From positions 14,308,001 to 14,372,000 of the forward strand of contig JALIGW010000013.1 in NCBI GenBank assembly GCA_023053685.1: a DNA stretch of 64,000 bases, read 5' to 3'. Source of the stretch: Diadophis punctatus similis (Eukaryota > Chordata > Lepidosauria > Squamata > Dipsadidae). Below the pieces are notes generated by a model. That model was given only the letters and a program-made list of their open reading frames with translations. It had not been told where the DNA came from and ran no database searches. Of this stretch, positions 1 to 64,000 are shown in pieces. Made by a program: the position numbers and the translations under genes. The first letter of the stretch is position 1. Every line of letters starts with the position of its first letter.

Positions 1-1
1 C

Positions 2-229
2 AAGGATAAACGTAAGGTACTTCCAAATTGCACACGCAGAGGTCCTTCCAAAATACCTACTCCTCCTCCGCCTCCTCCACCCAGACGTCCATATAGGGCT
101 CCTAGGTATAGGGGCAGATATCAGGCGGGTGGACGACAAACTCCAGTACAGGATAGACCTAGGGCGGAACCTCCGGCCAAGCGCCCTTTTCGGGGTGCAG
201 GCGGACGCTCCTACCGCCGCAACAAATAG
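2..229 (+). CDS. DIRS gag-like protein, C-terminal 75 residues (partial)
   Basis: An open frame enters from the left edge and stops at TAG 227-229. It encodes 75 residues: a run of seven prolines at about residues 21-27, then an arginine/glycine-rich basic tail ending in RRNK. This fits the nucleic-acid-binding tail of a retrotransposon capsid-like ORF1, and its position directly upstream of the RT frame is where DIRS gag ends. There is no zinc-knuckle CCHC motif. Assignment rests mainly on position and composition. The start codon is outside the window. Confidence 0.6.
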   Translation, partial: KDKRKVLPNCTRRGPSKIPTPPPPPPPRRPYRAPRYRGRYQAGGRQTPVQDRPRAEPPAKRPFRGAGGRSYRRNK

Positions 230-282
230 ATCCTGAGGTCCTTCCCATTGGGGGTCGCCTGCAGTTTTTTGCTGGGCGATGA

Positions 283-2115
283 GAAGAGACTACTTCCGAT
301 AGTTGGGTGCTAGAGACCATTTCATCAGGACTCGCACTCGACCTTCTTTCCACCCCACCGGGATTTTTTATGAGGTGCCCCCAGTCCTCGGATTCCCAAA
401 AGCGAGCTCTAATGCTAGCCGCTATCCAGCATCTGTTGGATATCCATGCTATCCAACGGGTTCCGGAGGACCAGCGGGGACAAGGATTCTATTCCAATTT
501 GTTCCTTGTCAAGAAATCCTCGGGGGGATGGAGAGCAGTCTTGGACCTCAAGCGACTGAACAAATACGTTGCCTATAAGAGGTTCAAGATGCACACGCTA
601 CATTCCATATTGGCGTGTGTAAGGAAGGGCGATTTCATGACTTCCATTGATTTGACAGAAGCCTATCTACACGTACCAATTCGGCCTTCCCACCAAAAGT
701 ATCTTCGATTCTGTTACATGTCTGATCATTATCAGTATTCGGCACTGCCATTCAGTCTGTCCTCCGCCCCGTGGGTTTTCACGAAAATCCTAGCTGCCCT
801 AGCGGCAAGCGTGCGGTCTATTCCAATTCGCCTACACTGTTATTTAGATGACATTTTGATTTTATCGTCCACAGTCTCACAAGCGGAGAATGACCTTCAG
901 TTAACTATGCAGTGCTTAGAAGAGCATGGCTTCTCCTTAAATATAGAAAAGAGCCAGCTCAATCCCACTACCCGAATTACTCATCTTGGGGCTATCGTGG
1001 ATACCCTGGAGTGCAGGGTGTTTCTTTCCCAGGAAAGACAGGACAATCTGATCACTATGGTCCAGCAGGTTCTCTGTCTCAGAAGAGCGCCATTGAAGCA
1101 GCTCTCATCTCTATTGGGAAAGATGATTTCGGCCATCCATATTACTCCCTGGGCACAACTGCACTCCAGGGATCTTCAATGGCTATTGTTACCATACCAA
1201 AGGGCAGGTAAGAGTAATTCATCAGCAAAAATCAGCATTCCATCCTCTGTCCGTCGATCCCTCCAGTGGTGGCGCTCCAAGGCGATATCCGAAGGCTCCA
1301 GCTTCTTCGAACCCAACCGGGTGATGGTGACAACAGACGCCAGTCTGCAGGGATGGGGTGCTCATGTACAATCTCAAGTAGCCCAAGGAACGTGGTCTCA
1401 TTCGGAGACACTGTTAAATATCAACATTCTGGAACTCAGAGCAGCATTTCTTGCTCTGCAGCAATTTCACAATGTCCTTCACAACCGGCATGTTCTACTA
1501 ATGACCGACAACGTCACCACCAAAGCGCATGTCAACCGCCAGGGTGGGACGGTTTCCAAAGGTCTCATGTCAGAAGCCAAGGCTCTAGGGCTTTGGGCGG
1601 AGCGCAACTTGCTCTCGATTCGAGCGGAACACATATCGGGAGTCAAAAATATAACAGCGGACTGGCTCAGTCGCAATGCAGTGGACTCGGCGGAGTGGAG
1701 TCTGCACCAGGACATTTTTCAAGAATTGGTACAGCGATTCGGTCTTCCGGTGATTGACCTTTTTGCAACTCCACTCAACGCCAAACTACCGAGGTTTCTC
1801 TCACGTTACCGGTCGCAGGGTGCCGAGGACATAGATGCGCTCCGCTGCCCATGGCCGAAGGGCTTGTTATACGCCTTTCCTCCTCTGGCAGTGATTCCAC
1901 AATTCATTCGTCGAATCATAGCCGAGGAGGCGGAGGTAATTCTACTGGCACCATATTGGCCCAGGAGAACGTGGTTTGCGGACCTCCAAGCGCTTTCGAT
2001 CAGCTCGCCTTGGAGGATTCCTCCGACAGAGTATTCGCTTTCTCAGGAATCCTTGAATCACCCGGATCCGCATTGGTTCAAACTGACCGCTTGGCACTTG
2101 ACCGGTGTAGCCTAA
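283..2115 (+). CDS. DIRS reverse transcriptase / RNase H / DAM-methyltransferase-like polyprotein
   Basis: The frame is open from 283 to TAA 2113-2115. The first ATG is at 370; an upstream non-ATG start (GTG 307) is possible but unproven. Counting residues from 307, the RT domain has the fingers motif SSGGWRAVLDLKRLN and the catalytic box YLDD at 179-182. RNase H follows with candidate catalytic residues D344 (TTDAS), E376 (ILELRAA), D401 (MTDN) and D452 (TADWLSR). The C-terminal part, about 480-602, has the DLFATPLN and YAFPPL signatures of the DIRS methyltransferase-like domain. The product would copy element RNA into DNA. It overlaps the recombinase frame by about 265 bases. No frameshift or stop was seen. 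Confidence 0.88.
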   Translation, partial: EETTSDSWVLETISSGLALDLLSTPPGFFMRCPQSSDSQKRALMLAAIQHLLDIHAIQRVPEDQRGQGFYSNLFLVKKSSGGWRAVLDLKRLNKYVAYKRFKMHTLHSILACVRKGDFMTSIDLTEAYLHVPIRPSHQKYLRFCYMSDHYQYSALPFSLSSAPWVFTKILAALAASVRSIPIRLHCYLDDILILSSTVSQAENDLQLTMQCLEEHGFSLNIEKSQLNPTTRITHLGAIVDTLECRVFLSQERQDNLITMVQQVLCLRRAPLKQLSSLLGKMISAIHITPWAQLHSRDLQWLLLPYQRAGKSNSSAKISIPSSVRRSLQWWRSKAISEGSSFFEPNRVMVTTDASLQGWGAHVQSQVAQGTWSHSETLLNINILELRAAFLALQQFHNVLHNRHVLLMTDNVTTKAHVNRQGGTVSKGLMSEAKALGLWAERNLLSIRAEHISGVKNITADWLSRNAVDSAEWSLHQDIFQELVQRFGLPVIDLFATPLNAKLPRFLSRYRSQGAEDIDALRCPWPKGLLYAFPPLAVIPQFIRRIIAEEAEVILLAPYWPRRTWFADLQALSISSPWRIPPTEYSLSQESLNHPDPHWFKLTAWHLTGVA

Positions 2116-3176
2116 GTAAGCGGGGGGTATCAGAAACAATCATAGACACATTAATGTTGTCACGCCGATCTTCAACCAATCGCATTTACTCTGCAACATG
2201 GAAAAGGTTTTGTGCCTGGTGTTTAACAGTACAACTATGTCCAGTAGAACTAACTATAGTGGGCTTGTTACGGTTTTTGAAGGCTGGTCTAGATAAAGGG
2301 TTGGCTCCCAATACACTAAGACGCCAAATTGCGGCTTTGTCTACAGTACTTACCTGTGATAGCGCGGTTTCATTATCAGCGCATCTGCTGATTCGCCGAT
2401 TTCTGAAGGCGGCTGTTAACATTTCTCCTCCGATTATACACCGCTATCCAACATGGGACCTATCACGGGTATTACTGGCATTGACCGCAGAACCATACGA
2501 GCCGTTGCGTACAGTGTCACTGAGACAACTAACTCTCAAGGTGGCATTTCTGGTAGCCATAACTTCAGCTCGCCGGATATCCGAACTCGCGGCTTTATCA
2601 GTGCGAGAGGGTTTATGTATTTTTCATCCAGATAAGGTTGTGCTCCGATTGGATCCAACCTTCATTCCAAAGGTTAACACACCTTTTCATAGGACACAGG
2701 AGTTAGTGTTACCAGCGTTTTATGCTCAGCCTTCAACTGACTCGGAAAGGCAGTGGCACAACATAGATGTTCGGAGGGCAGTTAAGATATATAACGTACG
2801 CACGGCGTCATTCCGACGCTCCGAAGCATTATTTGTTTGTTTTCAACCAAAATCTATGGGTAAGAAGGCATCACCAGCGCTCATTGGCAGCTGGATCAGA
2901 GCCTTGATAGCAGACATTTACTCTGATCAAAATCTTCCCCCGCCTGAGGGTATAACTGCACATTCCACAAGTAGTGCAGCTACCACGGCAGCGTGGTCGG
3001 TCAGTACTTCACTGGAGGAGGTTTGCAGAGCGGCAACATGGTCCTCTCCAGTGACTTTTATCCGACACTATAAGGTAGACCAATTTGCATCGGCTGACGC
3101 CGAATTTGGGCGACAGGTACTACGTAATGCCATTATACCAGAGGAACACCATGAACAGGGTTCGAACCCACCCTAG
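1851..3176 (+). CDS. DIRS tyrosine recombinase (YR)
   Basis: A 441-codon frame, +2 relative to the RT frame, starts at ATG 1851 and ends at TAG 3174-3176. The first ~85 residues overlap the methyltransferase-like region. The recombinase proper begins near residue 90 with a SAM-like core-binding region (SSTNRIYSATWKRFCAWC). Catalytic-domain landmarks are SARRISEL with the first arginine at R242, the HxxR box at 371-374, and the nucleophile in FIRHYKVD at Y407. At HxxR the arginine is replaced by serine (HSTS), one base away from an arginine codon. That change would be expected to cripple strand cleavage unless it is a family trait. The enzyme would integrate circular DIRS DNA. Confidence 0.85.
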   Translation: MAEGLVIRLSSSGSDSTIHSSNHSRGGGGNSTGTILAQENVVCGPPSAFDQLALEDSSDRVFAFSGILESPGSALVQTDRLALDRCSLSKRGVSETIIDTLMLSRRSSTNRIYSATWKRFCAWCLTVQLCPVELTIVGLLRFLKAGLDKGLAPNTLRRQIAALSTVLTCDSAVSLSAHLLIRRFLKAAVNISPPIIHRYPTWDLSRVLLALTAEPYEPLRTVSLRQLTLKVAFLVAITSARRISELAALSVREGLCIFHPDKVVLRLDPTFIPKVNTPFHRTQELVLPAFYAQPSTDSERQWHNIDVRRAVKIYNVRTASFRRSEALFVCFQPKSMGKKASPALIGSWIRALIADIYSDQNLPPPEGITAHSTSSAATTAAWSVSTSLEEVCRAATWSSPVTFIRHYKVDQFASADAEFGRQVLRNAIIPEEHHEQGSNPP

Positions 3177-3198
3177 GGACTGAACTGCTTTGGCATGT

Positions 3199-3297
3199 CC
3201 CATTCTTGGAGGTTAGCTCCGCCCACTATGGAGAACGGGGCGTTGTTACTTACCTGAACGCCCCTTCTCATAGGGCAGAGCTAACCTCCAAGTCCCT
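3199..3297. repeat. DIRS internal complementary region (ICR)
   Basis: Bases 3231-3292 are the reverse complement of the right terminal repeat (3523-3585), with a few mismatches. The segment just before it (3199-3226, reading CCCATTCTTGGAGGTTAGCT) repeats the outer start of the terminal repeat at 3518. This composite of two inverted end copies directly after the recombinase stop is the DIRS ICR, which templates completion of the element ends during circle formation. Confidence 0.8.
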
Positions 3298-3389
3298 CCC
3301 TGTTGGGTTTCTATTTACATAACAGTTATTCTTTGAATTCATGCTGTTTTATCATTGCATGACAGTTATTATTTGATTTCCTGCTGTTG

Positions 3390-3395
3390 AATAAA
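3390..3395 (+). promoter_or_regulatory. Polyadenylation signal AATAAA of the DIRS element
   Basis: An AATAAA hexamer lies between the ICR and the right terminal repeat, about 215 bases after the recombinase stop. It is the first canonical signal after the coding frames on the plus strand. Confidence 0.45.
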
Positions 3396-3516
3396 GTTTG
3401 GTTAGGATGTTACACTATGGGTCTGACTCCGTCCTTCGTCTCAAGAGGGGGTGCCCTTCGGGGTTACAGCTTTTATAGAGTCTGACTCAGTCCTCATTGG
3501 CTGATGGATTGGATCA

Positions 3517-3585
3517 TCCCATTCTTGGAGGTTAGCTCCGCCCTACGAGAAGGGGCGTTCAGGTAAGTAACAACGCCCCGTTCTC
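3517..3585 (+). repeat. DIRS right terminal repeat
   Basis: It begins CCCATTCTTGGAGGTTAGCT, like the ICR start at 3199, and continues through GGGGCGTTCAGGTAAGTAAC, the exact reverse complement of part of the ICR at 3240-3265. Homology stops after GTTCTC near 3585, where AT-rich flank begins. Confidence 0.8.
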
Positions 3586-4641
3586 CTGTTCCTCAGAATT
3601 ATTCTTCTTTCTATTATAAATAAGGAAAAAAGAATTAAACTGATAAAGCTATTAAAGCAGTTATTCATAGATAATGCTGGTGAAATGAGCTCTATGGGTT
3701 ATGAAAAGTTGAAAACAACTGAACAGTAACAACAAGCACGATGGTGTCTTCACAACATGGATGGCTATATCCAAGCCACCATTATTGCTGTGCTCCAAAA
3801 GAAAACTGAATATACAAACCAGTTTTAGCTAATGAGACTTAAGAAATTAGTAGCCGATCACAGTTCAGAGTTGTTTCCTCAGAGAGTCAACAGCATCCTG
3901 TACGTGCTACATACTTAGCAAGAAACCCACTTAGATGAACACTCAAGTAAGTCCTTCAACACTTACAGTATATACATCCAAAACACCTCTCCCCATCCAT
4001 CCCCTCTCAAAATTGCTGCATTTCTACTTGTGATCTTTTCACCTTACCACTGCAGGGCAAATACAAGCCCCAAGAGGAGACAGCAAAAACCGCCAGCTGC
4101 CTCTGTTTGCCTTTAATTAAGAAACCTATGGTGTTTCTCTCTTTCCCCATAAAAAAGGGGGGAGAAGTAGATTAGATTTTTATTGCCATTGTAAATGGAA
4201 ACATGATGATTTAGATATTTTTCATTCAAGTGAAGGTAAAACTAAAGTAGATTGATTTTATCTGGGGCCTTTCAGCTTTAGAAACCACACCATGAGTATT
4301 TTGGACACTCAATGTCGTCCGTCCCCCCATCAATCTTGTGGCAAAATCTCTGAGGTCTTCATAGAAAAATTTCATTTGAGTATTAATCTGAGTAGGAAAG
4401 GAAGACCTGGGATAAAGGTTCATACCACACATTTATCATATTTAAAATTGATCACATTAATAAGAATATAATCAGTGAGATTAATATGTCTTGTACCTAT
4501 CCCATAACAGAGAAGTCCAGAATTATACCAAAGGATGTTGTTTGGTCCAGGAGAATTAATACAATTAGCACTAAAATCTTAATTTGTCCAGTAGGATTAT
4601 CAAAACTGATTCTGCTCCAGATCATATCTTGAATCTAAGAT
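3586..4641. other. AT-rich unique-looking DNA
   Basis: I see no recognisable coding region or repeat. A 68-codon minus frame at 4226-4432 has no recognisable motif. The last ten bases (AATCTAAGAT) are the left target duplication of the next element. Confidence 0.5.
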
Positions 4642-4794
4642 AAGGTGACCAGACGTCCCGATTTTGGCGGGACAGACCCGCTTTTTAATGGTTTGTCCCG
4701 CGTCCCGCCCGCCCTCTTAAAAAGTCCCGATTTTTTGAAAGGGGCGAGGGAGGGCTGGGGGGCGGGCTCTCCCCTGCAGGGACGGCCGGCCGCG

Positions 4795-5127
4795 GCTCAT
4801 GGGGGCGAAAGACAAATACAATTTTCGGCGGGCACGGCTTTGCAAGGGCTTTTCACAAGTTTGGCAAGTTTCACAAGAGCCGTTCGCGTGCAGGGCAGTT
4901 TATAAATAGCGGCCGCCAGGTAGGGAGCCGGCCGGGGTTGCACAGGGCTGGGGGAGGCTCGCTAGCCCGGCAGCTCCGGCCGCAGGAAAGAGCGGGGGGG
5001 GTGCCGTACTGGGAAGGGCCAGCAGCCGCCGCCGCCTGAGGGGGCCACCCCCCCTGCCCGCCCACCCGCTTCGCTGCAGGGGACGCTGCACTGGATCCCG
5101 AGTCGCGCCGGCTCTCCCGCGGCCACG
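4795..5127 (+). promoter_or_regulatory. HES1: Captured HES1/HES4-like core promoter and 5' leader, left copy
   Basis: TTTCACAAGAGCCGTTCGCG at 4870-4889 and GCGGCCGCCAGG after the TATA box match what I remember of the mammalian Hes1 proximal promoter. There a GTTTCACACGAGCCGTTCGC block precedes a TATA box and then GGCCGCCAGG. Here the TATA-like TATAAATA is at 4901-4908 and the ATG is 220 bases downstream. The upstream AAGTTTGGCAAGTTTCACAA resembles the Hes1 Notch/RBPJ region, but the GGGAA core reads GGCAA, so the RBPJ site looks damaged. Activity is unknown. Confidence 0.7.
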
Positions 5128-5232
5128 ATGCCCGCCGACCTGATGGAGAAGAGCTCCTCCTTGCCCGCGGCGGCCATCCCGGCCAGCGCCGGAGGAGTCA
5201 ACGCAGGACGCCCGCCCGCCGCCCACAGCTGA
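5128..5232 (+). pseudogene. HES1: HES1/HES4-like exon 1 coding fragment, left copy (34 codons)
   Basis: ATG 5128 lies in a good start context (GCCACGATGC). The encoded start MPADLMEKSSSLPAAAIPAS lines up with the vertebrate HES1 N-terminus, which I recall as MPADIMEKNSSSPVAATPAS. HES proteins are Notch-induced bHLH repressors. Similarity fades after about VN at residues 24-25, where HES1 goes on to the basic region. The frame reaches TGA at 5230-5232 after 34 residues, before any bHLH, Orange or WRPW sequence. The fragment therefore cannot make a working HES protein. It lies downstream of a HES-like promoter in the native order, so promoter, leader and exon start were captured as one genomic piece. 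Confidence 0.75.
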
Positions 5233-5561
5233 GAGGCCTGCTGCTGCTGCTGCTGCGGCTGGGCACCCAGTCCCGGCGGCGGGAAGGCTGCGGCGGCGGC
5301 CCCAGCCTGCTGAGCCAGCGCCGGCCCGAGGGTCATGGATGCGACTCCTTCGCTCGGGCCGCCCCTGGAAGGTGGAGAGGCGCCTGATGCAGCCCCGCCC
5401 TCTCGAAAAGGCCGGCGTCGCGGTGGGCGGGGCGGCCCGAGCGAAGGAGTCGCATCCATGACCCTCGGGCCGGCGCTGGCTCAGCAGGCTGGGGCCGCCG
5501 CCGCAGCCTTCCCGCCGCCGGGACTGGGGGCCCAGCCGCAGCAGCAGCAGCAGCAGGCCTC

Positions 5562-5666
5562 TCAGCCGTGGGCGGCGGGCAGGCGTCCTGCGTTGACTCC
5601 TCCGGCGCTGGCCGGGATGGCCGCCGCGGGCAAGGAGGAGCTCTTCTCCATCAGGTCGGCGGGCAT
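5562..5666 (-). pseudogene. HES1: HES1/HES4-like exon 1 coding fragment, right copy (34 codons, minus strand)
   Basis: This is the mirror copy of the left fragment: ATG at 5666-5664, same MPADLMEKSSSLPAAAIPAS start, same 34-codon length, TGA at 5564-5562. It differs from the left copy at a few bases; near the end GRLPAAHG replaces GRPPAAHS. The two copies point toward each other, and the divergence shows the duplication is not brand new or that one arm has drifted. It lacks everything downstream of the HES N-terminus. Confidence 0.75.
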
Positions 5667-5935
5667 CGTGGCCGCGGGAGAGCCGGCGCGACTCGGGATC
5701 CGGTGCAGCGTCCCCTGCAGCGAAGCGGGCGGGCGGGCAGGGGGGGTGGCCCCCTCAGGCGGCGGCGACTGCTGGCCCTTCCCAGTACGGCACCCTCCCC
5801 CCGCTCTTTCCTGCGGCCGGAGCTGCCGGGCTAGCGAGCCTCCCCCAGCCCTGTGCAACCCCGGCCGGCTCCCTACCTGGCGGCCGCTATTTATAAATTG
5901 CCCTGCACGCGAACGGCTCTTGTGAAACGACATTA
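5667..5935 (-). promoter_or_regulatory. HES1: Captured HES-like core promoter and leader, right copy
   Basis: It is the reverse complement of the left promoter: a TATA-like element at about 5886-5893 (minus strand), preceded by CGTTCGCGTGCAGGGCA and AGTTTCACAAG-like sequence. The right arm stops at 5927, within TTTCACAAG. The more distal upstream part seen in the left copy is missing here, so the copies are unequal. Confidence 0.65.
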
Positions 5936-6065
5936 GCGGTCTTTTGCCCTCTGCGCATGCGCAGCGTTCTGCGCATGCTCAGAGGGCAAAACCCGGCGTC
6001 CAGGCGGCCCCGCCCCCTTCAGTGTCCCTCTTAAAAAAAAAAATCTGGTCACTTTAATCTAAGAT

Positions 6066-7366
6066 CTCTCATATGGATTTTTAAAGATGGAGTACAATTA
6101 CTTTAAAGTTCGCCCATCGCCCCCCAAAAACACATGCATACACCTTTTGTGGTACAAAGAACTGCTGAAATAGCATAATAGCCTTCTTTGGCTGATTATT
6201 CATTTCAAAAGAGCTCATGCAAGAGATTATTTCCCACAATTGGCAATCATGTTTTCTAGTTATAGTTGGGCATTTTCTTACTGAAATACAAAAATGTTCT
6301 CATCTCTCATCCATTCTTCTTATAGTCAAAGCAGAAGAAGTAGGAGCTGATTGATTTGCTTCATAATTTAATGAGTGCTTTCATTTTCTTACGAATACAT
6401 ACTGTGCCAGATAAGAGTTTGAAGCCTCAAAGTCACCCAGCATATAACTCTTCATAATTTATAACAATCTGATTGATTTTTTTATTGTGGTGAAGATATA
6501 AATTGTTTTAGAACTTACTTCCCCCACCCACCCACTTGGTTTGATGTGACAGCCACACAGCACTAAGAACAAGTTTGTAATTCCACAGACTTGGGCTTGG
6601 ACCAAGCAAGCTCTCCTGTGTTTAAGAAGAGTGTCCCAAAAGCTAGATTCATCTCAGCTTTCTGTTTTCTGGCCAATTAGCAAGCAGAATTGGCAGGCAT
6701 TGACACAAAGAAGAGAGATACGCCATGTCTTTCAAACTGACTTGAACATTGGAGAGATCCCAAAAACAGATACGTTTAATATGAACAATATGTTTGAAAG
6801 TGTTTTCCGGCATCTCCCCTTCAATATAATCATGATCAACCACAAGATAGTTGCTATAAAAAATATAGGGGTAAAATCACTGAAAGGAAAGGAAAAGCAA
6901 GCAAGGAAAATCTATTTCACTTGGATTCAGCTGAGTGATTGTAAGTGTTAGTGGTTAAAACACACAGAAAACAGTGATGACAACAAATCTCTTTATCCTT
7001 GTTTGTCTCTCTTTGCTTTGTCTGTTTGTTTAAAATATTTCAACGCTTATGCCTTCTTTGTTTGCCCACAGGTCCCTTGCACTAGGTTTCTATGTCTTCA
7101 TCTCACGTCACTAACTTTCCACCAAATTTTCCCCATTTTGATTTTTTTAAGATTAAAAGATATATTAGACATTTTGTTTTTCCGTTTTTAATAATGGAAG
7201 GATTCCTTGCTCCAGAATCTGAAATAAACCAAACTTGGTGATGTTGAACAGAATCAGGTTATTTGTAAAAAAAATCCTTTGATCCAGTACTTTTTTTTTT
7301 TGCATTGCCCTTGCTTTCATTAGTGGTATTGCAAATTATATACAAATATACATATGTATGTGTGTA

Positions 7367-7369
<3 letters not shown>
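6066..7369. other. AT-rich unique-looking DNA
   Basis: Nothing recognisable was found. A 106-codon plus frame (6631-6951) has no domain or splice support. Confidence 0.45.

Positions 7370-7419
<50 letters not shown>
7370..7419 (+). repeat. (TG)n microsatellite
   Basis: About 24 uninterrupted TG units end in TGCGCGCACA. Confidence 0.95.
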
Positions 7420-7424
<5 letters not shown>

Positions 7425-7749
7425 CATCTATACAGCACTTTGGAATATAATCCTGTTGAACCACAATGGATTTAGTCTCACACAACCTGAATTCTTGAAT
7501 ATAAGAAAAATTATATTCCCAAACTGAATGAACTGTAATTTTCCAAGTCTTATTTTTTTACCTCATGAAACATTAGAAGTACATTTAACATTGTCAAACT
7601 CCATTTGACAATGGCGTTACAGAAAGCTCTTCCACTTTCAAATCGCTGACCTCAGTTGAATAGAATGTCAACTCCATCATGTGCTCTGCTGCACATATGG
7701 AGCCAAACTACCACATTCATCAACCCTAGCTTGCTGCAGCAAAGAGGAA

Positions 7750-8112
7750 TAGTGATGGCAAATCTCCCTCCTACCTCCATCTAGGCCAGCCTGAACAACA
7801 GCACTTAGTGGCAGCATCAAGGCTGCACTTGAAGTGGAGGCCTAGGCCTCCACTTCAGCCCTAGGATCACCACCGCCACTCAAAAAGGCCACATGCTGCT
7901 CACCTTTAAGTGGTGTTCTCTTTCTGTTGACAGGTTCCTGTGTCTACCCGAGGCATACTCTATTTTCACACAGCCTCAGCAGCCTTCGAAAATCATGCAA
8001 GAATGGGGCATGCTTTCAAGAATAGTTGTTGGGTATTGCTGAATGCTGGCATGTCACTCAAAATGTCGTGCTGTATCACCTTTGACATGCGGGTCATAAG
8101 TTCGCCATCATT
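7750..8112. mobile_element. Degenerate hAT-like element (GTGATGGC... family)
   Basis: The left AGTGATGGCAAATC and the right AAGTTCGCCATCATT are decayed versions of the ends of the better-preserved copy at 28372-28816. The interior includes a perfect 28-bp palindrome (7830-7857). There is no coding capacity. Confidence 0.5.
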
Positions 8113-10810
8113 GCTGTATAATAGCCAGATCAGCACTTTCACAAAGGATTAAATTCTGGATATTAGATGTTATTAGGTATCATCAAGTGATGTGACATTG
8201 AAAAGTAGGACTTTGAGACTGGAGTGGACACCATCATGGCCATGTAGCTTCATTAGGCTGAAATTTAAAAGATGGAAAGACCAGCCCTCAGGCTACTGTC
8301 TAACTGAAGCTTCCATTTCTTCTGAACTGGGTCAATAATAATAAACACAAACAGTGATATTACTTTTGTGTTTTTTTTTCACTTTTCATCAAGTATTCCC
8401 TCCCCACTGTTGTCAAGTTTATTTACATAGATTATTGAGCAGGTGTAGATACTTTTAATACATGCACTGCAACCCTGTCCTTCCGGTTGCTTCTGTTCCT
8501 TTTGAACAATATTTTTCTTTCAGTTGCTTTATTCCTGTCCTGACAGTCATCCCAACAGGTCTCTGTTACACTTAGTAAATTATACTTGTTTTCCTATATC
8601 AAGAGATTGAATTTGTATTATGAGAATAGCACATAGTCAATTCTTATTTCTGATTTTCACTTTGTGGCTTAATAACTACATTACAGCAACTTTCCCACTT
8701 CCTTCTACACCACATAAGCTTTTATTTAAGGAAATAAAATTCTTCAGGGTTTACCAGTTCTTCTGAGGTGCAACTCATCTTGTGCCAGCACTCTATCATC
8801 CAGATATCAGAATATGATGCCAGAAACCACATTTCTGCCATAAATGCTATTTAGAGAATCTTTTATGCACTCGCAGTTTCCTTTTCAGACATCTTCATCA
8901 GATTGGGGGATGGTGAAATCATCATCTGAGTCCTTGGAATTAAACTTCTTTCCTAGATCTTCATAGTCCCCAATTAAATGGTTGTATTTCTTCTTTGCAG
9001 TGTTATTTGTCCCCAGACGGTTTAGCAGGAAGGGATAATTTTCAATGGGGTTCCTAAGTCTTGGAAGTAGTTTGATCATCATCGACATCTGCAGGATCTC
9101 ACTACTTTCATCAAAATGTTTAATGACACATTGTAGTGTTATAACATAAATATTACCCCTATAGGGCATGTGTGTGACATAATGACACACATAAAAAGGA
9201 CAATCTTGCATTACAATGCTGAAATGATGCTTGCATCAGTTTGACACCCTGTCAGCCTCCACACTGCCTGCTTGCTTCGGCTGCCATAGAAATGGGGATG
9301 GGGGTGGGGAGGTTGGGTTAGGTATTTGGGTGGGGGATGGGGAAGCCTGCTGGAGACCTCCCTGCTTGTGTTTGATTAGGAGGTTAGGAAGGAAAGTTCT
9401 CATCACCATCTACCAGGCTACATGGACATGTTTATAGCCTGCTCAAGATCAACGGCTTCGATGGACCAGATATGGAAGTCCAAATGGCCGGTGCACCCAC
9501 CTGACACCTTGGCACATGGGGATTGGATGAATTGCCCAGGGGGGTTATGAGGGAGGGTTTTGGGATTCTTTGTATATGCATTTTACGCGCCTTTTGCCTC
9601 AGGACTTGCTTTCCTTTTGTCGCTATCAGTTCTTGTCTAGTAAAAGTACTCATCTCTATCAACATGGAGTTGGGGTTTTTCTTTCCTGGACTTTGAATGG
9701 AAGTGCGCCTGACACACCCCTTCTTCCCCATCCCTGCAAAAAAGCATATTTTGTAAAATGAGTTGTTTCTCTATATTCTGGCAAGAAGCAACAAGGGAGT
9801 AAAGAAGAAATCTGTTTGCCATAAAGTCTGTCCTGCACTTTTTCATCAACTAGAATCTGTCATATGCTGTACATATCTAAAATCCCACCAACTATTTATG
9901 AATGAATTTGCTCTCACCGAAGGGGAAACAAAAAAGCATACTTTTTCCAGAAAGAATATGGGGCAGGCATTCAATTGCTATTATAGTAATTTTTAAGGAC
10001 ATAAACATTGCATCAGTACTGTTTATAATACTATTGATTGTTACACCTGAAGAATTGTAAGTGAGAGTTAAAAGGAATTGAAGCAGTGCTTGCCACTGGA
10101 AGACTAAATCTCCCAGTGGCAAATCCCCAAGCACAACCCAAATCTTATGTCCAAAGGTTGAACAATAACTAGCATTACAGACTGTTTACTTTAACATCTA
10201 ATCCCAAACCTTTCAGAAGTTCTAATAATGAACTCCAGGCAATATTACCCATCTCTCCTTAGCCTTAGCACATTCAAGTGGATCAGACTGTTCTCTCCAT
10301 CATTCTCTATTCTACTATGCTCTGGTTTCCTTTGCTTGGGCTGTGCCTCACCTACTCTATACAACTGTACACCATCAGTGGAACCTGTACCCCTGGGTGG
10401 GAAATAGTGCAGTTAGGGACATTGACCTTTTGTAATTGACAGCTATTTTTTCAATGTGTAGATTTTCTAAGTGATTTTCACATCTGATTTTGTTCAGAAA
10501 GCATCTCATAGGAAGAGGTAAGAAAAAGGAAACAAAATCAGGGACTAGATTATAATTAAGGCAGGATATAAATATAATAATGAAATACATTTCCAGGATA
10601 TGAAAAAAAAAGTTTAATAAAACACGTTCCATCTTCTGAACATCTTCTGTTCACTGACTAAGCAACCGCAAATTCTGAGAACTATTTTCAGCTACGGCTT
10701 GTTTTTTCTCCTCAGTCATGTCAGCTCACTTCAGGCAGCAAAGACAGATGAAACAGGCCCTTGATATGCAGCTGCACTAATGACACTGCTGAGAGAAGTA
10801 ACCTGTGATT
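8113..10810. other. Mostly unclassified DNA
   Basis: The region holds one unassigned minus-strand frame (8885-9211, listed separately). A G-rich stretch near 9290-9340 is followed, at about 9440-9720, by sequence that feels LTR-like but lacks a paired end or tRNA primer site I can support. The rest is AT-rich and featureless to my reading. Confidence 0.35.
8885..9211 (-). other. Unassigned 108-codon frame with acidic C-terminus
   Basis: The minus-strand frame ends in an acidic, protein-like tail (DSDDDFTIPQSDEDV), preceded by KKKYNHLIGDYEDLGKKF. The composition resembles the C-terminus of a real nuclear protein more than random AT-rich translation. A candidate splice acceptor (CTGCAG) lies inside the frame on the minus strand, just before codons MSMMIKLLP. 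It could be a terminal exon, an exon-containing pseudogene or chance. I do not recognise a family. Confidence 0.2.
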
Positions 10811-11087
10811 CAGTGGTGGGATTCAAAAAATGTTTACTACCGGTTCTGTGGGCGTGGCTTTGTGGGTGTGGCAGGGAAAGGATACTGTAAAATCTCCATT
10901 CCATCTCCACTACAGGGGAAGGATACTGCAAAATCCCCGTTTCCTCCCAATCAGCTGGGACTCAGGGGGCAGAGAATAGATGGGGGTGGGGCCAGTCAGA
11001 GGAGGTATTTACTGGTTCTCCGAACTACTCAAAAATTCCACTACCGGTTCTCCAGAACTGGTCATAACCTGCTGAATCCCACCTCTG
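10811..11087. mobile_element. MITE of the CAG(T/A)GGTGGG...ACCGGTT family
   Basis: The left end CAGTGGTGGGATTC and the right end GAATCCCACCTCTG are inverted. The flanks CTGTGATT and CTGTAGTT agree at 6 of 8 positions, as expected for an old hAT duplication. The interior has TACTACCGGTTCTGTGGGCG, the shared signature of this family in the window, and two tandem copies of a GGATACTG(C/T)AAAATC unit. Confidence 0.7.
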
Positions 11088-11099
11088 CTGTAGTTGGTT

Positions 11100-11172
11100 T
11101 GAAGCAGAGGTCTTCAAACTTGGCAACTTTAAGACTTGTGGGCTTCAAGTCCCAGAATTCTCCAGCCACTTT
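11100..11172 (+). repeat. Half copy of the hairpin MITE (ACTTCAACTCCCAGAATTC family)
   Basis: It contains AACTTGGCAACTTTAAGACT, then CTTCAAGTCCCAGAATTCTC, matching one arm of the full hairpins at 35787, 55940 and 61942. The second arm is absent. Confidence 0.65.
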
Positions 11173-11299
11173 GGTCTGCACTACTTAGAAATCTGCACAA
11201 CTTTCTTGAAATATTTCGCTAGTTTTGCCAAGCTCTGCCTGGTTTCCAAATTCTGCATAATTTATTCTAAACATAAACCTGTATGCTCATTTCTAACTA

Positions 11300-11684
11300 C
11301 AGGTAGTCTTCGACTTACGACCACAATTGGGCCCAAAATTTCTATTGCTAAGCGAGATGGATTTTAAGTGAATTTTGCCCCATTTTATGATCTTTCTTGC
11401 CACAGTTGTTAAGTGAATCACTGCAGTTGTTATAACATGGTTGTTAAGTGAATCTGGCTTCCCCGTTGACTTTGCTTGACAGAAGTTCGCAAAAGGGATC
11501 ACATGATCCCGGGAACCTGAAACTGTTATAAATATGTGTCAGTTGCCAAGCGTCTGAATTTTGATCACATGACCATGGGGATGCAGCAATGGTCATAAGC
11601 GTGAAAAATGATCCTAAGTCACTTTTTTCAATGCTGTTGTAACTTTGAATGGTCACTAAACTGTTGTAAGTCAAGCATTACCTG
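11300..11684. mobile_element. MITE of the CAGGTAGTCYTCGACTTAC family
   Basis: The ends CAGGTAGTCTTCGACTTACG and the complement of TTGTAAGTCAAGCATTACCTG form TIRs. The interior repeats TTGTTAAGTGAATC and GATCACATGA motifs that recur in the copies at 13850, 26732, 31606, 37123 and 37545. There is no coding region. Confidence 0.75.
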
Positions 11685-12536
11685 GTATATGGAGGGTTGG
11701 TTTTTTTTTTCCAGCATCTTTGGACTTTAAAGAATGCCTCATATCACAACTACACAAGCTAACAAACTCCAATGTAATCGTATATGTATGAGCCTCTCAA
11801 TATGTGAAGGAAATTTAAGGGTGCCTATACACTACCTCCTATTCAAGCATCTGACCAGAAGCGTCTGTGCATGTGGCTTGCTTTAAGCATGAGACTTCAT
11901 ATGCCTGGTTTAAGAATTTTGCTCAATCAATATTCTCAATTGAGAAAAAAAAAGACTCTCGCCCACATAACTGTAGCTTGTACTATCTTCTTTTTCATTA
12001 ATGTTGAAAAGAGAGCCACAGGGTTGCATCTGGTCAGCATAGCAGAGCTGTCTCCAAGGTGGCACCCTTGTGCACCCTCCTGCATGCATTCCGTGACCTT
12101 ATGAAATAATTCATATCCATACATTTCTTTTGTTTTTTTCTAAAATTCACAACTTAGATGAGGCATCCTCTCTTCTATTTTTTGCTAAGTCTTATCAATA
12201 TCTCTTTCTGGACAAAAATGTTTAATTATACATTATTACAAGTTCAAGCAGAACATCAAAATTCTGCGACAGTTGACATCTGGGCTCCAATGTTTTCTGT
12301 GGTGAACAAACTTCTGTAAAGAAGGAGCTCCATTATTTTAGTCCATACAAGGGATTGTATAAGTAATTGTAATGCAGAGTCCCGATAAGTCCCATCACCA
12401 TTAGAAGGCTTGAAGATTAGGGACTGATCATCATGAGGAAAATCTACCTAAGTGGTCACTAAGAACTGTCACTGATTTGATAGCACAAAATCCAAAGTAA
12501 ATCCTATCAGTGAAGTTTTCCAATGACGAATACTTA
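11685..12536. other. Unclassified AT-rich DNA
   Basis: I see no gene or repeat that I can name. Confidence 0.4.
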
Positions 12537-12844
12537 CCATATTTTTCAGAGTATAAGACGCACCTTTTTGCCCCCCAAAAGAGGGTGCAAATGTAGGTGC
12601 GTCTTATACACCGAATACAGCCATTTTTGGCCTCCCGAAGCCCCGCCTCTGCATCCCATTTTTGCGAAAAACAGGCCATTTTTTGCAAAAACAGGGGCGT
12701 TTTTGCCTTCCCCCACCCTCTAGGAGCGCTCTGCAGGCTTCCCAAACCCTCTGCATGCCCCGTTTTTGCAAATAAATGGGCAAAAAACGGGCCATTTTTC
12801 GCAAAAACGGGGATGTTTTTGCCTTCTAATTACCCCATCTAGCA

Positions 12845-12905
12845 TGACTGGTGGAGGAATTCTGGGAGTTGAAGTCCACTAGTCTTAAAGATGTCAAGTT
12901 TGAAG
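12845..12905 (-). repeat. Half copy of the hairpin MITE nested in the TA element
   Basis: GGAATTCTGGGAGTTGAAGT followed by CCACTAGTCTTAAAG matches one hairpin arm in reverse. Confidence 0.6.
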
Positions 12906-12907
12906 TT

Positions 12908-12977
12908 TGTAAAAAGTGTACATGGTTGTAAAAAGTATACATGGTTGTAAAAAGTATACATGGTTGTAAAAAGTATT
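12908..12977 (+). repeat. 19-bp tandem repeat, ~3.6 copies
   Basis: The unit GTAAAAAGTATACATGGTT is repeated with one variant base in the first copy. Confidence 0.9.
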
Positions 12978-13112
12978 CTGCTATACTGGTATTTTATTAA
13001 ATAATATATTACTACACCATTTGGTTCAGAATACTTTTTTCCTTGTTTTCCTCCTCTAAAATCTAGGTGCGTCTTATATTCCAGTGCGTCTTATACTCCG
13101 AAAAATACGGTA

Positions 13113-13849
13113 GCCAAGACTGATCTTGCACTGGTTCCTCCTGAACAGGAAGAGTTTTTTTCTGTTTCAATAATACTTACTTATTTGAGCAGCAAGGTCT
13201 GTCTGAACTCAAAAAAAGCTTTATGGTCCTCATTAGTTTACACATCCTTTATTTGGATGGACCTTCAGTGCTCACCTCACTGTGGCCTTGATGTCAGCTT
13301 TATTCTTGAACTTCTGTTCCTAGCATATTTGAAGGAGGCGTTGTTTGCTTGCCAGCAGTAACCTCCATTGTGTAGCTGCCCACAAATTGCTACCTCCTGC
13401 CACTTCTGAAACTCAACTTGTCCTTCTAATACATTAGAGAGCAAAACAATCAACAAACTCAGAAGCAATAAATGCTAGGATTGCCTTCCCGAGGAAGCTC
13501 AGTAAGCTACTGCAGTATACTTAATTCTTAGAATTACAATCTGCTTGGGGATAAAAAAACATGTTTAAATCTGTGACGACGGAGAAAAAAATATTACAGT
13601 AAAAAACAAAACACCATTCCATATAATGGACACACAATTCAGTGAATGTTAAAGTCTATCTTTTTCATTTTGGCAGGAGAGAAAAACATGTTTAAGTTTT
13701 TAAAGTTGCAACACTCAAGAGAGTTATGGATCTTGATCCCACTACTGAGGATTGAATATAGTTAAGGCAATGGAGACTAACAGCTTCCACCTGGCTCCCT
13801 TATGTCCCACACTTTCAACAAGCCTGATTGGGCAGGATGAGTCTACCGT
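13113..13849. other. Unclassified DNA
   Basis: Nothing recognisable was found; a 63-codon minus frame (13277-13468) has no supporting motif. Confidence 0.4.
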
Positions 13850-14091
13850 AGCTGGACATAGCTCCACTTACAGCCATAATTGAGTCCAAAGTTTGTGTTG
13901 CTAAGTGAGAAATTTGTTAAATGAGTTTTGCTCCATTCTATGACTTTTCTTGCCACATTTGTTAAGTGAATCACTGCAGTTGTTAAATTAGTAACACAGT
14001 TGTTAAGTGAATCTGGTTTCCCCGTTGACTTTGCTTGTTGGAAGGTCGCAAAAAGGGATCACATGACTCTGGGATACTTCAACCGTCATGG

Positions 14092-14517
14092 ACACCTAAC
14101 ATCAAAAACGTCATCAAAAAAGCACAACAAAGAATGTTCTTTCTGCGCCAACTCAGGAAGCTCAAACTGCCCAAGGAGCTGCTGATACAGTTCTACAGAG
14201 GAATTATTGAGTCTGTCATCTGCACCTCTATAACTGTCTGGTTCGGTTCTGCAACCCAACAAGACAGACACAGACTTCAGAGGATAATCAGAACTGCAGA
14301 AAAAACAATTACTGCCAACCTGCATTCCGTTGAGGACCTGTATACTGCACGAGTCAAAAAGAGGGCTGTGAAAATATTTACTGACCCCTCGCATCCTGGA
14401 CATAAATTATTTCAACTGCTACCCTCAAAACGATGCTATAAAGCACTGCACACCAAGACAACTAGACACAAGAACAGTTCCCCCCCCCACGCCATCACTC
14501 TGCTAAACAAATAATTC
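14092..14517 (+). pseudogene. C-terminal part of LINE ORF2 (L2/CR1-like reverse transcriptase tail)
   Basis: About 140 codons are open to a stop just after LLNK. Typical tail motifs are RMFFLRQLRKLKLPKELLIQ, SVICTSITVWFGSAT, DRHRLQRIIRTAEK and DPSHPGHKLFQLLPS. These belong to the region downstream of the RT palm/thumb in vertebrate L2-like elements. The endonuclease and RT core are missing through 5' truncation, so the piece is inactive. No host start codon is implied: the in-frame ATG upstream (14035) belongs to the surrounding MITE. Confidence 0.8.
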
Positions 14518-14811
14518 CCTCATCACTGTCAAACTATTTACTAAGTCTGCACTACTATTAATCTTCTCATCGTTCCCATCACCCATGTCCTCCCACAAAT
14601 GACTGTATAACTGTAACTTGTTGCTTGTATCCTTACGATTTATATTGACTGGTTCCTAATATGATTTAATTGCTTATTTGTACCCGGACTATCATTAAGT
14701 GTTGTACCTTATGATTCTTGACCAATGTATCTTTTCTTTTATGTACATTGAGAGCATATGCACCAAGACAAATTCCTTGTGTGTTCAATCACACTTGGCC
14801 AATAAAAAAAG

Positions 14812-14887
14812 TCTATTCTATTCTATTCTATTCTATTCTATTCTATTCTATTCTATTCTATTCTATTCTATTCTATTCTATTCTATT
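14812..14887 (+). repeat. (ATTCT)n microsatellite at LINE 3' end
   Basis: About 15 pentamer units directly follow the LINE terminus. Confidence 0.95.
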
Positions 14888-15034
14888 CATAAATGTGAGT
14901 CAGTTGTCAAGCATCCAAATGTAAATCATGTGACCACGGGGATGCTGCAATGGTCATATGACAAGTCACTTTTTCTGTGCCATTGTAACTTCAAACAGTC
15001 ACTAAATGAACTTTTGTAAATTGAGGACTACCTG

Positions 15035-15404
15035 TACTAGATATGTTAAAATTTTATGTATCCCATTACTGCCATCTCTAATGATCATTGTAATTCTTTC
15101 AGCCCAAACATGGTAGTTCAAACATGATTCCTCTGTAGGGTTCCTATTGACAAAACGATTGGAGGGAAGGAGGGAAGGAGGAAGGAAGTGAGGGATGGAG
15201 TGAAGAAAGAACTGCATCCTCCTCCTGTGACTCCTCTTCTGAATGAATTCTTGCATCAAGCAAAGCCCTCAGAGGTCCTGGTAGTTTCCTTGGAGATCAT
15301 AATTGACCATTCTTTTTCCTTTTTACCTCCTCCTCATGAACAGATGAAGAGAAAGGAGAAGCATATTGTATCTAGGCTGGAAAAATAGGGATGACCATCA
15401 GATG
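15035..15404. other. Spacer with GGA-rich tract
   Basis: There is a purine-rich run near 15160-15200; no gene or repeat family is recognised. Confidence 0.4.
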
Positions 15405-16103
15405 GAAAGCTTTGGATGACATACACAAAGCTGGTTGGGATTATTTTCAGAGACTTCAAGAAAAAGCTGAAGGCTGAGGGCTGTTTCAGGCTGAAGGAAG
15501 GGCTATATTATTGGTTTTAAAATGAGTAACAGGGCATATTGTCACTAACAACACAGACACACATGAATTTAACAGAAGATCCAAGTGCAAGTCTCAGATA
15601 TATAAGTATATTATAGAGACCAAGCAATTCCAACTGTAATTAAATCAGCCTATGGAGTCTAAGGATCTAGGTCTAAGACACAAGCAACTCTGTTGCTATT
15701 TGTCCAGAGTTCTGCAGTTTAAGGAAGGAAGATAATCAGGAATTTGAATGACATTGACAGGCAGTTCAGTAGAATTAAATGGCAGGCAAAAGAATTTCAG
15801 AATTAAACCTTCGACATACTGTACAAATAGAAAGACCTAGATCCTTAGACTCCATAGGCTGATTTAATTACAGTTGGAATTGCTTGGTCTCTATAATATA
15901 CTTATATATCTGAGACTTGCACTTGGATCTTCTGTTAAATTCATGTGTGTCTGTGTTGTTAGTGACAATATGCCCTGTTACTCATTTTTAAAACCAATAA
16001 TATAGCCCTTTCTTCAGCCTGAAACAGCCCTCAGCCTTCAGCTTTTTGTTCAAGTCTCTGAAAATAATCCCAACCAGCTTTGTGTATGTCATCCAAAGCT
16101 TTC
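15405..16103. repeat. Near-perfect inverted repeat, arms ~270 bp, spacer 158 bp
   Basis: Arm 15405-15674 and the reverse complement of 15833-16103 differ at only a handful of positions. The arms start with GAAAGCTTTGGATGACATAC and end with GGATCTAGGTCT. I do not recognise the arms as any repeat family in this window, there are no obvious TIR/TSD limits, and there is no coding frame. The spacer is 15675-15832. Confidence 0.9.
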
Positions 16104-16317
16104 TCTGTGGACAAAACATGACTAAATAAATATAACCACCAAGAGGACTTGTGGAAGATAAGAAAGTTTAAACAGGGAAATTAGAACTAAACATAGACAA
16201 ACTGTCTAGTCTACTCTTCCCTCTGATTTAAAATGATTAATATCAGCACAAAAATGTCCAACACGTCTAGAGTCCAACATTATTTCAAAGTTTGGCACTA
16301 CCTAAAATTGAAGTATA

Positions 16318-16806
16318 CCGTATTTTTTGGAGTATAAGACGCACCGGAGTATAAGACGCACCTTAGTTTTTGGGGAGGAAAATGGGGGAAAAAATCTGCC
16401 TACTAGGTATTCATCTGGCTAGCGTCCTTAGTCTGGTCAGCTTCAGCACATTATTTTATCCCCTGGTTAGGACTTAAAAAACCTTCTTCGGAGAGAGTAA
16501 CAATGAAAGAGCCAGCAAGCCAGTAAGAGCTGGGAAGATCATTAGCACCTGGTTAGGGCTAGAAAAAAACCTTTGGAGCAAGTAGAGCAATGAAAAAAAC
16601 CCTGCCAAGACTTAGGGCTGGAAAAACCTTCTTCTGAGAGAGTAACAATGAAAAAGCCTGCAAGGTAAGAGCTGGGAAGATCGTTAGCACCTAGTTAGGG
16701 CTGGGAAAAAAGCTTCAAAAAAGCTACATTCAGAATATAAGACGCACCCAAATTTTCAGCCACTTTTAGGGAGGAAAAAGGTGCGTCTTATACTCCGAAA
16801 ATACGG
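16318..16806. mobile_element. TA-flanked CCGTATTTTT...GACGCACC element
   Basis: CCGTATTTTTTGGAGTATAA on the left and TACTCCGAAAATACGG on the right lie between TAs (16316-16317, 16807-16808). The left TIR segment GGAGTATAAGACGCACC is duplicated in tandem. The interior has two partial copies of a ~130 bp unit containing GAGAGAGTAACAATGAAA and GAGCTGGGAAGATC. Confidence 0.8.
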
Positions 16807-16808
16807 TA

Positions 16809-18062
16809 TGTATGATTCCCTCTTGTTTTTCTGAAATAAATCATGGGAAAGCAGCACAGTCCTACTGATTGGCTAAGTAGCTGGGTAAATATTATTCTGA
16901 GCACATTACACCTCTTAAACTGGTCTTGGCCTCCTGCATCACATGGATCAATAAGGCAACAAGGTCACCATATTTCAATTTGCTTACCATAAAACAGACC
17001 GTGAAGAGCTCTGTCCGTTTTCTCTTCCCTCCACCCCTCACATGACCTGGTTTCATGCTCTGCCAGTGAAGAACTTAGAGGATTACAACAGCTTAAAGTC
17101 TGATAGAAAAGCGGAGGGGAGAGAAGCATTATTTTATTTTGTAATAATGGCTTCCCATAATTTCACCATTGCACACCACTGATTTTAAAGTAATATTTAA
17201 TAACTATCAAAATCATCTTGCCAGGTTGTTACCGGTGGCTTCTTGCCAATTCTCTTTATCGCTCTGCAGTTTAACTTGTGTCATAAGAACTGTTTTAAAA
17301 TGGGCTGGGTATGATTCAGCAAGCGTCAAGGATAGCTCGAGGTCTACATGGAACAGTGTTTCAACTAGTCATAAGTGATGAGATCTGGCTGGCATTTTTC
17401 ACATTACCCATACTAGTCCTACCAATATTGGCTGTTGCTAATATTTCAGAGCAGTGTAGAAGTTGCAATCTATGAACTGCATCCAGGGTACATTATGGTA
17501 AGCCCAACCCTGCAGTGAGTCACTGTAGAAGCCCCTGCTTTGTATGACTGCATTGTGATGTCACTATGGGCAGAACTTGCAGTCCTTTCTATGAAAGCAC
17601 ATCTTGTTCCTTGCTTGCCAGCAAAAACCAGGACAGGTGGCCTTGATGACTTGTTTCTTACCAGTATTGTCACCTTCTGTTTGAGACTAAACTGGCTGCA
17701 ACTTGCTACTAGACTATTTTTTACCAGTAAGGAATAATTAAATTGTTTATTTGCCATCTTCTGCTTATTTGTGTGTGTTTTTATTTTGCAGGAGGCATTA
17801 AGTTATATCAATTGATTTCACTGACTATCCTTGTTAAGGAGTTTGTGTGCTCTTGAGCACGTGTACAGCGAAATGTGATGTTGCAGTTTGATATGAGTTG
17901 CTTCAGTCAATAAACAGATACTTTTAAAGTATATACCAATAGTTTACTTAAAGAAGTAGCAAAGTTCAAATAGGAAGTCCAAGTCATACACGGTAAGTCA
18001 GTCAATACGAAGAATCTTCTTCTTGCCTATTTTTGTTTTAACTAGCAAACAAAGATTACAGC
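16809..18062. other. Unclassified DNA
   Basis: I see no supported gene. Frames of 95 (minus, 17470-17757) and 65-69 codons lack motifs. Confidence 0.4.
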
Positions 18063-18159
18063 TACCATATGTTCCGGCGTATAAGACGACCCCCAACTTA
18101 TCCAGTTAAAATATAGAGTTTGGGATATACTCGCCATATAAGACTACCCCTCCTACCAT

Positions 18160-18461
18160 CTTTCTTTTTCTTTCTGTCTTTCTTCCTTCCTAACATCTTT
18201 CTTTCTTTCTTTCTTTCTTTTTTCTTTCTTTCTTTCTTCCTTCCTTCCTTCCTAACATCTTTCTTTCTTTCTGTCTGTCTGTCTGTCTGTCTTCCTTCCT
18301 AACTTCTTTCTTTCTTTCTGTCTTTCTTTCTGTCTTCCTTCCTTCCTAACTTCTTTCTTTCTGTCTGTCTGTCTGTCTGTCTGTTGTCTGTCTGTCTTCC
18401 TAACTTCTTTCTTTCTTTCTTTCTTTCTTTTCTTTCTTTTTGTCTGTCTGTCTTCCTAACT

Positions 18462-18548
<87 letters not shown>
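18160..18548 (+). repeat. Compound TTTC/TCTG/TTCC microsatellite
   Basis: About 390 bases of pyrimidine tetramers with TAAC interruptions; the long lysine/arginine- or serine/phenylalanine-repeat frames across it are artefacts. Confidence 0.95.
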
Positions 18549-18549
18549 C

Positions 18550-19110
18550 CCTGCAAACTAATCCCCACCGTAGCTCCTTTCTCCCTCGCCCAGCCCTCTT
18601 CCAAGACGCCAAGTGGAAGTGAGGTAGGTAGGAGGAAGGAGCCTCTGTTGCCGTCTCCCGCGGGGCTCCCACCATCCGACTTAGTCCCCGACCGTGGCAC
18701 CGGCAGGGTTAACATGCATGGGAGGGAAGGAGAGCATGCGCTATGGCCGCCGCTGCTGCTATCGCCACTCCAATATTTCTTCGGTGGGCACGTGCGGGAG
18801 GGACCACGGAGCAGAGGCGCCCGGCGAGTGGGGCAAGAGTTGCAGGGTTGCCAAAAGTGGCAGCATCGGCGGCAGGCTCCTGCCCACATCTCCCAGCCGC
18901 CTCTTGCCTTAAGCCGCCAGGCGCCTCTGTTCCACGGTCCCTCCCGTGCGCACCCGCCTGCTGGGAAGGCTGCAGCTGGCGGTGGCGGCCGCGGCCTTCC
19001 CAGCAGAAGACCGAGTTGCAGGGCGGCGTCGCGGCTCCAGGGCTCCTTTGGCCGCTTGGCTGGAGAATGGCGGGGAAGCGGCCGTGGCTGTTTTTGAGCT
19101 CCCCCCGGCT
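18550..19110. other. CpG-rich core of the TA-flanked element
   Basis: The GC-rich sequence looks like a promoter or 5' leader and has frames over 130 codons on both strands, none with a recognised domain. CCTCTTGCCTTAAGCCGCC and GCTGGGAAGGCTGCAGC are shared with 54740-54800. It may be a captured CpG island, but I cannot name a source gene. Confidence 0.45.
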
Positions 19111-19205
19111 CGGAAGTTTCAGTACCTGGCATATAAGATGACCCCCGACTTTTGAGAAGATTTTCAAGGGGTAAAAAGTCATCTTATATGCCAGAACATA
19201 CAGTA

Positions 19206-20662
19206 ACAAACAAATCTATACTATCACAGATAGTTACGCTTTACACAGCAGCTCTTCACAGTACTTTCACACAGACACGAAGTCAATTACTCAACAGTGA
19301 AGCAGCAGAAACAATCAGCAGAGAGAGTCAGAATCAGTAGGAAGAATGAGCCTGCTCTCTTGCTCCCTTTTACAGTAATCAGCCTACAATGCATTTAAAG
19401 CAATATTACCTATATTCACATAAACATTGATTTGTGGCTTGTTCATATATTAGCAAACCCAATCGTTTGGACAGAGTCCTAACAATCCTGTTACCTAGAT
19501 CAAAACAAATGGTTATTCAAATCTTACTATGATTTTCAATAGCTGTGGCTACCAACAAGTAAAGGCATTAGCCAGAATGGACAAGTTTGTTTGTCATTTT
19601 ATCCCCATAAATATCATGCAGAGGAGACTATGCTGAGAAATACTGTTCCACAGTCACTCAATGACTTTCAATGGCTCAACTTGGAATTAATTTCTTTGAT
19701 GGGCGCCTTCTGATACCTGCCATGGTTTTGGAGCAAAGTCAATATTGGTAGGGAAAAGTAAGACCCCTCGTTTCATTCCCTTTGGTCTGTAATTTATTTT
19801 ATGGTTTTGAGCTGTCTAGAGTTACTGCTAGTTGGGTGGCATACAAGTTTTACAAATTGTTATTAAATTATAATTCAAGACCAGCGCATGCTTGAATTGG
19901 ACCACATTGGTAAAACATTTTGCCTTTGTTCAGATGTCTTTCATTTTTTAATATTAGTTCCATAATGTATGTTCAAACATAACCAGGATTTTGAGATGAA
20001 TCTTTGCTGTTTACGTATTCTTTGATCTTCATTTCTGAGACTTAATCCAGATAAGATAGAATTCTGGATGTCACTTTGGATGTCAATGTGGATTTAGCCT
20101 GGATCCTCACATTTTCAGTAAAGATCAGGAGTGCATCTACACAGCTAATGATAAGTGTGATGTTGCCTGTTTCTGCAAATGTCTAAAGCAGGAAATGTGG
20201 CAGAATTCAAATGCTTTTATGACCTAAGAAGCCCTCTGTGTCTTGAGGCCAGAGGAGCTGAAAGTTTTGCCTTACACACCTGCTTTCTCTTCTCGTCTTA
20301 ATTCTCAAGCTTTAGAACTCCTACAAGGGAGGTCAAGTTAATGCCTCCTCCATTAACCTTCTGCTAGCAGGCAAAACTGTTTTATTCAAGCTGGCCTTTG
20401 ATGTAGAAGCTGTTTTTTTGTTCAGTGGGATGGATGCTGTCTCTTTTATTAATGAGTTTTTTTCACAGTATTATTATTACCTGGGCTTTTAATTTTTTTT
20501 TATATTATTAGAGAGTCTGAGCAGAACATAGTTGGTGGAAAGGCAGGAACAATTAATTTGTTAATGTTTAAATCTATCTAGATATTTTAAAGCTAAAATG
20601 TGCCTATCAGCATCATTGTAAATTATAATACATTTATAATTATAAATTAAAAGTATTTAGAC
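19206..20662. other. Unclassified DNA
   Basis: No supported feature. 19206-19500 continues sequence found left of the preceding insertion (before 18063), so the element sits inside some older unclassified unit. Confidence 0.35.
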
Positions 20663-20990
20663 CAGCAGTTCTCAACCTGTGGGTTGCGACCCCTTTGGGG
20701 GTCGAACGACCCTTTCACAGGGGTCGCCTAAGACCATCGGAAAGCACATATTTCCAATGGTCTTAGGAACTGAGACACCGCTCCTCTATCCGTCTCCAGG
20801 CGGGGTCCACCCACATGCAAATAGACTATTGCAAAAAAAAATATCTGTACCATGGGAACTTCTGAGCATGCGCAGAAGCTGAATTTCATTTTGTAACAAT
20901 GTATCACTCAATCAGTACCCAAAATAATCGTGTTTCTTTTTAAAAGACACCGAAGTGATCTGAAAAGTGGTCTCCACTTTATAAGAATGA
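20663..20990 (+). mobile_element. SPIN-like hAT element, left-end fragment
   Basis: CAGCAGTTCTCAACCTGTGG, then CGACCCCTTTGGGGGTCGAA and ACAGGGGTCGCCTAAGACCA, match the SPIN terminal region as I remember it. A small hairpin, TAAGACCATCGGAAA / TTTCCAATGGTCTTA, follows. No matching right end is visible, so the right limit is approximate. Confidence 0.65.
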
Positions 20991-21410
20991 ATAGCGAAAT
21001 TTTAGAAATCCAAACTGTATCTATTCCTGGAAAAGATCCACTTTTAGTAGAGCCATCTTCAGTTCACTGTGTCTTCACCAGATATCTATAATGCCATACT
21101 TTCTGAAACCTAATCTTGTATTTGAAATGAGTACCAAATATATGACCCCATAATTATTGTTCTAATATTTGACTGGTATGAAAGTGTTTGAAGTGACACA
21201 AAAGGAATCATCTATAGTGAATCTCATAGAGAGCTGCAAGCTCTAGTGGGTTTGAGATCTTCCTTTGAAGATGCATTGCTCTGATCTTTAAAAGAAACTT
21301 TGCAAAGGGAAAGTCAGTCTGTGCAAAACCTCTGCTAAATCTTCTTTTCTATATCAATATTCAGCAGCGTCCACAACTCTTCCATTCTTTCTGCAAGAAT
21401 TCTGTGACAA
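20991..21410. other. Unclassified DNA, possibly element interior
   Basis: It may continue the SPIN-like unit (no break is visible near 20990). No coding frame or repeat was recognised. Confidence 0.3.
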
Positions 21411-21443
21411 TCTCTCCCTCCCTCCCTCCCTCCCTCCCTCCCT

Positions 21444-21519
<76 letters not shown>
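21411..21519 (+). repeat. (CCCT)n(CT)n microsatellite
   Basis: About nine CCCT units are followed by ~35 CT units. Confidence 0.95.
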
Positions 21520-21523
<4 letters not shown>

Positions 21524-21578
21524 GGTGTTTCCTTGAGTGATTCCATTTCCTAATAGGATATTCAAGTGAAGAGAAATT

Positions 21579-21613
21579 TTGTTTGTTTGTTTGTTGTTTG
21601 TTTGTTTATTTGT

Positions 21614-21708
<95 letters not shown>

Positions 21709-21709
21709 T
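21579..21709 (+). repeat. (TTTG)n(TTTA)n microsatellite, likely LINE tail
   Basis: Read on the minus strand it is AAAT-type sequence directly after a LINE 3' end (21716-22135), so it probably grew from that tail. Confidence 0.9.
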
Positions 21710-21715
21710 TGTTCA

Positions 21716-22135
21716 ATCTTATAGGCCGCCCAACTCCCAAGGGACTCTGGGCGGCGTACAACATAAAAAATGAACAATCAATTAAAACAGTAATAGAAAA
21801 GGTTAAAAATACATATAAAAGTTAAAAACATTTACCATCATTCATACATGGGGTGACCACATATATTCTCATTGGTCTCTATCCCCATGCCTGCCGGAAG
21901 AGCCAGGTTTTAACGGCTTTACAGAAGGCCAGCAAGGTGGGGATAGTCCAGATCTCCAGCGGTAGTTGGTTCCACAGAGACGGAGCCAGCACAGAGAAGG
22001 CTCTCTCCCGCGGACCCGCCAGCCGGCATTGCTTGGCTGACGGGACCTGGAGGAGACCAACTTTGTGGGACCTAACCGGTCATAGGGAGGTAGGGAGGTA
22101 TGTGGTAGGATGCGGTCCCGAAATAAGCATTCACA
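21716..22135 (-). mobile_element. LINE 3' end (minus strand)
   Basis: On the minus strand, a C-terminal ORF2 piece is followed by a short UTR with GCCGCCCAGAGTCCCTTGGG and then an A-rich tetramer tail. This layout is typical of squamate LINE 3' ends; I cannot fix the clade. Confidence 0.65.
21879..22064 (-). pseudogene. LINE ORF2 C-terminal remnant
   Basis: The minus frame contains RAFSVLAPSLWNQLPLEIWT, then a LLAFCKAVKTWLFRQAW motif, and stops at 21881-21879. The pattern (RAFS..AP.LWN.LP....T...F...LKT.LF) closes ORF2 in several vertebrate LINE clades. There is no RT core here. The fragment is only ~60 codons and inactive. Confidence 0.6.
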
Positions 22136-22509
22136 GGTACTTTATATTGTTGTCTGTAAGCAGCTGGACTAAACTCTTGCAAAAAGTAAACTAAATCTTA
22201 AAGCATTGTTATTTCTCTCTCTTTTTCTGTATTCCAACCCAATGCAATGGTAGAAAAATGTATATAAAGGGCCTCAGGACTTTGATTCTCTGTCTATCAT
22301 CAGGATAACTGATAGAACAGAAAAGGATCAAATCTAGGAATGACCCCTACCTCCACCATGCAAACAGGATCCACAAAGCTGTCAGCATATGCAATTTATT
22401 TATTCTAATGACTTTGGAAGCTTAATACAAACATCAATTTGCCTTGGTTGGCAATTTGATCAAGGTATCAGTTTTAAGGCACTCATTGACTTCCCAAGGG
22501 ACCATCTCT
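22136..22509. other. Unclassified spacer
   Basis: Nothing recognised. Confidence 0.35.
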
Positions 22510-22815
22510 CTCTCCCTTTGAAGCTATCTAGGCATTCGCTTAGGCAAGAAAAGCACTCTAATACAGTCAGTTCACCAAGAGAAGGCATTCTCCTCAAATC
22601 ACTCCCCCAAACTCTTTGCGCGCTTCTCTGGCACACATTTTCCACTTTCAGAAAAAGAATAAAGACCTTCCTCTTCCATTAGGCCCAGTTATATTAATTC
22701 TACTAATCTGTTTCCATTTTGTTTTCAACTTTTCACATTATATTTCAGAGTGTTACAAATGCCCAGTGGGTAGAAGGCAGGCTCTAAATCAAATAATAAA
22801 TAAAACTAAATGAAA
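22510..22815 (+). mobile_element. Decayed LINE 3' end (plus strand)
   Basis: The translation around 22575-22680 (GILLKSLPQTLCALLWHTFS, then RKRIKTFLFH) keeps the spacing of the LINE ORF2 tail. It is followed by GGCAGGCTCTAAATCAAATA and an A/T-rich tail. Strongly mutated. Confidence 0.45.
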
Positions 22816-23830
22816 CATATTTTAAGACTGGTACAAGTTGGCAGCAATCACTATATCTTGTGGTGTGAATGATTCAAATGCTTCTGCTGAACCGGGAGAG
22901 GGAGCAATCAGGAAATATTCCCATTGTCTTCGGTGATATGATGAGTGGTACATAATTCTATCATCCAGACAGAGAACAAGGCCAATGTTTTAGTTGAAAC
23001 CTAATTGAGACTGGTGGCAAGTGCCCGCTGAGCTTGTAATGGGAACCTAAATTAATTGACCCTGGAGAATGCAACTCTCCATCTTTCGTCTGATTAGATC
23101 TCAGCTTCATTCACTGCTATCAATACTGGAAAGGAATCAATACAGTTTAGCCATTTGTGTTTATTATGAAAGAAGTTGCATATTTTGCTGCTAAACAAAA
23201 AAAAGAAAAATAGTGACAGAACAACCATTATGGTTTGTGATCTAATGTTATCTTTTTGCAACAGCAGCACTGTGTCGAAGGATCTAACAAAGCCACATTA
23301 TCTGAATAGCATGAGGTACAAATACTGGTCTTTTGTTGGCTATTCCAGAAATATGCTCTTTCTTTTCTATTCTTAGACGACTGGGGCAAAAATCTTATAT
23401 CATAAAATAGATTCTGATTAATTAGGACCAGAATAAATTAAAACGAAATGAAAAGACTACTGTAGTACAATGAAAACTGGAAAATGAAATGAAGCCTCAA
23501 GCAGCATTAAAAGAAAACTGCCTCTATTTTCAGTTTAAAATAGCAGTGGAAAACTAATTTGAAGGGACTCATAATTGAAGGGACTCCATGCTAAAGACAA
23601 AGAAAGAGACATAGGGAACATAACCTACTGCCAACACATGATCACTGATGCTAATTTAGTTGTCCTCTGTTATATAGAACAATTAGACCTTAAAATGGTT
23701 TTAAAATCAGAACACAGTGATATTGGAGAGTAAAGTCACACTAGACCAGATGTTAGACTTTCCCCTCCCAGCAATGATCTCTCTGGGAAATCTTTAAAAT
23801 AGTCTTCATTGGTATCCTCATGCCTGTTTA
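22816..23830. other. Unclassified AT-rich DNA
   Basis: No gene or repeat seen. Confidence 0.4.
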
Positions 23831-23831
23831 A

Positions 23832-23900
23832 AGCAGTATTTCTCAATCATGACAGTATTCAGATGTGTGGACTTCAACTCCCAGAATTTTCCAGCCAGTC
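23832..23900 (+). repeat. Half copy of the hairpin MITE
   Basis: AGTATTTCTCAATC leads to GTGGACTTCAACTCCCAGAA and TTTTCCAGCCAG, one hairpin arm. Confidence 0.6.
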
Positions 23901-24089
23901 CAGGGTTGGCTCTTGACCTAACCAACATTTGTGCCTGGAAGAACTGTGGCTTTCAACTGGAATCCCATATCCGATTCGTAGCTCTCAGTAGCAATAGCTG
24001 CCTCAATATAGAATGTCAAAGTTGTTTTTATGAAGAATCCTCCCACATTGTTCTGTCACTTTCATCTCCACCTCTGCAATCCTTTTCTA

Positions 24090-24323
24090 TGATATGACTG
24101 CATGACTGTAACTTTGTTGCTTGTATCCTTACGATTTATATTGACTGGTTCCTAATATGATTTGATTGCTTATTTGTACCCGAACTATCATTAAGTGTTG
24201 TACGTTATGATTCTTGATGAACGTATCTTTTCTTTTATGTACACTGAGAGCATATGCACCAAGACAAATTCCTTGTGTGTCCAATCACACTTGGCCAATA
24301 AAAATTCTATTCTATTCTATTCT
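24090..24323 (+). mobile_element. L2/CR1-like LINE 3' UTR fragment
   Basis: About 230 bases are nearly identical to the 3' UTR of the LINE at 14087-14887 (for example TTGTTGCTTGTATCCTTACG and CACTTGGCCAATAAAA). They are followed by four ATTCT units. Only the UTR was inserted. Confidence 0.85.
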
Positions 24324-26218
24324 ATATGCTACAAAGCTGGAATTCAACTTCTGACAAGTTGCTCCTCTCAATATTTCTATTATTTCCACTTTCAGAATGG
24401 CTTACATGAATAATTTTTAGGTATCTGAAAAAATATATAACAATCCAGCAGAGTTAAGAATTCAGAATCAATGTCAAAAATAGGATTCCATGTCAAAGTC
24501 CTTCTCTTGGGAAAACTATTCAAAGTACAGGAAACCTTCAGTTTAATTATTTCTGGATTTACAGACAGGATACAACACGTTCTTTTGGGCATTACCCCAA
24601 AATAATGAATAAAATATTATATCTAAGTAGTCTAGATGATTCACATAAATCCCAACAATTTATGTGATTTGTGTAATGAGGTCATTACTGAAATTGATGC
24701 AAATTGATGCAAATGACATACATTTAGAGTTAATGGATATTTGGTTTTAAATAAGCCTCTCCCCTATAAATGCATCATTAAATTGAGGGTTTACTGAATC
24801 TGATATGGAATAATGAGAGAGAGCTTGTAAAGACAGCTACCCAACTTTCATGTGTTGGGTAGCATTTGTAATAAGTATGTGTTGAAATAGCATTTGTAAT
24901 AAAAACAGCATATTTCTCACCACTGAAAATATATCTGCATTTTTTGCCTTGTTTTTCATGATTCCCTCACAGAATGGAGTTGTACTAAAATTAATGATCC
25001 ATTGGGTGTCAGGCACAAAGAATCAGTACCACCAATTAGGTTGCTGCATATTAGAAGATATATTCAAGTTTATACACAAGAATCTGATCAATTAAAGTTC
25101 AGCACTAAATTAGCGTCAGATAAGAACAGAATTTAAGAAGGGCTGGACCGAGAATGCTTGTGGAAATGCAATGACTCTAAACTGATGATGAGTTTCACTC
25201 CACCCTCCCACTCTGCCTGCTCTTCTACATTGGATTACATAGAATCATTAAAAGAAAAGTTGATGCTTAGAATCTTAATTTGTTGAAGCCTTAAATCCTA
25301 TAACAAACTTATGTGGTTTACCAATTTTTTAATCTCTTGAATCAGGAATTCAAAGCAAATTACTTAACCATGAACAGTTTTGTTTTTGTTGTATATGGAC
25401 CTTTTAATGATATAATTCACCTTAGAAATACTCAGACGAACGAAAGAATCCTATGATGCCTGCAAAAATAATTATTTTATCATGGAAAAAAATTGTAATC
25501 TATAATTCAATTTTAGCTTGTGCCACAAATTTGTTAGCTTCTAATGTGCCATAATATTTTCTTTTGTTTTGACTGAAAGAGATGACTATAGCTACTGTTC
25601 TGGAATGAAAGAGCCAATACATTAACAAGACAAAAATATAATATCCGCAAGACAGCTATAGAACGTTATGTGTATTTTTTATTTGCATTAATACTTTTAT
25701 TTAATTTGAAAAGAAAGATTAAGGTGAAGCGATAAACCTGTAGCTGATGGATAGAAGCAGAGATGGAGAAAATATGTTATTATAATCAAAGAAGATACAA
25801 GAGGCAATTAGGTAGAGAGCATTTGAGTAGAAAGTACAGTACAATTCTGTACATCTACACATACCGTAAGGGAGTCTCAAATTCAATGAGGCTTTTACCA
25901 GATAAGTGAATAACTGTTTTCACTGCCATCTCGAGCATTCTTCAATCTGCTTGATTTCAGAGGGCAAGAACCAGAATTTAAAGTTACTTCTTCTATTGAA
26001 GTAAGCAGGAGCTAAATTTTGATCATGTTGTTTCCTTCCAACTTCCTGGTCTTCAGCCATGAAATCAAATGTGTTGCCTGTAAAAAGGGTACAGTTACAT
26101 ACTAGTGATAGTTATCATTCTTAAAGCCCAATCTAATACATCTAGTCCTACTATTATTGGGAGGTCTGAACCCAATTTTGTACCATTTGGGGAGTGAAAG
26201 GTTAAGGGATGGGATAGC
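24324..26218. other. AT-rich unclassified DNA
   Basis: No gene. Small local structures: tandem AAATTGATGC (24700-24720) and repeated TAGCATTTGTAATAA (24860-24905). Otherwise nothing. Confidence 0.4.
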
Positions 26219-26589
26219 CAGGGGCAGGTTGCTAGCTTACCGATGCCGGTACGCTGCATGCGCAGCTCCACGTTTCGGGCGCACGCACGCTCGCTACGCG
26301 CACGTGCGCACCTCGCATAATTTTGCTTTTGCGCATGTGCGGAAGCAAAATCACGTGCGCCAAAATCTCACCAAAATCACACACACGCACGTCCCCTTGC
26401 GAGATTTCGGCACGATTTTGCTTCCACGTATGCGCAGAAGCAAAATCGGCCAAAAATTCTCAGAAAAAGATGGTGATGCACACGACGAACCGGCAGAGAG
26501 GGCTCCGGAGCGGTCACGCACAAATTGCGCAATCGGCCGCTCCCTACCGGAGCTACGCACTGGACAGCTCCGGCAGGAACCCACCTCTG
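26219..26589. mobile_element. hAT-like MITE with CpG-rich interior
   Basis: CAGGGGCAGGTTGCT on the left and AGGAACCCACCTCTG on the right. The flanks GGGATAGC and GGGATGGC match at 7 of 8. The interior alternates GCGCATG-type motifs with AAGCAAAATC and CACGTGCGC runs on both strands, forming inverted pieces. Confidence 0.65.
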
Positions 26590-26731
26590 GGGATGGCGAT
26601 TTTTGGAGCATGCACATTGTCACCCATTGCTTTAGCCAATGGAATGTGCAATCGCATTGCATCTGGGTACAAAGAACAGGAATAGTTAAAGTTGCTTTAG
26701 CTCTGGTTTATGACAATTCTGTACAATACTA

Positions 26732-27126
26732 CAGGTAGTTCTCAATTTACAGCAGTTCATTTAGTGACCGTTCAAAGTTACAATGGCACTGAAAAAATAA
26801 CGTATGACCATTTTTCACAGTTACAACCTTTGTAGCATCCCCATGATCATGTGATTAAAATTCAGATGCCTGGCAACTGATTCATATGTATGACCATTGC
26901 TGTGTCCTGGGGTCATGTGATCCCCTTTTGCAACCTTTTGACAAGCAAAGTCAATGGGGAAGCCAGATTCACTTAACAACCAGGTTACTAACTTATCAAC
27001 TGCAGTGATTCACTTAACAACTGTGGCAAGAAAGGTCGTAAAATGGGGCATAATTCACTTAACAAATGTCTCATTTAACAACAGAAAGTTTGGGCTCAAT
27101 TGTAGTTGTAAATTGAGGACTACCTG
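26732..27126. mobile_element. CAGGTAGTC-family MITE, inverse orientation
   Basis: It starts CAGGTAGTTCTCAATTTACA and ends AAATTGAGGACTACCTG; the interior is the reverse of the copy at 11300 (GATTCACTTAACAAC, TCATGTGATC). Confidence 0.8.
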
Positions 27127-27472
27127 CATTTCCTAGTACATTTTATAATTCAACAGTGTTGCCTTTTGAATCCATGTATTTATTTATATAACAATGATAT
27201 GGCCATGAGTTCAGAAAAACTAAAGTTTTGTTATGTTTAACATATGCTTATGTTAAAAGATTCAAAAACAAAGAATCAGAATGCTAAGGGCACAAAATTT
27301 CAGTGGCAAATGGGAAAAGACATAAAAACTAGTGTTAGCCATTCCCGATCATCTGTCATTCAGTGGGCAGACAAAACACTTTGCCTTCTGGCTGTTCAAA
27401 AGGCTTGGATTTCAATGTTTTTCTGAAGCAGAACAGGAACAGGATGAAACAGGTCCCTGGGAAATAATATTC
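27127..27472. other. Unclassified spacer
   Basis: Nothing recognised. Confidence 0.35.
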
Positions 27473-27607
27473 TAAAGCTGGTGTCCTAAAACTCAGCAAT
27501 TTTAAGACGGATACATGTCATTTCCAAAATTCCCAGCCAACGTGGACTTTAAGGAGTTTAAGTCCACAGATCTTAGAGTAGCTGAGATTGAAAAACACTG
27601 TTTTAGA
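27473..27607. repeat. Degenerate full hairpin MITE
   Basis: The arms AACTCAGCAATTTTAAGA and TCTTAGAGTAGCTGAGATTG face each other around CCCAGCCAACGTGG; both decayed. Confidence 0.55.
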
Positions 27608-27766
27608 GGGCAAGTAGAACAACATTGCAACATTATTAATACAACACATAGACATTTATTATACCATTAGATAGCGTTAATGTCCTTTATAAACCTTACT
27701 TCTTTTTTCACTACTTCCTCACAATAAGCCCATAAAACAACAACATTTGGAATATTTACACTGTGG

Positions 27767-28290
27767 AGTTCTTGGTGCTCTCTGAGCTTGGTTGTTTGCT
27801 TAAAGACATTTCATTACCCAACTAGCTAACATCATCAGTGCTAGTGAACACCAGGGAAATAAGCAGGAAACAATACCCCAATCAAGGAACTACTAAGGAG
27901 AAAAACCCACCCCCACCTAAACTGGCAGGGCAAGCTACTGTCTATAATAGCAATAGCAATAGCAATAGCACTTAGACTTATATACCGCTTCATAGTGCTT
28001 TACAACCCTCTCTAAGCGGTTTACAGAGTCCAGCATATTGCCCCCAACAATCTGGGTCCTCATTTTGCTGACCTCAGAAGGATGGAAGGTTGAGTCAACC
28101 TTGAGCCTGGTGAGATTTGAACAGCTGAACTGTTGAACTAGCAGTCAGCTGAAGTAGATTGCAGTGCTGCTTTTAACCACTGCGCCACCTCGGCTCCTCC
28201 TAAACAGGGAGAAATCAATCACACTGATGATGCGTCTGCAGTCAAACAACCAAGCTGAGAGAGCACCAAGGACTCTACAGTTCAATCCTG
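27767..28290. mobile_element. Penelope-like 3' fragments in inverted arrangement around a SINE
   Basis: On the minus strand 27767-27860 reads GGTAATGAAATGTCTTTAAG, then CAACCAAGCTCAGAGAGCAC. This parallels the Penelope-like tail at 61650-61710 (GGTAATGAAATGTTTGG...CAAGCTCAGAGAA). At 28237-28275 the same CAACCAAGCTGAGAGAGCAC block occurs on the plus strand. The two pieces face each other with a SINE between them. Confidence 0.5.
27945..28197 (-). mobile_element. Sauria-type SINE (tRNA-derived head), minus strand
   Basis: On the minus strand it begins GAGCCGAGGTGGCGCAGTGG (tRNA-like A-box region) and continues to TGGTGAGATTTGAAC (B-box-like TTCAAATCTCACC on the other strand). It ends TATATAAGTCTAAGTGCTAT and a (TGCTAT)n tail. 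The order matches the copies at 46621 and 57671. Confidence 0.8.
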
Positions 28291-28371
28291 AGCCACAAAT
28301 ATTCTCTTTTATTGGAATAGTTATATTCCCAATAATCGAGTATCACACCATGCAGGCAGTAAACTCTAGAG

Positions 28372-28816
28372 CAGTGATGGCGAACCTTTTTCTTCTTGTG
28401 TGCCAAAAATGGGAGTGTGCGTGCAAGCTAGTGCGCATGCGTGCCAGCACACAACCCCCCCAGTGCGCCACACTGTGCATACGTGCATCCCCGCGCATGC
28501 GCACCCCCGTTGGGCTGTTTTTCACCCTCAGGCTTCCCTGAAGCCTCCGGAGTGCGAAAAACAGCCCAACAGGCAAACTGGAAGTTTGGAAAAACGGACT
28601 TCCGGTTTGCCCATTGGGCTGTTTTTTGCACTCTGGAGGCTTCAGGGAAGCCTCCTGAAGCCTGGGGAGGGTGAAAACGGCCTTCCCCAAGGCCGAAAAT
28701 CAGCTGGCCAGTGCACGCATGTGCACTGGAGCTGACATAGGGCAATGCCTCACGTGCCCTCAGATATGGCTCCGCGTGCCACCTGTGGCACGCGTGCCAT
28801 AGGTTCGCCATCATGG
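28372..28816. mobile_element. hAT-like MITE (CAGTGATGGCGAACC), perfect 8-bp TSD
   Basis: The left end CAGTGATGGCGAACCTTTTT and the right end ATAGGTTCGCCATCATGG are inverted. CTCTAGAG flanks both sides (28364-28371, 28817-28824). The interior contains inverted segments of GGGCTGTTTTTC(A/G)C-type and GTGCGCATGCGTG motifs; the ~100-codon frames here are incidental. Confidence 0.85.
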
Positions 28817-28824
28817 CTCTAGAG

Positions 28825-29564
28825 GATCTCCATCTGGAAATCCCTTCAATTCACAACAGCAAGTTTTGTCTAGATTCAGATGGCTGTACTGAAAAATCCT
28901 GACATAAAATCAGAAGCCCATCATTTCCTTCCTCTTCCTCTCAGTTCACAGAAGCAGACTGTGCAGTTGTAATGAAAATGTACTTGTCGTTTTAAAAACA
29001 AAATATTCTTGCAAAATTAGAGACAAAGCTGAGGACCGTTCAACCCTACCCCTCCTCCTTCCCCCGATCTTTTTAATATCATCCAACCAATCTTTTTGCT
29101 GGAGAATGGCAAAGGGTATGCACCTCTACAAAGAAAGGGATTAAAAATCTGGAAGAGTCATGGAAAAAGATTACAGGATTCAAATCACTAGCACAGGAGT
29201 CACAGATGAGTTGTCTGAGCACGTGGAAGCACTTTAGAAAGTAATCAAGAGAGGTCAAAACATTAAATTACTTCCCACCATGTTCATTTTTCCCTGCAAT
29301 ACAAGAAAGCATTATGGAAACCTATTTTTCCTGCTCCAGGCAATAACATTTTCTTCATTACAAAACCACTGAATGGAATTTCAGAGTATATTTGGCTAGA
29401 TTCTGACTACATTAGTGATTTCAGTGGGGTTAATCTTGGGGTTACGTCTGTGCAAGTCTCCTATAAGAGGCAAGGAAACTAACATTTACCAACATTAAAT
29501 AACTACACATTTTAAAATCTACTTCCATCTGGTTCCTGTAAATTCAGAGAGAATACGTTACATA
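28825..29564. other. Unclassified DNA
   Basis: No supported feature. Confidence 0.4.
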
Positions 29565-29991
29565 CAGTGGTGGGTTCCTACTGATGCAGCCCACTCTATA
29601 CCACCGGTAGCGGCCCGCTGATGACATCACAGTACCGGTGCGGTCGGTTGCCGGTGCCTGGGCGCCACCATTAAAAAAAAAAGTTTAGATTTTTTAAAAA
29701 AAAAAATCTGCGCATGCCCAGAAGCTGAGCTTCCGGCACTGCGCATGCGCTGCCTTCCTACCCCACAGTGAGTCCAAGCAGGGGATGATGGCTGAGGGAG
29801 CGCGTGAGACACTGAAAGAACGGGCGGCAGGAGCCTAGGGCTGCGTTGCAGGTGGGCAATGCCCCCTGCTTCTCCGGCCGCTTCCAAGCTCCCGAGGCCC
29901 ACGCCCACCCGGTCACATGGCTGGCAAGCCATACCCACAAAATAAGCCACGCCCACAGAGTGGTAGTAAAAAAATTAGGAACCCGTCCCTG
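29565..29991. mobile_element. ACCGGTT-family hAT-like MITE
   Basis: CAGTGGTGGGTTCCTACTG on the left and TTAGGAACCCGTCCCTG on the right. The flanks GTTACATA / ATTACATA match at 7 of 8. Interior motifs are CTGCGCATGCCCAGAAGCTG and CACTGCGCATGCGCTG (NRF1-like), and a right subterminal CACGCCCACAGAGTGGTAGT. Confidence 0.8.
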
Positions 29992-31605
29992 ATTACATAC
30001 TATTATTCAGCTTTAGTAAGTTGTATTTTATGAAAAATCTAGAAGTCTAAAATTTATTATTAAAGTTGCTTTACATTATTTACTAAATATGTTTGAGATT
30101 TGAGAAAAAATAATGTTTTGCTTTGATCTGCAACAAATGTCTAATCTTTGTTGAAGGAGCAATAACAACTAATATAATGATCAACTATATATAGTTTATA
30201 TTTTGCCGTACTCCTTTGCACTGATCTCTGAATAAAATTATTACTATCATAAATTACTATTAACCCTCAAGGCAGTGTCGATTCTTAGCAACCACATAAC
30301 AACATTTTCTTCATGACCTGAATAAAATACTAGGAAGTATAACTGAGAAGACGTTAATGAGCCTATTATACCGGTAGCTCTTCCAATGCAGAAAGGCATA
30401 TAGATCATCTGGAGTAAGTGGGATCAGTTCAGAACCTTGTAATACTTAATACATTATTGCTAAGTTTGAAATATGACAGCTCAAGGCACAGGAATTTGCA
30501 TGATAGGACAACTGCTGAACACCAACAGGTGGCAGATAGAAAAGAATAAGAAAGAATAAAATGATGACAGCAATGATGAAAACTAGTGGGCAGGAGGAAG
30601 CAGACAGAGCTATTGTGGGAGCTAAATTGTAATAGTGTTAGAGGTGAGGAGGAAATGGAAAAAACTAAAATATACCTTTCACTGACTGCAAATTTCAAGG
30701 GTTTCAGCTTTGCTTCCCCTGAAAACAAGGAAAGCTGTTTTCCCCCCCAAATCTACTCTCCTAAATCAGGAAACTTTTTGGAGTAGCTGGAAAGGACTGG
30801 AATTGGGGAATACATTCCATGAAATATTGTAAATATTGTTAAAATAAATTTCAAAGTCAGAGATAAATTAGTCAAAACAGTGTTCATAATTTTATCATAC
30901 ACACAGAGAACAGACAGACAAATATAGGCTTGGCAAGAATTTAACTTGCTAAGTTCCATTTAATAATGGAATATGGTTTGTAGAGAAGTAGACCAATTAA
31001 TACATTTTACCATAAAGTACTATTTAGCACTTTATGACAAAATTCATTATTAAATAATTGATGATTGAATTGGATTAGATTGAATTGAATTGCCAGTGAT
31101 CACTGTGGTTTAAGAGAATCAGGCTAAATATTATTATGCAAATAAATAAATGCTTGTACAAAAGCATTGTACAAATCCCATGACTGTAATACAAATATTT
31201 CTCTGGTAAATTCTTGTGCATTTATTATTTAAGAGATATTTCTCTTGTTATAATTGTAGAAGAAGTTACAGAAGAATGATTAATCTGTAATTACAAAGAA
31301 TTATTTGGCTACATAGAATAGGATGAATAGATGAGTAGAAAGTGTGTAGAAAGGTACAATGGAATCATGCATATGTCATAGGGACAGAGCTCACAAATGT
31401 CCACATTCCCATTAATAAAGTTGAACTAGCAACCAATGTAATTATACCATGCCAGAATCTACATAAACATTTCACTTGTTTTCTCCCTCACATTTAACCA
31501 GAGTAACATAATCAGACATCTAGTAAATATTTTACACTTCCATATCTATATACAGAATAAAATACAGATTTCTTCCTCCTGTCATTCTTTCTTTCATTAG
31601 AATTA
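29992..31605. other. AT-rich unclassified DNA
   Basis: No gene or repeat that I can name; a 99-codon minus frame (30429-30728) lacks motifs. Confidence 0.4.
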
Positions 31606-32024
31606 CAGGTAGACCTCAACTTATGATCGTAATGGAGTCCACCTATTATGGTCATGATGGTTGTAAAGCGGATCATCACTTGACCAGACCCAATTTTAGG
31701 ACCTTTTCTTTTGTGGTGGTGGTTAAGTAAGTGGCAGTTGTTAAGCAAACCCATTGTATTGCATAAGGTGTTTTTGCAAAAAAAAAAAAAAGAAGAAGGG
31801 AAATAAATGTCAGTTTTGGGCAAAAACATAGTAAATCACGGCCACATGATGTGATGCTGCAAATGGCCATAAATGCGAGCCAGTTGTCCAACACCCAAAA
31901 TGCATGACAGTTATGTGACAGCAGGGGGTTGTCCATCAGAACTTTGGAACTGGATAGCTTTTGGGAGGTCCACTATAACTTCAAATGTTTGCTAAGTGAC
32001 CAGACGTAATTCGAGGACTAACTG
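31606..32024. mobile_element. Divergent CAGGTAG...-family MITE
   Basis: CAGGTAGACCTCAACTTATG on the left and TAATTCGAGGACTAACTG on the right. The interior includes GGTTAAGTAAGTGGCAGTTG and GATGCTGCAAATGGCCATAA, shared with 37545-37935 and only loosely with 11300, so this is a sub-family. Confidence 0.7.
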
Positions 32025-33348
32025 TACTGGCCATTGTCACTTGGTTCATGTGCATGTTCCACAATTATTCTCTTTTCCTATCTTCACCCTCCATATCAGC
32101 ATATGTTCTCCAGCAGCTTACTCATCATTGGAATACAACAGTCCAAAGACAACTTTTAAAACATGCCATTCCTTAGCCAGAATTCCAGCAGAGCTAATCG
32201 CAGAGTGTGGGGGGGATCTTTACACTTACAATAGGCAGGTTTCCTCATTAGCAGCTCTGAACTTCAGTGTTTAGCTAGAAAGATTCATCAGTGCACCATC
32301 TGGAAACCATCTGAAAGTAGGGTAGATCATTTCTATCCCTCCAGAAAGAGCAAGGGGGGGAAAGAAGTCATTGAAGAGTAAGGAAACAAAACCACATATT
32401 GAGAAATCACTATAAAATTCTTAAATTCCAAGGAAGGAAGGAAAAAAACTGGTTACCTGCTTTGCAGGGATTGCATCTGAGATGACAAAAAGAAAAACTG
32501 AAACAGTCTGAATTAATCATTTTCAAACCTTACAATAAGAGATCCATATTTTTAGATGCTGCTATAACCCCATCTCTCCTTCCCAATTATAAATGTCTGT
32601 TTGCTGCCGTACAGTGGGAGAAAACAAGCTTGTAAAATACAGGGAAGGTAGGCACAAGTAGTAAGCTGGTGGGTTCCTTCCAGCTAGAACTAGGTTGTTA
32701 CTATAGCAACAACCAAATGACAGACAGGGTTTGGGTTGGTTGTGGTTTTTTTTTTTTTTTAATTTGAAGAGGTCTACTGTGATAATAGCACTTCCAGGAT
32801 TTTTCCCTGCCAAGTGGTTTGAAAAACCTGTTAGAATCCAAATTACCATATGCCATATGGTTACAAGTGCTGGCTTTTAAATACTTTCTCAACTCCTGTT
32901 AAGCTGCCATCCATGCTAGAAGTATGGCTATCTTGATGACATTCCACAAACAAACCCATGTTGTCGTTCGTATACATAACACATTCTCCATGGGACTCAA
33001 ATCATGATTCCAAGGAAGCAGTCTCCATTTGCAAGAGCTCTGAAAGTAATGGCTTGGGAGGGAGTGAAATTAATCCCATGGGCTAATTTTCTAACCCCAT
33101 TTTAGAAGATTCCCCACCATGTGGCTGTTCATGATGCAAAATGATCTGGAAGATGAGCTTTGGGCCTGGTGGGAATACACCACCTCTCTGCTAGTCATTA
33201 AAAAACCCACCTGTTTGAGGCTTCTGCACAAGCCTGGAACAGATGCCACTGCTTTAAGGGATGCTTTCATTAAAGTTAAAGTACCTAACTCTTAAAGCAG
33301 CAGCAGCCCTTTTGCATTTCACTTGGAAGCCAGGAAGAAGCCAGTATC
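32025..33348. other. Unclassified DNA
   Basis: No supported feature apart from a poly(T) run near 32747-32760. Confidence 0.4.
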
Positions 33349-33356
33349 ATTTAATT

Positions 33357-33941
33357 AAGGTGACCAACTTTTTTACAATGAAAAGGAGGACAAATAAATT
33401 GGGGAAAAAATCGTAAATAAAAGAAACATTTTATTCATTGCAACAATAATACACTATAATATGATATATTGTATGCATAATAAAAACATTTGTAACATTT
33501 TATATTGTAATTATGCTTACATGCCTGTTAATTATTATTTAAATGAGTACTTTTCCATTGAATTAATATTTTTGTCAATGTATCATCTTTTAACAATATA
33601 TTGGAAATATCTGAACAAGAAATATCCTTCATATTGAATTTTACGGCAAGTGCTGCAACTAGAGTATCAACATAACATAAGAAGTAAACAAAGCCACTTG
33701 CACGCGGCGCTCTCTCTCAAGGTCTCCCGTGCGGAGCGCATGCATCTCATAATCGCATCTTATACCGCACTGTACCGAGCCTTGACGAATCGTCATGTCA
33801 AATACAAATACATCACATAACGCGCAACAGATTAGTCTTCAAATATCAAAAAGGAGGACATGTAGGAGGACACTTTTCGAGGGAGGACAGAACTTACAAA
33901 AGAAGGACTGTCCTCCCTAAAGGAGGACGATTGGTCACCTT
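33357..33941. mobile_element. hAT-like element with AAGGTGACCA ends
   Basis: AAGGTGACCAACTTTTTTAC on the left and GACGATTGGTCACCTT on the right. The flanks ATTTAATT / ATTTAATG match at 7 of 8. The subterminal AGGAGGACA repeats occur several times. A short minus frame (about 33525-33690, VDTLVAALAVKFNMKD...) might be the C-terminus of a lost transposase; weak. The ends resemble those of the HES-carrying element at 4642. Confidence 0.75.
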
Positions 33942-34084
33942 ATTTAATGGCTATCAGAACAAGGGATGGCTTGCAAAGCCAAAGCTCTTTTTTAAAAAAT
34001 TTGAAACACTGTGTGGAGCCCTGATATTTGGAAAGCCAGTGCTGAGAAAGGAAGCCATCTCTTTTATATGCCTGAGGATTACTA

Positions 34085-34219
34085 CCCTGTTTCCCCCAAA
34101 ATAAGACATCCCCCGATAATAAGCCCAATCGGGCTTTTAAGTGCATGGCAATAAGGCCAAGAGCTTATTTCAGGGTTCAAAAAAATATAAGACAGGGTCT
34201 TATTTTCGGGGAAATACGG
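34085..34219. mobile_element. Short TA-flanked MITE (CCGTATTTCCCC family)
   Basis: CCCTGTTTCCCCCAAAATAA on the left and TTATTTTCGGGGAAATACGG on the right lie between TAs; 135 bp. Confidence 0.8.
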
Positions 34220-34226
34220 TATATAT

Positions 34227-34574
34227 CAGCGCTGTCAAACTCAAGGGACGGGGCCCAGATGCGGCCTGGGGGGTACTTAGATCTGGCCCGTAGGGCTGCC
34301 CTAGAAACAGCAGAGAACCGGCCTGTGGTGCTTCTGCCAGCGAAAACGGGCTCCTGAGCTCCATTTTCGCTGGGAGAGGGTTGCAGGAGGCCATGGCAGC
34401 CGAAAACGGAGCTCGGGATCCCTTTTTCTCTGGCAGAGCACTCAGGCACCACAGGCTCTCCCGACATGAGTGACGTTGAGCTGGCCCTGCCCATCCTGGC
34501 CATGTCCACCCCAGCCACGGAGGTCAAACACAACCCTGATGCGGCCCTCAATGAAATCTAATTTGACACCCCTG
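34227..34574. mobile_element. hAT MITE (CAGGGGTGTCAAACTC family)
   Basis: CAGCGCTGTCAAACTCAAGG on the left and TAATTTGACACCCCTG on the right. The flanks GTATATAT / CTATATAT match at 7 of 8. Its left duplication includes the end of the preceding TA-flanked MITE. Same family as 39793-40164. Confidence 0.85.
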
Positions 34575-34582
34575 CTATATAT

Positions 34583-35778
34583 GAAAATGAGTGGCTTTGT
34601 GGATATAAACATGTATGTTGGAATAAGACCATATGTCCACCATTAGGGGGTCTATCAACTTGGTGACTATGCTTTTCTTCAACAGTGATGACTTTAACTG
34701 TATTCCTGTCTCTTAGAAAATAATAGAGCAAAGCTGCCTGGCTACCAAGCAGTCATTCCTTCTATATTAAATCCCATTAAGGGTAGCAATGATAGGTCAT
34801 CAATTTTGTGACCAAGTGCTTTGCCCAGTGCCTCTAACTATGACCGTGGGTTGCAGCAGTGGCTGAAGTGAAGGAGAAGAGGCAATAAATTTCAACCAAA
34901 ATCAATAGTTTTTAGGCTGCGGGAACTCAATCTCATAGCAAGGGCACTTCCATGCTGTCACGGCTTCTACTTCAGTGAAGTAATCAACATCCCTTCACAT
35001 TCTGCTCCACCGAAAAGGGGAATAAACAAAGAAGCAAACAAAACAAAACAAAACCCCAAAGCAAGATTGGCACTTTGCAGATCTGCTCACCTCCTGTCAA
35101 AAGGAGAAGGAAACAAAAGGGAGCCTTATCAATTCCACTATTGCTGTCACACCAGGGTAAAATCTGGAAGGATGTGTCGCTCTAAGGTTTTATACATTTG
35201 AGATTGCCAGAAGTTCAGTTTGACTAGAAAGAGGTTTAATTTCTTTTTACTTCAAACAAATGTTCCTGAGTCAGGACTGTAATTGTGAATCAAGTCATAG
35301 AAAAGGGTCCTGGGTGTATGTATGTATAGCTAGAAAAATATCAGATAAATTATGCAAGCCAATTTTGCCTCGCTTGTAAATCAAATAAGCTGCTTATATC
35401 ATCCGTAAGATTCATTCATGAGGCAGGATATTGCACAGCGAGTTTTCCTTTAGCTATCAAATCTTTCATAAGTATTCCAGACAGTGGGAGTAAAGGCTGG
35501 TAGAACAGATTTACAATCCCAATTTATGAAGAGATTGAGGTATAAAATTACAGCAATAAAGTACAACACTCATCTTGTATATAAAACTGTGTTCAGGTAT
35601 TGCATTTCAATGACCTTGCAGGGAGAATTTAACAAATACAGTGGAAAGACATTTAAATGTACAATCATAGTTTTCAACTCGGATTAAAAATTTCACAGAT
35701 TTCACAGGTATGAAAAAAAATAACATGGGCATGTACAAAGGGAAAAGGAATCATCTGCTCTTCTAGAGCAGACATAAT
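34583..35778. other. Unclassified DNA
   Basis: Short (CAAAA)n near 35035-35060; otherwise nothing. Confidence 0.4.
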
Positions 35779-35786
35779 CTCTAGAG

Positions 35787-35923
35787 CAGTGTTTCCCAAC
35801 CTAGGCAACTTGAAGATGTCTGGACTTCAACTCCCAGAATTCCCCAGCCAACATTCACTGGCTGGGGAATTCTGGGAGTTGAAGTCCAGACATCTTCAAG
35901 TTGCCTAGGTTGGGAAACACTGC
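35787..35923. mobile_element. Hairpin MITE, near-perfect palindrome
   Basis: The arms CAGTGTTTCCCAACCTAGGC...CTTCAACTCCCAGAATTC and their complement leave a loop of only ~10 bases. The flanks CTCTAGAG (35779-35786) and GTCTAGAG (35924-35931) match at 7 of 8. Confidence 0.9.
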
Positions 35924-35931
35924 GTCTAGAG

Positions 35932-36537
35932 CAGTGGTTCCCAACCTTTCTAATGCCGCGACCCCTTAATATAGTTCCTCATGTTGTGGTGACCCCCAAC
36001 CATAAAATTATTTTCGTTGCTACTTCATTACTATAATTTTGCTACTGTTATGAATCGTAATGTAAATATCTAATATGCAGGATGTATTTTCATTGTTCCA
36101 AATTGAACATAATTAAAGCATAGCGATTAATCACAAAAACAATATGCAATTATGCCAGATCAGAAATTCTTGGGCCAGTCTTTGCAAGAGCACAAGGAAT
36201 ATCATCTTCCACAACAAATCTACTTCTGTATTAGACTTGATAACCAACAAGTGTACAACAATATTTCTCAATCTCAGCAACTTTTAAGGTGCCTGGACTT
36301 CAACTCCCAGAATTCAAAGCAAAGGTGGCCCCTTAGCTGATGTCGTCAAAGCTCGGCCGCCAGGCGTCACAAACGCCTCTCACTGAATGGCACCTCTCCC
36401 GACCAATCGGAGGGCTCGGGCGAGTTGAGTCGATATGGCCAGGCTTGTGGGGGGGGAACTGAGGATGCCGGGGCGACCCCTGGGAAATGGTCATTCGACC
36501 CCCAAAGGGGTCCCGACCCCCAGGTTGGGAACCACTG
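35932..36537. mobile_element. SPIN-type hAT element, perfect 8-bp TSD
   Basis: CAGTGGTTCCCAACCTTTCT on the left, then a TAATGCCGCGACCCCTTAAT block and GTTGCTACTTCATTACTATA, characteristic of SPIN non-autonomous copies. The right end is AGGTTGGGAACCACTG, preceded by CGACCCCCAAAGGGGTCCCG. GTCTAGAG flanks both sides (35924-35931, 36538-36545). It carries a half hairpin MITE at 36252-36325. There is no transposase frame. Confidence 0.85.
36252..36325 (+). repeat. Half hairpin MITE inside the SPIN element
   Basis: ATTTCTCAATCTCAGCAACT then CTGGACTTCAACTCCCAGAA. Confidence 0.6.
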
Positions 36538-36545
36538 GTCTAGAG

Positions 36546-37122
36546 CTTTCTTCAAAATTTAGAGAAAAAGAGAGAAAAGGCTTTTGTAGAAGTTGAGATA
36601 TGAGACAGAGCATGTGGTCACCATTCTTTCCATTGCTCAAGAAAGAACACTGTTTTCACTCATCACTACAGGATGAGTGGTCAAAAAATGCTTTACATTC
36701 ACACCAAAGGAAGGTCCTGGTTCTTTCTTTTTTTAAAATGTCCTTTATAGAATGTGATTGTAAGTCTGTTTGTCAACCTTGGCAACTTGAAGATGTGTGG
36801 CTGGCTGGGGAACTCTGGGATCTGTATATGAAAACAAATTCAGAAATCCAGGCTTTTGGTATAGATGCACCTTTGCAACAAAAGCAGGAAAAAAAACAGC
36901 AACTGATCTTTGTTTTCACCATCCTTCTTTCTCTTTTCTGAGAATGGTAATGGAGCAAATACCATGCCAGACTTCGTGTGGTCAAAAAAAATTGGAGGAG
37001 GAACAAAATAGTCATGGCATGTTGTCAGCCCCACTAAATAGATCAGACCAGGAAATAAACTCTACAGGAAAGTTAAAAATATTGTCAGCCCTGGAAGCCA
37101 TCTTTAATTGAGAATGGCTATA
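36546..37122. other. Unclassified DNA with a hairpin-MITE scrap
   Basis: CAACCTTGGCAACTTGAAGA near 36775 and GGGGAACTCTGGGA near 36808 are remnants of the hairpin family. No gene. Confidence 0.4.
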
Positions 37123-37537
37123 CAAGTAGTCTTTGCTTAATGACCAGTTGCTAAATTAGTCCTCCGCCTATGATCATAATTAAGCCTCAAATTTTGGTTG
37201 CTAAGTGAGACATGGGTTAAGTGAATTTTGCCCCCACTTTACAACCTTTCTTGCTACAGTTTGTTAAATGAATCACTGCAGTAATACGGTTGTTAAGTGA
37301 ATCTGGCTCTCCCACTGACTTTGCTGGTCAGAAGGTCTCAAAAGGGGATCACGTGACCCCAGGACACTGCAACGGTCATAAATGTGAGTTGGTTGCCTAG
37401 CATCTGAATTTTGATCATGTGACCATGGGGATGCTGCAACGGCCATTAGTAAGAAAAATGGTCATGAGTCACTTTTTATTGCTGTTGTAACGTTGAAAGA
37501 TCACTAAATGAACTGGTTGTATGTCAAGGACTACCTG
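37123..37537. mobile_element. CAGGTAGTC-family MITE (plus orientation)
   Basis: It ends ATGTCAAGGACTACCTG and contains CACTGCAACGGTCATAAATG. It is a good reference for the unbroken form of the copy split at 14086. Confidence 0.8.
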
Positions 37538-37544
37538 TACAAAG

Positions 37545-37935
37545 TTACCATGGACACCTCCAAACGTACTTATGATGCATTCTGAAGTTTCGATGGCTGC
37601 ACACACCTCCATGGTCACACATTTTGGTCACTTAGCAACCAACTCGCATTTATGGCCTTTTGCAGCATCCCACACAGCATCACATGACTATGATTTTAAG
37701 CTCTTTTTTCTTTGCCAGTTTTTGGGTTTTGGTTTCAGTTTCTGGCAAAGAATGCCCACAAAATATAATGGATTTGTTTCATTTCAACAATGCCCTTCCC
37801 AACTCTGGCATTCACTTAACAACTGCCTGAAGAAATTTCATAAAAATCAGTGTGGTCAGATGGTGATGCGCTTAACAAACACCATGAACTACAAAATTCT
37901 GGGATCAATTGTAGTTGTAAATCAATAACTGCCTG
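37545..37935. mobile_element. CAGGTAG-family MITE, opposite orientation, next to the previous copy
   Basis: It ends TGTAGTTGTAAATCAATAACTGCCTG in inverse sense and shares GGTCACTTAGCAACCAACTC and CAGCATCACATGACTATGAT. The two copies face each other with a gap of a few bases. Confidence 0.65.
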
Positions 37936-38025
37936 TGATAAAGTCTTACAAGTCTGATTGTGCTACACGTGCTCCTCCTCTTTTTATAATCCAGTAAATT
38001 AGGGAGGCATTTCCTGCACTCAAGT

Positions 38026-38314
38026 CAGAGGTGGGTTGCTCCCGGTTCGGACCGGTTCTATAGAACCAGTAGTGGGAATTTTCCCCCGCTCGCTGAACCA
38101 GGAGTGATCGCCAGTTGGCCACGCCCCCAAACCGGTTCTCTCGGTGGCGCCATAGGCACCGCCATCTTGTTTTTGGCTTCTGCGCATGCGCAGAAGCTGT
38201 GTTTTGCTTCTGCGCATGCGCAGAAGCTTGGTTTTCAGCGCTGCGCAGGTGCGCGCGCCCACACGGCGCAGTTGGAAGTGAACCGGTGGCGAGGTAAGTT
38301 AGAACCCACCCCTG
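38026..38314. mobile_element. ACCGGTT-family MITE with two NRF1-like palindromes
   Basis: CAGAGGTGGGTTGCTCCCGG on the left and AGTTAGAACCCACCCCTG on the right. CTTCTGCGCATGCGCAGAAG, a perfect 20-bp palindrome, occurs at 38177-38196 and again at 38207-38226. GCGCATGCGC is the NRF1 consensus core. Confidence 0.8.
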
Positions 38315-38823
38315 ACACATTTATCTGATCATTTCTTGGTAATGTGTTTTCCCTCTATCATTCAAGGCCGTGCTGTACATAAAATAAACCAAGTAACAAA
38401 TATGTTAGAATACTTGGATTCAAGTATAGGCTTACATTTCTCAGAAAAGAAGGTAAAATTGAACTTCAGAAGGAAGGAGTGTTTATTGGTTATGGGTTGA
38501 GCTGTAAAAGAAACAGAATCTTTGATTTCTACACAGAAAGTTAAATTTAAAAGGGTGGTATACTTTGATAAAGGACAAAAACTAAGCACTAATGATATAT
38601 CATAAATCAATTTAGACAATTTAGACATCCAAACAAGAGAAGAACTAGTGCAGCAGGATGAAGAAGAATGCACTGTGACTATGTAACTGCTACAAGAAGA
38701 ACAGACTGTGATCTTCATTGGCAACAGGGAACCCAGTCAAGAACATGCAGAAATTGGGCCAAACACAAGCATAGCAAATAAAAAGGCGTCACCTGATGTA
38801 ATTTCTCTTCTGGAAGAAAGAAT

Positions 38824-39158
38824 CAGGGGGGAAATCAGCAGGTTCTGACAGGTTCTGGAGAACCATTAGCAGAAATTTTGAGTAGTTCGGAGAACCGGTG
38901 GTAGAAATTTTGAGTAGTTCAGGGAACTGGCAAATACCACCTCTGGCTGGCCCTAGAGTGGGGTGGGAATGGAGATTTTGCAGTATCCTTCCTCCAGGAG
39001 TGGGGAGGGAATGGGGATTTTGCAGTATCCTTCCCCTGGAGTGGGGTGGGAATGGAGATTTTGAAGTATCCTTCCCCTACCATGCCCATCAAGCCACACC
39101 ATGCCCACCAAGCCACGCCCACAGAACCGGTAGTAAAAAAAATTGAATTTCACCACTG
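38824..39158. mobile_element. ACCGGTT-family MITE nested in the copia remnant
   Basis: The right end CGCCCACAGAACCGGTAGTA then GAATTTCACCACTG is typical of the family. The left end begins CAGGGGGGAAATC. Two direct GTAGAAATTTTGAGTAGTTC-type repeats and three GGGAATGG(A/G)GATTTTG units lie inside. Confidence 0.75.
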
Positions 39159-39792
39159 CCCCAGATCCCTACCCATGAAGGACACTGAAAGGCTACTGAT
39201 GCTGAAACACAAAAATAGCTACAAGCCATGAAAAAAGAGATTGAATCTCATAACCAGGATGAAGTATGGACTCTTACAGAAATATCAAAAGAGAGAATGA
39301 CCCTTGAATGTAATTTGGTCTTCAGCATCAAAGGAGATATTGAAAGAATATTCAATATTCAGCTGGTTGTCAGGGAATACTTCCAAAATACAAATATGGC
39401 AATGAAACCTTCATATCAGCAGTGAGGAGTACTTCCATCAGGACATCAGTTATTAAACAAGAAAATGAATGTTCCATAAACCTTTTATGGAGACATTAAG
39501 AAAGTTGTATACATGCAACAATCATCATTGTTTGAAGAACCTGAAAAAAATAGGATTTCTGTGCAACCCTGAGTCAAACTGCTACATAATGGACTCTTAA
39601 GGCTAAACAAATGGTTTCCTGGTAGTTTACAAAATGTAAAAATGACCCCTATTTGTACTTGAGGTACAAAAAAGAAACCTGGATATATATCTTACTGATT
39701 TGATTTTGTATGTTGATGATGAAAGGGATAGTCAATAAATTATAAAAGAAATAGAGATGAAGTAACTGGTACAATTCTCCTATTCTCTATAC

Positions 39793-40164
39793 CAGGGGTG
39801 TCAAACTCAAGGCCCGGAGGCGGGATCCGTCCCGCGGGGTGCTTAGATCTGGCCTGTGGGGCTGCCCTGGAAACAGCAAAGAACCAGGCTGCAGTGCCTC
39901 TGCCAGTGAAAACAGAGCTCAGGAGGGCACCTGTGGCCCTCCTGAGCTCCGTTTTCACTGGCAGAGGGTTGCAGGAGGCCGTCGCAACCGAAAATAGAGC
40001 TCGGGAACCCGTTTTCGCTGGCAGAGTGCTCAGGCCACCACAGGCACCCCAGACACGAGTGACATCAAGCTAGCCACACCCACCCTGGCCACGCCCACCC
40101 TGGTCCCCCAAGGTCAAACACAACCCTGATGCGGTCCTCAATAAAATTGAGTTTGACACCCCTG
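39793..40164. mobile_element. hAT MITE (CAGGGGTGTCAAACTC family) nested in the copia remnant
   Basis: CAGGGGTGTCAAACTCAAGG on the left and GAGTTTGACACCCCTG on the right. The flanks CTCTATAC / CTCTACAC match at 7 of 8. Confidence 0.85.
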
Positions 40165-40849
40165 CTCTACACACTCAAAGAAAATAAGATGGACGTTTCT
40201 TCCTTAATCAGAAAAAGAAGATAATGGACCTGATGAAGTACATTGAAGTGATAGAGATTAATAAAATGCTACAGATATGAAATTGAATTTATTTGTAACC
40301 AGTAATCCTAGATTAGTGGTCTCTATGGATGCAAACGGGGCTGAAGACAGAAAACATTGAAAGTCTGTTAGTGGCATCTGCTTTATGATGGAGGAATTAC
40401 CAATCGGTGTGCATAGTGTAATGATTACACCATGCACAAAACACATGGATGCTAAATACCGCTTTATAAAAGAAACAGAACACAAAGGGCTTATTGAGCT
40501 GAAATATCACACAACAGAAGAAATGTTGGCAGATATTCTCATTACAGTCGTCCATGAAACAAAACATTACATTACAAAAGTTCTGTTGCTATCTTCCAGG
40601 TCATTCATGGTTCAAGTAAAACAAATACAGAATGTTTTGCCTGGTTTAGATTTGAACAATTTGAAACCTAAAACACTTTCATACAGTATGTTCTGGACAT
40701 AGAAATAGTGACATTCAGAATAAGCCTCTTTGATTACAAACTCTGGATGGCTGACTACTAAATTATACCAAAGAGACATGGAAACCCTCAAGCCTTTGCT
40801 GTTTTGTAGAGATCATCTAGATTTTTGTGTATATATATATATATATATA

Positions 40850-41355
40850 CAGTGAACCCTCGCTATATCGCGGTTCACCTTTCACGGTCTCGCTGCTTCA
40901 CGAATTTGCATCGTGCATTGTGTTCTGCATTCTGATTGGCTAAACAGTCTCTCCACTTTTTCTCTAACTGTGTGTCAATAACGTTGCGGTTTGTACACGT
41001 ACATAAAACAGCTTGCCAAGAGCAGTGAAATACACGTGAGTCACTATTTGTCCTACTGTACTTTGTATTTTTTTTCATAATCATTTTTCATTTTCTCCTG
41101 TTCTAATCCAATGACTCGGGTCGCGGTGGGGCGGTGCTGATCTCCGCAATTTGAAGCCTTCAGTTCGTATTGATGATTAAAATTATTATTTTACAGTACA
41201 GTAGTTATTTGTAAAAAAATGTTTATACAGAACTTTTATTTGTTAAACAAATGCTTGGGCCTGTAAAAAGGTTTTGTTCTTTGGTTTCAATGTATTATGG
41301 AGTATTTCATTGTATAATAATTGTAAAAAAAATAAAGGTTACTACTTCACGGATT
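40850..41355. mobile_element. pogo/Tigger-like mariner fragment
   Basis: It starts CAGTGAACCCTCGCTATATC after an (AT)n run, with repeated TTCAC(C/G)...TTCACG motifs. It ends TTACTACTTCACGGATTATA. The Tigger-type 'ATCGCGG' subterminal motif supports the call. The right end is imperfect. No transposase frame. Confidence 0.55.
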
Positions 41356-41356
41356 A

Positions 41357-42624
41357 TATATATAAATGTATAGCTAAATCTCTTGAGTATTAATTATAAA
41401 GCAGAGCTTAATTACAAGTTGATCCAAACAGCATTACATAGTTGGGGGAAGTTATGGAAAATTATTCATATACTTGCAGTATATTCCAAACATTTCCTCC
41501 AAAGGCAGTTAATTTCTCAACTTCAAGTCATTATATTCGTTATCTGTTTAAAACACGCCCTTATCATGAGCATGAGAAACTGGGTTGTCACAGATGAGTT
41601 GCCTTGGTCCAGTCTACACCATAGTCAGGTTTTTCTGTAAATTTTCATCCATTTCATTTTTCAAAAATGATAGGCAGGAAGACTGTAACATCGAATTATT
41701 AATCTGTGTGGCTCCTGACTTTTTTTCCCCAGCCATTTTGCAGCTCAGAATCCACCCTTCGAATTTACCTTTTTATCTATAGAGAAATATATAACCACTG
41801 CCCTGCAAATCCAGGATATATTTCAGTAGCATTGTCTTAAATTTTATAGAGGAGGAATTGAACCTGGATATATTTAGTGGATTTCCTTGGCCACTCCAAT
41901 TTTAGTACACATTTTTTTGGCATGCAAGAGACTTCTTCTATAGAGTTAATAAAAACTATGGTATAGATTCCCATAGATAGATTCACCATCCTTTGTTGCT
42001 TCCGTGAGTTCTTCTTCTGTTCTTTTTCATCAAAACATCGCTGTTTTTGATGTCTGAATCTTATCTAGTGCACAGTGGATACTTTGAGCACTTATAGATA
42101 CAGTTTCATTGATGGCATGAAATATTGCATTGAGACAGAGCCCAGGATACAGGGATTGAAGCTAAGAAAAGTTTATGCAGTACAGCATGGCATCCAAGAA
42201 TAACTTTCAAAGAATACCTTTATCCTTTTTGAAAGGAGAAAAGGGGTTTACTAACATACTGGATTTTTTCTTCCCTAAAGGACCCATAATCTCTACTTGG
42301 TCGAGCAAAAAATGAAAGTATCATGTAGAACCAAAAAAGGTATCTGATAAAAAAGAAATATTCTATAAATCTTCTCAAACCAATGTTATATTTCAACGGT
42401 ATACGTTTACCCATTCAACACAGCATCTATTTACTATTCCCATAAGAGGGCAGAATTATTCATTGCCTGAGAGTTGCTGCTGACATTTGCTTTGATATAG
42501 TGGAGTCTTTACAAAGAAAGAATGAAATCTGTTTCATACTGCAAATCCTAATGGGAAAGGAAGGGAAATATACTAAGTTAACAAGCTTGGTTTCACTTTT
42601 ATTCAAGTAAAGGAGGCTTTATGC
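41357..42624. other. Unclassified AT-rich DNA
   Basis: No supported feature. Confidence 0.4.
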
Positions 42625-42825
42625 CAGAGGTGAAATGCTACCGGTTCGGACCGGTTCACCCAAACCTGTAGTAAAAATGCTACTGGTTCACCAAACCAGT
42701 AGTAAAAAATGCTTTAAAAAGTAAAAAAAATGTTTGGAGGATTGCGCGGCACAGCTGATTGTCGGAACTTTTTTTTACTTTTTTAAACATTTTTTTACTA
42801 CCGGTTGGGGCAAATAGGTAGTTAA

Positions 42826-43038
42826 CAAAAAGTAAAAAAGTAAAAAAGTAAAAAAAAGTAAAAAAAGTAAAAAAAAGTAAAAAAGTAAAAAAGTAAAAAA
42901 AGTAAAAAAGTAAAAAAGTAGTAAAAAAGTAGTAAAAAAGTAGTAAAAAGTAAAAAAGTAAAAAAGTAAAAAAGTAAAAAAGTAAAAAAGTAAAAAAGTA
43001 AAAAAGTAAAAAAGTAAAAAAGTAAAAAAGTAAAAAAA
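42826..43038 (+). repeat. (AGTAAAAA)n tandem array
   Basis: About 25 units of 8-9 bases. Confidence 0.95.
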
Positions 43039-43449
43039 GGTTCCGACAATCAGCTGTGCCACGCTATCATCGGAACCTTTTTTTACTTCCAACTCTTGCC
43101 GCTTCTGGCCGCTCGCTGCTTCTGGCTGCTCGCTGCTTCCGGCTGCTCAGCTCACCCACCCATCCCCACCCTATATAAGTTTCCTTCGCCACACAGTCCA
43201 GCTATTCGCTTCGCCGATGCCTACTCAGCTCAGCGTCTCGCCTCACCGATGCCTGATTCTGGTTCCTGCTTGTTGCAGGGACCATTTTGTGTGAAGTCCA
43301 GCTGCTTTTGCATTCCTGCAGTGAAAAAGTGGTTAAGTGCACACCATCACACAGCCGATGACCCGAGAATCAAGATCAAGAAAAGTGGAAGTGAGGAGAG
43401 TGCCAATGAAAAAACGATGTGGAAACATCTTAAAGTTAAAGACTACTAA

Positions 43450-43735
43450 CACTTTTATGTAAGTATTTGTGTACCTCTTTTATTGTTTTGTGCACTTCCT
43501 TTATTCTTCTTTAAGTATTAAATGCTTAAATTTGTATATCATGGTATATCTTCCTTTTTGTAGGTCACTATTATCATTGGTACAAAGAAGTGAGGTCGAG
43601 AATAACAGTTTTATTGCTCTTATGTAAGTATTTGTGTACCTCTTTTATTGTTTTGTGTACTTCATTTATTCTTATTTAAGTATTAAATGCACAAAATAAT
43701 TGGTATATCTTCTTTTTGTAGGTCATAAGGGCAAA
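43450..43735 (+). repeat. Tandem duplication of an intron-like unit (~165 bp)
   Basis: TATGTAAGTATTTGTGTACC ... AAGTATTAAATGC ... TTTTTGTAGGTCA occurs at about 43455-43570 and again at 43620-43727. Each unit has a GTAAGT donor and a pyrimidine-rich TTTTTGTAG acceptor. Confidence 0.8.
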
Positions 43736-43861
43736 GAAGTGATGTTGACTTGGCCATGCCCACCCACCCAGTTACATGCTCACCAAGCCATGCCCACCAA
43801 GCCACGCCCACCAAGTCACGCCCACAGAACCGGTAGGGAACATTTTTGAATTTCACCACTG

Positions 43862-46571
43862 ACATATGGCATTACAAAACAGAACATTATAGCCATTTTG
43901 TTTTTCCATTAGAAGTCTGAAATACACAGCTTTGATTCTCCTTGAAGTCTTGGTTGAAGCTTTCCTCATTTGCCATTTGCCAGATTTTAACATTTAATGT
44001 GACACAATGAGAAGATGACTAAATGCATGAGGAGTGGTAATTTTCACTTTATTTTAAACTAAATTGTGTTTGTGTCTTAGTTATGTATGAGCCTTGGTTA
44101 CACCTATATCTGGGTTACACCTATATATTTTTTCGGAGCCTTCTCCCTCGGTGGGGCCTCAAGACCCATCAGCAAAATTATAAAGAGGAATATTAAGAAT
44201 TGGATTTGGAAGGTTATATGGCTTTTTGTAATGATGGATACCTCACCCAGATCCTCCGGAACTCATTTACTGATTTGACAATTCTTATCTTGTTATTGCA
44301 CATTCTGAGAGCTCTTTTCATTGCTAAGTATACTAAAGAGGGTAATTTTTCTTAGTTACTGAATACCTCAGCTTCTAGAAGCCAGTGGAAAGCATGAAAC
44401 ACATTTCTATAAAGACTGGATTTCATCAAGGCTCTGGCTAGAATCCAGTGTTGTGTAAACAAAACAGCTAATTGTCAGTACATACACATTGCCAGTCTGG
44501 GTCTCAAGTATATGGAGATGCCTCTCAATGTTTCTAAGCAATGGTGTGTGTGTGTATGTGTGTGTGTGTTTGTTTGTGGCATGCGTATGTGCACTGTGTA
44601 TTATTAAAAGAGGAAAATAGTTTCCTCCCCCAGCCAACCAATACACAGGCAAGACAGATGATATTGCATGTTGCAATAAGGACTTCCATCAAAACATCTG
44701 TGGGTTATGAGTGTGCTTAATCTATTCTAATTGTGTCATGAAGCAATTTTAGGGAGTGCATAAATTGATACTGTGAATCGAAGTGCAGGTTTGTACCAAT
44801 GTATTCTGAAGATAAGCTGCAACATGTTCCAATATTTTAAGCATCTTTTTTTTTAATGAGGATTGTGCAATTCATTTGGAACCAAGAGTGGTACAATTAT
44901 AGACATAGCATGCTTTCACTAGAATTCAGAATGCTAGAAGTTTAATTGGTCACCTAGGGTGCATGTTAAGCAGGTTGCCAAATTTCATGGAAAATCACTA
45001 GCACCACTACTATCTTCATTCAAAAATGGAAATATTTCCCAGTTTATAAACAACTCATTCTTGATACATCCTTGAAGTGTAGGGGTGGAGACATTGATTA
45101 ATGGTTTCCCTAAGGTATCAATTGAGGACAACCAGTATAGAGGCAACAATGCTAGGAGCAATGCACCAAACACCTGGTTCATCTTTTTTCTGTAACCCCA
45201 TCTTAAAGTTGCCATAGTATCCGGGTATCCTAAAAGAGGTTATGGAACTGCTATACTTATGCATGCTGCACCCATTAAAAAGGCACAGGGCTTTGATCAC
45301 AAGATTGCAGACAGCATATTGATTTTTTTTCATTCCTCTGCAGATGCTGCTGCTTTTAGATCTATTACAGTTTGAATCCCTTCCTCTGCCATGCTACCCC
45401 TTCATTCTCTAACTCCATTGTATTATGGAGGACTAAAGAGTCCCAGGATTCAGATGAAAAAACTGCAGTATCATTTATTGTCCACATGGATTCATGTTTC
45501 AAAAAAAACACGCTGTAATGGGACCAGATTTCATAACTATAGGGAAAGGCATGATTCATCTTTGAAATTAATGACAAACCTTTGAACAGGAAGCAGCAAA
45601 GAGGAAGGGGTTAATCTGTCTTTTCCAGTTCTATTTTTCTAATCAAATTTTTAACCACCCCATTTGTGCTTTTAAGTAAAAAATGAAAATGGTAGCACAG
45701 CTCATTAATGTCTCATTAATTTTGGCCCTGAGGCAGTCCAGTGTGCTATTTCTGATCAGAAGTTTATTTGTTTGCCTAAAAATTGTAACTTTTTTATAGT
45801 TATAGTATATAGTAATTATAGTAATAGTAATTCCAAAGCAAGACAAAAAATGTAGAATCAATAGCCAAACAATTGCATTATCTTAACTACATAAGTACAC
45901 ACACATAAAAGAATTATAAATTTTCTTTTCCTTTGGCCAGGACAGTAGCAACAATGAAGAGATAGAACAGCGTAGAGTCAATTAAAAGACTAGTGCCAAG
46001 TTCTTGGTCTGACCAGAGAGAGAATTTCTCAGTCAGGGTGTCTATATTAAGAGTGCCTTTTTGATTCTATTTTTTGTCTTGCTTTGGAATTACTATTACT
46101 GGCACATCCGACACTGTAAGAACCCAGGTCTGAAGACTAGACTGAAACAGGAATCTTTATCTCCGCACTCTGGTAAGTCACAAAGCCATCCGATCTATTC
46201 AGATTGACTCTGCCTTTTTCTACCTGCTACCTAAAAGGTTAAAGATTGGTTATATTTGGGAGAAGATTCCTGAGACTCCTGTAGATCAGTCAACAGCAAA
46301 TCAATCACAGAACAAATCAACCCAGAGTTCTCACTTGAGGCAAAAATGACAAGATTTAAATTATGAGTTTGAGAAAAGACCTAGCTTCCTGGAAAAACAT
46401 TATAAAGGTAGGAAAGGTGGAAGGGAAGAGAAAAAGAGGAAAACCAGCTTCAAGGTGGATGACCTCACTTACTGTGGGATGCATGCATGGTTGGAAGACC
46501 TGAGGGACCAAGTTAGGGACAGATAGTCATCATAGAGTGCTTGATGTTGTCACCTTGAAGGATGCCCAGGA
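43862..46571. other. Unclassified DNA
   Basis: Short TG run at about 44545-44570. Scattered 60-90-codon frames have no motifs. No gene found. Confidence 0.4.
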
Positions 46572-46620
46572 ATTTGTAGTGATCTTCTTCATTCAGACTC
46601 TTTAAGTTATTTCTATATAG
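46572..46620 (+). repeat. Left copy of a ~46-bp direct repeat flanking a SINE
   Basis: TAGTGATCTTCTTCATTCAG ... TATTTCTATA matches 46877-46922 with about six differences. Confidence 0.85.
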
Positions 46621-46876
46621 AGCCATGGTGGCACAAGAGCCATGGTGGCACAAGAGCCGTGGTGGCACAGTAGTTAGAATGCAGGACTGCAGGATAATTC
46701 TGCTGACTGCCAGCAGTTCGATTTTCACTGGCTCAAGGTTGACTCAGCTGTCCATACTTCCAAGGTCAGTAAAATGAGTACCCATGTTATTGTGGGCAAT
46801 ATGCTGACTCTGTAAACCACTTAGAGAGGGTTGTAAAAACATTGTGAAGTGGTATATAAGTCTAAGTGCTATTGCT
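46621..46876 (+). mobile_element. Sauria-type SINE with triplicated head
   Basis: The 5' end GAGC(C)(A/G)TGGTGGCACA(A/G) is present three times in a row (46620-46671). A standard body follows (TAGAATGCAGGACTGCAGGA, TGCTGACTGCCAGCAG, GGTTGACTCAGC), ending TATATAAGTCTAAGTGCTAT. Confidence 0.85.
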
Positions 46877-46922
46877 ATTTATAGTGATCTTCTTCATCCA
46901 GATTCTTGAAGCTATTTCTATA
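46877..46922 (+). repeat. Right copy of the SINE-flanking direct repeat
   Basis: TAGTGATCTTCTTCATCCAG ... TATTTCTATA; see the left copy. Confidence 0.85.
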
Positions 46923-46962
46923 GGACATCTTGATTCCTGTAGAAATCAAGATGTCCTATAGA
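46917..46962. repeat. Perfect 19-bp hairpin, 8-base loop
   Basis: TCTATAGGACATCTTGATT (46917-46935) and its exact complement at 46944-46962. Confidence 0.95.
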
Positions 46963-49900
46963 TTTCCTATAGATTTCATTATTTTATCCCTGTTCACATT
47001 TGTCCATTACAATAATAAACCACCTTATTTAACTGCATTTATCTTACCCAACATACTCAAGGAAATTTTCAATAGTCCAGACAGCCTGTAATTCTAAAAG
47101 GACACCTCATTCCTAGACACTATCAAAGTCTTCAAATCATATTATAAATTTCCTCTTTTTTAAAAAAAATGCTCATCCATGATGCTCAGGAAGTGTGAAC
47201 TCATTTTCTTTGCCATCAGAAGTAGCAATCCAGGGATTTCACTGTGTGGTCACATGCGGAGTCTTATTATGAGCCAAAGATCTAATTACCCTAATCAGTC
47301 TGAAATACATGGAGTGTGAAATTAACTTGACTTTATGTTTACACTGTACAGTAAGCCAGCATTATAAAATTTGCAGAAAATGGAATTGTGAAAGATGTAT
47401 AAGGCAATGATAATGATTACTGATTACGATATTATTAAAATGCTATTACAATGGATAGCAGAATTTGTGCACTATTTTTATTTAGCCAGAGATTGTTTTG
47501 TTATAAAAAAAAATCCCAATAAGATATATTCAAATGGGGTAGATTTATAACAGGGGACAGATGTATTTTTTGTTTTGTTCATTCTTCACTGATTTCCCAT
47601 AATCCAGAAAAGTGATTTTATCGATTTGGTCATAATGTATCAGAATCAAGAAGCATCTGTGAATATTTCTAAGCATTTTATTTTACTTATGCCCTGTTGA
47701 GAACTGCTTCACACTGGAATTGTAGTGTACTCAGAAAAACAACCAATTTTTCTTGAATCATACATTCATTCTTCCTTAAAAAGATTTCCATGATCTATTA
47801 TGGGCTTTATTTATTTTTTTAAATTAAGTAAATTAAAAGTGTGTTCAATCTGGAATCCTCAAAGGATATTTTATGTCGCAGATATGTTGCTCTGCCTAGC
47901 TTTGCTCTGCCAAATTTACAGCTCTTTTTATTACCTGTGAACACCATCCTCCTGGGTGTTTACTAAATAAAAGTTGCATTTAATAACTGGTCTTGCAACA
48001 ACTCCTCTTTAAGGTTGATGTAGAGTCCATTTCAGCCAGGGAATTGAACTAATTACAGTAGCACCCTTTAGAAGTGTTGACATTATTTTGTAATGGCCAG
48101 ATGATTAAAGAGAAATTAGCTAGACTAATATTTTAGTAATACAGGAATAGACAACCCGGAGAATTTTGCCTTAGTTTCAAGCCTAGGTGGGCAATTAATG
48201 TTAGCAATTTCATTCAATAATTTTGAAGTCTTACAAAGATCGCAGTGCTTTAAGCAAAACACAAATTCCAGTCAACCTGGGAGAAATTTGTGAAAAAAAC
48301 CCAGAGGTATAACATAGGAACGGTATTGATTTTGAAATCTGTCCATTTTCTATACTATTCTTATTTCTAAGCACTATAATTACCTTATGTCTAAAGAACT
48401 GGAGTTGCTTCAAATCATAACTGAGAATTGATTGTGGTTTCTTGGATTATTTTGGTTTCAACTATGGGAGTCAAAAAACAAGAACTGAGATGTCAATATT
48501 CTCTACTGCAGATCCATAAGGCCAATGTTCTTGATGAAAGACTAACTCACATCAGAAAAACCTAAAAGCAGGGGTGGAACAGGATGAAAGATGATGATCC
48601 AGAGATACTCCCAAAGATAAATCTGTTTTTAATGAACAGTTTTAAAATCTTATATGCAGAGATTACCTGCCTAGAGATCTTCTGTCTTTAAATAAACACT
48701 AAAAATATATTGAAACAAAGCCATTAGTGTACAAAAAAGACTTAAGGCAGAAAAGGGGACATTCTACTTAGAGGTTAAAATCATTTATTATATGTCATCC
48801 CAAGGCTACAACTTTAGCATTTCCAAATCTGATAACCCCTAGTTTTGTTGGTCTGTAGCTCCCATCGCTCTGCCCCCAAAGCCATGCTGGCATAAAATAG
48901 CAGTTGTGGGTCAACATATAAGGATGATATCAGATGCAATACGAAGCATTTGGCTTTTATTGTAATAGATTGAGAAATATTAGCCTAAAACATTTTAGCT
49001 CGTTCTAAGTCTCCTACTTGGCTTTATGATGTAGTGAATTTTTAAGTTTCCCTAATCCCATGGTTATCAAATAGTCATTCTGCATATATCAAGGCTAAAA
49101 GAGCAGTGGAGGCATTGAATTGATGACCACTAATGAATAATGGCTCATTTTCCTATAAAATTCTTCATTTCTTAACTCTTTTGTTTTAATATGGATGATT
49201 TTACTCCACATCAGGGTTCCAGTTCTCAGGGAAGTTTGCAAACATCTTCAGTCATTTCACAAATTCAATGTGCAAACAAACACAAAAAGGCTTGAAACAT
49301 GAAGGTTTTAACTAGATAGCTTGTGATCTGTCTCTCCCTCTACTATACTGGCAGGTGTTGACTGAACATCTGGATAGATTGGACAATGGTCAGAAACTAA
49401 GTCGAGATTTGTAAGAGATGGCAAAGTAGTCTCGTAGAATTCATTCTCACATTCTATTTGCCATGGCACAAAGATGTTTTAAGAATCATTTTTGAGGTAC
49501 ACAATCTCATTATACCACCTCCATTTCATTACCAGCCTGTTGCTGAGGCAGCCTGGTCATTAGTCATTTCTAACTGATTCCTATACTGGTTCCAGTCAAA
49601 ACTTCCCATGCAGCCAGGATAAACCTGGAGAAGATGTATTCAAGGACTGTGATTTGCTCAGTTCCAACTGTCCTAGCAAGTCTCATGCAGAAATGTCTCC
49701 TCCCTATCTGATTGTTGCCAGTCAGTTTGGCATAGCTGTGTGAGAGGCCTCTTTTTCTCCTTGCATTGGAATATTAAACTCCAAGGAGATCCTACTATCC
49801 GATACCTGTGTATAATATGTATGTACATGTGAGCATGTGTGGGGAAAATTGCAAAATCAGGAAAGAATATCATAAAGACATGCACACATGTATGGAATGG

Positions 49901-50097
49901 GGTTAGGGAAGAGAAAAGTCTTTTCACCAGATGTAGAGATTAGATCTGGGGGAAATTGGGTTCAGGAAGGGGGGGGATTCAGAATCACAATAGCACTGAG
50001 AGCTCTGTGGTTTGGGCTTCTCTGCTTTGCTTTTGAAATAATCTCTTTGAACACCAAGATAACTATTGAGCGAGGAGCGGGGAAATGTTTGGCATAG

Positions 50098-50155
<58 letters not shown>

Positions 50156-50254
50156 TCAGAACTATTGATCTCCCAGTAGAGACTGCTGCAGACAAGGATG
50201 GGACGGGAAAGGACAGCAGGAATCTACTAAAACACTACCTTTAAATTATTCTGC
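46963..50254. other. Unclassified AT-rich DNA
   Basis: Longest stretch without named features. It contains only a (CA)n array at 50100-50153 and no motif-bearing frames. Confidence 0.4.
50100..50153 (+). repeat. (CA)n microsatellite
   Basis: About 27 CA units. Confidence 0.95.
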
Positions 50255-50298
50255 ATGAATTCAGAATACAGAATAACAGAGTGGGGAGGGATCTTGGA

Positions 50299-50675
50299 CA
50301 GGGGTGGGTTCCAACTTACCTCGCTGTTGGTTTGCGCCCTCCCATGCTGCGTGGGCGCACGCGTGTGCTTCGTGGGCGCACACGCGTGTTTCATGGGCAC
50401 GTGCATGCGCAGTAACAAAAAATCTGAAAAAATAAAAAAGAGCCAGAAAAAAGATGGCAACCGCATGCACAGTGCCGGAACTCGGCTTCTGTGCATGCTC
50501 AGAAGGAAAATATTTTTTAAAAAAAAATAAAAAGAATTTAAATTTTTTTTTAAAAAGATGGCGGCGCCCACGGACCAGCACCAACTGGTCCGGTTCAGTG
50601 ACATCATTGTGACATCACCGGCGGGTCACTACCAGTTCGGGTGAACCGGTCCAAACTGGGAGGAACCCACTCCTG
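50299..50675. mobile_element. ACCGGTT-family MITE inserted in CR1 3' end
   Basis: CAGGGGTGGGTTCCAACTTA on the left and GGAGGAACCCACTCCTG on the right. It splits the CR1 terminal GGATCTTGGAGATCATC and duplicates at least TTGGA. The interior has GTGGGCGCACGCGTGTGC repeats and CTTCTGTGCATGCTCAGAAG. Confidence 0.8.
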
Positions 50676-51010
50676 TTGGAGATCATCTAGTCCAACCCCC
50701 TACTCAAACAAGAGACCCTATACCATTCTGGACAAATGGCTGCCCAATCACTTCTTTAAAATCTCCAGTGATGGAGCACCTACAATTTCTGGAGGCAAGC
50801 CATCCCACTGATTAATTGTTCTCACTGTCATAAAGTTTCTCCTTAGTTCTAAGTGTGATCTTTCCTTGATAAGTTTCAATCTCTTACTCCTTGTCCTGCC
50901 CTCAGTGCCTTTGGAGAATAGTTTGACTCTCTCTTCTTTGTGAGAGCCCCTCAAATATTGGAGCATTTCTATCATGTTGCCCCAGTCCTTCTCTTTGTTA
51001 GACTACACAT

Positions 51011-52600
51011 CAGAGGTGGGTTCCTGCCGGTTTGGACCAGTTCTATAGAACCGGTAGTAAAAATAGGGACTGGTTCTCCGAACCAGCAGTACCAGCAGCC
51101 TGGCCACACCCCTGAACCGGTCCCCTGGTCACTGATCCCACCCGATGCATCTGTCAGACAGCAAGCTGACAGGAGCTGGGAATCTGCTGACTGGCAAAGA
51201 AGTCTCTCAGCTGCTTGGCCACAGGGCGCCGAGCTGCTGGGCTCTCTTTCCTTCCTTGGGTAGATCTGGCGAGAGGAGCGGGCTTCCTTGCCAGGCTTCA
51301 GGAGGGGAGGAGGCGGAGTTGTTGCCCAAGGGCGAGAGCAACCCCCGGCCGCCTCTGGGTTAGGGTGGAGAGCCACCTTCCTTGAGAGAATCCTTCTCCG
51401 GGCAGGGGTGAAGAAGAAGAGCCACTGCCCTCCTCCTCCTGTGGCTCCTGCCCAGCACTCTCTCTTCTCTCTCCCCTTCACCTCCTCACAGTTTTTTACC
51501 CATCTCAGAGAGCTCAAGCTACACCTCCCTCCAACCTGGCCACCTTCCTCGCCGACGTCAATCCTGAGTGAACTATTCCATCCTCGGCTGTTGCTTAGGG
51601 CAGCGGGCTCAGCCCCCTGCATGTTGCATCCCCCTCCCAGCCTCTGCCCATGCCTCCGCACCGCCAGCATCTCCTGAAGCTGCCGCTGCTGGAACCGCAA
51701 CAGGTACGGGGGGAGCCCAGTAAGCTGGGCACCCAAAAATGGTGTGGAGGTGAGGGTGAAGGCTGGGAGGGGGGTTCAACACGCAGGAGGCTCCCCACAG
51801 TTCCTCGGCTCATCTGGGCTGCAGCCGAGCCTGCTGCCCTAAGCCGGCAGAGGCAGCGCAGGGCACGGCTGGGAGCATGCTAACATTGCCCTCCCCGAGT
51901 GCCAGACTCTGCCGTTGCCATCGCCCCTGCCCGGCTCGCCCCTGGCTGGCTCCCGAGCTAGGAGGTAATGGCCGATTCCCCCTGGCCCGGAGGTCGCCAA
52001 CATGAGTGCGGCTCTTCAGGAGCTCGGCAACAACAATGCCGAAAAGTTCTCCGGTCAGCCGATGAGAAGAAAGCTGCTGCCATCTTCGTGCTTTCCCTCC
52101 ATTGCCCTTCCCGGCTAAAAAGCCGTGGCCGGTGGGCCATGGAAACAGGGTCACCCTCTTGAGTGGGGGCCTGGGCGCGTCCTCAGTGAAGCCAGTCCAG
52201 AGGGAAGCCTGTCTCCTGCACACTCATCTCATGGATGGGATCCAGCCGGCCTGGCTCAGCGCACCAGCAGGAGTGGGGTGCTCCGGCTGCAACCACAGGG
52301 AAGGCCCATCAGAGACAAGAAGGGACACTTTTTGGCCAGGAATGGCAATGGAGGAAAAGCCGAAATGACCACTGCCTCCCCATGGCACCCCGGCCTGGAT
52401 ATGGAGCCAGAGTGTCAAATAAAGTGTCAAAAAGTCCCCAAAAAATTTGCCACCGTTTCGGTGAGCATGGCTTGGTGGGGGGTCATGTTACTGAATGTGC
52501 GTGAGTGACATCAAGTTGGCCATGCCCACTCAGTCACATGTTCCCCCCACCTAGCCACACCCACAGAACCGGTAGTTAAAAAAATTAGAACCCACCTCTG
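51011..52600. mobile_element. 1.59-kb ACCGGTT-family element with CpG-rich exon-1-like core
   Basis: CAGAGGTGGGTTCCTGCCGG on the left and TTAGAACCCACCTCTG on the right. The flanks CTACACAT / CTACACAC match at 7 of 8. Right subterminal CACACCCACAGAACCGGTAG. Between about 51150 and 52480 the sequence is GC-rich, unlike short family members, and has long but unrecognised frames on both strands. Confidence 0.85.
51960..52150. other. Possible captured first exon(s) of unknown gene
   Basis: Plus strand: ATG 52002 (context CCAACATGA) opens 38 codons (MSAALQELGNNNAEKFSGQP...) to TAA 52116-52118. Minus strand: AAGATGGC at 52086-52079 is a YY1-type start motif leading into MAAAFFSSADRRTF. Both fit 5'-exon sequence, but only one, or neither, can be real. 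I could not identify a source gene. Confidence 0.3.
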
Positions 52601-52734
52601 CTACACACGCTCAGTCGTTGCAACTGTTCATCATATGTTTTAGCTTCCAGCCCCCTAATCTTCCTTGTTGCTTTTTTCTGCACTCTTTCCAGAGTCTCAA
52701 CGTCTTTTTTGTACCATGGTGACCAATACAAAAA

Positions 52735-52805
52735 AGATGATGTGACTCTAGAAAGACTGCAGAGAAGAGCAACAAAGATGATAAGGGGGCTGAACGTTAG
52801 TGATA
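52735..52805 (+). mobile_element. Small CR1 fragment in the opposite orientation
   Basis: GACTCTAGAAAGACTGCAGA then AGAGCAACAAAGATGATAAG is CR1 plus-strand sequence directly abutting the minus-strand CR1 piece. Confidence 0.65.
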
Positions 52806-52860
52806 TTGTGTGAAGGCAGCAAAACGTATTACTAAACTGTAGGAAAAGTAGGCTATGGGG

Positions 52861-53055
52861 CAGCAGTGGGTTGCTCCCGGTTCGGCCCTGTTCTTTGAAC
52901 CAGTAGCACCATCGGTGGGAGGCTCCACCCACCCGCCCAGGACGCTTCTGCGCATATACTCTAAGAATTTCCAAAGAGGAGCTGCCTTGACCCTCTTCCT
53001 CCCAACCAAACTATCTAAGCTTTGCTGTCTCTATTCTGAAATGCAGCCCCTATCT
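52861..53055 (+). mobile_element. Left-end fragment of an ACCGGTT-family element
   Basis: CAGCAGTGGGTTGCTCCCGG then CGCTTCTGCGCATATACTC; no right end found. The right limit is approximate. Confidence 0.5.
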
Positions 53056-53091
53056 CCTAAGAATCTGGAATACATTTGCTAGAGGGTCTAT

Positions 53092-53275
53092 GGAGATTCT
53101 CAGTCATCCAAGTCATTGTTCTCCCAAAGGTGCTTTTTCAAAAGGCAATTTCTCTACCATTCAGTCAGAACTGAAGAAGCGTCTTCGATGAGAAGCAAAA
53201 CGTCTTCAAGCAAAACAAAGAAAGTCCAGTTGCCTTTTGAAAAAACATTTTTGGGACATTCCACAGAGGCATCTA
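53092..53275. mobile_element. Retroelement 3'-end scrap (Penelope-like?)
   Basis: GAACTGAAGAAGCGTCTTCG, then GAAGCAAAACGTCTTC and AAAGTCCAGTTGCCTTTTG, a tail I associate with reptile retroelements. TTTTTCAAAAGGCAA and TTGCCTTTTGAAAAA form an inverted pair around it. Confidence 0.4.
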
Positions 53276-53652
53276 TACAGTGGTTGTAGGAAGACAGAAG
53301 TGCAGTAGGAAGTAGGTAGTAGGAAGATAGAAGTAGAGGATGCATTTAATATTGCACGTCTTGACAACAGCAAGGATTGTATTTGCGCAATGCTAAAAAA
53401 AATGAAGAAACACCACGAGATGAAGAAATAATTAAGAAGATACTAGAGTGTGCAGAAATGGACAGACTGACATTAAAAATGAAACAGAAAGAAGATACAG
53501 AATATTATCAAACATGGAATCTATTTTATCAGTGGTTGGAAAAAAGGGGTGGAGATTAAGAACGCAATATGTATTGTTAAGCAAATTGAATACCCATACA
53601 ATATGATGTTTATTAAGCACTAAGAAATGTAATCAATAAAAAATTAATTAAA

Positions 53653-53656
<4 letters not shown>

Positions 53657-53687
<31 letters not shown>

Positions 53688-53690
53688 AGG
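53657..53690 (+). repeat. (AGT)n microsatellite
   Basis: Eleven AGT units. Confidence 0.9.
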
Positions 53691-54831
53691 ATTATGAGCT
53701 TATCATTTGAATGCTTGAGTTGTTTTTACAAAAGCTAGTTAAGGCTATAGTCCAGTGTAATCTATGTGGGATTAAATCCCATTGATTACAGGGGGATTGC
53801 AAGTAGAGATATATTGAGTTCTTGTATATACCGTATTTTTCGGAGTATAAGACGCACCTTTTTACCCCCAAAAAGAGGGTGAAAACTTGGGTGCGTCTTA
53901 TACACCGAATGCAGCCCCACCCACCCAGCCACCCCCATCCTTTGGCTCTGTCTTCCAGCAATTTACCTGCTTGCAGGAAAAAGGGAAGAGCCTGCAAAGC
54001 CAAGCAAGTCAGTAGCAGTTTCCCGATCTACAGCTGATTAGGTTTGCCACTTGGAAAAATGAAAGTGAAACTAACTACAAAGAGGCAATTAGCTGGCAGA
54101 GACACGCAGATTTTTATTTTTTGCTGAACTGGATGGAAGGGGGTAAGTGAATAACTAAATGTCTGTAGAATGTTCAAATTATTAGACTTACTTTTTAAAG
54201 ACTGCTTTATTATTGTTCTAGAGCAGGGGTCGGGAACCTATGGCTCGCGAGCCAGATGTGGCTCTTTTGATGATTGCATATGGCTCGCAGCAGGGGTGAA
54301 ATCCTCCCGGTTCTTCGATACTCCGCATTGCCCGAAAACCCTGTAACTAAACGCCCAGACAGAGAGAACGTTAGCAACGTGGAAAGAGGGGCGACATTGA
54401 CAACTACCGCTGCTTGAGCGGTGGGCCAATAAGAGAGCCCACTGATGGGGCCACGTGAGGGAAGTTTGTGTGGAAAGACGGTTGGGAAACCAAGGAAACG
54501 GTTAGCGGGAGTGAAGCGGTGAGAGGGCGGGGCCGGGGCCGAGCACGCGCGGCAGGTGAGGGGCTTTGTGTGAGAGTGTAGACTTGGCTTTCTTGCTTCC
54601 CTTCGCGCGTCGTCCCGCCGCTCTGTTAATTGTCAGGCCGTATCAACCTCCCCCTTTTTCTGTGGTGCCTAATGGTGGGATAGTTTGAATAAATAAGCCA
54701 AGCAGCCGAAGGAGCCTTGGAGCTCCGATGCTGCCCTGCTCTAGTCGCCTGCTGGGAAGGCTGCAGCAGCCACCATCAGCTGGCGGCATAAGGCAAGAGG
54801 CAGGCGGGAGACGCGGGCAGGAGCTGGCTGT

Positions 54832-55240
54832 CGAGGGAGCGCGCGGCTGAGAGGCATCTCGCGCGGGGAGGAAACTTTGTCTGGCTTGGCTTCGAGAGCG
54901 AGCAAGCAAGCGAGAGCAGCGCAGCCACAGCGGGAAGGGAAGCAAGCAGCCTGCTCTGCCACTCAAGCCAGCGGCTGCCGGAAGCAACAAGGGCGTTAGG
55001 AAAAGAGAAGGAGGAGCGCCGCCACCGCCGCTAGCACTCTTTCCTTCAGTTCTATCTTTTCCTTCTCTTTTCCTAACGCCCTTGTTGCTTCCGGCAGCCG
55101 CTGGCTTGAGTGGCAGAGCAGGCTGCTTGCTTCCCTTCCCGCTGTGGCTGCGCTGCTCTCACTTGCTTGCTCGCTCTCGAAGCCAAGCCAGACAAAGTTT
55201 CCTCCCCGCGCGAGATGCCTCTCAGCCGCGCGCTCCCTCG
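54832..55240. repeat. GC-rich inverted repeat, arms 181 bp, loop 47 bp
   Basis: Arm 54832-55012 (CGAGGGAGCGCGCGGCTGAG ... AAAAGAGAAGGA) and the complement of 55060-55240 are almost identical. The arms look like a 5' leader or CpG island; not recognised. Confidence 0.9.
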
Positions 55241-55334
55241 GCACGACCGCAGCCGCCACCAGCACTCTTTTCTTCATTTGGGAAAAAGGATCTTGTGGTA
55301 CTGAGGGCTAGGAAAGAGGGAAGAAGAGAAAAGG

Positions 55335-55645
55335 GAAGGAAGGAAGACCAGAGATGAAAGAAAGGAAGGAAGGAAGGAAGGAAGGAAGGAAGGAAGGAAG
55401 GAAGGAAGGAAGGAAGGAAGGAAGGAAGGAAGGAAGGAAGGAAGGAAGATCAGAGATGAATGAAAGGAAGGAAGGAAGGAAGGAAGGAAGGAAGGAAGGA
55501 AGGAAGGAAGGAAGGAAGGAAAGAAGGAAGGAAGACCAGAGATGAAAGGAAGGAAGGAAGGAAGGAAGACCAGAGATGAAAGGAAGGAAGGAAGGAAGGA
55601 AGACCAGAGATGGAAGGAAGGAAGGAAGGAAGGAAGAGGAAGAAG
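55335..55645 (+). repeat. (GGAA)n microsatellite with GAT(C/G)AGAGATGAA spacers
   Basis: Long GGAA runs are broken by a recurring AGACCAGAGATG(A/G)AA unit, so there is higher-order structure. Confidence 0.95.
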
Positions 55646-55939
55646 AAGAGGAAGGGTGGGAGGAAGAGAAAAAAGTGAGAGGGAAAGAAAGAAAGAAAGA
55701 AAGATTTTAGGAAGGAAGGAAGACAGAAAGAAAAAGAAAGATGGTAGGAGGGGTAGTCTTATACGAAGAGTATATCCCAAACTCTATATTTTCATTGGAA
55801 AAGTTGGGGGTCGTCTTATATGCCCAGTCGTCTTACACGCCGGAATATACGGTATATGGCTCTCACTGAAATAAATTTCCAAATTTTTTGCTTTCATGGC
55901 TCTCTTAGTCAAAAAGGTTCCCGACCCATGTTCTAGAGC

Positions 55940-56083
55940 CAGGGATCTCCAACCTTGGCAACTTTAAGACTTGTGGACTTCAACTCCCAGAATTCAACAG
56001 CCAGCTTTGTTAGCTTTGCTGGCTGTGGAATTCTGGGAGTTGAAGTCCACAAGTCTTAAAGTTGCCAAGGTTAGAGATCCCTG
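55940..56083. mobile_element. Hairpin MITE, near-perfect palindrome
   Basis: The arms CAGGGATCTCCAACCTTGGC ... GACTTCAACTCCCAGAATTC and their complement have a short loop (TTTGTTAGC). It lies one base after the duplication of the preceding hAT element. Confidence 0.9.
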
Positions 56084-56554
56084 TAAATCCCTGTAACAAA
56101 ATAAAGAAGCTTTTTAAAATAAATGCTTGCTCTGAAGAGGCCCAGTGCTATTGTATCCTCTTTTAAATAATAGAGAATAATGTATACTTCCAGAAATTTT
56201 AATTAATTTTAACAGCTCTGTACAAGTATAGTCTGAAATGTAACAGTATCCTGTTTAGTATTAGAGTTTAGTTACCTTGGAGTACATCTATTTAAATAAT
56301 TGGGAAGAGTTAGTGTGACTACATTTAAGAAAACTTTCTGGCATAATGTACATTTCTCCAATTCTTTGCTATTTCTATGAGTCAGGCACACATGCACAGA
56401 AATACACAGCAAACAGTGTATATCATCTGTACTGTTTGCTGTTTGCTGTTTGGCAAATTGCTTGGATGCAGAGGCCTTTTTTCCTTGTTTTCCTCCCCCA
56501 AAACTAAGGTGCGTCTTATACTTCGGTGCGTCTTATACTCCGAAAAATACGGTA

Positions 56555-57670
56555 TATATTTTAGTGTGTGTTTTTTTGCATTGCAGAAGCAGAAGAAAAC
56601 ATTATATAAATATGCAGCCATTCATATCACAAAGGGTCCTGTTACAGTTTCTATGTCACATTGGAATCATTTACAAGTGATGTAATTAAGACAAAAGGTG
56701 TAATTAGCATTACTTGTAAAAACACCTCTGAAAATTAGAGTGCTTTGAGACTAACAGATTTATTTTTGAATCCTTCACTAAGCATTTTCATGAGTAGCTC
56801 TACCTTGCAACAGGATGAATGATTGGTTCCAATAGCAACACGATGAAAAGATTAAGTGATGTAAGGACAATGGACAGTTTTAAGAGCATTAGTTTAAAAA
56901 ATCTTGGGTGGAACTGAGCTTTTTAAATATTTGAAGCACCTCCAGAGAAATCACTTGTTATTTACTTTTCTTCAATGCCAGAGTATTTTTGCCCAGATTG
57001 TTTCATGAAGTTTGGAGTGTTTACTACTTTTTGTATTTTTACAGTATAAAGTATAAACATTTATGATGGATCCATTTCTCATTTTTGGACATAGCATCTG
57101 GCTTTGCAGATGATGAGAAAACAAACTATCCTAACAAATATTGTATGAATAGTGAAGATCAAATGATTTCTCTCTAACTGTTCCTTAAAAGACAAAGGGA
57201 ATACGGTAATACATATAAGCTTCAGATAGGAAATATGAAACATGGTGTAACTCATATTTCACTATATTTCATTTTAACCAGCCTCCAAAGAACATTAAAT
57301 TCTGAAGGATTCATATGCCCACCTACCATTATGTTTGAGTCAATCATTATTCAGTGAATATTAACATAAGGTATTTTATTCAACTAATATAAATCAGGAA
57401 ATACAATAATATTTCTATACTTTGGAGAGTCTATCTCATTCTTTTTCAGTTAAAAAGTTCAGTGTCTTTGTGTGTGCATGGAAGATTCAGTATTAATGAA
57501 TAATGTTTTATACAAATAAAGCAGAGAAGAGGCTTACTGCATTAGATATAGATGGTTCTTAATATGCACATATTTTGCTTGATTTTCCAACAGTACAACT
57601 GGATTGTCTAGTGAATGCAGATATTCCACAGGGAAATATTCTGATTGGGGCAATATTGTATATTGTATGT
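56555..57670. other. Unclassified AT-rich DNA
   Basis: No supported feature. Confidence 0.4.
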
Positions 57671-57926
57671 AGGAACCGTGGTGGTACAATGGTTAGAATG
57701 CAGTACTGCAGGCTACTTCTGCTGACTGCCGGCTGCCAGCAATTTGGCAGTTTGAATCTCACCAGGCTCATGGTTGATTCAGCCTTCCATCCTTCCGATG
57801 TCAGTAAAATGAGGACCCAGGTTGTTGGGGACAATATGCTGACTCTGCAAACCACTTAGAGAGGTCTGTAAAAGCACTGCGAAGCGGTATATAAGTCTAA
57901 GTGCTATTGCTTGCTATTGCTATTTC
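57671..57926 (+). mobile_element. Sauria-type SINE
   Basis: It starts AGGAACCGTGGTGGTACAAT, with body GCAGTACTGCAGGCTACTTC and the B-box-like TTTGAATCTCACC. It ends TATATAAGTCTAAGTGCTAT with TTGC/TATTGC tails. A 26-base tail fragment of another copy is at 57981-58006. Confidence 0.85.
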
Positions 57927-58015
57927 TTAAAGGTCTATAAAAATACTAAATATAGTAAAATAGATTTTTAATAATCCATGTATATAAGTCTAAGTGCTAT
58001 TGCTATACTATAGAT

Positions 58016-59016
<1,001 letters not shown>

Positions 59017-59085
59017 CTATAGACTATGGTGTTGTGTGGATGAAAACACTGCCAGCAAACTAACATATATTGGATTACCTTAGAG

Positions 59086-59446
59086 CAGTGGTTCCCAACC
59101 TGTGGTACGTGTACCACTAGTGGTACGCGAGGGCCTTCCAGGTGGTACACGAACACTTTCGGGGTCATGAACGATTTTTAGTTAGTATTTTTTACTTCAC
59201 AAAAATGTTTACTGCCTAACACAAGATAATCTGGCAACGATTTGCAACTGTTGCCACACGCCACCCACCTGGTCCCAGCGGCCCGAAAATCCAGTTGCTG
59301 GATGCGCGGGGCCAAAAAAGGAACGGTACAATTATGGAAATAAAGTGACATCTGATCGAATTTAGTTTCTCTGGAACCAGGTAGTACGCGGCGACTGTAC
59401 GAGACCTCCAAGTGGTACTCGATCACAAAAAGGTTGGGAACCACTG
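59086..59446. mobile_element. hAT MITE, 361 bp, perfect 8-bp TSD
   Basis: CAGTGGTTCCCAACCTGTGG on the left and AAAAGGTTGGGAACCACTG on the right; CCTTAGAG on both sides (59078-59085, 59447-59454). Subterminal GTGGTAC repeats in both ends. Confidence 0.9.
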
Positions 59447-59454
59447 CCTTAGAG

Positions 59455-59990
59455 GGTGACCTATGTCAGACAAAGACTCATCTAAATTATCATTTCTTTA
59501 AATATAAATGGCTTAATGGCAGGATGAGGACTACAATGTAGCCCCCTCTTTTTCCTAAACTCAGTTAATCATATAATTCTGGGAATGATACAACTTAAGC
59601 TCAAATGTATGGCACCAAGAAGAATGATATCTTTATAAGCAATTTATATTGTGGTAGGTAAACTTGTTAGACTTTCACAAAGTTACCTCCCCAAGGGAGG
59701 CTCCAAATATTAGAGGTGCAGGAAGAAAGCAGGACTGTATCAGCTGGATCCATTCATTATATTCTCTGCACTTCCCATTCCCTCTGTTCTGTGTCATATC
59801 AAGGCATGGTTAGCCCCATAATGGAAGGATGACATGTCATGCATAAGAAACAGAACTTTAAAAAAAAACATTTTGTGAAGTATTGCAGGAATAGGTTTCT
59901 GAAACTCAATACCCTACAGACAAGAAGGCTGGGATTTGTGGTCCAAAATATCAGTGGGTACCAGTGGGGACTGTTGATTATAAGCATACC

Positions 59991-60076
<86 letters not shown>

Positions 60077-61019
60077 TAGAATGGCTGAACTGATACTGAT
60101 CTTTGGAGCTACAATTCATGAAAATCAATAGAAAAGCAATTGAATGAATTTCTGGCTTGATAGTATCCTTCAAAGATAATGTATGTATCCAACTCTATAT
60201 TTTCTATTAACATTGGCTGTTCCTTCACAGTATTGCCAAGAAATTAACTATCCTCCTCTGCCTCCTGATCGACACATGAAGCTAAATTGTAAAATAATTT
60301 CAATATACTTCTTTTCCTAAATGGAGCTACTTTCTTCACAATTATCTTTTGACTACCTGTTTCATATAAATGAAGTATTGCAGTATTGCACTCTCTTAGC
60401 CCATACACACATTTATGCCTAAATGAAATGTTCAATTTCCTTTTCCGCAAGTATTTCTCTTGGTATGTTCCCATGTTATCAACTCACTTTGTATCTGAAT
60501 CTTGTTCTATCCCTGGCAAGCAAATGTATTTCATCATGGCATATTTAAAGGGTAGAGAAAATGCTTGCTTCAGAAAAAAAAAGATATCTCATATATCAAT
60601 TTTCAGAAAAGGATATGAAAAAGAAAATTGATTTATATCCTTTCCTAAATACAGGATATTAATCTTTTGAAAGCAAATTTTACTTTCAGACACAATTACA
60701 GTCACTTACATAGTGACCGTGTAAGGAACAAGAATTGTATCAATACCTGTTTTGTCAAATAACTGTATTTATTATTTCTGCAAACAATATGCCTCTATGC
60801 AAAATGAGTTGTGCACATACCTCCATTTATAAGGATAGGTACAAGAACATATTATAATCCAGAAATGTGAAGCTGTAGTAACTTATTCTGGTTTGTGCAC
60901 TGTGATATATTGATCCATAAATTTTGTCTTGCAAAACTGATTCCCAGTCCACAGGTCAGCCATGTACATCTGGTAAGCACTGTAAACAGAGGCATCTATT
61001 ACAAACCATAATGAAAGTA
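59455..61019. other. Unclassified DNA with a CA array
   Basis: (AC)n at 59991-60074. Otherwise no supported feature. Confidence 0.4.
59991..60074 (+). repeat. (AC)n microsatellite
   Basis: About 42 AC units. Confidence 0.95.
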
Positions 61020-61740
61020 ATACATGAAATTGCTACCAAGTCTATGTGGGACAAACATCACATCAATTAAAAACCAGGATCCATGAACATCAGCTGGCAG
61101 TCAAAAGTCATGATCCCAAATCCTTAATCTCTACCTACCCATACCAACACCAAACAGCACCAGTTCAATTGGAGCAAACCAAAAATCATTAGCCAGACTA
61201 CTACCCATCACACTTGTGAGTTCATTGAAGCCTGGCACTCCACACACAATTCCATCAACAAACACATTGACTACAACCAGCCTATAAACCCCTCAGAATC
61301 CAAATCAACCACAAGCCAACCAGAGACAGCACCAACCCTCAACCAACCTACACAAGCCCCTCCCAACCAGCACTTCACCACCCAATGACTCTCTTGTAAA
61401 CTCCCCATCACAAGACCCATCACAAGACTCTCACTGGTAACTCACACCTGACCTATTACAAAACCCACCACAAGAACCTCACTTGACATACACACACCTG
61501 ACCCATTACAAGACCCATTACAAGACTCATCACAAGACTCTGACCTGATGGGACCCTCACCCGATGTGACCTCCCCATCACAAGACCTACTGCTCTCATG
61601 AAGCCCTTATGAACAGACCACTGACATTGACATTCCCTCAACTCTTCTGAAGATGTTACCTAACCTGGTAATGAAATGTTTGGAAACCAACCCACAAGCT
61701 CAGAGAATGAACCTTCACCCTCATCCTATACCCAAGCTAC
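61020..61740 (+). pseudogene. Penelope-like element: GIY-YIG endonuclease remnant and 3' tail
   Basis: From 61031 the frame reads CYQVYVGQTSHQLKTRIHEH, then LAVKSHDPKSLIS, the GIY-YIG endonuclease start of Penelope-like elements (Y.VYVG.T...L..R..EH). It stops at TAG 61195-61197. Later frames keep a decayed linker (N-PAYKPLRIQ-like) to about 61320. The 3' part has repeated CATCACAAGACTC/CATTACAAGACC units (61405-61600) and the tail GAAGATGTTACCTAACCTGG ... CAAGCTCAGAGAATG. The reverse transcriptase is absent. Confidence 0.6.
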
Positions 61741-61941
61741 ACATATTTGGCACTATTGTAATAGCACTGTCTTGATCTTTCATGCCTACAACATTGAGTT
61801 TGCATCATAGAGAGATGGAACAAGTGTTGTTATCTGCTCCCTTTCCCCATGGATATCTATGATTGTGAGAAGTGAAGTACTGACTAAAAGCCCTGATCCA
61901 CCAGAGCTAATCTTATGTTCTTATGATCCCATAGCCTAGAG

Positions 61942-62076
61942 CAGGGGTAGGCAAAGTTGGCTCTTCTATGACTCGTGGACTTCAACTCCCAAAATTCCTG
62001 AGCCAATCATACTAGCTCAGGAATTCTGGGAGTTGAAGTCCGCAAGTCATAGAAGAGCCAACTTTGCCTACCCCTG
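61942..62076. mobile_element. Hairpin MITE, near-perfect palindrome
   Basis: CAGGGGTAGGCAAAGTTGGC ... GACTTCAACTCCCAAAATTC and its complement. The flanks GCCTAGAG / ACCTAGAG match at 7 of 8. Confidence 0.9.
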
Positions 62077-62084
62077 ACCTAGAG

Positions 62085-63534
62085 CTTTAATGCCTTCACT
62101 GCTTAGGACCAAAAGGATCACAGGTTGTTTAGTCATATATAAAAACAGTGTTTCATGGCTCTTCTCTGTTTATGCATCAGTCCTAGAAGAAAAAGTTCTG
62201 GTTTCAGTTGAATGTCAGACTTTAAAATCCTATAATCAATAAGCTCCTATTCAGCATCTAGAATGGACGTTTCAAGAAAGGATGAAGAATGAGTCTATTT
62301 TGCACCATGAAGAGGCAAATTTCAGATATGTTCATTCTCCATTCATCATATTTTAGCCCTGTCATTTGGCATAGAAATATGGTGGCAAATCTAATTTATT
62401 TATTTATGGTTTAATTGTTCTTTTTACTGTATGTTATCCTGGTTTTAAATTTGACCCAATTTTAAAGTCCCTCTTATGGGAAAATCTATGGGATATTGAG
62501 GGTGATCATCATTTTCCTTATTTAAAAACTGCGTGAAAAATCCAGAATCAAAATAAATTGTAATTCACAACTTAGCTATTAATTTAAATCTTTGCACACA
62601 AGAGAGAGAGACAACCTTGCCTGTTAGAATCATCCCTGTCCAATCTTTATATTCACTTTGAAGAAAGTCACAGAACTTAATTTCTACCCACCCCCACCCC
62701 CCACCCCCCAATAACTGACAAGAAACTCTTGTTCTATGCTGGTCATCAGCTGATATTTTGAAAACTCTGGTTGGTATCAGATGAGGATTTCAAAGCTTAG
62801 CGCAGCACTCTAGAGAAAACCAAATAGTAATCATTTTTTGGATGATTGAAATAATGGTCTTTGATTCAAACAAAAACAAAAACTGGGAACACAAGATGGG
62901 TTATGAGTGGGTAAGGGATCGTGTGGGTGAGGAGTTGGGATAGGTTTTTTCAGAGATATTGGGCCCTGAAAGCATATGTGGATGTGGCTATTTGGAGGCC
63001 CAAAGATGTGGTTCTATGGTCCTAAATGTCTTCTGGTCTGCAAGATGTTGAATGTATCGCAGCGGCCTTTATAGCTCGCTGAGCAATATCTACCCAAACA
63101 TCAAGTCATTGGAAATAGTGCAATATACTTTCATAAGAATGCTGCTTTCAGGACCAACCTGAGCATCTAATCCAGTCCTGAGACTGGGCTGCTGAAGATC
63201 AAGGCTGCAAATAATTCATTCATTCATTAATTACTGACTTGGATATCATTGTTCCCCAAAAGTTTGCTAGTTTGCTTTTTGCTTAACTGAATCATTTCAA
63301 TCCTCATTGTCCTAGGCAGTTATAGAAAAACTTTTCTCATAGTCTTTCAGGAGATTTCTTAGATATTTTACAAGTCACTAAGAAAATAATCAGAAAACAC
63401 TTTCTATATTGTGAATGTAAAATTAGGCTGGTCTGATCTTCTTTTACTTATTCAAAAGTGTATGAAAATGACAGAATCAGCATAAAGTGTCATTCACAAG
63501 GATTGCTATCAGATCAAAGCCTTATACACAAGAG
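62085..63534. other. Unclassified AT-rich DNA
   Basis: A CCCACCCCC run is near 62688-62708. No gene. Confidence 0.4.
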
Positions 63535-63602
63535 ATACAGATAGCAGGGCATTGGACTAGACTAGATGATGCCCAAGGTATCTTCCAACTCTATTGTTCT
63601 GT
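63535..63602 (+). mobile_element. CR1 LINE 3' terminal fragment
   Basis: CAGGGCATTGGACTAGACTA, then CCAAGGTATCTTCCAACTCT and ATTGTTCTGTTA is the CR1 terminal signature. Confidence 0.65.
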
Positions 63603-64000
63603 TAGAGCTACGTATCAGGACCCCTCTTCAATTCATTTGGAAAGAAATCCACATCTGAATTTGGCCTAAATTCAGAATCCTTTAGGAAATAAACAGAAAA
63701 ATGCCAGATGGAACCCACTAATTATATCAATTCATTTATTTTACCATCCCAACAAAGGTACTTCTGTAGAACAAGATTCAATATTCTATCTTCAGCAGGG
63801 AAATTTATCAAAGTCCCTGTAGCTTGCTGTACTTGTCCCTCTGGCTGTGGTGCTGTTAAATCTATTCGTCATGTATTGCTCTACTGACCCTCTTATAATG
63901 ACAGCTGGAAAAAACTTATTTGTCCCTTGTTACCACCTGCTTCAGGTTATTCTGCTGAATTTTATGTTAACTTCTTCAGGGAAGAAAACTTCAGTCACAT
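63603..64000. other. Unclassified DNA to window end
   Basis: Nothing recognised. Confidence 0.4.

Follow-up and report, generated by a model that had tools for sequence, protein, structure and literature searches.

Non-autonomous hAT-type element in the snake Diadophis punctatus similis with an inverted pair of HES1 promoter and first-exon pieces

What kind of element lies near the start of this 64,000-nucleotide stretch of the Diadophis punctatus similis genome (contig JALIGW010000013.1, positions 14,308,001 to 14,372,000; hereafter the window), and whose promoter does it carry twice? A first-pass annotation, made from the sequence alone, had read positions 4642 to 6055 as a transposon with terminal inverted repeats (TIRs) and a 10-bp flanking duplication, whose two inverted arms hold the promoter and first exon of a HES1/HES4-like gene. 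We searched the genome (1.78 Gb, 419 contigs) and scored the best 40 of 2,052 first-look candidates. Each of these 40 places, among them the window's own, covers query positions 1 to 1414, the other 39 at 94 to 98% identity, and the 40 sit on many contigs with differing flanks and clean duplications. Alignment of many copies places the element at 4641 to 6056 (1,416 bp, T-AAGG...CTTT-A, ends TAAGGTGACCAGA and TCTGGTCACTTTA) and shows TIRs (TAARGTGACCAGA, 13 bp) as short as those of hAT elements. A 10-bp flanking repeat, AATCTAAGAT, is indeed present at the window copy, but because many copies fix the ends, it resolves into an 8-bp target-site duplication, the element's terminal base, and a chance match. 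The 8-bp duplication is perfect in 39 of the 40 HES1 copies and agrees at 7 of 8 bases in the remaining one; since the ends were determined independently of it, the duplication is an independent test in those 40. The transposon and its TIRs thus stood, while the duplication length and the limits had to be corrected (Table 1).

Table 1. Features of the HES1 element and its flanks, in window positions
Feature	Position	Strand	Evidence or remark
Left 8-bp target-site duplication, ATCTAAGA	4633..4640	.	0 mismatches at 8 bp
Whole non-autonomous hAT element, TAAGGTGACCAGA...TCTGGTCACTTTA	4641..6056	+	Multi-copy alignment
Left end	4641..4741	+	Family consensus 95% identical (101 bp) to left end of 6,283-bp transposase-bearing element
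Piece common to platform element L087	4743..4812 (approximate)	+	88.5% over 70 columns, older-subfamily consensus 103-172
TRUB2 exon-1 piece, start	4823..4854	+	32 bp exact, older-subfamily consensus vs L089; window copy differs by one C to T
Left HES1-derived piece: proximal promoter, TATA, leader, first 20 exon-1 codons	4857..5189 (limits approximate)	+	
HES1 promoter block, TTTCACAAGAGCCGTTCGCG (parent: TTTCACACGAG...)	4869..4888	+	
TATA box, TTTATAAATAG	4899..4909	+	
HES1 start, MPADLMEKSSSLPAAAIPAS; commonest form in 40 copies ...SSSSPAAAIPAS	5128..5187	+	
Second captured piece in arm, antisense to HES1, reads M[T/A]LGPALAQQAGAAAAAFPPPGLGAQPQ..	5190..5365	-	Common to L089
63-bp spacer between arms, includes TRUB2 exon-1 3' part (..ERRLMQ)	5366..5428	+	
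Right arm: second HES1 promoter and exon-1 start, facing the first	5429..5928	-	
Short hairpin, TGCGCATGCGCA repeats	5942..5991	.	Present in other platform elements too; repeats, as we read them, resemble the NRF1 motif
Right terminal inverted repeat, TCTGGTCACTTTA	6044..6056	-	
Right 8-bp target-site duplication, ATCTAAGA	6057..6064	.	0 mismatches

The estimated number of copies extends well beyond the 40 full-length places. The HES1 promoter block, searched with at most one mismatch, occurs at 458 genome places, and its reversed control at none. Of the 100 places listed, one is exact and is the HES1 gene, while the other 99 share a C-to-A change. With at most two blocks per element, 458 places correspond to about 230 copies or more, an estimate that also takes the other 358 places to be like the 100 listed. 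Divergence was scored for 24 normally oriented copies out of 28 aligned; they differ from their own majority consensus by 0.42 to 1.2% overall and by 0.09 to 0.82% outside CpG, and as best-scoring copies they are biased toward the youngest subfamily. Summed over the alignment rows, 189 of 269 differences fall at consensus CpG sites, a share that suggests germline methylation of the copies. The CpG observed/expected ratio is 0.84 in the element and 0.35 in the window downstream of it. Three open frames of at least 120 aa overlap the element; Pfam found no transposase domain in these three frames, only one chance match below the cut-off, and an Rfam scan of the window returned no family at gathering score. 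Elsewhere in the window, at 307 to 3176, two overlapping long open frames resemble by eye a DIRS-type retroelement, with a reverse transcriptase followed by a recombinase-like frame.

The two ~497-bp inverted arms were confirmed: 4868 to 5365 and the reverse complement of 5429 to 5928 differ by 7 mismatches and one 2-base gap in 500 columns, and each holds the promoter block, TATA box, leader, and ATG that had been described. The likeness of the block to the HES1 promoter held up as well, since alignment of the arm with a published Hes1 promoter fragment, given for a Notch reporter in the accessible portion of PMC4391858, scored 98 over 4857 to 4951, while the best of 500 dinucleotide shuffles scored 39. 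Both promoters point inward across the 63-bp spacer, so a transcript from either would fold back on itself, and folding of the consensus palindrome predicts 516 pairs. We predict self-pairing RNA and an influence on neighboring genes where copies are transcribed.

A genome search with the Pfam Hairy_orange domain (PF07527) returned ten places. One, on contig C364, combines the ancestral form of the promoter block, the exon 1 MPADLMEKSSSSPAAATPASAHATPDKPRTAAEQRK, bHLH exons, and a WRPW end, and is HES1; it lies on a different contig from the window and agrees with the element consensus at 93% over 343 columns with gaps, from AAGTTTGGC to codon 20. Over 319 and 314 aligned bases, the two consensus arms carry 8 and 9 substitutions relative to this gene (2.5 to 2.9%). 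Judged by this match, the donor of the arms is the HES1 gene of the snake's own genome. Of the HES1/HES4-like origin first proposed, the HES1 part therefore stands and HES4 was rejected as donor, being a separate gene on C243 (L052, MPADTMEKPTASPIAGAPAS...) that we take to be HES4 from its N-terminus. In a protein search with the C364 gene's last exon (120 of 512 matches listed), identity was 87 to 92% with HES-1 of six snakes, the best matches (Thamnophis, Crotalus, Liasis, Protobothrops, Naja, and Notechis), at most 75% with lizard HES-1, and 70% with that of Erythrolamprus, the seventh snake entry. Exon 1 was compared in 11 proteins, including six MPAD-starting snakes, one snake entry without a start, and an Anolis sequence that is wholly different. 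One position is valine in the three comparable lizards (SSSSPVAATPAS), in contrast to the six MPAD-starting snakes, which have alanine there except for Notechis with proline. In three of the six snakes the residues read SSSSPAAATPASAHA or nearly so, always around the core SSSSPAAATPAS, and a fourth is alike; this form is one residue from the element's commonest SSSSPAAAIPAS. Since the element's peptide is without the lizard valine, like the six snakes, the donor was probably a snake.

The captured piece begins just downstream of the parent's strong RBPJ site, TGTGGGAAAG, and the parent's second, TTTCACACG, reads TTTCACAAG in the element; we assume both to be RBPJ sites of HES1. Because the strong site was left behind, Notch control has probably been lost, and the carried promoter would be expected to act as a core promoter independent of it. 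Deletion of the site within the captured piece was considered and dropped, as the piece begins after the site, adjoining TRUB2 sequence (see below). The proposal that copies spread Notch/HES-type promoter sequence thus keeps its promoter part, with 458 block places, and is weakened in its Notch part. Furthermore, the divergence between element and parent is far above that among young copies, which places the capture well before the burst or in another snake.

Which transposase could move such an element is suggested by its ends. Among 984 candidate hAT dimerization domains, 150 were scored, and the 900 bp downstream were read for eleven. Downstream of three of these, in open frames of 631, 632, and 669 aa, stands AAAATCTGGTCACCTTA, matching the right end; the other eight have no matching right end within 900 bp. 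Pfam detected Dimer_Tnp_hAT at 3.3e-10 in a 623-aa frame. One partner element is 2,901 bp long, with a perfect 8-bp duplication (AGGATGGA) and its first four bases diverged. Another, of 6,283 bp (L113 and L112, C397:9529766-9536048), has flanks matching at 7 of 8 bases, and its left end agrees with that of the HES1 family consensus at 95%. For the third partner, the stretch read did not extend to the left end. In the 6,283-bp element, the A+T-rich transposase gene is preceded by a block of high G+C content (up to 0.72) in which repeats occur, so acquired sequence may be present even in the form that encodes the transposase. A protein search with the L112 transposase, in the 120 of 227 matches listed (most unnamed), gave an unnamed protein as closest at 95%, and insects (53 to 60%) and fish (41 to 44%) as nearest named relatives; that insects come nearest hints at horizontal transfer. 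With its 8-bp duplications, 13-bp TIRs, and a hAT partner with the same ends, the HES1 element is, as far as sequence can place it, a hAT element.

The same ends recur in a much wider family, which we call the platform. The 17-bp left-end motif, with at most one mismatch, occurs at 13,862 genome places, compared with 23 for the control, and among the places listed 13 facing motif pairs about 100 to 190 bp apart were recognized by eye as short elements. We sampled 20 loci with 23 left ends, almost in list order, omitting short facing pairs, two HES1 copies, and four single matches preceding the last locus. Five of the 23 ends were not closed. For the other 18, a right end that gives an 8-bp duplication completes the element (17 duplications perfect, one with a mismatch), although closing demanded at most one mismatch in the duplication, which in these sampled relatives is therefore no independent test. 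The closed relatives are 426 to 2,113 bp long, with a G+C content of 0.52 to 0.67. Some interiors resemble gene fronts, MALNRNHLPGGGVVPPHGER running up to a GTAACC donor and MGCCGSATSQ up to GTAAGC, and several are predicted to be captured gene fronts. The cargoes of L093 (best 40 of 203 candidates scored, 96 to 100%) and L085 (best 40 of 81, 95 to 100%) are repeated in the genome, and for neither could a parent gene be distinguished among the 40 scored matches, all of them repeated places. Of the 18 closed relatives, 9 have inverted arms in their interior, at least about 100 bp long and 76 to 97% alike, the weakest (in L089) possibly being CAG-type repeats. HES1 is thus one cargo among several on a genome-wide platform, a result beyond the reach of the first-pass annotation.

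Among the platform members, L088 and L095 (C1, 4.75 and 6.57 Mb) form one subfamily with ~300-bp inverted arms, 93 to 97% alike, made of a different G+C-rich cargo. The cargo of a 968-bp relative, L085 (C1:3417709-3418409), contains GTTGCTTAGCAACC, which in our view resembles the RFX X-box of ciliary-gene promoters. Within the window, a ~587-bp element at 33356 to 33942 (ends TAAGGTGACCAA and TTGGTCACCTTA, with GTCCTCC repeats) shows 72% similarity to the HES1 element over the latter's first 57 bp and represents a more distant relative with the same type of ends.

Further variants of the HES1 element bear on how it was assembled. We examined 20 more block places with other spacings: 12 have a perfect 8-bp duplication, six are cut by the stretch read or match poorly at an end, one has a damaged left end, and one has unequal flanks. 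Six of the 20 (L059 to L063 and L078) form one subfamily, 1.3 to 2.3% from its own consensus, whose arms nearly reach the center. We take this subfamily to be the older one and infer that the window subfamily is a center-deleted derivative of it, its 63-bp spacer being the remnant of a longer symmetric center. The 63-bp loop is flipped in 4 of the 40 copies and the center of L061 is flipped relative to that of L060, which fits exchange between arms.

The sampled relative L089 (981 bp), in which HES1 was not seen, encodes TALQGLFAVYKPPGMHWRAVKDTVERRLMQ. Against 120 TRUB2 proteins this peptide gave 113 alignments, the best at 2e-11 in that small set. Platypus TRUB2 searched against the genome (113 of 155 candidates scored) gave 68 matches, of which five, in gene order on C176 with the exon-1 region at 8226584, are the TRUB2 gene; the other 63, L089 among them, are confined to residues 3 to 45, that is, exon 1. 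The TRUB2 junction is known at the protein level only. A pattern search for the exon-1 splice donor found three places, all one mismatch off and without GT, and a PF01509 search returned one place, on C46, which is not the C176 gene. In the older HES1 subfamily, 32 bp to the left of HES1 are identical to the TRUB2 start of L089, and to the right lie the TRUB2 end and the second L089 piece. Since TRUB2 pieces stand on both sides of HES1, HES1 most likely entered an element already carrying TRUB2 exon 1, and the palindrome has its center within TRUB2 sequence. Another relative, L087, shares a piece with the HES1 element and carries the start MAKVAPPDDDYNFIFK of a first exon that we regard as Rab-like, on which Pfam was silent; Pfam and PDB searches with short first-exon peptides likewise returned nothing useful. 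With up to two mismatches allowed, the Rab-like exon end and its GT donor were found at 23 places. The one exact match, C2:7408692, is a candidate parent, and three further places keep the GT with other changes. At C399:1859613, C386:29633625, and C2:2487510, a Rab-like exon end and a TRUB2 exon-1 match are no more than about 240 bp apart, which makes it probable that some elements contain both pieces.

Altogether, we are confident that the locus is a non-autonomous hAT element with an inverted HES1 pair, likely template-switched into an element with TRUB2 exon 1 and likely moved by a hAT transposase encoded elsewhere. The proposed capture of a HES front as an inverted pair by a non-autonomous DNA transposon is thereby upheld, with the parent found, no transposase domain in the element's frames, and duplications in 40 copies. 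Palindromes are error-prone in genome assemblies, which favors an assembly artefact at this one, or a local segmental inverted duplication of HES1; these readings are practically negligible, being refuted by the differing flanks and clean duplications of 40 copies spread over many contigs, and the HES1 gene is found on a contig other than the window's. A Mutator-like (Pack-MULE) identity, with a duplication of 10 bp, would match the flanking repeat at the window copy and recall fly Ssk-FB4, with 9- to 10-bp duplications in the accessible part of PMC8277862, yet it is highly improbable and refuted by the multi-copy alignment, in which other copies have 8 bp, and by ends common to hAT transposase elements. 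Instead of the 9- to 11-bp duplication and MULE transposase of Pack-MULEs, we found 8 bp and a hAT partner, and this membership was rejected.

The remaining alternatives concern the origin and the maintenance of the pair. Capture of HES1 in another snake lineage, followed by entry of the element through horizontal transfer, would account for a HES1 piece 2.5 to 2.9% from the local parent when the 24 copies are 0.09 to 0.82% from consensus outside CpG, and the insects nearest among named transposase relatives fit a family prone to such transfer. Against this, a more diverged subfamily with the same cargo in this genome fits long residence, and the peptide without the lizard valine makes the donor probably a snake, whichever snake it was; we consider transfer distinctly improbable. 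It is also conceivable, if unlikely, that the inverted pair is maintained because hairpin RNA would feed siRNA/piRNA silencing of HES1 or of the family. Inward-facing promoters, the 516 predicted pairs, and inverted arms in 9 of 18 sampled relatives are consistent with such a role, but variants with deleted centers or lost arms persist, and template switching can make inverted arms without selection.

For the favored non-autonomous hAT element, a mechanism can be proposed in which a hAT transposase would recognize the shared ends and move the element in trans. Gap repair or fork switching at short homologies, as modeled in the accessible text of PMC8277862, would add host pieces and make the inverted copy, probably with TRUB2 exon 1 captured before HES1. 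Transcripts from the inward HES1 promoters would then run into their own complement.

In plants, the capture of gene fragments by cut-and-paste transposons is well established, and rice Pack-MULEs favor G+C-rich gene starts. More tentatively, and with rather more doubt than conviction, we suggest that the hAT platform acts as a promoter-dispersal engine, repeatedly capturing CpG-rich promoters and first exons, doubling them into convergent palindromes, and scattering them by the thousands, which would seed transcription starts and self-pairing RNAs matching host developmental genes. If copies are transcribed, the family would spread gene on-switches and self-pairing RNA. With a young family of hundreds of copies, a known parent, and recognizable stages (symmetric center, center-deleted, and flipped-loop), capture, inverted duplication, and spread become testable in one vertebrate. 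Hundreds of replicate insertions of one developmental promoter without its strong Notch site also offer a test of expression rewiring and may show how a genome handles long hairpin sources.

Literature searches for the HES1 promoter letters, the end motif, and gene-capturing elements, which covered few subscription papers, returned no account of this element or of any similar family in snakes. Among known systems, the closest are animal Pack-TIRs, including Pack-hAT, of which the accessible portion of Tan et al. 2021 (PMC8277862) counts 370 in 100 animal genomes, four of them multicopy, with a frog example at three sites. Capture is described there as sparse and almost always single-copy, and multicopy cases are attributed to replication switching plus transposition. 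The element here is like these in having host gene sequence (HES1; TRUB2 exon 1) between hAT ends with target duplications, its own transposase absent, and parent genes elsewhere in the genome (HES1 on C364, TRUB2 on C176). In contrast to the cases in that portion, one cargo is estimated at 230 or more copies, the promoter forms an inverted pair, and pieces of two or more named host genes make the element a mosaic. Drosophila Ssk-FB4, in the same text, is similar in that a gene with its upstream region was captured by an inverted-repeat element and re-transposed, but it has long terminal inverted repeats, 9- to 10-bp duplications, and three loci (one further duplicated), whereas the HES1 element has hAT-type ends and carries its long inverted arms in the interior. 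Foldback elements in general share long inverted arms able to form a hairpin; in the HES1 element, by contrast, the arms lie 227 bp and 128 bp inside the ends rather than at the termini. Plant Pack-TYPE elements, including Pack-hAT, which the available part of PMC8903248 describes as non-autonomous DNA transposons that capture and shuffle gene pieces, are a functional analogue, from which this family differs in its vertebrate host, its promoter-plus-first-exon cargo, and its recurrent internal palindromes. The platform is thus a vertebrate Pack-hAT on a scale above the animal cases that we found in print.
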